Shown in pieces: positions 1 to 50,983 of a stretch of 50,983 nt of DNA. Each line of letters starts with the position of its first letter. Within the stretch, counting starts at the first letter, position 1. The notes beneath the pieces were generated by a model that saw nothing but the letters and a program-made list of their open reading frames with translations, was not told where the DNA came from and made no database searches. The stretch covers positions 1 through 50,983 of the forward strand of contig JADIMW010000060.1 in assembly GCA_017694415.1 (NCBI GenBank), given 5' to 3'. A program made the translations under genes and the position numbers. This DNA is from Candidatus Caccoplasma merdipullorum. GTDB lineage: Bacteria; Bacteroidota; Bacteroidia; Bacteroidales; G3-4614.

Positions 1-320
1 GTTTTTACGTCGCGCCAGAAGAGACGGCGGTCGAACAGCAGGCGGGTTGCGGCTGCCGACAGGTAGAGGTTGCTTTTGCGCGGCGAGTTGTACAGCAGCG
101 ATGCTGCCGCCCCTCCTTCGGCAAGGGTTGCGTGCGTGTGCGGCAACGGCTTGAACAGCGCGGCGAACGGGGCGTTCAGCTCTCGGTTGCTTATCCAGAT
201 GATATGCAGTTTTATCTTTTCGGTTTCGGTGAATTCTATCATCGAATTGACGGCTCTCATACGGTTGGCGAGTCCGCCGTTGGGTACAAGAACTATTTTT
301 CTCTCTTTTCCGTGCTGCAT
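1..320 (-). CDS. Glycosyltransferase-like protein, N-terminal fragment
   Basis: The minus strand is open from an ATG at 320 to the left edge, giving 106 residues; the rest of the gene lies outside the window. The start is rich in a nucleotide-sugar-transferase-like loop, VLVPNGGLANRMRAV (residues 9-23), which resembles the GGL(G/A)NR(M/L)R loop of the fucosyltransferase (GT11/NodZ-like) superfamily. There is no signal peptide, so a cytoplasmic enzyme is likely. An in-frame ATG also exists near 438, but the -7 box at 422-429 lies downstream of it, so 320 is preferred. The gene is divergent from mutS. Family membership rests on one short motif and is only moderately supported; the acceptor and donor sugars cannot be inferred. 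Confidence 0.5.
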   Translation of the reverse strand, partial: MQHGKERKIVLVPNGGLANRMRAVNSMIEFTETEKIKLHIIWISNRELNAPFAALFKPLPHTHATLAEGGAAASLLYNSPRKSNLYLSAAATRLLFDRRLFWRDVK

Positions 321-421
321 TTTGCTGTTGTCGTTTTTTTGCTGCGGCGTTGAGGCCGACAGGTGTCGGAACGGCCTCGCACTTGCTCTGCCGCCATACG
401 GCTCTGCTCTCTCCGCGACAG

Positions 422-429
422 CAAATGTA
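422..429 (-). promoter_or_regulatory. -7 box TACATTTG for the glycosyltransferase-like gene
   Basis: The minus strand reads TACATTTG, an exact match to the Bacteroidetes TAnnTTTG box, about 100 bp upstream of the ATG at 320. A T-rich but not perfect -33 region lies about 19 bp upstream. Confidence 0.5.
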
Positions 430-444
430 ACCATTTTTATCTGG

Positions 445-474
445 TTGTAAAACCGGGTATTTTTTGTAATTTCG
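445..474 (+). promoter_or_regulatory. Promoter of mutS
   Basis: TTG at 445-447, a 19-bp spacer and TAATTTCG at 467-474 match the -33/-7 layout of Bacteroidetes promoters with one mismatch in the -7 box. Transcription would start near 481, about 20 nt before the mutS ATG. Confidence 0.55.
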
Positions 475-502
475 CATCATTGTAATTTTTTGTCGGCTGG
501 TT

Positions 503-3112
503 ATGGCGAATAAAATTGTGGAGACTCCGCTGATGAAGCAGTACGTCGAGATGAAGAGCAAGCATCCCGACGCCGTCCTGCTTTTCAGGGTGGGCGATTT
601 TTACGAGACTTTTTCGGAGGATGCCATTGCGGCGTCGGAGATTCTCGGTATTACTCTGACGCGCCGTGCGAACGGTGCAGCCCAGTATGTGGAACTTGCG
701 GGATTTCCTCATCATGCGTTGGATGTTTATCTGCCCAAACTTATCCGTGCCGGCAAACGGGTGGCTATCTGCGAACAGCTGGAAGACCCGAAACTTACCA
801 AGAAACTTGTCAAGCGGGGTATTACGGAACTGGTTACCCCGGGTGTGGCGATGAACGATAATGTGTTGTGCCACAAGGAGAATAACTTTCTGGCTTCGGT
901 CTATTTCGACCGTCATGCCTGCGGTGTGGCTTTCCTCGATATCTCCACGGGCGAGTTCCTGACTGCCGAAGGGGGGTATGACCATATCGACAAGTTGTTG
1001 AACAGCTTTTCGCCGAAGGAGGTGCTTGTAGAGCGCGGCAAAAGGGAGGTGTTCGAGTCGCGCTTCGGCCACCGCTTTCTCGTTTTCGAGCTGGACGATT
1101 GGATTTATACGTCCGATGCGGCGTCGCAACGGCTGTTGAAGCATTTCGGAACGAAGAGCATGAAAGGGTTCGGGGTGCAGCACCTGAAACTGGGGTTGGT
1201 GGCTTCGGGTGCCGTCCTGTACTATATGGATATTACGCAGCATACGTCTATCTCGCATATCGTATCGCTGCGCCGCATAGAGGAGGAGCGGTTTGTAAGG
1301 CTCGACAAGTTTTCGCTGCGCAGCCTCGAGCTGCTCGGCACGATGAACGAGGGGGGCAAGTCGCTGCTCGATGTCATTGACCGTACCGTGTCGCCTATGG
1401 GCGGGCGTTTGCTGAAACGGTGGCTGACGTTCCCGCTGAAGGATGTGGCTGCTTTGAACCGCAGGCTGGATACGGTGGAGTTCTTTTTCCGCAACCCCGA
1501 GGTGAAGGAGACGGTACAGCGTCAGTTGTCGTGTGTGGGCGATTTGGAGCGTCTTACGTCGAAGATTGCCGTAGGGCGTATTACGCCCCGCGAGATGTAC
1601 CAGTTGAAAGTTGCGCTGGCTGCCCTGCCCGATATTGTTTCGGCATTTGCCGCATCGGGCGAGGAGGGGATGGCGCATTATGCGGAGGAGATAGATTTGT
1701 GCGCCGATTTGTGCGGGCGTATCGAGAGGGTGGTGATGCCCGACGCCCCGATGTTGCTGAACCGAGGCGGCGTGATAAGGGGCGGCGTGGATGCGCAACT
1801 CGACGAGTTGCGCGAGTTGTCGGGCAGAAGCAAGGAGTACCTGCTCAGGATTCAGCAGGAGGAGAGCGAACGGACGGGGATTCCGAGTTTGAAGATTGGT
1901 TTCAACAATGTTTTCGGTTATTATATCGAGGTGCGCAACACGCACCGGGACAAAGTGCCTGCGGAATGGATAAGGAAGCAGACATTGACGAGTGCAGAGC
2001 GTTATATTACGCAGGAACTGAAGGAGTATGAGGAGAAGATTCTGGGCGCGGAGGAGAAGATTCTCTCTATCGAGGCTCGCCTGTTCGGGGAACTGGTGAG
2101 TTATGCCGCGGGGTTTATCCCGCTGCTTCAGCGCGATTCCGTGCTGCTGGCGCGGCTGGATTGTCTTGTGGCGTTTTCGGTGGTGTCGGCCGAGCGGTGT
2201 TATGTACGGCCGGTACTGGACGATTCGCTTTGTCTTGATATTGAGGAGGGGCGTCATCCGGTTATCGAAACGCAGTTGCCGCCGGGAGAGGAGTATGTTT
2301 CCAACTCTATCCGCCTCGACAACGACGGGGAGCAGATTATGATTGTTACGGGCCCTAACATGGCAGGTAAGTCGGCTTTGCTGCGGCAGACGGCATTGAT
2401 TGTGATAATGGCGCAGATAGGGTGTTTCGTCCCTGCGGCTTCGGCAAGGATTGGGATTGTGGACAAGGTGTTTACCCGCGTGGGGGCGTCGGACAATATT
2501 TCGCTGGGCGAATCGACTTTCATGGTGGAGATGACCGAGGCTGCGGATATTTTGAACAACTTGTCGGAGAGAAGCCTCGTGCTTTTCGACGAACTGGGGC
2601 GCGGTACGAGTACGTACGACGGCATCTCTATTGCATGGGCGATTGTGGAGCATATCCACGAAAACGAACGGGCTCATGCCAAGACGCTTTTCGCCACGCA
2701 TTACCACGAACTGAACGAGATGGAGAAGGATTTCAAGCGGGTGGTGAATTATAACGTGTCGGTCAAGGAGGTGGACAACAAGGTGGTGTTCCTCCGCAAA
2801 CTTGTGCGGGGCGGCAGCGAGCACAGTTTCGGTATCCATGTGGCTAAAATGGCGGGGATGCCGCAGAGCATAGTGAAGCGCGCCGACGAGATATTGAAAC
2901 AGCTCGAGAAAGGGGGCGAGGGGAAAGGTATTGCCAAACCGCTGCCCGAGGCGAAGCAGGCGGGCGGCGTGCAGTTGTCGCTGTACCAGCTCGACGACCC
3001 GGTTTTGAGTTGCATAAGGAATGAAATAGTGGGTCTCGATATAAACAATCTTACTCCCATCGAGGCTCTGAACAAGCTTAACGATATTAAGAAGATTCTT
3101 TTAGGCAGATAG
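503..3112 (+). CDS. mutS: DNA mismatch repair protein MutS
   Basis: 869 residues, the usual MutS length. The mismatch-reading Phe-x-Glu motif is in GDFYETF (F33, E35). The ATPase domain begins near residue 616 with the Walker A GPNMAGKS, followed by the [10 protein letters not shown] segment, the ABC-type signature region and the Walker [14 protein letters not shown]. The [10 protein letters not shown] stretch contains the conserved His switch. The protein recognises base mismatches and small loops and recruits MutL, so the full-length, intact motifs indicate a working repair protein. No mutL or mutH is nearby. The ATG at 503 is preceded by a suitably placed promoter. The U32-family gene follows after 10 bp and is probably co-transcribed. 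Confidence 0.98.
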
Positions 3113-3122
3113 TGGTTGCTTT

Positions 3123-4391
3123 ATGGAGAGGAAGGATATTGAGATAATGGCTCCGATAGGGTCGTACGACTCTTTGACGGCTGCCCTGCAAGGAGGGGCC
3201 GATTCGGTTTATTTCGGCGTGGAGGGGCTTAACATGCGCTCGCGCTCGTCGAACAATTTCACGCTCGACGACCTCCGGAATATCGCTTCGCAGTGCAGCG
3301 CACACGGGGTCAAGAGTTATCTTACCGTCAATACGGTTATTTACGACGGCGATATTCCGCTTATGCGCCGTATTGTGGATGCGGCGAAGGAGAGCGGCGT
3401 GTCGGCCGTTATTGCCGCCGACGTGGCGGTAATGTCGTATGCCCGCTCGGTGGGTATGGAGGTTCATCTCTCCACGCAGCTCAATATCTCCAATGTGGAG
3501 GCTCTCCGTTTTTATTCGCGTTTCGCCGACGTGGTTGTACTGGCTCGCGAACTGAACCTCGACCAGACGGCGGAGATTTATCGCGCCGTGTGCCGCGAAG
3601 GGATACGCGGCCCGAAAGGGGAGCTTGTGAGGATTGAAATGTTCGTCCACGGCGCGTTGTGTATGGCCGTGTCGGGCAAGTGCTACCTCAGTCTGCACGA
3701 GATGAACTCGTCGGCCAACCGCGGGGCCTGCATGCAGATTTGCCGCCGCGCTTATACGGTCAGGGACAAGGAGACCGATATTGAACTGGAGGTGGACAAC
3801 CAGTATATCATGTCGCCGAAGGATTTGAAAACGATACATTTTTTGAACAAAATGCTCGATTCGGGCGTTCGTGTTTTCAAAATAGAGGGGCGTGCCAGAG
3901 GTCCGGAGTATGTGAGGACGGTAACGGAGTGTTACCGCGAGGGGGTGGAGGCTTATCTCGACGGTTCTTTCTCGGAGGAACGTGTCGCGGAGTGGGACAG
4001 ACGGCTCGCAACGGTGTTCAACCGCGGTTTCTGGAACGGCTATTATCTTGGGCAGCGGCTCGGCGAATGGAGCTCGAATTACGGCTCGTCGGCTACGATG
4101 CGCAAGGTGTATATCGGGAAGGGCGTGAAGTATTTCTCGAAGTTGAAGGTGGCCGAGTTCCTTATGGAGAGCGGCGAGTTGTGCGCGGGAGACGAAATTT
4201 TGATAACGGGTCCGACTACCGGAGCGGTAACGATGCGTGCCGATGATATTCGTGTCGATTTGAAAAGTGTTCCTAAAACGGTTAAGGGGGAGCGGTTTTC
4301 GATTGCTACCGATATGAAGATTCGTCCGTCCGACAAACTCTTCAAGTGGGTTCCGAACGTGTCGCCCGACAAAGGGGATACGGAGCGGTAG
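3123..4391 (+). CDS. U32 family (collagenase-like) protein, TrhP/RlhA type
   Basis: 422 residues without a signal peptide. It carries the U32 family signature around residues 172-190 (E-x-F-x2-G-A-x-C ... G-x-C-x-x-S), followed by the NRGACMQICRRAY cysteine pair. The first half has the alpha/beta-barrel pattern MAPIGSYDSLTAALQGGADSV. Family members were first called collagenases, but E. coli TrhP (YegQ) and RlhA make 5-hydroxyuridine in tRNA or 5-hydroxycytidine in 23S rRNA, using iron-sulfur-binding cysteines. The length is closest to TrhP, so a tRNA-hydroxylation role is the better guess, but that is inferred from the family. It lies 10 bp after mutS. Confidence 0.85.
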   Translation: MERKDIEIMAPIGSYDSLTAALQGGADSVYFGVEGLNMRSRSSNNFTLDDLRNIASQCSAHGVKSYLTVNTVIYDGDIPLMRRIVDAAKESGVSAVIAADVAVMSYARSVGMEVHLSTQLNISNVEALRFYSRFADVVVLARELNLDQTAEIYRAVCREGIRGPKGELVRIEMFVHGALCMAVSGKCYLSLHEMNSSANRGACMQICRRAYTVRDKETDIELEVDNQYIMSPKDLKTIHFLNKMLDSGVRVFKIEGRARGPEYVRTVTECYREGVEAYLDGSFSEERVAEWDRRLATVFNRGFWNGYYLGQRLGEWSSNYGSSATMRKVYIGKGVKYFSKLKVAEFLMESGELCAGDEILITGPTTGAVTMRADDIRVDLKSVPKTVKGERFSIATDMKIRPSDKLFKWVPNVSPDKGDTER

Positions 4392-4510
4392 GCGTTTTCG
4401 GAGATTGCCGTTTTTTCTTTCCCTTTCCGGAACACCCGGTGCTGTCTTGTTTCCTGCCGATACCTGTGCGGTGTTTGTTGCGGTGCGTTCCCTCGCATCA
4501 TCTTTTCTGT

Positions 4511-5386
4511 ATGAATTTTGTTATTTCGGGCGCGTCCGGTTTTATCGGCGGCGCATTATCGAAACGGATTGCCGATATGGGCGGACGGGTTACGCCGCTC
4601 GAGCGTTCTGATTTTTTTCCCGAGAGCGCGGAGGTGCTTTCGGCCAAACTTGCCGATGCCGACGTGGTGGTAAATCTGGCGGGGGCGAACTTGAATGCCC
4701 GCTGGACACCGCAGTACAAACGGGCGATTCTTTCGAGCAGGGTGGAGACTACGCGACGTATTGTGGAGACGGTGAATGCTTTGCGGCGCAAACCTTCTCT
4801 GCTGGTCTCTACTTCGGCCGTGGGGATATATCCGTCGGCAGGGTGTTTCCGCGATTCGTCGCCTACGCGCGGCGACGGCTTTTTGTCGTATGTGTGCAGC
4901 AAATGGGAGGGGGAGGCCGTGAAGGTTTCGCCCGACGTGCGGCTGGTTATTACGCGTCTGGCTCCGGTGCTGTCGAAAACGGGTGGCGTCTTCCCCCTGA
5001 TGTTCGATGTTTTTAAAAAGGGGCTCGGTGCGAGGATTGGCAACGGCCGCCAGTATTTCAGCTGGATAATGCTGGAGGATTTGCTGCGGATTTACTGTTG
5101 GATTTTTTCGAACGACAAGATTTGCGGCAGGGTGAATTGCGTAGCTCCCGAGATTACCGACAACCGTACTTTTTCGCGCCAGCTTGCACGCGAGATGGAT
5201 GCGCCTGCTTTATGGATTGTCCCGAAGTTTGCGATGAGACTGGCGTTCGGCGAACGGGCGGTGCTTTTCAACGAGGGGCAGTGTGCGCTGCCGCACTTGT
5301 TGGAGGAGAGCGGTTTCAGGTTTTCCTATCCGCATATTTACGAGGCGCTTGCCGATTTGTGCAAGTCGGATTATATGATAGAGTAG
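4511..5386 (+). CDS. TIGR01777 family (YfcH-like) epimerase
   Basis: The protein is 291 residues from the ATG at 4511. The open frame extends upstream to 4346, but that part overlaps the previous gene and has no family resemblance, while the Rossmann start MNFVISGASGFIGGAL begins exactly at 4511. The NAD(P)-binding GASGFIGG is at residues 7-14. LAGANLNARWTPQYKRAI and LVSTSAVGIYPS are typical of the TIGR01777 subgroup of extended short-chain dehydrogenases. The substrate of this widespread family is not known. A long hairpin after the gene ends transcription before the convergent thioredoxin gene. Confidence 0.9.
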   Translation: MNFVISGASGFIGGALSKRIADMGGRVTPLERSDFFPESAEVLSAKLADADVVVNLAGANLNARWTPQYKRAILSSRVETTRRIVETVNALRRKPSLLVSTSAVGIYPSAGCFRDSSPTRGDGFLSYVCSKWEGEAVKVSPDVRLVITRLAPVLSKTGGVFPLMFDVFKKGLGARIGNGRQYFSWIMLEDLLRIYCWIFSNDKICGRVNCVAPEITDNRTFSRQLAREMDAPALWIVPKFAMRLAFGERAVLFNEGQCALPHLLEESGFRFSYPHIYEALADLCKSDYMIE

Positions 5387-5480
5387 TGATTGCCCTGTGC
5401 GGTGTCGGGCGGCGGCACGGTGTGTGATGTGTCGTGTCGTGTGCCTGTGCGGGAGGAGATTCCCCGCCTTTTGTATATTG

Positions 5481-5524
5481 AAAGGAGCTGTGCGGAACGG
5501 TCTGTTTTCCGGCACAGCTCCTTT
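5481..5524. terminator. Bidirectional terminator between the epimerase gene and trx
   Basis: A 13-bp inverted repeat (5481-5493 with 5512-5524, core GGAGCTGTGC) has an inner GGAA/TTCC extension. It begins with AAA and ends with TTT, so it can work for both convergent genes. Confidence 0.8.
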
Positions 5525-5562
5525 CTTTCGGGAACTTCTATCTGTACTTGTATATCTGTATG

Positions 5563-5919
5563 TTATTTTAACAACGTATCGTCTATGGCTTGTTTGAGCG
5601 TCTGTTTGGGGAGTGCGCCCACGTGGCGCATCGGCATCCCCTGCATGGGTATAAACAGAAGCGTGGGTATGGAACGTATGCCGAACATTGTGGAGAGTTC
5701 TCCTTCTTTGTCGGTGTCGATTTTGTATACGTATATCTTGCCGTCGTATTCTTCGGCTATCTCGTCGAGCGTGGGGGCGAGGCTGCGGCATGGCCCGCAC
5801 CATGTTGCGTAAAAGTCTATCAGCGCGGGTTTGTCCCCTTTGTATTTCCACTCTGCGAGATTGCTTGTATCGGCTACTTTCTCCTTGAATTCGCTTAATG
5901 TCAGATGTATCGGTTTCAT
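5563..5919 (-). CDS. trxA: Thioredoxin
   Basis: 118 residues from the ATG at 5919; the frame is open further upstream, but that stretch overlaps the peroxiredoxin gene in another frame. The active site WCGPC is at residues 40-44, in the FYATWCGPCRSLAPTL context, and the cis-proline loop is IRSIPTLLF. There is no signal peptide, so it is a cytoplasmic disulfide reductase. The gene sits 74 bp downstream of the peroxiredoxin gene on the same strand with no consensus promoter between them, so it probably shares the OxyR-linked peroxiredoxin transcript and reduces that enzyme. Confidence 0.95.
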   Translation of the reverse strand: MKPIHLTLSEFKEKVADTSNLAEWKYKGDKPALIDFYATWCGPCRSLAPTLDEIAEEYDGKIYVYKIDTDKEGELSTMFGIRSIPTLLFIPMQGMPMRHVGALPKQTLKQAIDDTLLK

Positions 5920-5936
5920 CGTATTTTGTTTTTTTT

Positions 5937-5967
5937 GATTCCCGCCGTTTTTCATGCGGCGGGAATC
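5937..5967. repeat. 11-bp inverted repeat in the prx-trx spacer
   Basis: GATTCCCGCCG and its exact complement are separated by 9 nt. In the direction of transcription (minus) it is followed by A residues, not T, so it does not look like a standard terminator; it may instead set the relative level or stability of the trx part of the transcript. Confidence 0.6.
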
Positions 5968-5993
5968 GGTTTGTATATGTGTTTTTTCGGGGT

Positions 5994-6701
5994 TTATCTG
6001 TTCCCTGTGTTTATCTCTTCTGCTGCAATAGGTTTGGTACAGAAGAACCAGTCGTAGCATTTGAGCCCTGCTTCGTTGCCGTCCATCCTCTCTTTGGCTG
6101 CTCCGCATGAACCGGCGGGGGGTACTATCACATCGTCGCCGGGTCGCCAGTCGGCAGGGGTGGCTACTCCGAACTTGTCGGTGGTCTGCAACGCTATGAG
6201 GGTTCTTTTTATCTCGTCGAAGTTGCGCCCTACCGATGCCGGATAGTACATTATCGTACGGATGATTCCTTCGGGGTCGATGAAGAATACGGCTCTTACT
6301 GCCTTGGTCTGGCTTTCGCCCGGTTGTATCATGCCGTAGAGATTGGCTACTTCCATTGTTATGTCTTCTATTAACGGGAATTTTATTTCGATATTTTTCA
6401 TCCCGTTGTATTCTATTTTTTCCTTTATCGTGCGCAACCATGCTATGTGGCTGAAGAGCCCGTCTATCGACAACCCTACGAGAGCGCAGTTGAGCGACTC
6501 GAATTCGCCTGCCATTTTGCCGAATGTCATGAACTCCGTCGTGCATACGGGGGTGAAATCGGCGGGATGACTGAACAGAATTACCCACTTGCCTTTGAAG
6601 TCTTGCGGGAACGAAATGTTGCCTTGTGTGGTTACTGCATTGAATGCCGGAGCTTTGTCGCCTATCCTCGGCATGATGTTGATGTTGTTGTTTGTTTCCA
6701 T
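5994..6701 (-). CDS. Peroxiredoxin, Prx6/archaeal type (AhpC/TSA family)
   Basis: 235 residues. The peroxidatic cysteine is C53 in HPADFTPVCTTE, and the C-terminal arm carries C199, C215 and C221, the arrangement seen in archaeal-type peroxiredoxins whose C-terminal cysteines form the resolving disulfide. It reduces hydrogen peroxide and alkyl hydroperoxides in the cytoplasm. The gene is divergent from an OxyR-type regulator across a 125-bp spacer that contains promoters for both directions, and thioredoxin follows it. Peroxide-induced control by OxyR is therefore likely, inferred from context. Confidence 0.93.
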   Translation of the reverse strand: METNNNINIMPRIGDKAPAFNAVTTQGNISFPQDFKGKWVILFSHPADFTPVCTTEFMTFGKMAGEFESLNCALVGLSIDGLFSHIAWLRTIKEKIEYNGMKNIEIKFPLIEDITMEVANLYGMIQPGESQTKAVRAVFFIDPEGIIRTIMYYPASVGRNFDEIKRTLIALQTTDKFGVATPADWRPGDDVIVPPAGSCGAAKERMDGNEAGLKCYDWFFCTKPIAAEEINTGNR

Positions 6702-6749
6702 GATTTCTGTTTTTATTTGTTTGTAATTATTGTCTGTTTATCTCTGTTG

Positions 6750-6757
6750 CAAAAATA
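6750..6757 (-). promoter_or_regulatory. -7 box TATTTTTG of the peroxiredoxin gene
   Basis: An exact TAnnTTTG match on the minus strand about 50 bp upstream of the ATG at 6701. Confidence 0.55.
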
Positions 6758-6782
6758 TGGTACGGTTTTTATTTTGTAAACA

Positions 6783-6812
6783 GATATTTTCTATCTTTGT
6801 ATAGGTAATATC
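6783..6812. promoter_or_regulatory. 30-bp dyad on the oxyR promoter, probable OxyR operator
   Basis: GATATT at 6783-6788 is the exact complement of AATATC at 6807-6812, and within it CTAT (6791-6794) mirrors ATAG (6801-6804). The ATAG/CTAT steps match those in the known OxyR recognition pattern. The dyad covers the oxyR -7 box and probable start site, which fits autorepression, and lies 25 bp from the divergent peroxiredoxin -7 box. Confidence 0.5.
6792..6799 (+). promoter_or_regulatory. -7 box TATCTTTG of oxyR
   Basis: An exact TAnnTTTG match 28 bp upstream of the oxyR ATG, inside the 30-bp dyad. Confidence 0.65.
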
Positions 6813-6826
6813 TATATGATTGCAGC

Positions 6827-7765
6827 ATGACTATTCAACAACTTGAGTATATAGTGGCTCTCGACAAGCACCGCCGCTTTGTGGAGGCCGCCGAGGAGTG
6901 CGGTGTTACGCAACCTACTCTCAGCGCGATGATTATGAAGCTCGAAGAGGAGCTCGACGTGAAAATCTTCGACCGCAGCAAACACCCTGTAGAGCCTACG
7001 GCTACGGGGCGTCTGCTTATCAGGCAGGCCGAAACTGCTTTGCGCGAGGCCGGCCGCATGAGGGAGGTTGTGGCTTCCGAACGGGGTTCTGTTGCCGGCG
7101 ATTTGTCGCTCGGCATTATCCCCACCGCAGCTCCTTACCTCCTGCCTCTTTTTTTGTCGCGTTACCGCAAAGCGTATCCCGATGTCCGCCTGCGCATATC
7201 GGAGTTTCCCGCAGCCGAAGGGCTGGAGCGGGTGCGGACGTCGGAAATCGACCTGATGATTGCTTCTATGCCCGACGATATTCCGGCGGGTATCGCCACC
7301 ATACCGCTTTACCGCGAGAGGTTCTATGCGTATGTCTCGCCGTCGTATCCGTATCGCGATGCCACGTTCGTGGCGGGCGATATGCCCGTGGATAATGTGT
7401 GGGTGCTGTGTCAGGGGCATTGCATCATAAAGGGTGCGGGGTTCAGCTTTTGCCGACGCAATGCCGCAGCGGGCACACCTTCGCATGTTTACGATGCGGG
7501 CAGCATCGATACGCTTGTAAGGATTGTCGATACAAACGGAGGCTATACGGTTATTCCCGAACTGCATCTGGGGTATCTCTCCGATGAGCAGCGCGCCAAC
7601 GTGCGTGAGATTGTATCGCCCGAAGTGCATCGCGAAGTGTCGGTGGCAATCCGTCTTGACTATATCCGGGAGAGACTTCTGAATTCCGTCGTGGATATTA
7701 TAAAGACCATCCTTCCTCCCGAAATGCTCGACGAGCGAATCCGCCGCTTCCCGATAAAACTCTGA
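6827..7765 (+). CDS. oxyR: LysR-type hydrogen peroxide regulator OxyR
   Basis: 312 residues. The N-terminal winged helix-turn-helix is at about residues 2-60 (MTIQQLEYIVALDKHRRFVEAA), followed by the LysR substrate domain. In the segment CQGHCIIKGAGFSFC, C199 and C209 correspond to the redox pair of E. coli OxyR (C199 and C208), with the same GHC and FC contexts; C195 is an extra cysteine. A disulfide between them would switch on the regulator. The divergent peroxiredoxin-thioredoxin unit is the obvious target. A dyad on its own promoter suggests autoregulation. Confidence 0.93.
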   Translation: MTIQQLEYIVALDKHRRFVEAAEECGVTQPTLSAMIMKLEEELDVKIFDRSKHPVEPTATGRLLIRQAETALREAGRMREVVASERGSVAGDLSLGIIPTAAPYLLPLFLSRYRKAYPDVRLRISEFPAAEGLERVRTSEIDLMIASMPDDIPAGIATIPLYRERFYAYVSPSYPYRDATFVAGDMPVDNVWVLCQGHCIIKGAGFSFCRRNAAAGTPSHVYDAGSIDTLVRIVDTNGGYTVIPELHLGYLSDEQRANVREIVSPEVHREVSVAIRLDYIRERLLNSVVDIIKTILPPEMLDERIRRFPIKL

Positions 7766-7831
7766 CCCTTTTTCAGCATTCTTCTCTTTTTATTTAAACA
7801 CGGAGTACGATGCTTTTGTTCTCCGCGCAAG

Positions 7832-7847
7832 CGGGGTATTATATCTT
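7832..7847 (+). terminator. Possible weak terminator after oxyR
   Basis: A short stem (CTCCGC/GCGGGG) closes a GCAA tetraloop and is followed after a few bases by a T-rich stretch. The stem is only 6 bp, so support is modest. Confidence 0.3.
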
Positions 7848-7895
7848 TTTATTGCTTGCAGGGTACAATTTTGTATTAATTATGGTTATACGTGG

Positions 7896-7925
7896 TTGCT
7901 TATAGGCCTCTTTTGCGTATCTTTG
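7896..7925 (+). promoter_or_regulatory. Promoter of the RND efflux operon
   Basis: TTG at 7896-7898, a 19-bp spacer and TATCTTTG at 7918-7925 are an exact consensus match. Transcription would start near 7932, leaving a leader of about 140 nt before the adaptor gene. The rest of 7766-8071 holds the weak terminator and a possible leader ORF; no repressor gene or clear operator is visible. Confidence 0.75.
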
Positions 7926-7964
7926 CCCTATTGCGGAGGAGTTTGATTTTTAAGGACGTCGGCC

Positions 7965-8075
7965 ATGCGGCTTTCGTCTTGTCGCACTTTGAGGACGGAG
8001 GAGCTTTTTGAAATGTGTAAATGGAGGCAGACGTCTTTTGTTCCGCAATGCTGTCGTGTAATAGTTGCTTTATGA
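7965..8075 (+). CDS. Possible 36-residue leader ORF of the efflux operon
   Basis: A 36-codon frame begins at an ATG 8 nt after AAGGA (7952-7956), a good ribosome site in a genome where such sites are uncommon. It ends in an ATGA overlap with the adaptor start at 8072, which itself has no ribosome site. The peptide is Cys/Arg-rich and resembles nothing I know. It could couple translation of the adaptor to leader reading, or be chance: a frame this long is not rare. Confidence 0.3.
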   Translation: MRLSSCRTLRTEELFEMCKWRQTSFVPQCCRVIVAL

Positions 8076-9313
8076 ATTTGATTGAAAAGTTACAACCGTT
8101 TCTGCTTAAGTTTTATGCGGTTGTAAAAAAGATTTACCGGAATCTTTCCGGCATAAGAATACGGCTGAGTCGTAAAAGTAAGATTTTGATTCTGGCCGTG
8201 GTCGTGATTCTGGCAGGCGGGCTTTACTGGCTGTTCAGACCCGAACCTCTTCCTCCCGCTCTTCCCGTAGTGAGCGTGGAGTCGGTAAAGACCGAGGATG
8301 TGAGCATATACGGCGAATATGTCGGCAGGATAAGGGCGCAGCAGTTCGTGGAGATAAGAGCCCGCGTGGAAGGGTATCTCGAACAGATGCTTTTCGATGA
8401 GGGAACATATGTGAGGAAAGGACAGACGCTGTTTATAATCGACCCCAAACTATACAAGGCTAAAGTGGAGCGAGCCAAGGCGCAGCTCAACAAGGCCAAG
8501 GCACAGGCGTTGAAGGCCGAACGGGATTTGAACCGTATCCGCCCGCTTTTTGAACATAACGCGGCGAGCCAGCTCGACCTCGACAATGCCATAGCTCTTT
8601 ACGAGAGCTCCATGGCCGACGTTATAGTAAGCGAGGCCGACTTGACGCAGGCCGAACTTACCTTAAGCTATACTTCTGTCCATTCTCCTATTTCGGGATA
8701 TATATCGGAACGCAACGCCGACATCGGAACGCTTGTCGGCCCCGGCGGAAAATCGCTTCTCGCTACGGTGGTGAAGAGCGATACGGTACAGGTCGATTTC
8801 AGCATGACCGCGCTCGACTATCTGCGAAGCAAGGCGCGTAACGTAAATATCGGCCATAAGGATTCTACCCGTACGTGGGACCCGTATATTACGGTTACGT
8901 TGGCCGACGGGTCGAAATACCCGTTCAGGGGGCTGGTAGATTTTGCCGACCCGCAGGTTAATCCGCAGACAGGTACGTTTTCGGTGCGTGCCGAAATGGC
9001 AAATCCCGACCATATACTTCTGCCCGGCCAGTTTACGCGTGTAAAACTGTTGCTCGACGTCAGGGAAAACGCAATAGTTGTCCCGACAAAAGCTATCGTG
9101 ATAGAGAAGGGCGGTGCTCATATTTTTGTGGTGCGCCCCGACAGCATAGTGGAGAAGCGATTTGTGGAAACGGGTCCGGAAATAGGCAACAATATTGTTG
9201 TGGAGAGAGGGCTTGCAACCGACGAGAGGATTGTTGTGGAAGGGTATCATAAACTTTCGCACGGTATAAAAGTGGCACCTGCCGCGGGCGAGTTGGAGAA
9301 TATTGGAGAATAA
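8072..9313 (+). CDS. RND efflux periplasmic adaptor subunit (AcrA/MexA family)
   Basis: 413 residues from the ATG at 8072. A start at 8021 is possible, but its extra 17 residues are not family-like. A basic cytoplasmic stretch of about 33 residues precedes one membrane segment (about 34-52, KILILAVVVILAGGLYWLF). Then come the barrel-sandwich lipoyl halves (VEIRARVEGYLEQMLFDEG; SPISGYISERNADIGTLVG), a coiled-coil hairpin between them rich in Ala, Lys and Glu, and the beta-barrel domain. Most relatives are lipoproteins; this one is anchored by a transmembrane helix instead. It links the inner-membrane pump to the outer-membrane factor encoded downstream. Confidence 0.93.
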   Translation: MNLIEKLQPFLLKFYAVVKKIYRNLSGIRIRLSRKSKILILAVVVILAGGLYWLFRPEPLPPALPVVSVESVKTEDVSIYGEYVGRIRAQQFVEIRARVEGYLEQMLFDEGTYVRKGQTLFIIDPKLYKAKVERAKAQLNKAKAQALKAERDLNRIRPLFEHNAASQLDLDNAIALYESSMADVIVSEADLTQAELTLSYTSVHSPISGYISERNADIGTLVGPGGKSLLATVVKSDTVQVDFSMTALDYLRSKARNVNIGHKDSTRTWDPYITVTLADGSKYPFRGLVDFADPQVNPQTGTFSVRAEMANPDHILLPGQFTRVKLLLDVRENAIVVPTKAIVIEKGGAHIFVVRPDSIVEKRFVETGPEIGNNIVVERGLATDERIVVEGYHKLSHGIKVAPAAGELENIGE

Positions 9314-9319
9314 CGCCTT

Positions 9320-12300
9320 ATGAAAGCGGATTTTTTTATTGACAGACCGGTATTCTCGACAGTATTGTCGATAATAATATTGATTCTCGGCTTGATAGGG
9401 CTTACTCTGCTCCCTATCGACCAGTACCCGCAGATTGTCCCGCCGGTGGTACAGATTACCGCTTCTTATCCGGGTGCGGACGCACAGACCGTTACGCAGG
9501 CTGTCGCCACTCCTATCGAACAGGAACTGAACGGTACTCCCGGCATGATATATATGGAGTCGTCGAGTTCGAACTCGGGAGGGTTTACGGCTGTCGTTAC
9601 GTTCGATATTTCAACTAACCCCGACCTCGCGGCCGTGGATATCCAGAACCGTTTGAAGGAAGCCGAGTCGCGACTTCCTGCCGAAGTGGTGCAGAACGGT
9701 ATCTCGGTGGAGAAACAGGCGTCGAGCAAGTTGATGACGGTTACGCTTCTGTCGTCCGACCCCAAATTCGACGAGATATATTTGAGTAATTACGCTACGC
9801 TTAACGTACTCGACATGTTGAGGCGTATCCCCGGCGTGGGAAAGGTGTCGAACGTGGGAAGCCGTTATTATGCGATGCAGATATGGGTGCAGCCCGACAA
9901 ACTGGCCGACCTCGGCCTGACGGTGCAGGACTTGCAGTCGGCTCTGAAAGACCAGAACCGCGAATCGGCCGCCGGCGTTTTGGGGCAGGCCCCGATGGAG
10001 GGAATTGACGTTACCACTCCTATTACGGCGCAGGGGCGTCTTTCGTCGGTGAGGCAGTTCGAGGAGATTGTGGTGCGCGCAAACCCCGACGGCTCGATAA
10101 TCCGCTTGCGCGACGTGGCTAAAATCTCCCTCGAGGCTGCTTCGTACAATACCGAGAGCGGTATTAACGGCGGAAATGCGGCCGTGTTGAATATAAACAT
10201 GTTGCCGGGTGCGAACGCCATGGAGGTTGCCGAGTCGGTGAAAAAGGCGATGGACGAGATAAGCCGCAACTTCCCCGAGGGGATTTCGTACGAGATTCCG
10301 TTTGATATGACGACTTATATTTCGGAATCGATTCATCATGTTTACCGTACGCTTTTCGAGGCTCTGCTGCTGGTGATTCTGGTGGTTTACCTGTCGCTGC
10401 AGAGCTGGCGCGCTACGCTGATTCCGATTGTGGCCGTACCTATTTCTCTTATCGGTACGTTCGGCGTGATGCTTATCTTCGGTTTCTCGCTGAACATGCT
10501 TACGTTGTTGGGGCTTATTCTTGCCATCGGTATCGTGGTGGATGATGCAATAGTGGTTGTGGAGAATGTTTACCGCATAATGAACGAGGAGCATCTGTCG
10601 CCGTACGAGGCTACGAAAAAGGCAATGCGCAGTCTCAGCGGCGCGCTGATTGCCATGTCGCTGGTGCTTTGCGCCGTGTTTGTGCCGGTAAGTTTCCTGT
10701 CGGGTATTACCGGCCAGCTTTACCGTCAGTTTACGATAACGATTGCCGTGTCGGTGATTATCTCCACTATTGTGGCTCTGACATTGAGCCCCGTCATGGC
10801 GTCGCTTTTCCTGAAACCCGATGACGGAAAGAAGAAACGGGGTCTCTTCCGCCGTATAAATATAGGGCTGGCTCTCGGAAACCGTACGTACGGGCGTCTG
10901 ATTCTGAAAACGCTCGCTCATTCGCGTCGCATGTTTGCGGCTTTCGGTCTTGTTTTGATTGCTATCTTCGTACTTAACCGCATAGTGCCGTCGAGCTTTA
11001 TGCCGCAGGAGGACCAAGGGTATTTTACCGTGGAACTGGAACTTCCCGAAGGAGCTACGATAGAGCGTACCCGTATTGTTACGGACAGAGCGATGGATTT
11101 CCTGTTGCAGGACCCCGATGTGAGGTATGTGCTGAATGTTACGGGTTCGAGTCCGCGTGTGGGGACTAATCAGGCGCACAGCCAGCTTACGGTTATCCTT
11201 AAACCGTGGAACGAAAGGGAGTCGGAGGATATTAACGAGGTTATGGCGCGTGTAAGGACGGAGCTGTCGAAATATCCCGAAAGCAAAGTGTATATTTCCA
11301 CTCCTCCGGTTATTCCCGGTCTGGGTAGTTCGGGTGGTTTTGAAATGGTGCTGGAGGCTCGCGGCAATACTTCGTACGACGAATTGCAGGCGGCCGTGGA
11401 TACGTTTATGTTCTATGCCGAGAAGCGTCCCGAACTTACGGGTCTGATGCACTCGATGCAGGGCGACATACCGCAGCTTTATTTCGATGTGGACCGCGAC
11501 AAAGCGCGCTTGCAGGGAGTGTCGATGTCGAGCATATTTTCTACGATGAAGGCGTTTACCGGTTCGATATATGTAAACGACTTCAACATGTTCAACCGTA
11601 TATACAGGGTGTATATTCAGGCGGAGGCTCCGTACAGGGCTTACCGGAACAGCCTCGACCTTTTCTTCGTACGCGGAAACGACGGGGCGATGATTCCGGT
11701 TACTTCGCTCGGAAATACTCATTATACTACCGGCGCAGGTACTATAAAGCGTTTCAACATGTTCAACTCGGCTACGGTTTCGGGCGAAGCGGCTCACGGT
11801 TACAGTTCGGGTCAGGCCATGGAGGCTCTGGAGAATATAGTAAAGGAGCATCTGCCTGCGAATATCGGCGTGGAATGGAGCGGCCTCTCTTATCAGGAGA
11901 AGCATGTAAGCGGTCAGACAGGTGTCGTACTGGCTCTGGCTTTCCTTTTTGTCTTCCTCTTCCTCGCGGCGCAGTACGAAAGCTGGTCGGTGCCTATAGC
12001 CGTGATTATATCGTTGCCCGTGGCGGGTATCGGAGCATATCTCGGAATATGGCTCTGCGGTCTGGAAAACAATATTTATTTCCAGATAGGTCTTGTGATG
12101 CTCGTAGGTCTTGTGGCAAAGAACGCGATTCTTATTGTGGAGTTCGCCAAGGAGGAGGTTGAAAAGGGAAAGGATGTGGTGTCGGCTGCGGTTACGGCGG
12201 CGCACCTGCGTTTCCGCCCTATCGTAATGACCTCGCTGGCTTTTATACTCGGCCTGCTCCCGCTCGTGTTTGCTTCGGGCCCGGGTTCGGCCAGCCGTCA

Positions 12301-12415
12301 GGGTATCGGTACGGGAGTCTTCTTCGGTATGCTCGTGGCTATTACGGTGGGTATATTGTTCGTGCCTTTCTTCTTTGTTTGGGTCTATCGTATTAAAGCG
12401 AAATTTAAGAAATGA
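9320..12415 (+). CDS. RND multidrug efflux transporter, HAE1 family (AcrB-like)
   Basis: 1031 residues, the normal AcrB length. It begins MKADFFIDRPVFSTVLSI with the first membrane helix, then the porter loop, a helix cluster, a second periplasmic loop and a second cluster. The proton-relay aspartates are in GIVVDDAIVVVENVYR (about residues 406-407) and the relay lysine in GLVAKNAILIVEFAKE (about 933). It exports hydrophobic or amphipathic compounds from the periplasm and inner leaflet using the proton gradient. The gene is 6 bp after the adaptor and overlaps the outer-membrane factor gene by 4 bp. The substrate range cannot be read from sequence. Confidence 0.97.
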   Translation: MKADFFIDRPVFSTVLSIIILILGLIGLTLLPIDQYPQIVPPVVQITASYPGADAQTVTQAVATPIEQELNGTPGMIYMESSSSNSGGFTAVVTFDISTNPDLAAVDIQNRLKEAESRLPAEVVQNGISVEKQASSKLMTVTLLSSDPKFDEIYLSNYATLNVLDMLRRIPGVGKVSNVGSRYYAMQIWVQPDKLADLGLTVQDLQSALKDQNRESAAGVLGQAPMEGIDVTTPITAQGRLSSVRQFEEIVVRANPDGSIIRLRDVAKISLEAASYNTESGINGGNAAVLNINMLPGANAMEVAESVKKAMDEISRNFPEGISYEIPFDMTTYISESIHHVYRTLFEALLLVILVVYLSLQSWRATLIPIVAVPISLIGTFGVMLIFGFSLNMLTLLGLILAIGIVVDDAIVVVENVYRIMNEEHLSPYEATKKAMRSLSGALIAMSLVLCAVFVPVSFLSGITGQLYRQFTITIAVSVIISTIVALTLSPVMASLFLKPDDGKKKRGLFRRINIGLALGNRTYGRLILKTLAHSRRMFAAFGLVLIAIFVLNRIVPSSFMPQEDQGYFTVELELPEGATIERTRIVTDRAMDFLLQDPDVRYVLNVTGSSPRVGTNQAHSQLTVILKPWNERESEDINEVMARVRTELSKYPESKVYISTPPVIPGLGSSGGFEMVLEARGNTSYDELQAAVDTFMFYAEKRPELTGLMHSMQGDIPQLYFDVDRDKARLQGVSMSSIFSTMKAFTGSIYVNDFNMFNRIYRVYIQAEAPYRAYRNSLDLFFVRGNDGAMIPVTSLGNTHYTTGAGTIKRFNMFNSATVSGEAAHGYSSGQAMEALENIVKEHLPANIGVEWSGLSYQEKHVSGQTGVVLALAFLFVFLFLAAQYESWSVPIAVIISLPVAGIGAYLGIWLCGLENNIYFQIGLVMLVGLVAKNAILIVEFAKEEVEKGKDVVSAAVTAAHLRFRPIVMTSLAFILGLLPLVFASGPGSASRQGIGTGVFFGMLVAITVGILFVPFFFVWVYRIKAKFKK

Positions 12416-13788
12416 AAATCAAGATTATATTTTCTGTCCTGTTTGTCGCCTTTGTGGCTTCGTGCGCAGTTAAAAGGGATTGTAAACCTCCCGAATTGAA
12501 TCTGCCCGAACAGATTGTGCGCGGCATAGATGCCGATTCCATAACTATTGCCGACCTGCACTGGTGGGAGTATTACGGCGATACGCTGTTGTGCCGCATT
12601 ATCGAGAAGACCCTCGACAATAACCGCGAGTTGTTGGCCGCTGCCGCCAAGGTGGAGCAGATGCGGCAGCTTTACAGGATAGACGAGGCCAATTTCGCTC
12701 CCGACTTCAAACTGTTCGCTTTCGGCGATGATGAACGGTATGAGTACCATAATGCCGACCCGAAACACGAGGTGGAGTTGAGCCTGAAAGGTACTGTGAG
12801 CTGGGAAATAGATTTTTGGGGGAGCTTGCGCTGGGCAAAGAAAAAGGGCGAGGCGGAGTATCTGAATACGCTCGGAAACCAGCGTGCAATGCAGATGTTG
12901 CTTGTTGCCGAAGTCGCAACGGCATATTTCAGGCTTGTGGCTCTCGACAACGAACTTGCCATTGTCCGCCGTACGCTTACCACCCGCGGGGAGAGCGAGT
13001 TTCAGGCGAAGGTAAGGTTTGAAGGGGGGCTTACGTCGGAAACGGTTTACCAGCAGGCCAAGGTGGAGTATGCCACGACGGCTTCGCTTATCCCCGATTT
13101 GGAGAGCCGCATAAAGATTACCGAGAACAGTATAGCTTTGTTGATGGGCGAATATCCCGATTGGGAGGTGATTCGCTCCGAAATGAATACGCATCCCGAT
13201 TTTCCCGATTCCATACCTATCGGCTTGCCGACGGGACTGTTGCAACGCCGCCCCGACGTGCGCGCCTCGGAACAGAATCTGCGTGCGGCGATGGCCGATG
13301 CCGGGATTGCTTATGCCGACCGCTTCCCGAAACTGACTATAAGTCTTACGGGCGGTTGGGAAAATAACGTCTTTACGAGTTATTTCCAGTCGCCGTTTAC
13401 TTATCTGGCAGGGTCGCTGGCTTCGCCGGTTTTCGGCTTCGGGCGCAAACTTGCAAAGTACAAGGCTGCGGTGGCCGCTTACGATGAGGCGCGCCTGAAA
13501 TATGAACAGAAGGTGCTGGAGGTCTTCAAGGAGGCTAACGATGCCGTTATTACATATAAAAAGTCGCGCGAGACGCTGCAACTTATGGCAAATCTTTGCG
13601 ACGCGTCGAAGAAATATGTCGATTTGGCGCATTTGCAGTATCGCAGCGGCAGCATAAACTACATTGACGTATTGGACGCGCACCGTCGTTATTTCTCGGC
13701 GCAGATTGCGTTGAGCAACGCCGTGCGCGACGAACACCTCGCTCTGGTGCAGCTTTACAAGGTACTGGGCGGCGGCTGGCAGTTGTAG
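12412..13788 (+). CDS. Outer-membrane efflux lipoprotein (NodT/OprM family)
   Basis: 458 residues. A lipoprotein signal ends at C18 (FVASC). Two repeats of long helical coils alternate with short strands; RPDVRASEQNLRAAMADAGIAYADRFPKLTIS is split between the halves and is typical of TolC-like factors, as is VEYATTASLIPDLE. Three copies form the outer-membrane exit channel for the pump. The start overlaps the pump's stop in an ATGA, so translation is coupled, and the three genes form one operon. Confidence 0.94.
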   Translation: MKIKIIFSVLFVAFVASCAVKRDCKPPELNLPEQIVRGIDADSITIADLHWWEYYGDTLLCRIIEKTLDNNRELLAAAAKVEQMRQLYRIDEANFAPDFKLFAFGDDERYEYHNADPKHEVELSLKGTVSWEIDFWGSLRWAKKKGEAEYLNTLGNQRAMQMLLVAEVATAYFRLVALDNELAIVRRTLTTRGESEFQAKVRFEGGLTSETVYQQAKVEYATTASLIPDLESRIKITENSIALLMGEYPDWEVIRSEMNTHPDFPDSIPIGLPTGLLQRRPDVRASEQNLRAAMADAGIAYADRFPKLTISLTGGWENNVFTSYFQSPFTYLAGSLASPVFGFGRKLAKYKAAVAAYDEARLKYEQKVLEVFKEANDAVITYKKSRETLQLMANLCDASKKYVDLAHLQYRSGSINYIDVLDAHRRYFSAQIALSNAVRDEHLALVQLYKVLGGGWQL

Positions 13789-13832
13789 TGAACTTTTTTG
13801 GTTTTTCGTAATTGTTTTTATTGTCGTAAGGT

Positions 13833-16829
13833 ATGAAGGCGTTTTCGCGATATGTTTTCTGCATCGTGGCGGTAATGTGTGCCTGTTGTGAAGGTGCGCC
13901 GCTGTTTGCCGGCGGTTTCTCCACACCGTATTGGTACGAAGTGGGAGAGAGAATGTTTGCGGGAAGTTCGTTTTTAGGCAGTCGCAATGCTTTCGGCAAG
14001 TCCGTTGCGACAGAATCGGACAAGCCTCTTGTCGCTTCGCAGGCTGAGTTTTATGCGGTGAAGTCGGCGTACGAGAACGGCGATGCCGACGCAATGGCAA
14101 TGTTGGAGAGGTATATTGCGGAGAGCGTGGAAAAGGTGGGGATTCCTTCCGCCAATTCGATGCTTGCCGATTTGTATATGAAAGCAGGCAGGTTTGCCGA
14201 TGCCGCGAAGATTTACGCTTCTGCCGACATAAGCACGCTTTCGCGTGAGGAACGTGCGTTGATGACGCTCAACTCTGCTATAATAGAATATGAAAAGGGA
14301 AATTTCGGCGAAGTGAAAGCTCTGTTGTCCGATTTTCCCAAACCCGGCGTGCCGTACGGTAACGAGGCTCTTTTTTACAAGTCGGCGGCATGTTATGCTC
14401 TCGGCGAGTATGACGAGGCCGAGCAGGGTTTCGACAGGTTGTCGCACGACGGGAGGTTTGCCGATGCGTCGCGTCATTATCTGACGGGTATCTATTTTGC
14501 CGACAAGCGGTTCGGCCGTGCGTTGGAATCGGGCGAGGCTCTTCTTGCCTCTCCCGCTGAGGATAAGGCCGGACGCGAGGAACTGCTCCGCATTTGCGGC
14601 GAGTCGGCGTTTTATCTGGGCGACAGGGAAAAGTGCGTGTCGTATCTCGAGGCGTATGTCGGTGAAACCGCTTCCCCTTTGCCCGAGGCTCTTTACATGT
14701 TGGGCGTTTCGTATTATTCCGATGCCCGTTACCGCGATGCGGTTTCAATGCTCGGAAGGGTGGCGTGCGACGATGCGGAGCTGATGCAGAGCGCATCGTT
14801 GTATCTGGGACACTCTTATCTTGCCGAAGGGGACAAGGACGGCGCGCTGCTGGCATACGGCAATGCCGCGAACAGCGGCTCGGACATGTCGGTCAGGGAA
14901 GCGGCTCTTTACAACTACGCCCTGCTGCTGAACGAGACGTCGATAGTCTCCTTTTCGAAAGCCGTGGCTACATTCGAGTCGTATGTGAACATGTTCCCCG
15001 ATTCGAAAAATGCGGGTGTTATAAACCGCCTTCTCGTGAACCGCTATTTTACTGCCGACAATTATCAGGAAGCTCTTGCTTCAATCGCCAATATCGAGAA
15101 TCCGAGTGATGTGATTTTGAAAGCCCGGCAGGAGATTCTTTACCGCATGGGTTCGCAGGCTTATGTGAACGGCGATGCGGATGTGGCATATTCTTGTTTT
15201 TCGCAGGCGGCGGATATGGGTAATCTTTCTGCCGACATATTGGGCAAGGCTCTTTTGTGGAGAGGCGAGATTGCTTATGCAAAAGGGGATTATTCGGCTG
15301 CTTATGACGATTTTTCGCGTGCTTTGCAGGCTTCACGTTCCGTTGTGCCTGTAGTCTATTATAATTTGGGTTATACCGGGTTCTCCAAAGGGGAGTACGG
15401 TAAGGCTGCGCAAATGTTCTCCAAATATCTCTCCGAGGGAGACGGCAAGGGGAAGATGGCTGCCGATGCGTGGTGCAGGATAGGCGACTGCCGTTATATG
15501 GCTTCCGATTACACGGGAGCTTCGGCTGCTTATGTTAAAGGCGGCGAATTGTGGCCCGAGGGAGCGGATTATGCTGTTTTCAGACAGGGTGTGATTGCGC
15601 AGGTTCAGAAGCGGCCGGATGCCGTGGTTGCTTTTATGGAGCGGTTGCGGGAGCAATATCCCTCTTCTCGCCATATACCCGATGCGTTGTATCTCGAGGG
15701 TATGGGACTTCTTGCTTCGGGCAAGAGCAGCGAGGGGATTGCCCGTTTGTCTTCGCTCGTATCAAAATACCCGTCGAGCGATGCTGCGCGTGCCGCATCG
15801 TTGCAGAGAGCCGTGGCGTATGTGAACGCTGGCGACATGCCGAAGGCTTTGGAGGCTTATAAACAGGTGGTGGCGTTGTATCCGCGCAGCGAGGAGGCCC
15901 GTATTGCCGAGGCCGACTTGAAAAACCTGTATGTGCAGAGCGGTAACGTGGATGAGTATCTGGCTTATCTGAATGATTATAAGTCCGGCGAAGGGTATGA
16001 TGTGGCTGAAATAGATTCGCTTACTTTTTTTGCTGCGGAGAATCTCTTCCTGAAGTCGGGTAAGGACGGCTTTGCCCGTATTGCGGATTATCTCGAAAGT
16101 TATCCCGACGGGGCTTTTGTTGCCGATGCGGCGTATTATGCCGGCCGTTATATGTACGACGCGGGGGATACTGCGCGTTGCCGTTCGTTCTTGTCGAAAG
16201 GAATCGCGGCCAAAGCCAAAGGCAGATTTGCTGCCGAGTCGCTTTATCTGCTTGCTTCTGTCGAGGAGAGTGCAGGTAATAATGCTGCTGCCGAAAAGTA
16301 TTATCGTAAAGTTTCGGAGTCGTTCCCCGACTGGGAAGGGGAGGTCGATGCGCGTTGCGGTCTGGTGCGTACAGCTTATGCGTCGGGTCGTTTTGACGTG
16401 GCCGTATCGGAGGCGTCCATGTTGTTGAACTCTTCGCTTCCTGCCGGCGAGGCTTCGAGAATTCTCTATCTGAGGGCTTCGGCTTATTCGAGACTCGGGG
16501 ATTCGGAAGCCGCTCATGCCGATCTGGTAAAACTTGCTGCCGACAAACGGAGTGTTTACGGGGCTGAGGCGGCTTATCGGCTCGGCGAAGATTGTCTTGT
16601 GAACAACGATACGGACGGGGCTGCTGCTTATGCGTCGGAACTTGTTTCGAGCGGGACGGGTCAGCGTTATTGGGTGGCTCGCGCCATAATCCTCCTTTCG
16701 GACGTGTCGTACAGGAAGGGCGATCGCTACAAGGCTGTCCAGTATTTGAAGAGTCTCTCCGAGAATTACGACGAGGATGACGATATTAAGGGTATTATTG
16801 AAAAGAAACTGCTTTTATATTCTGATTGA
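13833..16829 (+). CDS. Large tetratricopeptide-repeat protein, secreted
   Basis: 998 residues. A signal peptide covers about the first 26 residues (VFCIVAVMCACCEG), so the protein is periplasmic or envelope-attached. Nearly all the rest is made of TPR helices (for example ALYMLGVSYYSDARYRDAVSML, ALEAYKQVVALYPRSEEA), which serve as a scaffold for protein contacts. No enzymatic domain is seen. It starts 44 bp after the efflux operon and is followed 3 bp later by a beta-barrel gene, an arrangement I recall from other Bacteroidales; the pair probably works together in the outer envelope. The function is unknown. The T9SS-linked TPR proteins and YbgF-like proteins are possible relatives. Confidence 0.85.
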   Translation: MKAFSRYVFCIVAVMCACCEGAPLFAGGFSTPYWYEVGERMFAGSSFLGSRNAFGKSVATESDKPLVASQAEFYAVKSAYENGDADAMAMLERYIAESVEKVGIPSANSMLADLYMKAGRFADAAKIYASADISTLSREERALMTLNSAIIEYEKGNFGEVKALLSDFPKPGVPYGNEALFYKSAACYALGEYDEAEQGFDRLSHDGRFADASRHYLTGIYFADKRFGRALESGEALLASPAEDKAGREELLRICGESAFYLGDREKCVSYLEAYVGETASPLPEALYMLGVSYYSDARYRDAVSMLGRVACDDAELMQSASLYLGHSYLAEGDKDGALLAYGNAANSGSDMSVREAALYNYALLLNETSIVSFSKAVATFESYVNMFPDSKNAGVINRLLVNRYFTADNYQEALASIANIENPSDVILKARQEILYRMGSQAYVNGDADVAYSCFSQAADMGNLSADILGKALLWRGEIAYAKGDYSAAYDDFSRALQASRSVVPVVYYNLGYTGFSKGEYGKAAQMFSKYLSEGDGKGKMAADAWCRIGDCRYMASDYTGASAAYVKGGELWPEGADYAVFRQGVIAQVQKRPDAVVAFMERLREQYPSSRHIPDALYLEGMGLLASGKSSEGIARLSSLVSKYPSSDAARAASLQRAVAYVNAGDMPKALEAYKQVVALYPRSEEARIAEADLKNLYVQSGNVDEYLAYLNDYKSGEGYDVAEIDSLTFFAAENLFLKSGKDGFARIADYLESYPDGAFVADAAYYAGRYMYDAGDTARCRSFLSKGIAAKAKGRFAAESLYLLASVEESAGNNAAAEKYYRKVSESFPDWEGEVDARCGLVRTAYASGRFDVAVSEASMLLNSSLPAGEASRILYLRASAYSRLGDSEAAHADLVKLAADKRSVYGAEAAYRLGEDCLVNNDTDGAAAYASELVSSGTGQRYWVARAIILLSDVSYRKGDRYKAVQYLKSLSENYDEDDDIKGIIEKKLLLYSD

Positions 16830-16832
16830 TAC

Positions 16833-18548
16833 ATGAAAAATGTTTTTGTAATTGCCGCGGCTTTGTCGTTATGTATCGTGAGCGTTTCGGCTCAGGATTC
16901 GGACGGGTTGTCGCGGGAGGTTACCGTGGAGAAAAGCTATTCGCCGAGAGTGGATAATGCAGCCAAGATAACGTGTGTGCCCGGGGTGGAAGACCCGTTG
17001 GTGGAGCAGCCTCTTGCCGAGTTTTCGTCGTGGGCGGTGCCTGTAATGGGCGTCCCCAAAACACAGCCGCTGCCGGCCAGCCTGCTTGCTACGCAGGAGC
17101 CTTTTGACAAGAAGTTCGGATATGCGCAGTTCGGCATGGGGAATAACCTGAATATTCGCGGCGATGCAGGGCTGAGGTTGCTTAATACTTCTGCCGACCA
17201 GTTGGGTATATGGTACAACCACTATTCTACGGGGGGACGTCTGTCATATCTCTCACCTCCTTCGTGGAGCAGCGACAAGGTGTACCAGCACCAGAACAGC
17301 AATACCGTGAATCTTACATACAAGCACCTGTTCAAGAAGGTGGAGTGGAGAACTTCCGGGGCATATCGCAGCAATGCGTTCAATTATTACGGGTTCTCTC
17401 TTTTGCCTCTTCCGGTAAAGGAGGGGGAGGATACCCAGCATGTGAACCAGTATGCTGTTTCGACGGCCGTCCGTTCGGTAAAGGATGAACTTGTGGTTTT
17501 CGATGCTTCGGTTGGCTTTGAAGGGTTCCGTAACAGAATAGGGTATTTGATAGGGTCGGACGGCGGAGTGGAGAACCATCTCGAAACGCGCCTCTCTCTT
17601 GCCGTTGCTTTGAGCGAGGGGAGCAGACACCGTCTGGGCTTCGACGTGAAACTCGACAACCTGTTTTACCGCCGCACGCAGGCTCGCAATTATACGGTAT
17701 TTTCGTTTACTCCGTTTTACAAGTATGCTTCCGACAAGATTCGCTTTAAGGCGGGTGCAAAAATGGACGTGTCGGCTCACGACGGTACGGTGTTCAGGTT
17801 CGCTCCCGATGTGGAGTTCAATGTCGATTTCGGCAAGTCGTTCCACTTCTATACCGTGGTGGACGGCGGAAAGGAGTTGAACACGTGGAGCAAGATGTCA
17901 TCGCAAAACATATATCTGAACCCGACGATGCGCCTCGCTTCCACTTATACTCCTGTTAATGCTCTTGTGGGGCTTTACTGCGATTATCTGCCGGGTTTCA
18001 AGGTGCGCGGGTTTGTGGGGGTGAAGAGTTCCGTTTCGGCTCTTTTCGATGTGCGCCGAAGCGAAACGGTGGCCGACGGCATGATTGTTTCGCACGAGGT
18101 GGTGGATTATGCCCCGCTCGACGCTTTCAGAATATTGGGCGGAGTGAATGTGGAATATAATCTGTCGAATATACTGAAGGGTGAGGTACGTTGGGTTTAT
18201 AACGGCTGGATGACGCGCGGCGAAAGGGATTTTATCCTCTCTTCTCTGCCTCGTAACGAATGGTTTATCGATTTGGGTATTTACCCCGTCAAGTCTCTTG
18301 CGATAAAGGCTCTGTTCTATATCGGTTCGGGTCGCGGTTACCGCTATGACAATCCCGACGGGGTTGAGAACCCTCCTGTGAAAATGAGCGATATTTATGA
18401 ACTTAACTTGTCGGTCGATTACAACATTACCAAAATGATTCGTGTTTTTGCCGAAGGAAACAACCTGCTTTCGCAACATTACGATATTTATTACGGTATG
18501 CCGGCTCAACGGATAAATTTCCTCGTGGGTTTGGGTATAGATTTTTAA
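16833..18548 (+). CDS. Outer-membrane beta-barrel protein without a plug domain
   Basis: 571 residues with a signal peptide (about 1-20, ending VSVSA). Many amphipathic strands and the C-terminal RINFLVGLGIDF, ending in an aromatic residue, show an outer-membrane barrel related to TonB-dependent receptors. However, the N-terminus (EVTVEKSYSPRVDNA) is too short for a plug domain. It follows the TPR gene by 3 bp and ends in a strong terminator. The substrate is unknown. A partner role for the TPR protein is inferred from position only. Confidence 0.8.
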   Translation: MKNVFVIAAALSLCIVSVSAQDSDGLSREVTVEKSYSPRVDNAAKITCVPGVEDPLVEQPLAEFSSWAVPVMGVPKTQPLPASLLATQEPFDKKFGYAQFGMGNNLNIRGDAGLRLLNTSADQLGIWYNHYSTGGRLSYLSPPSWSSDKVYQHQNSNTVNLTYKHLFKKVEWRTSGAYRSNAFNYYGFSLLPLPVKEGEDTQHVNQYAVSTAVRSVKDELVVFDASVGFEGFRNRIGYLIGSDGGVENHLETRLSLAVALSEGSRHRLGFDVKLDNLFYRRTQARNYTVFSFTPFYKYASDKIRFKAGAKMDVSAHDGTVFRFAPDVEFNVDFGKSFHFYTVVDGGKELNTWSKMSSQNIYLNPTMRLASTYTPVNALVGLYCDYLPGFKVRGFVGVKSSVSALFDVRRSETVADGMIVSHEVVDYAPLDAFRILGGVNVEYNLSNILKGEVRWVYNGWMTRGERDFILSSLPRNEWFIDLGIYPVKSLAIKALFYIGSGRGYRYDNPDGVENPPVKMSDIYELNLSVDYNITKMIRVFAEGNNLLSQHYDIYYGMPAQRINFLVGLGIDF

Positions 18549-18574
18549 TCGCCGAAACTGCACCGTATTGTTAC

Positions 18575-18624
18575 ATCTCCCGTATTTGCCCTGTCTGTTT
18601 TGAGGCATGGCAGGTACGGGAGAT
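18575..18624 (+). terminator. Terminator after the barrel gene
   Basis: ATCTCCCGTA and its exact complement enclose about 30 nt that include a further partial stem (TGCC/GGCA). A run of seven T residues follows about 14 nt later. Confidence 0.75.
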
Positions 18625-18709
18625 ATTCGTTTGACGCTTTTTTTACTTTTTTGTGCGTTCGGGATGCTATTTTATCGCCTGTCGGTAAGGATTTTCGCAT
18701 ATTGTTTTA

Positions 18710-18717
18710 TATTTTTG
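18710..18717 (+). promoter_or_regulatory. -7 box TATTTTTG for the ftsX operon
   Basis: An exact TAnnTTTG match 77 bp upstream of the ftsX ATG; no clear -33 element is seen. Confidence 0.5.
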
Positions 18718-18794
18718 CGAAAAATTCGGCGAGGTATGCCCTTTTCTAAAAATGGAATCTCTCCTCGTCGTGCTGAAAATCTGTTTTTGAAAAA

Positions 18795-19676
18795 ATGAAA
18801 GATTCTAACGAAAAACGCCATATCTCTTTTTTTAACGCACGCGTTACTTCAACAATAAGCATTTCGTTGGTCCTTTTTATTCTCGGGGTTGTCGTGCTGA
18901 TGTCCATTCTCGGAACTCAGCTTACCCGTTATGTCAAGGAGAATATGGGATTTTCGGTGGTGTTGAAGAACTCTGCTCCGGATTACGGCGTGGAGAATAT
19001 AAAGAAGGAACTTAATGCGGCGCCTTATGTGCGTGCCGTGCAGTTTATTTCGAAGGAGGATGCTTTGCGCGAGCTGGAACTGGAGCTCGGCGAGAACCCC
19101 GAGGATTTGCTCGGATTCAATCCGTTGCAGTCGTCTATCGAGGTGAAGCTCGTTGCCGAGTATGCCGATCCCGACAGCCTCGCATGGATTGAGAAGAATA
19201 TCCGTGCCTATGAGGCGACAGTGGCGGATGTGATCTGCCAGAAGGATGTTATTCAGATTATCAACGACAATATACGGAAGGCGGAATATATTCTGCTGCT
19301 TCTCTCCGTGGTGCTGATGATTATATCGTTTGCGCTGATAAGCAATACGATACGCCTTATGGCTTATTCCAAACGGTTCCTTATCCATACGATGAAGCTG
19401 GTTGGTGCGACACCCGGCTTTATCCGCCGCCCGTTTATAGTAAGCAATATTATAGGCGGAATAGTTGCCGCCTTTATCGCCATGGCTCTGTTGTCGGGGT
19501 GCGCCTTTTATCTTGTGAATGAATTCGAGAACCTCTCTACGTTGATAAATATCGTTACGATGTCGCAGGTATTTGCCGTGGTTATACTGCTGGGCATCGC
19601 ACTTACCGCCGTTTCGGCCTATTTTGCCGTGAACAGGTATATTTCGATGGATAGGGAGGAACTTTATTATTTGTAA
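18795..19676 (+). CDS. ftsX: Cell division protein FtsX
   Basis: 293 residues. One membrane helix near residues 20-45 is followed by an extracytoplasmic domain (about 45-165) and three more helices, ending LTAVSAYFAVNRYISM; this is the ABC3 permease layout of FtsX. With the ATPase FtsE it couples the divisome to peptidoglycan hydrolases. No ftsE lies next to it, as is usual in Bacteroidales. The gene opens a co-directional block with DUF3098, uppP, truB, queA and folK, an order I recognise from the order. Confidence 0.93.
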   Translation: MKDSNEKRHISFFNARVTSTISISLVLFILGVVVLMSILGTQLTRYVKENMGFSVVLKNSAPDYGVENIKKELNAAPYVRAVQFISKEDALRELELELGENPEDLLGFNPLQSSIEVKLVAEYADPDSLAWIEKNIRAYEATVADVICQKDVIQIINDNIRKAEYILLLLSVVLMIISFALISNTIRLMAYSKRFLIHTMKLVGATPGFIRRPFIVSNIIGGIVAAFIAMALLSGCAFYLVNEFENLSTLINIVTMSQVFAVVILLGIALTAVSAYFAVNRYISMDREELYYL

Positions 19677-19682
19677 TATGTT

Positions 19683-19973
19683 ATGGGACTTAAACAGTTA
19701 GAAAACATCCGCGAGCCAAAGAATTCCGTTTCGGAATTTGCTTTGGGCAAAACAAACTATATACTTATCGCCGTCGCTTTTGCGGTTATTGTTCTGGGGC
19801 TGGCTCTTATGGCCGGCAGCGGTTCTACGCCCGACCATTATAATCCCGATATTTTCAGCTGGCGGCGTATTGTCCTTGCCCCGACACTCGCTTTCGCAGG
19901 TTTCGTCTTTATGGTTTTTGCGATAATGTATAAGGGTAAGAACGCAAAAAACGACAAGGAGGGTAAGGCATGA
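19683..19973 (+). CDS. DUF3098 family membrane protein
   Basis: 96 residues with two membrane helices (about 28-46 and 64-84) separated by the conserved [20 protein letters not shown] segment. It is a small protein of unknown function, characteristic of Bacteroidetes and almost always next to ftsX. It starts 6 bp after ftsX, and its stop overlaps the uppP start by 4 bp, so these genes are translationally coupled. A role in division or envelope building is only a guess from context. Confidence 0.85.
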
Positions 19974-20764
19974 GTTGGTTGGATGCTTTATGGCTCGGCC
20001 TTTTGCAGGGGTTTACAGAGTATCTTCCCGTCAGCAGTTCGGGACATTTGCAGATTGCGCAGGCTTTGATGGGCAACGTGGACGGTGAAGAGAACCTTAC
20101 CTTTGCCGTTGTTGTCCATGCCGCCACCGTATGCAGCACGCTGGTAGTGCTGTGGCGGGAGATATACGTCCTGTTGCGCGGTTCGCTGGAACTGCGCTGG
20201 AACGATGAAACACAGTATATGTGCAAAATCTTCCTGTCGATGATTCCGGTGGGTATAGTAGGTCTCTTTTTTAAGGATTATGTCGAGTCGCTTTTCGGCA
20301 ACGGTCTGCTGGTCGTGGGCATCCTGTTGCTCGTTACGGCGGTGCTGCTTACTTTCGCCAATTTCGCGAAACCGCGCAAAGGGAAGATTTCTTTTTCCGA
20401 TGCTTTTGTTATCGGCGTGGCTCAGGCTCTTGCCGTGCTGCCGGGTCTTTCCCGCTCCGGTACTACTATCGCTACTGGGCTCATGCTCGGCGACAAAAAG
20501 GAGGATGTTGCGAAATTCTCGTTCCTGATGGTGATTATCCCTATTTTGGGCGAGGCGTTCCTCGACCTTATGAGGGGGGGGCTTTCGCCTGAGGCTTCGG
20601 GTATCTCCGCCGCTGCGCTTGCCGTAGGTTTTATCGCGGCTTTCATTTCGGGGTGCGTGGCCTGCAAGTGGATGCTTTCGATAGTGAAACGGGGCAAACT
20701 TGTCTATTTTGCGTATTATTGCGTGGCAGCCGGCCTGTTTGCCATAATTTACGATTTGATTTGA
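19970..20764 (+). CDS. uppP: Undecaprenyl-diphosphatase UppP (BacA)
   Basis: 264 residues and about seven or eight membrane helices. The two family boxes are present: [17 protein letters not shown] (residues 14-30, catalytic E17) and [18 protein letters not shown], with the conserved Arg. The enzyme removes a phosphate from undecaprenyl diphosphate on the outer face of the inner membrane, recycling the lipid carrier for peptidoglycan and surface glycans. Overexpression of the family gives bacitracin resistance. The start overlaps the DUF3098 stop. Confidence 0.97.
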
Positions 20765-20775
20765 TTTTAATATAC

Positions 20776-20780
20776 GGAGG
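20776..20780 (+). promoter_or_regulatory. Shine-Dalgarno GGAGG that sets a GTG start for truB
   Basis: GGAGG lies 8 nt before GTG at 20789; the frame is closed by TAA at 20768-20770 and has no ATG before the conserved region, so GTG is the start. Confidence 0.75.
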
Positions 20781-20788
20781 GTGTTGCA

Positions 20789-21532
20789 GTGAAGGCTATT
20801 CCGGAAGACAGGCGTTTCGATTTTGTGGAGGGAGAGGTTTTGCATTTCGACAAGCCTTTGCATTGGACTTCTTTCCGGCTTGTGAAGATATTGCGCGGTC
20901 ATATCCACCGCAAACTCGGTGTCAGGAACTTCAAGGTGGGTCATGCCGGTACGCTCGACCCTCTTGCCACGGGGGTAATGACCGTATGTACGGGGCGTGC
21001 TACCAAGTTGATTCCGATGTTGCAGGAGAGTGATAAGGAGTATGTGGCTGCGATAAGGCTGGGTGCTACTACGCCGTCGTTCGACATGGAGACGGAAGTG
21101 GATGCGGAGTATCCCGTTGCGCACATTACGCGCGAGATGACGGAGAGGGTACTCGCTTCGTTCGTCGGCGAGATAGATCAGGTGCCGCCTCTGTTTTCGG
21201 CCGTAAAGGTCGATGGCAAACGGGCTTACCGCCTCGCACGCAAAGGTCGCGAGGTGGAACTTAAGGCGAAGAAGGTAAGGGTTTCGGAACTGGAACTGCT
21301 GGATTTTTCGCAGACGGAGATAAGGGTAAGGGTCGTTTGCAGCAAAGGAACTTATGTACGGTCGCTTGCCCGCGATATAGGGGCGGCTCTCGACAGCGGC
21401 GGGTATCTGACCGCTCTCAGAAGGACACGTGTGGGTGATGTCAGGGTGGAGATGTGCTACGACGTTTCGCAGATTGAGGAGATTGTCGCCCGCGCCGTAT
21501 TGCCCGACGGGGATGAGGCTGCAGCAGGCTGA
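20789..21532 (+). CDS. truB: tRNA pseudouridine(55) synthase TruB
   Basis: 247 residues with a GTG start chosen by the GGAGG site upstream. The catalytic Asp is D57 in VGHAGTLDPLATGV, and KVDGKRAYRLARKG and CSKGTYVRSLARDIG are further TruB motifs. The enzyme makes pseudouridine at position 55 of the T-loop of tRNAs. It lies 24 bp after uppP and is followed by a terminator, yet queA continues on the same strand, so part of the transcript may stop here. The protein is short at the C-terminus and lacks a PUA domain, as is common in Bacteroidetes. Confidence 0.96.
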   Translation: MKAIPEDRRFDFVEGEVLHFDKPLHWTSFRLVKILRGHIHRKLGVRNFKVGHAGTLDPLATGVMTVCTGRATKLIPMLQESDKEYVAAIRLGATTPSFDMETEVDAEYPVAHITREMTERVLASFVGEIDQVPPLFSAVKVDGKRAYRLARKGREVELKAKKVRVSELELLDFSQTEIRVRVVCSKGTYVRSLARDIGAALDSGGYLTALRRTRVGDVRVEMCYDVSQIEEIVARAVLPDGDEAAAG

Positions 21533-21543
21533 CGGTGCGTCAG

Positions 21544-21569
21544 GCTCTGCGATGCGGAGCGTTTTTTTT
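21544..21569 (+). terminator. Terminator between truB and queA
   Basis: A 7-bp stem (GCTCTGC/GCGGAGC, one G-T pair) with a 3-nt loop is followed by eight T residues. Confidence 0.75.
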
Positions 21570-21595
21570 GAATTTTAGCTTAATAATCAAATAGT

Positions 21596-22648
21596 ATGAA
21601 ACTTTCGCAGTTTAAATTCAGATTGCCCGAGGATTTGATAGCTCAGTATCCTGCCGAGCATCGCGATGAGTCGAGAATGATGGTGCTGCACCGTAAAAGC
21701 GGTGAAATCGAACATCTCGTGTTTAAAAATATAATAAACTTTTTCGATGAAGGCGACCTTTTCGTCTTTAACGATACCCGCGTTTTCCCTGCGCGCCTTT
21801 ATGGTAACAAGGAGAAGACGGGGGCGCAAATCGAAGTCTTTCTGCTGCGTGAGTTGAACAGGGATAATCGCTTGTGGGACGTGCTCGTCGATCCTGCACG
21901 CAAGATAAGGATTGGGAACAAACTCTATTTCGGCGATGACGAATCGGTTGTTGCCGAGGTTATCGACAATACTACTTCGCGCGGAAGGACTTTGCGTTTC
22001 CTGTATGACGGCGAGCATGACGAATTCAAGTCGTCGCTGCTGGCTCTCGGCGAGACTCCTCTCCCTTACTATATCAAGCGTAAGCCCGAAAAGGAGGACG
22101 AGGAGAGGTACCAGACTATTTTCGCACGTAACGAGGGGGCTGTCGTGGCTCCGTCGGCCGGGATGCACTTCAGTCGCGAAGTGATGAAGAGAATGGAGAT
22201 AAAGGGGATTGAGTCGGCTTTCCTGACGCTCCATATCGGTTTGGGCAGCTTTAAGGATATTGATGTTGAGGATTTGACCAAGCATAAGATGGATTCCGAA
22301 CCGATGTCTATCGATGAACAGACCGTGGAGCTGATAAACAAAACTAAGGATGCCGAAAAGAAGGTGTGTGTCATAGGCGCATCTACCATGCGCGGGGTGG
22401 AGACGGCGGTAAGTACGGCTTCGCATGTGAAACCGTTTGAGGGCTGGACGAACAAGTTCATATTCCCCCCGTACGATTTTGCCGTGGCTGATGCAATGGT
22501 ATCGAATTTCCACATGCCTTTGTCCACAATGCTGATGATGGTGTCTGCTTTCGGCGGGTATGACCTCGTTATGGACGCTTACCGTTTGGCCGTAAAGGAG
22601 GGATACCGTTTCGGCGCGTATGGCGATGCGATGCTTATTGTCGATTGA
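21596..22648 (+). CDS. queA: S-adenosylmethionine:tRNA ribosyltransferase-isomerase QueA
   Basis: 350 residues, the normal length. Family features include [19 protein letters not shown] at the start, [14 protein letters not shown], the [10 protein letters not shown]-like [11 protein letters not shown] and [11 protein letters not shown]. It transfers the ribose of SAM to preQ1 in tRNA to make epoxyqueuosine at the wobble position. It starts 26 bp after the truB terminator, and its stop overlaps the folK start (TGATG). No other queuosine gene is in the window. Confidence 0.97.
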
Positions 22649-23154
22649 TGCCGGTAGTCTTTTTGGGGTTCGGGTCTAATCTGGGCGACCGTAAGGGGTT
22701 TATCGAAACTGCCGTGTCGCTTGTGAACGAAAGAATCGGCAGGGTTTTGTCGCGTTCTTCGTTTTATGACTCTGAACCGTGGGGGTTCGTTTCGGACAAC
22801 GCTTTTGTAAATGCTGCCGCATCGGTCGAGACCTCGCTTGAACCGACGGCCGTGTTGGAACGGATTAAATCCATTGAGCGCGAACTGGGGCGTGTAAAGA
22901 AGTTGTCCGACGGGTATGAAGACCGCCCGATAGATATTGATATTCTTTTTTACGACGATGCGGTCATCGATTTGCCGACTTTGACCGTCCCGCATCCGTT
23001 GATGCCCATGCGGCGTTTCGTATTGGAACCGCTGGCCGAGATTGCCCCGGATTTTGTCCATCCGGTTTTGAAGAGGAGCGTGGCGGAACTGTTGAGAGAC
23101 CTGACCGGGGATGAGCGCGGGCGTGCGGCGAATGAAGTGGAGGTGCTTTCTTGA
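22648..23154 (+). CDS. folK: 2-amino-4-hydroxy-6-hydroxymethyldihydropteridine diphosphokinase
   Basis: 168 residues from the ATG that overlaps the queA stop. A TTG 3 nt upstream is a poorer start. GSNLGDR (about 8-14) and the DRPIDIDILFYDD catalytic-metal motif are diagnostic of HPPK. It passes pyrophosphate from ATP to 6-hydroxymethyl-7,8-dihydropterin in folate synthesis. Translation is coupled to queA. Confidence 0.96.
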   Translation: MPVVFLGFGSNLGDRKGFIETAVSLVNERIGRVLSRSSFYDSEPWGFVSDNAFVNAAASVETSLEPTAVLERIKSIERELGRVKKLSDGYEDRPIDIDILFYDDAVIDLPTLTVPHPLMPMRRFVLEPLAEIAPDFVHPVLKRSVAELLRDLTGDERGRAANEVEVLS

Positions 23155-23170
23155 ATTATATCTTGATATT

Positions 23171-23851
23171 ATGAAACTGTATTACCGATTCTTGAGATTC
23201 CTTAAACGTCGCCTGCCCGAGAAACAGTGGAGCAGAGTGGGGGATGAGCGTGTGAACGGCTTTGCCGGGCTGATTCTGTTTTTCCTTATTTTTGCCTTTG
23301 TCCGCCTTATGTGGTGGGGCGGCGACAATAATCTGGCCGTTTATACGGGTTATGACGGAGTGTATGACCCGGAACCGATATTTACATTTATAAATCTGGA
23401 GGGGTATAACAACTGGATTAGCACTACTACGGCCAAAGGGGTTGATTTCTTTTGCAAATATGTTCTTTTTCAGGATACGTTTTTCAGATATGACACGGTG
23501 TATCTGATGGACGGGGCTGATGCTGTCGGCGGGGTGCAGATATTCCCTTCGTGCGGCGGCAACAGGGAGATGGTTATAATACTGTTTGTGATGCTGCTTA
23601 TTCCCGGCCCGTCCAAACCGCGCCTTTGGTATATTCCGTCGGCTTTGCTTGCGTTCTTTGCGATAAACTGTTTCAGGCTTGCTCTCGTGAATCTGGTTAC
23701 GAAATACAGTATGGCGTTGTTCCCTGCGGCACACGATTATTCGGGTATGGCAATGTCGGTATTCGTCTTTTTCGTCTGGCTGCTGTGGGAAAAGAAGTTT
23801 GCCGAGAAGTACCGCTTGAAAGCGTGGTGTGAAGTGAATGCCGAGAAATGA
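23171..23851 (+). CDS. Exosortase/archaeosortase family protein
   Basis: 226 residues from the ATG at 23171, 16 bp after folK. About five or six membrane helices are seen. The three residues of the exosortase/archaeosortase active site are in the expected order: C128 in PSCGGNRE, R169 in NCFRLALVN and H188 in AHDYSGMAM. These enzymes are thought to cut and re-attach proteins with a C-terminal PEP-CTERM-like tail to a membrane lipid or glycan. No such substrate is in the window and no partner gene is adjacent, so this is an orphan; the assignment is by triad and topology. Its end faces nadB through a shared terminator. Confidence 0.75.
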   Translation: MKLYYRFLRFLKRRLPEKQWSRVGDERVNGFAGLILFFLIFAFVRLMWWGGDNNLAVYTGYDGVYDPEPIFTFINLEGYNNWISTTTAKGVDFFCKYVLFQDTFFRYDTVYLMDGADAVGGVQIFPSCGGNREMVIILFVMLLIPGPSKPRLWYIPSALLAFFAINCFRLALVNLVTKYSMALFPAAHDYSGMAMSVFVFFVWLLWEKKFAEKYRLKAWCEVNAEK

Positions 23852-23920
23852 CTTCCCCGGTTGGGTAATTGTAATATGCGATAATTGCTGTTTTGAAATC
23901 TCCGTTTCTTTAGATAATTA

Positions 23921-23960
23921 AAAATAGCCGCCCTGTAATAAGCATGGACGGCTTTTTTTT
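23921..23960. terminator. Bidirectional terminator between the exosortase gene and nadB
   Basis: AGCCGCCC and GGACGGCT form a stem with one mismatch. A residues precede it and eight T residues follow, so it serves both convergent genes. Confidence 0.8.
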
Positions 23961-23996
23961 ATTTTAGAAAGGGGAGAAGTTGTCTCTTTTGTATTC

Positions 23997-25580
23997 TTAT
24001 AGCTGGTTTTTGCGTTCTAACGGTTTGGGGTAGTCTATCGTGTAGTGCAGTCCCACGCTCTCTTTTCGTGCCATTGCTTGTTTTATTATCAGATACCCTA
24101 CGTTTATTATGTTGCGGAGTTCGCATATCTGCCGTGTTACTATGGAGTGCTGGAACAGATTTTCCGTTTCGCGGTAGAGGATTTCGAGACGGTCTATGGC
24201 GCGTTTCAGACGCAGGTTGGAACGGACTATCCCGACGTATGCCGACATGAGTTGTTCTACTTCGCGCACGCTTTGTGTTATCAGCACCATTTCTTCGGGG
24301 TGCGATGTCCCTTCGTCGTTCCAGTCGGGTATGCCGCGCTGTATCTCTATGTTGCTTATTGCCGCTGTTGCGTGTTTGGCTGCCGCATCGGCATATACTA
24401 CCGCTTCTATCAGCGAGTTGGAGGCGAGGCGGTTGCCTCCGTGAAGTCCCGTGCAGGCACATTCGCCTACGGCGTACAGGTTGTTTATTGAAGAGCGGGC
24501 GTTCAAATCCACTTTTATCCCGCCGCACAGATAGTGTGCTGCCGGCGCAACGGGTATATAGTCTTTTGTTATGTCTATGCCCAGCGACATGCACTTGTTG
24601 TAAATGTTGGGGAAGTGGTGCTTGGTCTCTTCGGCGTCCTTGTGCGTTACGTCGAGATATACGCATTCGTCGCCGCGCATCTTCATTTCGTTGTCGATGG
24701 CTCGGGCAACTATGTCGCGCGGGGCGAGCGAGCGGCGTTCGTCGTATTTCTGCATGAACTCCTTGCCGTCTTTGGTGCGGAGTACGGCTCCGTAGCCGCG
24801 CATGGCTTCGGTTATGAGAAAGCTGGGGCGTTCTCCGGGGTTGTACAGCGCGGTGGGGTGGAACTGTATGAATTCCATGTCTTTTACTTCGCCTTTGGCA
24901 CGGTAAACCATCGCTATCCCGTCGCCTGTGGCTACCGGCGGGTTGGTGGTGGTGCGATATACGTTGCCTATTCCTCCGGTGGCTATAAGGGTCGTTTTCG
25001 ACAGGAACGTGTGTATGTGGTTGGTGTTCTGGTCGAGTACATATACGCCGTAACAGGTAATGTCGGGGGTGTGGCGGGTTACGTTTATCCCCAGATGATG
25101 CTGGGTTATCAGCTCTATGGCGAAGAAGTTTTCGAATACTTTTATCTTGGGGTGTTTCTTTAATGCGCGTATCAGACTGTCCTGTATTTCTGCTCCCGTG
25201 TTGTCCTGATGGTGCAGGATGCGGAATTCGGAGTGTCCTCCTTCGCGGTGCAGGTCGAATCCGCCTTTTTCATCGCGGTCGAAGTTTACGCCCCATTCCA
25301 CGAGTTCTTTTATTTGGCCGGGGGCTTCGCGTACTACTTTTTCCACTGCGGCTCTGTCGCATATGCCGCCTCCGCATATCAGCGTGTCCTGTATGTGTTT
25401 CTCGAAGTTGTCGGTGGGTTTGGTTACAGAGGCTATCCCCCCTTGTGCATAGAAAGTGTTGGCTTCTTCTATGCCCGTTTTGCATATTACGGCTACTCGT
25501 CCTTTTTCTGCCACTTTCAGGGCGAAACTCATGCCGGCTATTCCTGAGCCGACTACCAAGAAATCGTATTCGTATGTCAT
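23997..25580 (-). CDS. nadB: L-aspartate oxidase NadB
   Basis: 527 residues. The FAD-binding GSGIAGMSFALKVA is near the N-terminus (about 11-24), and HREGGHS, QDTLICGGGICD and the GLHGGNRLASNSL flavin-site box are all present. The C-terminal helical domain is typical of the succinate dehydrogenase/fumarate reductase flavoprotein family. The enzyme oxidises aspartate to iminoaspartate, the first step to NAD; it is a cytoplasmic flavoenzyme. nadA and nadC are not adjacent. The gene is 30 bp downstream of an epimerase gene and probably shares its transcript. Confidence 0.95.
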   Translation of the reverse strand: MTYEYDFLVVGSGIAGMSFALKVAEKGRVAVICKTGIEEANTFYAQGGIASVTKPTDNFEKHIQDTLICGGGICDRAAVEKVVREAPGQIKELVEWGVNFDRDEKGGFDLHREGGHSEFRILHHQDNTGAEIQDSLIRALKKHPKIKVFENFFAIELITQHHLGINVTRHTPDITCYGVYVLDQNTNHIHTFLSKTTLIATGGIGNVYRTTTNPPVATGDGIAMVYRAKGEVKDMEFIQFHPTALYNPGERPSFLITEAMRGYGAVLRTKDGKEFMQKYDERRSLAPRDIVARAIDNEMKMRGDECVYLDVTHKDAEETKHHFPNIYNKCMSLGIDITKDYIPVAPAAHYLCGGIKVDLNARSSINNLYAVGECACTGLHGGNRLASNSLIEAVVYADAAAKHATAAISNIEIQRGIPDWNDEGTSHPEEMVLITQSVREVEQLMSAYVGIVRSNLRLKRAIDRLEILYRETENLFQHSIVTRQICELRNIINVGYLIIKQAMARKESVGLHYTIDYPKPLERKNQL

Positions 25581-25610
25581 CTCTCTCTCTCTGTTTTTGC
25601 TCTGTTTATA

Positions 25611-26618
25611 TTATATCCAGCCGTTTTCCTCGTACCATGTTACGGCTTCGTCTATTCCCTGTTCGAGATTGTAGTCGGCGAAGAACCCGAGTTCTTCTTC
25701 GGCTCTTGATGTGTCGCAAGCCCAGTTGTGCTGTTTGAGTATGTAGTATTTGTCTCTGTTCAGCGTGGAGGCTTCGTGATGTTTTTTTGCAATGTCTTCG
25801 GCTTTTGCGCAGACGAAACGGCAAAGTGCTTCGGGTACTGTTACCGACAGTACGTGCTTTTTCCCGAGACGCGCCGCTACTATCTTGCGGAAATCTCTTT
25901 GTGAGTAAGTGTTGCCGTCGGCTATAAAGTATCCGTGTCCGGCAATGCCGCGCTCTATTGCGAGGTATATCGCTTTTACGAGGTCTTTTACGTATATGAA
26001 CGTATAGACTTTTCTTTTTTTTCCTACCGCGATGTCTATTCCCTTGTTTATCATCTTTATCATCATCAGGTAGTCTTTTTCGTGCGGCCCGTAAACTCCA
26101 GTGGGGCGCATCGCCACGTATGGGAAACCTGCAAGCGAACGCAGGTAGAGCTCGGAGCGCAGTTTGCTGCGGCCGTATGCCGTTTCGGGACACGGCGTGT
26201 CCTTGTCGTTTATCGGGTCGTAGCCTTTGTCTCCCGTGGTCCATGCACTGAGACTGCTCATGTAGATAAATTTTTCGGGTGTGTTGCCGGTACTGATAAT
26301 GGTATCGACGAAGTTCTTCATATATTCGAAGTTTATTTCGTCGAACCGTTTTTTGTCGCTGGTTTTGGTTAATCCGAGGTTGTGGATTATGTAGTCCCAC
26401 TTGCCGTGTTCGCGGGTAAAGGCTTCGATTTCGTCTTTCAGCTTATGTTTGTCGCGGTATGTCAGATATACCGGACGTATCCTTTCGTCCTGCAGGAACT
26501 GCATGTTTGTAGAGTGCCTTACGCCGGCATACGTCTCGTATCCGCGTTTAAGCGCTTCGGCTACTATGAATCCGCCTATGAATCCGCCTGCTCCCGTTAT
26601 CAGTATCTTTTTGCTCAT
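25611..26618 (-). CDS. NAD-dependent epimerase/dehydratase family protein
   Basis: 335 residues from the ATG at 26618; the open frame upstream adds 24 residues of non-family sequence. The NAD site GAGGFIGG is at residues 8-15 and the catalytic YGRSK (Tyr-x3-Lys) lies in TAYGRSKLRSELYLRSL, with THR-type Ser in YMSSLSAWT. It belongs to the extended short-chain dehydrogenases that act on nucleotide sugars or steroid-like substrates; the substrate is unknown. It is followed closely by nadB. Confidence 0.88.
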   Translation of the reverse strand: MSKKILITGAGGFIGGFIVAEALKRGYETYAGVRHSTNMQFLQDERIRPVYLTYRDKHKLKDEIEAFTREHGKWDYIIHNLGLTKTSDKKRFDEINFEYMKNFVDTIISTGNTPEKFIYMSSLSAWTTGDKGYDPINDKDTPCPETAYGRSKLRSELYLRSLAGFPYVAMRPTGVYGPHEKDYLMMIKMINKGIDIAVGKKRKVYTFIYVKDLVKAIYLAIERGIAGHGYFIADGNTYSQRDFRKIVAARLGKKHVLSVTVPEALCRFVCAKAEDIAKKHHEASTLNRDKYYILKQHNWACDTSRAEEELGFFADYNLEQGIDEAVTWYEENGWI

Positions 26619-26760
26619 ATATTTTCGGCGGCGCGGGGAATACGCATCTTGCGGCGTTGTAACCGGAAACCCGCCATGACGGTTTTCCATGTCCCGTTCT
26701 GCTGCTTTTGCTTTATGCGTTTTGTTTCTCGCGCATTTTTTTCCCGGTTTTATTTAAAAT

Positions 26761-26795
26761 GGAGGCGTGTCAAATTTTGTTTTTGACACACCTCC
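26761..26795 (-). terminator. Terminator after nagB
   Basis: GGAGG plus GTGTCAAA pairs with TTTGACAC plus CCTCC, with one mismatch, around a 7-nt loop. On the minus strand it ends in ATTTT. Confidence 0.7.
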
Positions 26796-26811
26796 GTACT
26801 TATTGTGGTTT

Positions 26812-27621
26812 TTAGAGAAGTGAATTGGGGTCGAGATTGTTCTTCTCTATGTCTTTGAAGTATTTGTATGTCCCTACGGTTATTTCGGCTGTTGCGGCTT
26901 CGTCGCATACTATTATGCTGTGCGGGTGGTTCTGCAACGCGCTGATTGTCCACATTTGCGATATTCCGCCTTCTACTCCGTGTTTGAGGGCGCGGGCTTT
27001 GTTGTGTCCGTTCACTATTATAAGTACGCTCTTTGCGTCCATTACTGTTCCAACGCCTACCGTGAGTGCTGTTTTGGGCACTTTGTTTACATCGTTGTCG
27101 AAGAATCTCGAATTGGCGATTATCGTGTCGGTGGTGAGGGTTTTCATTCTGGTACGCGAGGAGAGGGACGAACCCGGTTCGTTGAAGGCTATGTGTCCGT
27201 CGGGGCCTATTCCGCCGAGGAAGAGGTCTATTCCTCCTGCTGCCTTTATCTTCTCTTCATAAGCGGCACATTCGGCTATCGGGTCGGGTGCGTTGCCGTT
27301 GAGGATATTCACATTCTCCGGGCAGATGTCTATGTGGCTGAAAAAGTTGTTCCACATGAACGAGTGATAGCTTTCGGGGTGTTCTTTGGGAAGTCCCACG
27401 TATTCGTCCATGTTGAACGTTATGACATTCTTGAACGATACCACGCCTTTCTTGTTGAGTTCTATCAACGCCTTGTACATTCCCAGAGGAGAAGAGCCGG
27501 TGGGGAGGCCGAGTACAAACTTCTTGTCTTCGGTGGGATTGAACTCTTTTATGCGCGATACGACATAGTTTGCCGCCCAGCGCGAAACGTTCTCGTAATT
27601 GGGTTGGATTATAAGTCTCAT
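26812..27621 (-). CDS. nagB: Glucosamine-6-phosphate deaminase NagB
   Basis: 269 residues, the canonical length. The catalytic residues occur at the E. coli numbers: D72 in [10 protein letters not shown]141 and H143 in [16 protein letters not shown], and E148 in the same stretch. The enzyme turns glucosamine 6-phosphate into fructose 6-phosphate and ammonia, allowing use of amino sugars. It is divergent from a NagB-like/LmbE fusion gene across a 356-bp spacer, which suggests they belong to one amino-sugar response. Confidence 0.97.
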
Positions 27622-27977
27622 GGTTGCCTTTGTTTATTTGGTTAATTTATAATATGCGAAGATAGTTTATACTTGATGAAAAAGCAAATGATTTTTTATC
27701 ATAATGCGTCTCTTTTTTATTGCCGTATTTTGGTCGGCTTCTTGTTGTACAACGCCATGCGGAGTTTTAACGATTGGCGTGTGTGCGGAGTTGTCCGCGG
27801 CTTGATGAAATGCGGCTTTTGCCCCTTTTCGCTGCTTTTTGCCGATGGATGCCCGTTTTTGTCGTTTTAAATTAAAATTTGCCGGTATTATAGGATAACA
27901 TTTGTTTTTTAATAATTATCTTTGTGGTGATATCCGCTTGAAAATTGGAAATATTTCTTGTGTAAATAACAATAATT
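27622..27977. other. Divergent spacer between nagB and the NagB-like/LmbE gene
   Basis: Two -7 boxes are visible: TATCTTCG (one mismatch) on the minus strand near 27657-27664 for nagB, and TATCTTTG at 27917-27924 on the plus strand for the fusion gene. The frame at 27673-27870 codes for nothing recognisable and is not called. No clear operator palindrome or riboswitch is seen. Confidence 0.5.
27917..27924 (+). promoter_or_regulatory. -7 box TATCTTTG of the NagB-like/LmbE gene
   Basis: An exact TAnnTTTG match, giving a leader of about 45 nt; the -33 region is not consensus. Confidence 0.55.
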
Positions 27978-29963
27978 ATGAAAACGAATTTAAGCTCTCA
28001 GATTAAACTCGACAGAGTCCCCAAAAAGTATTATCGTCCCGATAATGCTTTGGATCTTACGGCGCTTTCGAGGTTTGAAAAGATTTTCACTGAAGTTCAC
28101 GAAACAGCCGAGGATGGCGCAGAATACGCAGCCCAACGTCTTGCCGAAATAATAGGCAAATGCGCAAAGGACGGCCGCAAGTGCGTTCTGGCGCTCGGAT
28201 GGGGTACAGGTACGCATCTGGTTTACCACGAACTCGTGGAGATGTATCAGGCCGGCAAGGTGAGTTTTGCCGATGTGGTTGTTTTCAATGTGGGTGAGTT
28301 TTATCCTCTGGCCGAGGGAGCCAACAGCACTTTGAGCGTTCTGAAAGAGAATCTGCTCGACAAAGTGGATATTAAACCCGAAAATATTTATACCCTCTCG
28401 GGCGATGCAGCAAAGGAGAATGTCTTTGAATTCTGCCGTCAGTATGAGGAGAAGATTGCCGCAATGGGCGGTCTCGATGCCGTTCTTCTGGAAATAGGCA
28501 TATCTGGTTCGCTTATATTCAACGAACCGGGCTCGCAGATTACTTCGGCAACCCGCCTGATGTTGTTGGGCAACGACTCGCATAACCTCGTTTCGAAGGT
28601 GTTCCAGACCAGCGAAATGACTCAGCAGAATGCAATAACCATGGGACTCTCCACGATACTCAAGGCCAAAGAGGTTATCGTAGTGGGTTGGGGCGAAGAG
28701 GTCTCCTCAAAACTGAGAGACGCCATAGAGGGCCCGGTAACGGACGCCGTTCCCGCAAGTTTCCTTCAGACATGCAAAAACGCACGCATAGTTGCCGATG
28801 TGGTGGCAGCCGAGAAACTTACCCGCATAAGCAAACCGTGGCTGGTATCTTCGTGCGAATGGAACGACCGCCTTATCCGCCGTGCGATAGTATGGTTGTG
28901 CGGCGTTACCAACAAACCCATCCTCAAACTTACCAACAAGGATTATAACGATAACGGTTTGAGCGAACTGCTGGCGATATACAAATCGGCATACGACGTA
29001 AACATAAAGATATTCAACGACCTCCAGCATACCATAACAGGATGGCCGGGCGGCAAACCCAATGCCGACGATACGTTCCGTCCCGAACGCGCGAAACCGT
29101 ATCCCAAAAAGATTATCGTATTCAGCCCGCACCCCGACGATGACGTTATATCTATGGGCGGGACACTGAGCCGTTTGGTTAAACAGAACCACGACGTTCA
29201 CGTGGCATACGAAACTTCCGGAAATATCGCAGTCGGCGACGAAGACATGATGCGTTACGTAATGCTGATGAAGAGCATTGCCAAAGACTTCAAGTTCGAC
29301 ACCCCCGAGACATTGAAGTATCTCGACGATATAGACGCTTCGGTGAAAGCCAAGAAAGAGGGCGACATGGATATTTACGAAGCCCGTTATCTGAAAGGGA
29401 TGATTCGCCGTGCCGAAGCCCGTACCGCCTGCAACTACATGGGCGTAAAACCCGAAAACGTACACTTCCTCGCCCTTCCGTTCTACGAAACCGGAACGAT
29501 AAAGAAAGGCGCGCTGGGTCGTCCCGACGTGGATATAGTAAAGAAACTCCTGCTCGACGTTAAACCCGACCAGATATTCGTTGCCGGCGACCTCGCCGAC
29601 CCGCACGGAACGCACCGCGTTTGTCTCGATGCCGTTCTCGCCGCTATCGACGAAGTAAAGGACGACGACTGGATGCAGGATTGCCGTATCTGGATGTACC
29701 GCGGCGCATGGGCAGAGTGGGATATAGACTATATCGAAATGGCAGTGCCCATCTCGCCCGAAGAGTTGAGGTCGAAACGCAACTCCATTCTCAAACACCA
29801 GTCGCAGATGGAGAACGCACCGTTCCTCGGCGATGACGAACGTCTCTTCTGGCAGCGTGCCGAAGACCGCAACAAGGCAACCGCCGACCTCTACCTGAAA
29901 CTCGGTCTCGCTTCGTACGAGGCAATAGAGGCATTCGTACAGTATCACCCCATCAGAGACTGA
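27978..29963 (+). CDS. NagB-like and PIG-L/LmbE deacetylase fusion
   Basis: 661 residues. The first part (about 30-270) is homologous to glucosamine-6-phosphate deaminase, but the active site has changed: D72 of NagB is G106 (FNVGEFYPL), D141 is S176 and H143 is S178 (IGISGSLIFNEPGS); only the Glu of FNEPGS remains (E183). The C-terminal part (from about 377) is a LmbE/PIG-L domain with the zinc motif SPHPDDD and a later DPHGTHR, close to those of N-acetylglucosaminyl deacetylases. The deaminase half is unlikely to be an active NagB; it may bind a sugar phosphate and steer the deacetylase. Fusions of this kind exist in other Bacteroidetes and are often annotated simply as deaminases. The zinc ligands look intact, so deacetylase activity is possible. 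Confidence 0.85.
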   Translation: MKTNLSSQIKLDRVPKKYYRPDNALDLTALSRFEKIFTEVHETAEDGAEYAAQRLAEIIGKCAKDGRKCVLALGWGTGTHLVYHELVEMYQAGKVSFADVVVFNVGEFYPLAEGANSTLSVLKENLLDKVDIKPENIYTLSGDAAKENVFEFCRQYEEKIAAMGGLDAVLLEIGISGSLIFNEPGSQITSATRLMLLGNDSHNLVSKVFQTSEMTQQNAITMGLSTILKAKEVIVVGWGEEVSSKLRDAIEGPVTDAVPASFLQTCKNARIVADVVAAEKLTRISKPWLVSSCEWNDRLIRRAIVWLCGVTNKPILKLTNKDYNDNGLSELLAIYKSAYDVNIKIFNDLQHTITGWPGGKPNADDTFRPERAKPYPKKIIVFSPHPDDDVISMGGTLSRLVKQNHDVHVAYETSGNIAVGDEDMMRYVMLMKSIAKDFKFDTPETLKYLDDIDASVKAKKEGDMDIYEARYLKGMIRRAEARTACNYMGVKPENVHFLALPFYETGTIKKGALGRPDVDIVKKLLLDVKPDQIFVAGDLADPHGTHRVCLDAVLAAIDEVKDDDWMQDCRIWMYRGAWAEWDIDYIEMAVPISPEELRSKRNSILKHQSQMENAPFLGDDERLFWQRAEDRNKATADLYLKLGLASYEAIEAFVQYHPIRD

Positions 29964-29998
29964 TACCCTTTGACGGGGATATGAAATCCTATAATCGG

Positions 29999-30034
29999 GA
30001 TGCGTCGGATTCCAGTCCGGCGCATCTTTTTTTT
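29999..30034 (+). terminator. Terminator after the NagB-like/LmbE gene
   Basis: An 11-bp stem (GATGCGTCGGA with TCCGGCGCATC, one G-T pair) and 6-nt loop is followed by eight or nine T residues. The 192-bp spacer to the next gene holds nothing else clear; no consensus promoter is seen for ade. Confidence 0.85.
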
Positions 30035-30155
30035 GTCTTGTCGTTTCTGTGTTAATCGTGTTCCCGAATATATGCCGTTCGCTCTTCTCTCCTTCCCTTT
30101 TGCCGTTTCGCCTAACTTGATTAACTTAGTTGCGGTTTTAAAGCAGTATTGATTT

Positions 30156-31736
30156 ATGACGACAGTAAAAATTTCGGGAAGAGTAGTTGATGTGGTAAAA
30201 CGGGAGATTTACCCTGCCGATGTTTTCGTGTCGGACGGCGTTATAGCCGATATTGTCCCCGTTGCAGCGGCGGGTGCAGGGTATGACCGCTATATAATGC
30301 CCGGTTTTGTCGATTCGCATTGCCATATCGAGAGTTCCATGCTCGTACCGTCGGAGTTCGCGCGCAACGCCGTGCAGCACGGTACTGTGGCTACCGTCAG
30401 CGACCCGCACGAGATAGCCAACGTCTGCGGCTGGACAGGGATAGATTTTATGCTGGATGATGCCGCACGAAGCGTAATAAAGATATTCTTTACCCTGCCG
30501 TCGTGCGTGCCGTCGGTACCGTTCGACAAGTCGGGTGCCGAGATCGATGCTGCCGCCACTGCCGCCCTTATGTCGCGCGGATGCTTTGTGGGGTTGAGCG
30601 AGATGATGAACAGCGTGGGTGTGGTAAACGACGATGCCGAGGTATATGCAAAGTTGAATGTGGCGCGCAAAGCGGGGGTACCTGTGGACGGCCATGCTCC
30701 CGGGTTGCGCGGCGAACCGTTGCGCAAGTATGTGGGGGCGGGTATCTCGACCGACCATGAATGTACTTCAATCGGCGAGGCGGAGGAGAAGATTCGCTGC
30801 GGCATGAAGATTCAGATTCGCGAGGGAAGTTCGGCAAAGTCGTTCGACGAGTTGCTGCCGTTGGTGAAGCGTTATCCCGACCGTGTAATGTTCTGTACCG
30901 ACGATTATAAGGCGTTCGACCTTAAACAGGGGCATATCAACCGCCTTGTGGCGCGTGCCGTGGCTGCCGGTGTGCCGTTGTTCGATGCTCTCGGGGCGGC
31001 GACGCTGAACCCGATAGAGCATTATTCTCTGCCTGTAGGGGTGTTGCGGAAGGGCGACAGTGCCGATTTTATAATAACCGAAAACCTGACCGACTTTGTC
31101 CCGACGGCGGTATATATCGACGGCAGGCTGATAACCGAAACGCCGTTCTCGCCGGTAGCCGCGGAGGTAAACAATTTTTCGGCGCGGCCGATAACGGAGT
31201 CCGATATTCCCGCAGCCAATGCGTCTCACATTATAGGGGTACATCCCGACACCCTTTTTACCGACCATCTGACTTGCGGCACGGGTGTTGGCGATGTGGC
31301 GAAGATTGTTTGTTATAACCGTTACAGCAACGATTCGCACCCTGTATCGGCATACGTCCGCGGATTCGGTTTGAAGAGGGGTGCTTTCGGCTCTACCGTC
31401 GGGCACGACAGCCATAATATAACCGTGGTGGGGTGCGACGATGCGTCTATCGTGAAAGTCGTAAATGCCATTATTGAAATGAAAGGTGGAGCGGCGTTCT
31501 TCGACGGGGAGCGTGTCTATGCCATGCCGCTCGCAATAGCGGGGCTTATGGCAAATGCTTCGATAGAGACGGTTATCGAGGCTTATTCGGCAGTGTCGGA
31601 CAAGATACGGCAGAACGGGTGTACTCTGCCGTCGCCGTTCATGACCCTCTCGTTCATGTCGCTTCCGGTCATCCCCGCGTTGAAGATTCCCGCGTCGGGG
31701 CTGTTCGACGTGGAGCGGTTCGAGTTCGTGAAATAG
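30156..31736 (+). CDS. ade: Adenine deaminase
   Basis: 526 residues. The amidohydrolase metal motif is in MPGFVDSHCHIESSML, followed by GTVATVSDPHEIANV, DGHAPGLRG, TDHECTS and the metal Asp region FCTDDYKAFDL. The C-terminal domain TVGHDSHNITVVG is typical of the bacterial Ade family rather than adenosine-type deaminases. It converts adenine to hypoxanthine and ammonia in purine salvage. The gene stands alone between two terminators. Confidence 0.95.
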   Translation: MTTVKISGRVVDVVKREIYPADVFVSDGVIADIVPVAAAGAGYDRYIMPGFVDSHCHIESSMLVPSEFARNAVQHGTVATVSDPHEIANVCGWTGIDFMLDDAARSVIKIFFTLPSCVPSVPFDKSGAEIDAAATAALMSRGCFVGLSEMMNSVGVVNDDAEVYAKLNVARKAGVPVDGHAPGLRGEPLRKYVGAGISTDHECTSIGEAEEKIRCGMKIQIREGSSAKSFDELLPLVKRYPDRVMFCTDDYKAFDLKQGHINRLVARAVAAGVPLFDALGAATLNPIEHYSLPVGVLRKGDSADFIITENLTDFVPTAVYIDGRLITETPFSPVAAEVNNFSARPITESDIPAANASHIIGVHPDTLFTDHLTCGTGVGDVAKIVCYNRYSNDSHPVSAYVRGFGLKRGAFGSTVGHDSHNITVVGCDDASIVKVVNAIIEMKGGAAFFDGERVYAMPLAIAGLMANASIETVIEAYSAVSDKIRQNGCTLPSPFMTLSFMSLPVIPALKIPASGLFDVERFEFVK

Positions 31737-31756
31737 TTCGGCTTTTTATAATATGC

Positions 31757-31800
31757 GAGAAAGGGGGCGACACAATATGTTTCCCCCTTTCTCTTTTCTT
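31757..31800. terminator. Bidirectional terminator between ade and the TonB-type gene
   Basis: A perfect 11-bp inverted repeat (GAGAAAGGGGG with its complement) separated by 15 nt, T-rich on the plus strand side and A-rich on the other. Confidence 0.75.
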
Positions 31801-31804
31801 TGCA

Positions 31805-34225
31805 TTACATCCCTATATTGAAGTCTTCGGGTATGGCATCGGTGTTGTTCGTTCCTGCCTTGCCGAACTTGTACGACAGCGTGAAGCGCAACATCCAGTG
31901 CGAGTATTTCATCTTTTTGTGCTGGTAGAAATTGTCGCCGTATGTCTCGGTGGTGTATGAACGCGAGTTGAGCAGATTGCGCCCCGATATGCTTACCACG
32001 AGCCGTTTGTCGAGGAAACTCTTCTTTATCCCCAAATCCATTGCGTAGCTCGGCAATGCTTCGCCCTGTAGCATTATCTGTTTTGCATTGTATTCGCCGT
32101 TGCCCTGTATTATGAAGTTCTTCGGCAGGGCAAGCGATGCGTTTATGCGCAGTGTCCATGTAAAGTTGCTGCTCCCGTCGTAGGCGGTGCTGCCTTCGTT
32201 GCCGTCGCTGTCGGTATAGACGAACGTGTAGGGCGACAGCTTGTTGTAGTATATGTTTACGGTGGTGGTGAGGTCGAGTATCTTCCAGAGCTTGTTCTTT
32301 GCCACGAGTTCAACGCCTATGTCCTGCCTGTCGGATATGTTGCGGTAGGTGTAGTACATCGACGGGGCGTCGTAATACCCCACTTGTTGTATCACGTCGT
32401 AAGTGTAACGGTAGTAGAGCGAGGCCGACAGTACGTGCTTGTCCCAGTTTTTTATGTAGTTCATCTCTACCTGATGCGAGTATTCGGAGGTGAGGGCGGG
32501 GTTTCCGTACGATATTGCCGTGGAGTCGGTTATCTGTCGGTACGGGTCGAGCTGGTTGTCGCGGGGATAGTTTACGCGGTGGGTGTAGTTGAGCTGTATC
32601 TCGTTTTCCTTCGGCAGTTTGTACGACAGGAACAGCGACGGGAAGAGGTGCCACAGGTCGGTTCTGGCGTTCGGCGTCTGTACGTTGGGGGCTTTGCTGC
32701 TTATGTCGTTCATCATGTATTCGCCGCGCAGTCCGGCCTGTATGCCGAAATTCTTTATCTTTCCGCTGACGGTGAAGTACAGGGCGTGTATGCCGCGGCT
32801 ATAATCGTAGTCGTTGTTCAGCTGCGGGTCGGGTATTAGGTCGGCGGGTCCTGTCCCCGATGTGGTGAATATGTTGTAGTCGCATTTCCCGAATTTAGAA
32901 CTTAGCCCGCTCTCTATCTTTACCGCTTCGGTTATCTGGTTGCTGTAATCGAGCTGGAATTTCCCCACGCGCGCATTCGCTGCCAAGCGTTCCTTTTGCA
33001 GAGTGTATATGCCGTACGAAGTCTGTTCATAATCGGTATGGCTTCTGTTTTTGTTCATGTTGAATTCGGCAAATATCCTTAGGGTATGGCCTTTTGCAAA
33101 CATGCGGTTGTAGTCGGCGTTTGCACTGAACATGCCGAATCGGGAGGGGTCGTTATTCTCCGTGCGGTTGCGGAATATGTTACCCGTTTCATCGCTTGTC
33201 TCCAGCGTGGTGTTCCCTTTTTGCGAAAAGAGTATGCCGGTGGTGGTGAACTGTATCTGGTCCTTGTCGGTGATGCGGTATGTAAGCCCTGCCCGCAACA
33301 TGCCGCCGAGACCGCCGTAGTTCGACTTGTTGTACTGGCGTATCGTCGTCGTGTCCTTCCCTTCCCACGAGGTAAGGGTGTAGTCGTTCGTGAAGTCGAA
33401 GTTGTTCGAGTACTGCATTCCGCCCATAAGGGTAAAATCCACCTTGTCGGCATTGAGCGTGTAGTTGCCGTACGGCATTACTCCGCCGTAGGTGTTGGCG
33501 CTGACGCTTATGCTGCCGTACTGCCCTTTCAGCCCGCCGTCTTTCAGTATTATGTTTATCGCCCCGGCTACCCCTTCGGCCGAATATTTCGACGACGGGT
33601 TGGTTATTACTTCTATGCTTTTTATGCTCTCGGCGGGGAGCTGTTCGAGGTACTGGGCGCGGTTGTTGCCCGTCAGCCCCGACGGCTTGCCGTTTATCCA
33701 TAAATCGACGTTGCTGTTGTTGCGCAGCGATATGTTCCCCTCTATGTCGACGCTTACCGACGGGATGTTCTGCAACGCTTCGGCTGCCGTCCCTCCTTTC
33801 GATGCAATGTCTTGTTCTACGTCGAATACCTTGCGGTCTATCTCCAGCCGCATCTGCGACTTTTGCCCTATTACGTTTACTTCGTCGAGGGTGTTTGCCG
33901 TGGGGGTCATCTTTATCTCCACGTGCCGGCGGTTGTCGTTGTCGCCGTTTACGGTTATTTCCATAACGGCGTCTTCATAACCGAGAAGCGATGCCGTCAG
34001 AGTGTATCGCCCCGGTGCCACCTGCTTGAACGCAAATGTCCCTTCGTCGCTGCTTATGGCTGCCTTCCCCTGCGCTTTGCTCCCTGCGGGTTCCAGCCCT
34101 ATCGTGGCGTATCCTATCCTCTTGCCGTCGTTGCGGTCGGTAACTATTCCTGTTATTTCGGCGGCCGTCGATGCTGCTATGTAACAGCATGCGGCAATCA
34201 GATGTGTGATGAATCTTTTTTTCAT
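31805..34225 (-). CDS. TonB-dependent-receptor-type outer-membrane protein
   Basis: 806 residues. A signal peptide (about 1-22) is followed by a carboxypeptidase-like regulatory domain (about 22-95, EITGIVTDRNDGKRIGYATI), a plug region (VNVIGQKSQMRLEIDRKVF; GVAGAINIILKDGG) and a 22-strand-type barrel of the OMP_b-brl_3 group. There is no SusD gene beside it, so it is not a classical Sus pair. It may take up a small ligand or be a structural outer-membrane protein. It stands alone between terminators and no consensus promoter is seen upstream. Confidence 0.9.
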   Translation of the reverse strand: MKKRFITHLIAACCYIAASTAAEITGIVTDRNDGKRIGYATIGLEPAGSKAQGKAAISSDEGTFAFKQVAPGRYTLTASLLGYEDAVMEITVNGDNDNRRHVEIKMTPTANTLDEVNVIGQKSQMRLEIDRKVFDVEQDIASKGGTAAEALQNIPSVSVDIEGNISLRNNSNVDLWINGKPSGLTGNNRAQYLEQLPAESIKSIEVITNPSSKYSAEGVAGAINIILKDGGLKGQYGSISVSANTYGGVMPYGNYTLNADKVDFTLMGGMQYSNNFDFTNDYTLTSWEGKDTTTIRQYNKSNYGGLGGMLRAGLTYRITDKDQIQFTTTGILFSQKGNTTLETSDETGNIFRNRTENNDPSRFGMFSANADYNRMFAKGHTLRIFAEFNMNKNRSHTDYEQTSYGIYTLQKERLAANARVGKFQLDYSNQITEAVKIESGLSSKFGKCDYNIFTTSGTGPADLIPDPQLNNDYDYSRGIHALYFTVSGKIKNFGIQAGLRGEYMMNDISSKAPNVQTPNARTDLWHLFPSLFLSYKLPKENEIQLNYTHRVNYPRDNQLDPYRQITDSTAISYGNPALTSEYSHQVEMNYIKNWDKHVLSASLYYRYTYDVIQQVGYYDAPSMYYTYRNISDRQDIGVELVAKNKLWKILDLTTTVNIYYNKLSPYTFVYTDSDGNEGSTAYDGSSNFTWTLRINASLALPKNFIIQGNGEYNAKQIMLQGEALPSYAMDLGIKKSFLDKRLVVSISGRNLLNSRSYTTETYGDNFYQHKKMKYSHWMLRFTLSYKFGKAGTNNTDAIPEDFNIGM

Positions 34226-34315
34226 TTTCGTGTCGCATTTTCCCTTTTTGACGTCGTGCGGCTCCGTTCGGTTGCAATGCTGACCGTTTGTATTTAAGTT
34301 TCTCTTCTTTTCCGT

Positions 34316-34368
34316 AAAAAAGAGACTGTTACTTCTCCCTGTCTTTAAGGGTGTAACAGCCTCTTTTT
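34316..34368. terminator. Terminator of gyrB
   Basis: AAAAAGAG-A-CTGTTAC pairs with GTAACAG-C-CTCTTTTT (one mismatch). The T and A runs at each end make it effective for the minus-strand gyrB transcript and for plus-strand reading. Confidence 0.8.
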
Positions 34369-34383
34369 GTCATGTATGCCGAA

Positions 34384-36381
<1,998 letters not shown>

Positions 36382-36463
36382 TTATTTATTGAGTATGCCT
36401 GTTAGAGGCCGTGATTCGGAATGCTTCTTTCGCATCGTTTTGCAAAGGGTACACGCACCGCAA

Positions 36464-36471
36464 CAAAGATA
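36464..36471 (-). promoter_or_regulatory. -7 box TATCTTTG of gyrB
   Basis: An exact TAnnTTTG match on the minus strand; start near 36457, leader about 124 nt. Confidence 0.6.
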
Positions 36472-36606
36472 GTAAAAAAATCCCGTTTATCCATGCGCGG
36501 CGGCATGTTTCACGTGTTTTAACAGCCGGCGTTTTTCAATGAAAAAATCCCGCTGCGGCATGTTTCCTGCCGTACTCTTGCCGTGCCTCGCCCCGACATG
36601 AAAAGA

Positions 36607-36636
36607 GAGAGTGCAGAAACCTGTTCCTGCACTCTC
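36607..36636 (-). terminator. Terminator of the BspA-like gene
   Basis: A 10-bp perfect stem (GAGAGTGCAG and complement) with a 10-nt loop; on the minus strand it runs into TCTTTT. Confidence 0.75.
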
Positions 36637-36669
36637 CGCATAATTATTTCAAATTGTAAGTCTGGCCTT

Positions 36670-38616
36670 TTACATTACGGTTTTGAATACCGCGTTGCCG
36701 CATTTTACTATGTAGAGTTTCCCTGCGGGGGCGGGAATCTCGGTAAAGGCATCCGATACCACACCGCTGTATATCAGCATTCCGTCGGCAGAATAAACAG
36801 CTATCGGCGTACCTGCCGCGGCGTTCTCGACCACTATGCGCCCCGCTGCGGCATATACCGTTACGTCGGCTGCCGCGTCGGCTGCAATCTCTTCTGTTCC
36901 CGAGAAGTCGGTTTCGACGATGTTGGTAAAATCTTTCCACCCGTCGGCAGCCTTGTAGGCATCGGCCGTTCCTTCCGGCACGTTAAGGATGCAGGCTTTG
37001 GTATCGACTTCGTAAAAGCACCAGCTGCTGCAAACGGGAGGGACTGTTGCAAGGGAGTTTATTTCGGTAAGGCTGCTGCATCCGAAAAAAGCAAAATCCC
37101 CTATACTCGTAACACTCTCCGGGATTGTTGCAGAGGCAAGGCTGCTGCATCCGGAAAAAGCAGAATACCCTATACTCGTAACACTCTCCGGGATTGTTAC
37201 AGAGGCAAGGCTGCTGCAACCGGAAAAAGCAGAACTCCCTATCGTTTCAAGGCCGTTACCCAAGGTAACAGAGGCAAGGCTGCTGCAATAGGAAAAAGCA
37301 GAATACCCTATACTCGTAACACTTTCCGGGATTGTTATTGACGTAAGGCTGCTGCATCCGGAAAAAGTAGAACTCTCTATGCTCGTAACCCCATCGGGGA
37401 TATTGATTGAGGTAAGGCTGCTGCAATTTTGAAAAGCACCTCCCTCTATTGTCTTTACATTATCGCCCAAGACTACGGATTTAAGACTTTTAATACCACT
37501 GAAATAAGACCCTACCGTTTCACAATTAATAGTAACCGATTCCAATGCATTGCAGCCGTCAAAAGCATATTCACCAATGGACGTAACCCCTTCGGGAATA
37601 TTTATCGAGGTAAGGCTGCTGCAATCGGAAAAAGCATAATCGCCTATAATAGTAACACTGTTTGGAATAGTGATTGAAGCAAGGCTTGTACACAAATAGA
37701 AGGCATCTTCACCAATGGACGTAACCCCTTCGGGTATATTTGTCGAGGTAAGGCTGCTGCATCCGAAAAAGGTTCCATTTTCTATTCTTGTAACTCCGGA
37801 AGGAATATTTACAGAAGAGAGGCTGATACACCAGGAAAAAGCATTCTCCCCTATCGAAACAACACTGTTAGGGATATTTATTGAGATAAGGCTTACGCAT
37901 TCTTCAAAAGCACTTTCCCCTACCGATGTAACCGCATAAGTTGTACCTCCGTAACTTACTGTCGCGGGAATCTCTATATTCCCGGTATATTTGTTATCCC
38001 CGGCAATTACCTCTACGGTTCTCAATTCCGAAGAAGTTATGGCATAGCGGATTCCGTCTACAGTAAAATAGTCCTCATACATGAACTCTTTCCACCCTTT
38101 GGCTGCCTTATAAGCATCTTCCGTCCCTACAGGTACATTGAGTGTACATTTATCTTTATCAACACTTGAAAAACAACCTTTTCCGCATGTGGGAGGGACT
38201 GTTGCCAAGCAGTTTATTTCTGTAAGTCTTTCACAACCCTCAAAGGCATAATCTCCTATCTCCGTAACTCCTTTGGGAATATTCACCGATATCAATCCGC
38301 TGCAAAATAAAAAAGCAGTGCGACCTATACCCGTAACCCCCTCGGGCATAGCAATTGATGTAATGTCCTCGCAACTTTCAAAAGCACTCGAGCCTATTAA
38401 AGTAACCGTATATGTAGAAGCACCGTTACTTACGGTTGAAGGGATTGCAATATCTCCGGAGTAACTGTTGTTCCCAAATGTAACTTCCACAGTCTTGTCC
38501 GCTTCGGAGGTGATGTTGTAATAGATGCCTCCTGCTTCAAAGTCGTACGCCACTGCGCTCAACGCCATACATAGAGCTACTGCCGTCAGTAAAAATTTAG
38601 TAATACTCTTTCTCAT
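36670..38616 (-). CDS. BspA-like leucine-rich-repeat surface protein
   Basis: 648 residues. A signal peptide (about 1-23, ending SAVA) is followed by two blocks of 23-residue BspA repeats (LRR_5; pattern C-x-S-L-x-S-I-x-I-P-x-x-V-T-x-I-G-x-x-A-F), with two DUF-like spacers (FTVDGIRYAIT and similar) between them. The C-terminus (about 585-648) ends YSADGMLIYSG ... LYIVKCGNAVFKTVM, a beta-sandwich tail resembling the type A sorting domains of type 9 secretion, although it lacks the usual final Lys-Lys. Such proteins bind host matrix or other bacteria. The gene has no consensus promoter facing it in this assembly and lies behind a probable invertible promoter (38701-38891), so it may be OFF. Confidence 0.88.
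   Translation of the reverse strand: MRKSITKFLLTAVALCMALSAVAYDFEAGGIYYNITSEADKTVEVTFGNNSYSGDIAIPSTVSNGASTYTVTLIGSSAFESCEDITSIAMPEGVTGIGRTAFLFCSGLISVNIPKGVTEIGDYAFEGCERLTEINCLATVPPTCGKGCFSSVDKDKCTLNVPVGTEDAYKAAKGWKEFMYEDYFTVDGIRYAITSSELRTVEVIAGDNKYTGNIEIPATVSYGGTTYAVTSVGESAFEECVSLISINIPNSVVSIGENAFSWCISLSSVNIPSGVTRIENGTFFGCSSLTSTNIPEGVTSIGEDAFYLCTSLASITIPNSVTIIGDYAFSDCSSLTSINIPEGVTSIGEYAFDGCNALESVTINCETVGSYFSGIKSLKSVVLGDNVKTIEGGAFQNCSSLTSINIPDGVTSIESSTFSGCSSLTSITIPESVTSIGYSAFSYCSSLASVTLGNGLETIGSSAFSGCSSLASVTIPESVTSIGYSAFSGCSSLASATIPESVTSIGDFAFFGCSSLTEINSLATVPPVCSSWCFYEVDTKACILNVPEGTADAYKAADGWKDFTNIVETDFSGTEEIAADAAADVTVYAAAGRIVVENAAAGTPIAVYSADGMLIYSGVVSDAFTEIPAPAGKLYIVKCGNAVFKTVM
37069..37206 (-). 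repeat. Tandem 69-bp repeats inside the BspA-like gene
   Basis: Two adjacent 69-bp units (37069-37137 and 37138-37206) differ at only a few positions, and a third, more diverged unit follows. Each encodes one 23-residue leucine-rich repeat. The near-identity suggests recent duplication and allows length change by recombination. Confidence 0.8.
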
Positions 38617-38700
38617 AATTAATTACCTTTAGTTAGTATTTGTATATGTTGTAATTTAAGGTTTGCATAAATTAAAACGCACATATTTTTATTTTGTGCC

Positions 38701-38723
38701 TCTCTTAGTAAGAGAAGAAAATA
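38701..38723 (+). repeat. Left arm of a 23-bp inverted repeat
   Basis: Exact complement of 38869-38891. The 15-nt core TCTCTTAGTAAGAGA is itself a palindrome around its central G, as in recombinase recognition sites. Confidence 0.9.
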
Positions 38724-38830
38724 ATATCGTAAATCCTGAGATTAATAAGTATTCCTGTTTGTAAACAATTGAAATTACAAAACATATGTGGTTACATATT
38801 AAGTATTTATTGTGTTTTATTTTTAATAAG

Positions 38831-38861
38831 TTTGTTATTATTAATATATTGGTTACCTTTG
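38831..38861 (+). promoter_or_regulatory. Consensus promoter inside the invertible segment
   Basis: TTTG at 38831-38834, a spacer of exactly 19 bp and TACCTTTG at 38854-38861. The start would fall near 38868, at the edge of the right repeat arm. Confidence 0.8.
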
Positions 38862-38868
38862 TCGAGGA

Positions 38869-38891
38869 TATTTTCTTCTCTTACTAAGAGA
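38869..38891 (+). repeat. Right arm of the 23-bp inverted repeat
   Basis: Exact complement of 38701-38723; carries the palindrome TCTCTTACTAAGAGA. The three bases TCG are also shared a little further inward, with three mismatches between. Confidence 0.9.
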
Positions 38892-38906
38892 TATATATTG
38901 AATAGA

Positions 38907-38945
38907 AAAACGGGATATGCTTTATTTTAAGTCATATCCCGTTTT
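38907..38945. terminator. Strong bidirectional terminator beside the inverton
   Basis: A 13-bp perfect stem (AAAACGGGATATG and complement) with a 13-nt loop, A-rich before and T-rich after. It would end the transcript of the three-gene minus-strand operon (39068-45328) and also stop the rightward inverton promoter after about 75 nt. Confidence 0.85.
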
Positions 38946-39067
38946 GTTTCCCGGAAGATTCTATTTCGTCTGCTATTGCCTGATGCGTGGGGTGGCTCTT
39001 GCGGAGTGCGAATTAGTGGGGCGGCTGTTGCCGTATGTCCGTGCTTTGTTTTGCGCCCCTCTGTCCT

Positions 39068-39952
39068 TTACCACCCGAACGAGTAACGGAGCACTATGCC
39101 GAAGGCGTAGTTGTTGTATTTGGCGCCTGTTATGGTTTTCCGTTCGCCGTTTCCGTCTGTTATGGTGGCGTTCCATATCGGGGTGTAGTCCAGCCTGCCG
39201 TCGTTGTACTGCAATTGCGGCGCTGTGGAGTCGCGGTCGTATATGCTGCCTATTCCGTATTCTCCGTTAAGGCCGAGATAGAGGATGAATCTGTCGTCCC
39301 AGTCCCAGTTCCACCCTACTTCGGCATAGAGCGAGGCGTTTACGAGGTATGATAACGCTACATCTGTTCCCGTGTCGTAGTACATGGCGAATCCGTGGGA
39401 AGGGAGGTCGGTATAGGTGTGGTTTTCGTATGGGAAGTATCCGCTTGTTTTCAGCGTTTCGCAACTGATGTCGCTCCCTCCGCCGAGAGGTATGTTTACT
39501 TGTGCTCCGAGGCGGGCGTAGAAGCCGCTGTCGTGTTCGTACTGGGCGAATACGGGGATGCTGAGGTAGAATGCTTGTTGTTTGTCCTGAAGGTTGATGT
39601 ATGAGTAGTCGAAACGGAAATTGTTGATGTCGGAGCCTGTTGATACCGGTGGGATGGTTGTGGTTGTTATGTACGAATCGTTGAATGTGCCGAAGTTCAT
39701 CCGGCTTTGGTAGAGGCGGAAGCTGGCGCCTGTTCCTATTCCCCAGTTGCTGTTGAAGCGGTGCAGGTAGTTTATGCCTGCCGAGGTGCCTGCCATGGGT
39801 TTGTAACTGCCTAATTCGCTGCTGTAACATATCGACGAGAGGCCTCCGGTTATCTCGAACGATATTTCGTTGTCGAGTTTTTTCCCGAAACTTATTGTTG
39901 TAATGCTTGTGAGCAGCAGTGTTAATGCTGTTGTTGAGATTAGCTTTTTCAT
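39068..39952 (-). CDS. Outer-membrane beta-barrel protein (porin-like)
   Basis: 294 residues. A signal peptide (about 1-23) is followed by eight to ten amphipathic strands; the last ends FGIVLRYSFGW, with the aromatic C-terminus of outer-membrane barrels. It lies 4 bp downstream of the T9SS endopeptidase gene in the same operon and is terminated at 38907-38945. It is likely a small membrane barrel (OmpW/PorV-like in size), but the family is not certain. Closeness to a T9SS cargo suggests a role around secretion or anchoring of the peptidase; this is inference. Confidence 0.72.
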   Translation of the reverse strand: MKKLISTTALTLLLTSITTISFGKKLDNEISFEITGGLSSICYSSELGSYKPMAGTSAGINYLHRFNSNWGIGTGASFRLYQSRMNFGTFNDSYITTTTIPPVSTGSDINNFRFDYSYINLQDKQQAFYLSIPVFAQYEHDSGFYARLGAQVNIPLGGGSDISCETLKTSGYFPYENHTYTDLPSHGFAMYYDTGTDVALSYLVNASLYAEVGWNWDWDDRFILYLGLNGEYGIGSIYDRDSTAPQLQYNDGRLDYTPIWNATITDGNGERKTITGAKYNNYAFGIVLRYSFGW

Positions 39953-39956
39953 CGTT

Positions 39957-42900
39957 TTATTTTTTTACTCTTATTTTGAATTCGGCTTGTTTCCCGTCTG
40001 AGGTTACTACTTTTATTATGTAGCTGCCTTCGGTGTTCGGGGCTTTTATCTTGTTGTATTCTCCTGTTACTTTTCGTGTCGTGATGCGTCCGCTCATGTC
40101 GCTGATGTACAGCGTGGCGGATTTGCCGTTTGTCGTACTGCCGAATTTTATGTAGAGGTTTATTTCTGCTTCGTTGCTTACTATGGTGGGGTAAAGGCGT
40201 ATGTCGTCGCTTTCCGTCGGGAATGTCTGTTCGCAGCTTGTCAGGGTTATGCCGTCGGTGGTGGTCAGCTCTACGCTGTATCTGTCGGTGGCGTTTATTC
40301 CTTCGGGCAGGTAGATGTATTGTTCGGTGCAGTCGGCCTTTTGCCCGTTTATGTACCATTTGTAATCGGTGAATTGCAATCCTCCGTTATTGTCGGGGTT
40401 GTTGATTACTACCAGTACGTCGTTCCAGCGTTTGTATATTATGTTGTCCGGCAGTTTGTACAGCAGCAGTTTGCTTGTGCTGCTGTTTTCTCCGCTTTGG
40501 GAGGTTATTGTTATGTCGATGTCGTACCGCCCGCCTATTTGGGTGTCGATTGTCATTGTATTGCTGCTTTCGCCGTTTATGGTTATGGTGGCTTGCGGGT
40601 GTGCTGTTATGTTTATTTCGGCGTTAGTCGTTCCGCATAGGAGGGGTGCGATGTAGATGCCGTTTTCATCGGGGGTTATCGTTGTGCCGTTTACTGTAAG
40701 GGTGTGTATGTCGGCGTCGAAACTTTCGGTTTTGAGCAGGAACGGTGCGCTTGTGGCGGCGGCTGTCCCTTCGTAGCCGTAGTCGGCTGTTATGGTGTAG
40801 GTGTATTCCGTGCCTTGTTCGAGTCCTGTATCGGTATAGCTGTGTTCGCTGTTGCCGGTTGTGGCTATTTCTGTTCCGTTACGGGTTATCTTGTAGGTGG
40901 GCGCGGCTGCTCCGACGGGGCGCGACGAGGCTCGTTTTGCTGTGCTGCTGTCGTCTGCCGGGGTTGCTTCTTCGGGTGTGTCGGTGGGCGGCGTTATGTG
41001 GGCTTTTATGTAGAGGTTGTGTGTGAAACTGCTTGATGGCGCCCATGCGATGCCGTCGGTTGAGAAGATGGTTTCGCGCCCGACGGGGGCTTCGTATGAA
41101 TCGCTGGCGATGTGGTAATTGTTGCCGCCGGTTATTTTAAGTCCGCATATCAGATTGTCGGCGGCGTTTATAGTAAAGGGGGGTATCTGCCGCGTGATTG
41201 TCTTATCGACGGCTGTAACCGGTACTTGTTCGCTGTATGTGTTGTCGCCGTTTTTTATGTAGAGTTCGTATTCTGCTCCTGCCAAACTGAAGTATTCTAT
41301 TTGGTTTATCGTGTATTGGTTTACTTCTTCGAGGTCGGACGGATTCCAGTGTTGTCCTATGTAGTGAGGCAGGGAGGCGATTTTGTATTTTAAGTCGATG
41401 CTTCCTTTGCCCCAGTATATGGGTTGTTGGGGGAGGGGCTCGCTCCAGTCGATTTGTATGTCTTGTTCGCCGACGCGTTTTACGGTTATTGCGGCGGGCG
41501 GGGCTGTTATGTGTACTTTGAGGGTGGCGGAATTGCTTTTTGTGGAGATGCTCCCGTCGTCATATACTGCTGCTACGGTGTATTCGTGCAGTCCGGGGTA
41601 GAGGCTTGCTTCGGTATATGCCGTGGTTTGGCTGCTGCCTATTTCGTATCCGTTACGGTATATGGTGTATGCGACGGGTGTTTCTTCTTCTTGTGCTGTT
41701 TCCCATGTGAGTTGTGCGCCTTTTGTGGCGGGGTCGTATTGTACGGCGAGGTTTTGCGGTACGGGTTTGGGGGAGCGATAGTAACGTCCTTCGGTGCTGC
41801 GACTGCCGGTATTGTCGGGGTCGAGGTATTGGGTTATTTGCGGGAAGAATTTGCTTATTTTTCCGTAATAGTTCGAACCGTTGGGGTAGCTGCATGTGGA
41901 ACTGCCGCCTGTGAGCGCTCCTACTACCTTGTGGCTTTCGTTGAACAGCGGCGAGCCTGATGAGCCGCTTGCCGTTACGGAGTGCCCTGTCTGGGTGGCG
42001 GCGAAATAGACTACCCAATGTCCGTTAGTGGCTCCGGTTTCGTTTGTTGTTACCCATGTGTTTTGTGTGGCGGGACGTGTGTAGGTGGAGATTTTTTTTG
42101 TGCTTCCGTTGGGGTGATGGATGCCGACTCCGTATTGTGGCGTGTTGCCGGTTTTGTCCCACCCGCAGAAGTAGGGGTTGAGGTCGCCGGGTATGTCGCT
42201 TGTGAGTAACAGCAGCGTCTGGTCGTAGCCTCCCGACAGGTCGCTGCCTGTGAGGTATTGGCATCCTACAAGTGTGGTGTATTCTTTTATTTCATTGCTT
42301 GTGCAGTCGGTGTTTTCGTATTGGAACGTGAATTGTGCCTGCCGCAGCTCGTCTTCGGTGAACTGGCGGGTGTCTGTTTTTATGCAGTGGAAGGCGGTGT
42401 ATATGTAGGGTATGGGGGTGGTTCCGGTATTGTTGAGCAGTGATGCGCTGCAACTGTATATTGATGAGCCTGAGCGTGTGGCCATTTTTATTATGCCTTC
42501 TTTTTCGTCTTGCCAGTTGTCGCCTTCGGGACAGTTGATGTTTACCATGCAGCTTATATCGACTGTGTTGCTGCTGCGTATTTCGAGATGGTTGTATCCG
42601 TATCCGATGTCGCTGATTTTTATCTGGGGCAGCGCTCCGCTTTGGGGTACGGCGTATTCGAGTGTTATGTCGTCGCCTGCGACGAACTGCGACGAGAAGG
42701 CTTTGCCGTCGGGATTGGTCGCCCGGGTATATGCTCCGAGCAGGTGTGTGTGGTCGGCATTGTATATGTAGAGCTTGCCGCCTTCGGGTATTTCGAAGTG
42801 GTCGTAGTAGAGCGACAGGGCTGTGGCTCCGTCGGATTTTATGCGGAGCCGGTATATCTCTTCGCCTCCGGGCAGGGTGCTTTTTTCGGCGTCGCGGGGG

Positions 42901-43178
42901 AATTCGAGTCCTGCGGCAAGGAGTATGCCTATTCGGTATGGGGTGCCCGACGGGGCGTTTTCGTCTTCTTCTATGAGTTGGGCTGCCGTGAACGGCGAAT
43001 TTATCGTGTAGGGAACGAGCTCGGCCGCGGCGCGTGTTTGCATGTCGCCGTCGCTGTCGTATCGGAAACTCGGCGGCGTGCCTTTTTCGCTTATCTGGCT
43101 TATGGCGTTGTTGGCTGCCGTTGTTATGAGCAGTAGCGCGAGTAGTGTTTTTATACGTGTTTTTATTGTTTCCGGCAT
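39957..43178 (-). CDS. Secreted serine endopeptidase with fibronectin-like domains and T9SS tail
   Basis: 1073 residues from the ATG at 43178 (upstream frame adds 151 residues that belong to the antiporter gene in another frame). A signal peptide covers about 1-27. The S1-like protease domain (about 190-440) resembles lysyl endopeptidase, with H264 in TAFHC, D319 in GGYDQ and S407 in GSSGSP as the likely triad, and many cysteines. Several fibronectin type III-like domains follow (about 460-900). The C-terminus (about 985-1073), DIRLYPTIVSNEAEINLYI to VKK, is a type 9 secretion type A sorting domain. The protein would be exported by T9SS to the surface. It is 5 bp after the antiporter gene and 4 bp before the barrel gene. 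Confidence 0.9.
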   Translation of the reverse strand: MPETIKTRIKTLLALLLITTAANNAISQISEKGTPPSFRYDSDGDMQTRAAAELVPYTINSPFTAAQLIEEDENAPSGTPYRIGILLAAGLEFPRDAEKSTLPGGEEIYRLRIKSDGATALSLYYDHFEIPEGGKLYIYNADHTHLLGAYTRATNPDGKAFSSQFVAGDDITLEYAVPQSGALPQIKISDIGYGYNHLEIRSSNTVDISCMVNINCPEGDNWQDEKEGIIKMATRSGSSIYSCSASLLNNTGTTPIPYIYTAFHCIKTDTRQFTEDELRQAQFTFQYENTDCTSNEIKEYTTLVGCQYLTGSDLSGGYDQTLLLLTSDIPGDLNPYFCGWDKTGNTPQYGVGIHHPNGSTKKISTYTRPATQNTWVTTNETGATNGHWVVYFAATQTGHSVTASGSSGSPLFNESHKVVGALTGGSSTCSYPNGSNYYGKISKFFPQITQYLDPDNTGSRSTEGRYYRSPKPVPQNLAVQYDPATKGAQLTWETAQEEETPVAYTIYRNGYEIGSSQTTAYTEASLYPGLHEYTVAAVYDDGSISTKSNSATLKVHITAPPAAITVKRVGEQDIQIDWSEPLPQQPIYWGKGSIDLKYKIASLPHYIGQHWNPSDLEEVNQYTINQIEYFSLAGAEYELYIKNGDNTYSEQVPVTAVDKTITRQIPPFTINAADNLICGLKITGGNNYHIASDSYEAPVGRETIFSTDGIAWAPSSSFTHNLYIKAHITPPTDTPEEATPADDSSTAKRASSRPVGAAAPTYKITRNGTEIATTGNSEHSYTDTGLEQGTEYTYTITADYGYEGTAAATSAPFLLKTESFDADIHTLTVNGTTITPDENGIYIAPLLCGTTNAEINITAHPQATITINGESSNTMTIDTQIGGRYDIDITITSQSGENSSTSKLLLYKLPDNIIYKRWNDVLVVINNPDNNGGLQFTDYKWYINGQKADCTEQYIYLPEGINATDRYSVELTTTDGITLTSCEQTFPTESDDIRLYPTIVSNEAEINLYIKFGSTTNGKSATLYISDMSGRITTRKVTGEYNKIKAPNTEGSYIIKVVTSDGKQAEFKIRVKK

Positions 43179-43183
43179 CTCGT

Positions 43184-45328
43184 TCAGTTCTCTTTTTTCT
43201 TTTTCTTCGGCATGAAGTGGTTTATCGTGTTGCGCAGACGTAAGAGGTATTCGTGGTTTTGTCTTACGTTTATGGCCAACGGGTCGCTGAAGAACATTAT
43301 TTCGCCTTCTTCGCCGAATTGCTCGGGGTAGAGCACGGCTATGTTGTTGCCTGAAAAGTAGCGGCTCAGGTATGAGGGGAGCTTGTCTATGTCGCTGTTG
43401 TAGGATACCGAGTTTTTCCGTGCGGAGACGATTACGAAAAGGTCGTCCTCCAGCACTACGCCGGTTAGCATCAGCAGGTCGGCCCAACTCTCCATGTCGT
43501 GGTACTCGGCGCGTATGTTGCGCTTTGCGCGGTATATGCGTCCCTTTATCTGCAGCAGCGTATCGTGGTGTCCGTAGAATATTACCCTGCAACCCAACTG
43601 GGTGGCCATGTTGCAAATGCGGTATATCCATTTGGTGAAGCCGGTTTCGTGCTCTGCCTTGGGGGGAATGGCTACCACTATGCGGGTGATTGTGTTGGCC
43701 GGGATATTCATCTTGGCTATCGTTACCATTTTTTTCGAGCCTTGCAGCAGCGTCTCGGCTTTCGTCCCGAAAAAGGTGTCGGCAATGTTTACCTTGCGGT
43801 GCAGGCCTATCAGTACTTCCGATATGTCGTTTTCCTTTATCGTGTGTATTATGCCGCCGGCCACGTTCATGTCGTAACGGGTTATGGTCTTTACCGGGAT
43901 GTCGGATGCGGCCGCAATCTTGCTCCCCTGCACAAGTATCTCTTTCGACTGCTTAAGCGCCGACGGCGAGTCCTGCCGGGCTTCGTTTATTACATTCAGC
44001 AGGTAGAGAGGCGTTTTTGAACCCGGCGTCTTGAGCGTTATGGCCAGGTTTATGAGGTTGTCGGTCAGCTCGGCATTGGCCACGATAGGGACCAGTATGC
44101 GCACAGGGCCTTGTGCCGCACGGGCCCTGGCGGGTTCGGCGGGCGACTCTATGGCTGTCTTCTTTGCCGCCTTTTCGGTTATGAACGCACTCAACGTACA
44201 GGTTACGAGTATCATAAGTATCGTGCCGTTGAGTATGGCGTCGTCGAACAGGCCTATGCGGTAGCCTATAAGCATTGCCGCCAGCGTGGCGGCAGCTTTG
44301 GAGATGCTGAGGCCGAGCAGCATGTCGCCCTCCGTCCTGGGCAGCCTGAAACTCTTTTGCGTAATCCATGCCGCCGCCCATTTCGTGGCTATTGCAACCG
44401 CAATCATTATGGCCGCTACCGATATGCTGTGCCACGATGTGAACCCGCTGAGGTTTATCATCATCCCCACGCCTATCAGGAAGTAGGGGATGAACAGTGC
44501 GTTGCCCACGAATTCTATGCGGTTCATCAGCGGCGATACCGACGGGATGTAGCGTGTCAGTATTATGCCGGCGAAGAACGAGCCTATTATCCCTATCATG
44601 CCTACAACTTCGGCCATGTATGCGGCGGCAAAGACGAGCGCAAGTATGAATATGAACTGGAGGACGTGGTCGTTGTATTTCTTGAAGAACCAGCGGGTAA
44701 GGCGGGGGTAGAGGTAAAGCAGCACGGCGGCGTATACGGTTACCCCCGCTATGAAGCGGACCCAGAAGAGAAGACCGTTCCCACCTTCGGTAACGCCTAT
44801 TATCACGGCCATTCCGGTAAGCGATATGACTTCGGTTATTACCGTGCCTGCTATGGCTACCGATACCGGCCGCGTGCGGGTTACTCCGTAACGGCTTATT
44901 ATGGGGAACGCAATCAGCGTGTGCGATGCGTACACCGTACCGAGCAGCAGCGACGCCTGCCACCCGAGCTTGAGCAGGTATAGCGACGAGGCGGTTCCCA
45001 GCACGAACGGGATGAGGAATGTGTATATGCCGAAACTTGTCCCTTCCCTCTTGTATTTCTTGAAGTCCGAGACGCTCATTTCGAGCCCTACGAGGAACAT
45101 CAGGTAGAGCAGGCCTACGTTTCCGAATATCTCGAAACTTGCATCGTAGGCGAGGATGTTGGCTCCGTGTGGCCCGATTACCATACCTGCGAATATCAGC
45201 CCTATTATGTGGGGGATGTGCAGCCGGTCGAGGATTATCGGCGAGAAAAGGATTATGGTCAGCACAACGAAGAATATAAGTGCCGAGTTGGTTATGGGTA
45301 GCGTGGGCAGGTATGCTGTTATGTCCAT
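43184..45328 (-). CDS. Cation/proton antiporter (CPA2 type) with cytoplasmic tail
   Basis: 714 residues. About twelve membrane helices (1-400) carry the family pattern of the Na+/H+ and K+/H+ exchanger superfamily: GLIFAGMVIGPHG, MFLVGLEMS and GIIGSFFAGIIL. The last 300 residues are hydrophilic, with a Usp-like fold (VRILVPIVANAELTDNLIN) that may bind a nucleotide and gate transport. The cargo (Na+ or K+) cannot be told from sequence. It heads the operon with the T9SS endopeptidase and a barrel gene. Its leader of about 220 nt is unexplained. Confidence 0.9.
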   Translation of the reverse strand: MDITAYLPTLPITNSALIFFVVLTIILFSPIILDRLHIPHIIGLIFAGMVIGPHGANILAYDASFEIFGNVGLLYLMFLVGLEMSVSDFKKYKREGTSFGIYTFLIPFVLGTASSLYLLKLGWQASLLLGTVYASHTLIAFPIISRYGVTRTRPVSVAIAGTVITEVISLTGMAVIIGVTEGGNGLLFWVRFIAGVTVYAAVLLYLYPRLTRWFFKKYNDHVLQFIFILALVFAAAYMAEVVGMIGIIGSFFAGIILTRYIPSVSPLMNRIEFVGNALFIPYFLIGVGMMINLSGFTSWHSISVAAIMIAVAIATKWAAAWITQKSFRLPRTEGDMLLGLSISKAAATLAAMLIGYRIGLFDDAILNGTILMILVTCTLSAFITEKAAKKTAIESPAEPARARAAQGPVRILVPIVANAELTDNLINLAITLKTPGSKTPLYLLNVINEARQDSPSALKQSKEILVQGSKIAAASDIPVKTITRYDMNVAGGIIHTIKENDISEVLIGLHRKVNIADTFFGTKAETLLQGSKKMVTIAKMNIPANTITRIVVAIPPKAEHETGFTKWIYRICNMATQLGCRVIFYGHHDTLLQIKGRIYRAKRNIRAEYHDMESWADLLMLTGVVLEDDLFVIVSARKNSVSYNSDIDKLPSYLSRYFSGNNIAVLYPEQFGEEGEIMFFSDPLAINVRQNHEYLLRLRNTINHFMPKKKKKEN

Positions 45329-45630
45329 GACTGTCGCGTTGTGTAACGATTGTTGTCCTTTTCTTTTGCGGGGTTTGTCATGCCTCGTGGCGACTCTTTC
45401 CCGCTTTTGCCTGCGGCATCGTACGTGTTGTTTGTTGCCTGCTGCTTAACCACGCTGCAGGCTTTTTTGTGCGGTGCTTCAGGCGGCGACAGGGGGAACG
45501 GTACTCTTTGTCCGCTTTTGCGCGTGCTCTCCTTCTCCTTGTCGTTTATACGGCAAAGATATAAAATAAAAATCATATTGTTGTATTGTGAGGCGGTATC
45601 TGTTTGTCGTGTCGCGCCGTTTTGTCCTTG
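45329..45630. other. 302-bp spacer upstream of the antiporter gene
   Basis: It contains the antiporter promoter (-7 box at 45554-45561, minus) and a leader of about 220 nt. A hairpin (45437-45468, GCCTGC/GCAGGC) has a T-tail only on the plus strand, so it does not terminate the leader. I recognise no riboswitch or small RNA. Confidence 0.5.
45554..45561 (-). promoter_or_regulatory. -7 box TATCTTTG of the antiporter operon
   Basis: An exact TAnnTTTG match; no -33 element is evident. Confidence 0.55.
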
Positions 45631-46914
45631 TTACAGGTTGAAGGCTTTTTTTATTTTTTCGACATAGTCGAGTTTTTCCCATGTGAAGAGTTCTACTTCG
45701 CGCTCTACCGGGGGGTAGTATCGCGAGTTGAAGCGTTTGACTACGGTTTGCGGGGTGCGCCCCATGTGTCCGTATGCGGCCGTTTCTTCGTATATGGGGT
45801 TGCGGAGCTTGAGACGCTGCTCTATGGCGCGCGGACGGAGGTCGAAGATTTCGCTTATCTTGCGGGCTATTTCGGCGTCGCTTATTCCGTTGGCTGCTGT
45901 TCCGCAGGTGTCGGCGTAGATGCTTATGGGCTCGGCTATGCCTATGGCGTAGGAGATTTGTACGAGTACTTGTTTTGCTACGCCTGCGGCTACGAGGTTT
46001 TTGGCTATGTGGCGTGCGGCGTAGGCTCCCGACCTATCGACTTTCGACGGGTCTTTCCCGGAGAACGCGCCGCCGCCGTGTGCTCCGCGGCCTCCGTAGG
46101 TATCGACTATTATCTTGCGCCCGGTGAGCCCGGTGTCGCCGTGGGGCCCGCCGATTACGAACTTGCCGGTGGGATTGACGTGAAGCGTCATCTTGTCGTC
46201 GAAGAGGCGTTGTATTTGCACGGGAAGTTTTTGTATTGCGCGGGGCAACAGTATGCGGGCTATGTCGTCGTGTATCTTGTCGCACATCTGTTTGTCGGCT
46301 GCGGCCTGGCTGCCTGCTTCGGCTGCGGTGATGAACTCGTCGTGCTGCGTGGAGATTACTATCGTGTGGATGCGCCGCGGCGTGCCGTTGTCGTCGTATT
46401 CGACGGTTACTTGCGATTTTGCATCGGGGCGCAGGTAGGGCATGGCTGTCCCTTCGCGACGTATGTCGGCCAGCTCGCGCAGCAGGTGGTGCGCCAGATC
46501 AAGCGGCAACGGCATGTAGTTGTCTGTTTCGTCGCAGGCGTATCCGAACATCATCCCTTGGTCGCCGGCGCCTTGTTGCATCTCTTCGGCTTGTTCTACG
46601 CCGCGGTTTATGTCGGGCGACTGTTCGTGTATGGCCGACATGATTCCGCAGGAACTGCCGTCGAACATGTACTCGCTTTTGGTGTAGCCGATGCGGTTGA
46701 TTACGCGACGGGCTACGTCCATTAAATCGACGTAGGCATCGGATTTTACTTCGCCGGCTATTACTACTTGTCCCGTGGTTACGAGTGTTTCGCACGCTAC
46801 TTTGGAGGTCGCGTCGTAGGCGAGGAATTCGTCGAGCAGGGCATCGGATATCTGGTCTGCTACTTTGTCGGGATGTCCTTCCGATACTGATTCTGATGTG
46901 AACAGATAACTCAT
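45631..46914 (-). CDS. metK: S-adenosylmethionine synthetase
   Basis: 427 residues, slightly long for MetK but normal for Bacteroidetes. [36 protein letters not shown] and [19 protein letters not shown] are the signature motifs. It makes S-adenosylmethionine from methionine and ATP in the cytoplasm. Its leader has a SAM-II-like aptamer and a consensus promoter, so the product can control its own synthesis. The gene is divergent from the Nfn operon across 442 bp. Confidence 0.97.
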
Positions 46915-46994
46915 GGCTGTATCTTTTTTGTTGTTGTTTTATGGTTTGTGGAGCGGTGGACTCGGTGCGGATACAGACACTCGGCGGTTGAACG

Positions 46995-47043
46995 CGGTTT
47001 TAGCATTTTTTTCGGTGGTTGCAAGCAGCCAAATCCTTCCACT
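46995..47043 (-). ncRNA. SAM-II-like riboswitch in the metK leader
   Basis: Read on the minus strand, the order of elements fits SAM-II: P1 left (GTGG, 47039-47042), GATTT, TTGC, P1 right (CCAC, 47015-47018), an A-rich loop and GCTAAAACC (46996-47004). The pairing TTGC/GCTA and GG/CC would form the pseudoknot, with GG/CC replacing the CC/GG of the known example. P1 is short and its left side is offset by three bases. The aptamer begins about 15 nt after the predicted start site of a gene whose product is SAM, which strengthens the call. Found by eye, not by a covariance model. Confidence 0.6.
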
Positions 47044-47058
47044 CTTTTTTGTTTTTCG

Positions 47059-47082
47059 CCGACAAAGTTAATGCTTTGTCGG
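47059..47082. repeat. 9-bp dyad on the metK promoter
   Basis: CCGACAAAG and its exact complement flank TTAATG. The left half covers the -7 box, so it may be a repressor site. Confidence 0.5.
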
Positions 47083-47094
47083 GATTGTTGCAAA
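47063..47094 (-). promoter_or_regulatory. Promoter of metK
   Basis: On the minus strand, TTTG (47091-47094), a 20-bp spacer and TAACTTTG (47063-47070) match the consensus. The start would be near 47056, about 140 nt before the metK ATG. Confidence 0.7.
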
Positions 47095-47204
47095 TATCTT
47101 TTGTCTGCTTTTGTGCTTTGTTTGTCGTGCCCGCCGTATTTTGTTCTTGCGGTATTGTCTTTTATGTGCCGGCTTTTTTGCTTATGTTGCTTTTTTATAC
47201 TTTT

Positions 47205-47235
47205 TTGTTCGTCTCTTAACTTTGCACTATCTTTG
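47205..47235 (+). promoter_or_regulatory. Promoter(s) of the Nfn operon
   Basis: TTG at 47205-47207, a 20-bp spacer and TATCTTTG at 47228-47235. A second exact box, TAACTTTG (47217-47224), lies 11 bp upstream, so two offset start sites are possible. Confidence 0.65.
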
Positions 47236-47243
47236 CAAGTTGA

Positions 47244-47360
47244 ATGATTGTATGGCAGAGGGGGATGCGTCTTTTTTTGCCTTTACGGGACTGGAATTGT
47301 TTTTTTGTTTTGTCCGCGGTTGTTTGCCTTTGGACGCTAACTTTTTTTGATATAGGATGA
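47244..47360 (+). CDS. Possible 38-residue leader ORF of the Nfn operon
   Basis: An ATG two nt after the predicted start site opens a 38-codon frame that ends in an ATGA overlap with the next gene. It contains a hydrophobic stretch but no recognised domain, and it has no Shine-Dalgarno site. It may be chance, or couple reading of the two genes. Confidence 0.2.
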   Translation: MIVWQRGMRLFLPLRDWNCFFVLSAVVCLWTLTFFDIG

Positions 47361-48148
47361 ATAAAATTTTAGAGAAAGAGCATTTTTCGGAAAATGTCGT
47401 AAAACTCGTAGTGGAGGCTCCGCTTATCGCCAAGGCCAGACGTGCGGGCCACTTCGTTATCGTGCGCTCTTGTGATAAGGGGGAGAGAATCCCGCTGACT
47501 ATTGCGCAGGCCGACCCTGTGAAAGGGACTATAACGCTTGTTATTCAGGCCGTGGGTAAGTCCACGAAAAAAATATGCGCTCTGGAACCGGGCGATTACC
47601 TTTGTGATGTGGTGGGCCCGCTGGGGCAGGCTACTCACATCGAGAAAGTGGGTACGGTGCTTTGCTGCGGCGGCGGCGTGGGTGTAGCTCCGCTGCTTCC
47701 TATCGTGGAGGCTTTCAAGGCTGCCGGAAACAGGGTTGTTGTGGTGCTCGCCGCCCGTACCAAGGAATTGATAATTCTGGAGGAACAGATGCGTGCTTCG
47801 GCCGACGAGGTTATTATTATGACGGATGACGGGTCGTATGGCAACAAAGGGCTTGTTACCGAGGGCGCAGAGATGGTGATTAACCGCGAGAAGGTGGATT
47901 TGTGCGTTACCATAGGTCCGGCTATTATGATGAAGTTTGTGTCGCTGCTTACCAAAAAGTATTCTATCCCCACTGTTGCTTCGCTTAATACGATAATGGT
48001 CGACGGTACGGGTATGTGCGGCGCGTGCAGAATTACCGTGGGTGGTAAAACGAAGTTTGTTTGCGTGGACGGCCCTGAGTTCGACGCTCATCAGGTGGAT
48101 TTCGACGAGATGCTTATGCGTTTGTCGTCTTACAAGGGAATGGAATAA
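47357..48148 (+). CDS. NfnA-like FAD/NAD-binding ferredoxin-NADP oxidoreductase subunit
   Basis: 263 residues. The FAD/NAD-binding half has GHFVIVRSC, IPLTIA and CCGGGVGVAPLLPIVEAF. The iron-sulfur end has D216, C221, C224 and C236 (VDGTGMCGACR ... FVCVDGPEF), which fits the one-Asp, three-Cys [2Fe-2S] site known for NfnA; the PyrK pattern has a fourth Cys. With the next gene product it should form an Nfn-type complex that exchanges electrons among NADH, NADPH and ferredoxin. The genes are 27 bp apart. Dihydroorotate dehydrogenase K or sulfide dehydrogenase beta annotation is a common alternative. Confidence 0.88.
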   Translation: MNKILEKEHFSENVVKLVVEAPLIAKARRAGHFVIVRSCDKGERIPLTIAQADPVKGTITLVIQAVGKSTKKICALEPGDYLCDVVGPLGQATHIEKVGTVLCCGGGVGVAPLLPIVEAFKAAGNRVVVVLAARTKELIILEEQMRASADEVIIMTDDGSYGNKGLVTEGAEMVINREKVDLCVTIGPAIMMKFVSLLTKKYSIPTVASLNTIMVDGTGMCGACRITVGGKTKFVCVDGPEFDAHQVDFDEMLMRLSSYKGME

Positions 48149-48175
48149 TTTACAGGCATTTGCTTAAGGATAGCT

Positions 48176-49648
48176 ATGAGTAAGGAAATTATATCGGCGC
48201 AGAGAGCCGAGGCGTGGCGCGAGGAGTTACGCAAGGAGATTAAGAATAAGGACAGGGTCAATATAGAAAGGGTAAGGATGACTGAACTGGACCCTGCTTA
48301 TCGTATTACCAACAACGAGGAGGTTAATTGCGGCCTTACGTTGGAACAGGCGCGTCGCGAGGCGTCGCGCTGTCTGGACTGCCCCGACCCGCAATGTATC
48401 GAGGGGTGTCCGGTGGGAATCTATATCCCGACTTTTATCAAGAATATTGAACGCGGCGAAATTCTGGAGGCTGCCAAGACGTTGAAACTTACGAGCGCGC
48501 TGCCGGCCGTGTGCGGCCGTGTTTGCCCGCAGGAGAAACAGTGCGAGTCGAAATGCTTCTACAAGCAGAAGTTGAAGAAGGAGCCTGTGGCGATAGGTTA
48601 TCTGGAGCGTTTTGCCGCCGATTATGAGCGCGAGAGCGGAAATATCTCCGTTCCTGAAATAAAGGACAAGAACGGTATCAAGATTGCCGTTGTGGGTTCG
48701 GGCCCTGCCGGTCTGTCGTTTGCGGGCGAAATGGCGAAATACGGATATTCTGTTACCGTGTTTGAAGCTCTGCACGAGATTGGCGGCGTGCTGAAATACG
48801 GTATTCCCGAATTCCGTCTGCCGAACAGCATAGTGGATGTGGAAATCGACGGCCTTCGCAAGATGGGCGTGGAGTTTTTGACGGACTGCATCGTCGGTAA
48901 GACGATAACTTATGATGATTTGCACGAGATGGGCTTTAAGGGCGTGTTCGTGGCCAGCGGCGCAGGTCTGCCCCGTTTCATGAATATCCCGGGAGAGAAC
49001 CTGATAGGGGTGATGTCGAGCAACGAATATCTTACCCGCGTCAATTTGATGGGGGCTGCTTCGGCTGATTCTGATACTCCCGTGCTGAAAGGGAAACGCG
49101 TGGCTGTAATAGGCGGCGGTAATACCGCCATGGACTCGGTGCGTACCGCAAAACGTGTGGGTGCCGAACGTGCCATTATTGTTTACCGCCGTAGCGAGGA
49201 GGAGATGCCTGCCCGCGTTGAAGAGGTGCATCATGCCAAACAGGAGGGTGTGGAGTTTATGACGCTGCACAATCCGATTGAATATATAGGGGATGAAAAG
49301 GGTCGCGTTAAGGCGATGAAGTTGCAGAAGATGCGTCTGGGTGAACCCGATGCGTCTGGCCGCCGTTCGCCGGAGCCTATCGAAGGGGCTGTCGAGACGC
49401 TCGAGATAGACGAGGTTATCGTAAGTGTGGGTGTTTCGCCCAACCCTCTTATCCCGAATACGGTTAAGGGTCTTGAGATTAGTCGCAAAGGGACTATCGT
49501 CGTGGACGAGAATACCATGAAGTCGGCTTTGCCCGATTTGTATGCCGGCGGCGATATTGTCCGCGGCGGCGCGACGGTTATCCTCGCAATGGGCGACGGC
49601 CGCAGGGCTGCTATGTTTATGAACGAGTCGTTGAAGAATAACGGCTGA
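48176..49648 (+). CDS. NfnB-like NADPH-dependent oxidoreductase (glutamate synthase small-chain family)
   Basis: 490 residues. The N-terminal iron-sulfur region has CLDCPDPQCIEGCP (near residues 62-76) and CGRVCPQEKQCESKC (near 114-128). Then come the FAD motif VGSGPAGLSFAGEMA, the second nucleotide site VIGGGNTAMDSVRTAKR and the FAD-binding DLYAGGDIVRGGATVILAMGDG. The family is often called glutamate synthase beta chain, but no glutamate synthase large chain is present and NfnA precedes it. The pair with NfnA is the best reading. It should be cytoplasmic. Confidence 0.92.
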   Translation: MSKEIISAQRAEAWREELRKEIKNKDRVNIERVRMTELDPAYRITNNEEVNCGLTLEQARREASRCLDCPDPQCIEGCPVGIYIPTFIKNIERGEILEAAKTLKLTSALPAVCGRVCPQEKQCESKCFYKQKLKKEPVAIGYLERFAADYERESGNISVPEIKDKNGIKIAVVGSGPAGLSFAGEMAKYGYSVTVFEALHEIGGVLKYGIPEFRLPNSIVDVEIDGLRKMGVEFLTDCIVGKTITYDDLHEMGFKGVFVASGAGLPRFMNIPGENLIGVMSSNEYLTRVNLMGAASADSDTPVLKGKRVAVIGGGNTAMDSVRTAKRVGAERAIIVYRRSEEEMPARVEEVHHAKQEGVEFMTLHNPIEYIGDEKGRVKAMKLQKMRLGEPDASGRRSPEPIEGAVETLEIDEVIVSVGVSPNPLIPNTVKGLEISRKGTIVVDENTMKSALPDLYAGGDIVRGGATVILAMGDGRRAAMFMNESLKNNG

Positions 49649-49663
49649 TTTGCCCGGTTTGTA

Positions 49664-50404
49664 ATGGCTTCGGTGTGGATTGACGGTTGCGAGTGGTTGT
49701 CGAGGACGGGTATTATCGTCGGAGAAGAGGGGCTGAAACGTCTTGCCGGAGCTAATGTGCTTGTTGTGGGGCTTGGCGGTGTGGGCGCTTATGCCGCCGA
49801 ACTTGTTGCCCGTTCGGGTGTTGGCCGTATGACCGTTATCGACGGTGATACGGTCGCGTTGTCGAATATCAACCGCCAGCTCCCGGCTACGTCGTCGAGT
49901 GTGGGGTTGTTGAAGGCCGAGGTTATGGCCGCCCGCTTGAGGGATATTAATCCCGATATTGTCCTGAATGTCGTCCCGCGTTATGTGGAGGCTGCGGAGA
50001 TGCCGGGGATTGTTGCCGACGGCGGGTATGACATGGTTATCGATGCTATTGATACGGTGGCTCCTAAGGTGGCGCTTATTGCTGCTTGTAAGGAGCTGGG
50101 CGTGGAGGTGGTTTCGTCGATGGGGGCGGGAGGTAGAATCGACCCTTCGGCTGTGCGTTTTGCCGATATTTCGAAAACGGAGCAGTGTGCGCTTGCCCGC
50201 GTGGTGAGGAGGGGGCTGCGTGAACGGGGTATCCGTTCGGGGGTTATGACGGTGTTTTCCGTCGAGCCTGTGCCTGCTCGCTTCGTGCTTCCTGTCGATG
50301 AGCGCAACAAGCGTTCGACTGTGGGTACGCTGTCGTTTATGCCGGCTTTGTTCGGGTGTTATCTGGCGGCTTATGCCGTCCGTAAAATTGCTGGGTTATG
50401 GTAA
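49664..50404 (+). CDS. tcdA: tRNA threonylcarbamoyladenosine dehydratase TcdA (CsdL)
   Basis: 246 residues of the ThiF/E1-like family. The ATP-binding [19 protein letters not shown] (about 38-56) and the [14 protein letters not shown] motif are present; the CsdL-type ending is seen. The enzyme cyclises t6A in tRNA with ATP. It lies 15 bp after the Nfn pair, and its stop TAA overlaps the next start (TAATG). Confidence 0.92.
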
Positions 50405-50983
50405 TGGTTGAGGCTAAGGGTATTTACAAAAACTTCGGTAATATCGAGGTGCTGAAAGGGGTGGATATTTCTATCTCGAAAGGGGAGGTGGTGTCTGTTA
50501 TTGGCCCGAGCGGTGCGGGTAAGACGACGTTGTTGCAGATATTGGGGTCGCTCGATGCTCCGGATGCCGGCAGCGTGTCGATTTGCGGTACCGACCTTAC
50601 GTTACTGAAGGAGTCTGCTTTGGCCGACTTCAGAAACCGCCATATCGGTTTTGTGTTTCAGTTCCACCAGCTATTGCCGGAATTTACGGCGCAGGAGAAC
50701 GTGATGATTCCTGCTTTGATAAAAGGGGATAAATGGTCTGCGGCATCGGCACGTGCGGCTGAACTGCTCGATTTCCTCGGCCTTTCCGAGAGGATGAAGC
50801 ATAAGCCTGCTCAATTGTCGGGCGGCGAGAAACAACGTGTGGCTGTTGCCCGCGCCCTGATGAACAACCCGGATGTGATTTTTGCTGATGAACCGTCGGG
50901 AAGCCTCGACATGCGCCAGAAGGAGGAATTGCATTCTCTGTTTTTGAGGTTGCGAAATGAACTTGGACAGACATTCGTTATAG
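50404..50983 (+). CDS. lolD: LolD-type lipoprotein ABC transporter ATPase, 3' end cut
   Basis: The first 193 codons are visible; the gene runs off the right edge. Walker A is in [13 protein letters not shown] (about residues 29-41), the ABC signature is [15 protein letters not shown] and Walker B is [31 protein letters not shown] is typical of LolD, which powers release of lipoproteins from the inner membrane. An ATG two codons upstream (50398) is an alternative start; 50404 is preferred because its TAATG overlap with tcdA is a common coupling. Confidence 0.9.

Follow-up and report, generated by a model that had tools for sequence, protein, structure and literature searches.

The 191-bp segment at positions 38701-38891 (arms included) of the window, by which we mean the whole stretch of 50,983 nucleotides analysed, is very probably an invertible promoter that stands in the OFF orientation in the assembly, directed away from a gene for a BspA-type surface protein. 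A switch in this state had been proposed in a preliminary description of the locus, and the proposal is supported by five pairs of matching sites in the source genome, which belongs to a gut-type bacterium of the Bacteroidales, by a variable core that is matched between arms, by a fixed placement of the promoter, by a syntenic copy in a sister species that is reversed, and by a matching family of recombinases.

The repeat, its promoter and the surrounding genes

The left arm (38701-38723, plus strand) and the right arm (38869-38891, minus strand) are 23 nt each, 100% complementary and separated by 145 nt, just as had been described, and an inverted-repeat search of the 51-kb window revealed no second perfect inverted repeat of this length. 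The core site TCTCTT-AGT-AAGAGA occupies 38701-38715 in the left arm; in the right arm it lies at 38877-38891, where it is read as TCTCTT-ACT-AAGAGA on the plus strand and equals the left arm on the minus strand. This 15-nt palindrome, earlier taken for a recombinase core, turned out to be the part of the site that is conserved throughout the family. It is likely the site of the recombinase, with the three central bases as the region of strand exchange.

Between the inverted repeats, as in invertible promoters of the Bacteroidales type, lies a Bacteroides-type promoter (38831-38861, plus strand) with both consensus elements, a -33 TTTG at 38831-38834 and, after 19 bp, a -7 box of the form TAnnTTTG (TACCTTTG, 38854-38861). 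It reads away from the minus-strand BspA gene, as had been claimed. A profile derived from 93 invertible promoters in other genera gave this promoter 22.4 bits in the orientation that reads into the gene. As assembled, minus-strand sites directed at the gene reached 1.1 bits at most, which upholds the earlier statement that no consensus -7 box faces the gene. When the segment was scored separately, values of 22.9 for the plus strand and of -4.6 for the minus strand were obtained, the 99th percentile of the shuffles being 11. A sigma-70 scan of the region gave nothing above shuffles, as is expected of a Bacteroides promoter.

The gene that would be switched (36670-38616, minus strand, ATG at 38616) encodes a protein of 648 amino acids with a signal-peptide-like start, LRR_5 repeats (PF13306, E 3.5e-153) and a DUF6383 tail. 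The product therefore belongs to the BspA-type LRR proteins, in agreement with its earlier designation, and may function in adhesion or in interaction with host or phage. Immediately past the right arm, a strong terminator-like hairpin can form on either strand (38907-38945; -20 to -21 kcal/mol, z -4.6 to -5.2). It is kept in the sister species G007 and, despite its strong fold, it was not called by a generic terminator scan; it would halt transcription from the OFF-oriented promoter. Further on, an OMP beta-barrel-like gene (39068-39952, minus strand) converges on the switch and serves as a syntenic marker common to the sister species.

In the mechanism that we propose, both TCTCTTNNNAAGAGA sites would be bound by a tyrosine recombinase, the most probable candidate being that of contig C74. 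Strands would be exchanged across the central bases, where a match between the arms would be required, and the 191-bp segment would thereby be inverted. As assembled, the segment has a single good promoter, which points at the terminator-like hairpin, and the BspA-like gene would be silent (OFF). In the inverted state, transcription would begin some 7 nt ahead of the palindrome and run across the arm into the gene, giving a leader of about 108 nt (ON). This leader length and a start near 38723 had been predicted before, and both follow from the geometry, which places the start at about 38724. It is from the sequence that we infer inversion in the source strain, the enzyme performing it and its effect on transcription.

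Matching sites in the source genome and a candidate recombinase

The source genome (G000; 2.10 Mb in 88 contigs, nearly complete) contains ten exact copies of TCTCTT-NNN-AAGAGA, nine of them within five inverted pairs and the tenth single on contig C61. Besides the window switch on C32 (core AGT, OFF), there are pairs on C54 (CAT, ON, toward an OMP_b-brl_2 gene), C88 (GAT, OFF), C58 (TAC, OFF) and C2 (AAT, one arm with one mismatch, OFF), and start-to-start spacing in the five pairs is 163-177 bp. Exact pairs at this spacing were found in three of eight genus members, four to five in each, whereas the reversed-pattern control returned zero. One switch of the TCTCTTNNNAAGAGA family in G006 adjoins the groEL gene.

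A genome-wide profile search for serine recombinases (PF00239) found none in G000, and an invertase of the Mpi type was rejected on these grounds. Five PF00589 proteins are encoded, namely XerC, an extra XerC-like copy, XerD and the recombinases on C75 and C74; as none of the five lies on the contig of the window, a local invertase was rejected as well. Sites of the type present in the window are found next to tyrosine recombinases, of which G000 has a matching one that is intact. This C74 recombinase (L032:3369-4775) combines Phage_int_SAM_5 and PF00589 domains, retains its full catalytic set (R, K, R, H, Y), and shares about 50-63% identity with most of the at least 36 recombinases in the scanned switch loci, whose genes mostly end 15-44 bp (mode 32) from an arm. 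Named NCBIfam invertase models gave no match; only Xer-type and integron-integrase models appeared, far below their cut-offs.

C74-like genes are present in the five genus genomes with switch-like sites (G000, G004, G005, G007 and, with three such genes, G006). In G005, a pair with one mismatch adjoins the C74-like gene, and in G004 a site at a contig end does so. G001, G002 and G003 have neither a C74-like gene nor pairs, two of these genomes being only 84-85% complete. In G000 and G007, no switch is found beside the C74-like gene, so that the enzyme would act wholly at a distance. We regard it as probable that the C74 recombinase is the invertase of the window switch, with a target range that we infer. 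All of the matching switches in G000, at least five, are probably flipped by one distant recombinase, and besides the window switch the C74 enzyme would then probably also serve the ON switch on C54 and the OFF switches on C88, C58 and C2. With one enzyme for five switches, cells would differ in the surface proteins and lipoproteins that they display.

A real switch might instead be turned by another recombinase, since C74 lies on a contig separate from the window with no adjoining switch and the genome offers four other PF00589 proteins: C75, the extra XerC-like protein on C6, XerC and XerD. However, C75 adjoins its own, different repeat and shares about 29% identity at best with the recombinases beside TCTCTTNNNAAGAGA switches, against 50-63% for C74, and genes for XerC and XerD are also present in genus members without switches. 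We therefore consider this alternative unlikely and retain C74 as the favoured enzyme.

The repeat at C75 forms a second, different switch (L031:3296-3498) with arms TATCCGTTTTCTTATAAGAAACGGA 153 bp apart. It follows directly on the tyrosine recombinase gene (3511-4716), and among the genes downstream of it are two for kinase-like proteins (504-2087 and the contig start). On C6, the second XerC-like gene (L029:8545-9423) encodes a product 79% identical to that of the neighbouring xerC on the same contig. On a contig from a viral collection (L238:2015-3466), a TCTCTTNNNAAGAGA-family switch lies 60 bp from a recombinase, and several integrase-like genes are present as well; switches of this family may travel on mobile elements.

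Orientation and site architecture in other genomes

The syntenic locus in the sister species (G007:C10) has the beta-barrel gene, the conserved hairpin, the switch and the BspA gene in the same order, and its promoter faces the BspA gene (ON). Terminator and flank are conserved between the two loci, but the inserts align only when one of them is flipped (z 3.6 versus -1.0), with moderate similarity mostly around the promoter. The opposite orientation is thus seen at the syntenic locus of another species; the assembly of the window's own species shows one orientation only.

Four more BspA genes of G007 have a site about 60-90 bp upstream (on C27, at the end of C10, at the start of C11 and at the end of C17), and three of these sites are at very contig ends, on C17 (L239), C11 (L242) and C10 (L243). 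Across 81 metagenome-assembled contigs, seven switches lie at most 65 bp from a contig end where 0.54 were expected. Where both orientations are present together, assemblers are prone to break contigs; the contig-end switches therefore hint at mixed populations in the sample and are indirect evidence that both orientations were present in the sampled populations.

The promoter of the G007:C27 switch (L216:992-1196) is directed away from its BspA gene, and the cores of its two sites are direct rather than inverted (AAT/AAT), so that this copy is unmatched for inversion and possibly locked OFF. Together with the single orientation in the assembly of G000, this copy could suggest that the window switch, too, has decayed and is now locked OFF. 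The window arms, however, are perfect over 23 bp, the cores are matched, the promoter is intact and G000 encodes a catalytically intact recombinase (C74), and decay seems very unlikely to us in comparison with a functional switch.

A scan of 84,980 species genomes yielded at least 117 stretches and, after removal of duplicates, at least 121 pairs. Among the matches listed, 107 of 121 distinct pairs were core-matched, all of Bacteroidales type, with a few records labelled otherwise, for example as Clostridium or Lachnospiraceae MAGs; the 14 core-mismatched pairs among these matches came from other organisms or were direct repeats. In 94 of the 107 listed pairs, a strict -7 box is found inside one arm only, at a distance of 9-16 bp (mode 14), and in one pair inside both. 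Exact pairs at a G000-like spacing occur in 7 of 393 genomes of the order, indicating that the family is scattered, with the genus of G000 being rich in it. The window segment lies in an AT-rich region and each of its arms alone can fold as a 6-bp hairpin, but the notion of a chance inverted repeat, an RNA hairpin or a terminator element in place of a recombination site is hardly credible, given that the same site pairs, with variable cores that agree between arms and a promoter at a constant distance, recur at five places in G000 and at more than 100 in Bacteroidales, and that reversed-pattern controls returned zero.

Tyrosine recombinases need identity in the strand-exchange region but no particular sequence there. 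Arm-to-arm identity in the family is complete over the core (matched pairs having been selected), 85% at the first inner base and at the background level some 6 bp away in either direction, and the central triplet occupies 25 of 32 possible classes. The TCTCTT/AAGAGA halves would accordingly represent the contacts of the recombinase and the centre the strand-exchange region. The lengths between sites (L048-L164) group around 137, 149 and 160 bp, and some longer ones measure 170-175; this clustering beats a smoothed null (0/5000) in a sample that is phylogenetically non-independent and for which the search window ended at 163. Steps of about 11-12 bp, close to one helical turn, suggest that the two sites need to lie on one face of the helix. 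With 14 bp as the commonest distance from -7 box to site, the start would fall about 7 nt ahead of the palindrome, so that ON transcripts would begin with the arm and might open with its 6-bp hairpin.

The central triplet could also act as an address by which one invertase serves many switches and exchange takes place only between partners of the same core; if so, switches would flip singly, without rearrangement on the scale of the chromosome. We give this reading a rather small chance. Cores drift between species, AGT in the window versus TAG at the syntenic G007 locus and CAT versus ATT at the C54 locus, and both arms change together. A strict rule of this kind is not supported: chance alone would give G000 five distinct cores in half of all cases (P 0.51), and one core can occur more than once in the same genome, as in G006 (CGT twice), G007 and Phocaeicola massiliensis.

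Relation to known invertible promoters

Promoter inversion of surface genes is well known in Bacteroidales, and judged by its sequence features the window switch is a well-supported new example of this known type of on/off switch. Literature searches found no paper joining 'BspA' and 'invertible promoter' and none for the exact site sequence. In PMC4747536, Tsr19 (BF2766) of B. fragilis is described as a tyrosine recombinase with two promoters to invert, one local and one distant, with a -7 consensus of TAnnTTTG, surface products (EPS) and one target, IVp-II, that adjoins groES/EL; the same paper presents Tsr0667 as another master enzyme and cites the serine recombinase Mpi of B. fragilis for 13 regions including seven capsule promoters. 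As far as that account goes, the G000 system resembles Tsr19 in that one tyrosine recombinase would act on distant TAnnTTTG promoters of surface products, and by description the G006 switch beside groEL recalls IVp-II. The presumed C74 enzyme differs in having five distant switches and no local one, and the visible targets in G000 encode BspA-like proteins, beta-barrels and lipoproteins instead of EPS. With Mpi, again as cited there, it would share the principle of a single master invertase for many scattered promoters, but Mpi is a serine recombinase, of which G000 has none. Catalogues exist of Bacteroidota inverton groups, with their inverted-repeat motifs and neighbouring invertases (PhaseFinder, Jiang et al., 2019, as cited in PMC11892184 and PMC8748976), and these are alike, by the descriptions in the two citing papers, in their short inverted repeats, TTTG/TAnnTTTG promoters, adjacent tyrosine invertases and surface-protein targets.

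The architecture of the family provides a simple search rule for a large class of such switches: the two sites of a TCTCTTNNNAAGAGA pair share their core and are separated by about 134-163 bp, and a -7 box is located inside one of the arms at 9-16 bp. By this rule, switches and their state can be listed from assemblies without reads, and it also opens tests of how one recombinase serves many sites. With the window switch, and with five BspA genes behind such sites in the sister species, BspA-like adhesin-type proteins would join the surface molecules that are controlled by promoter inversion, here in an uncultured genus of Bacteroidales.
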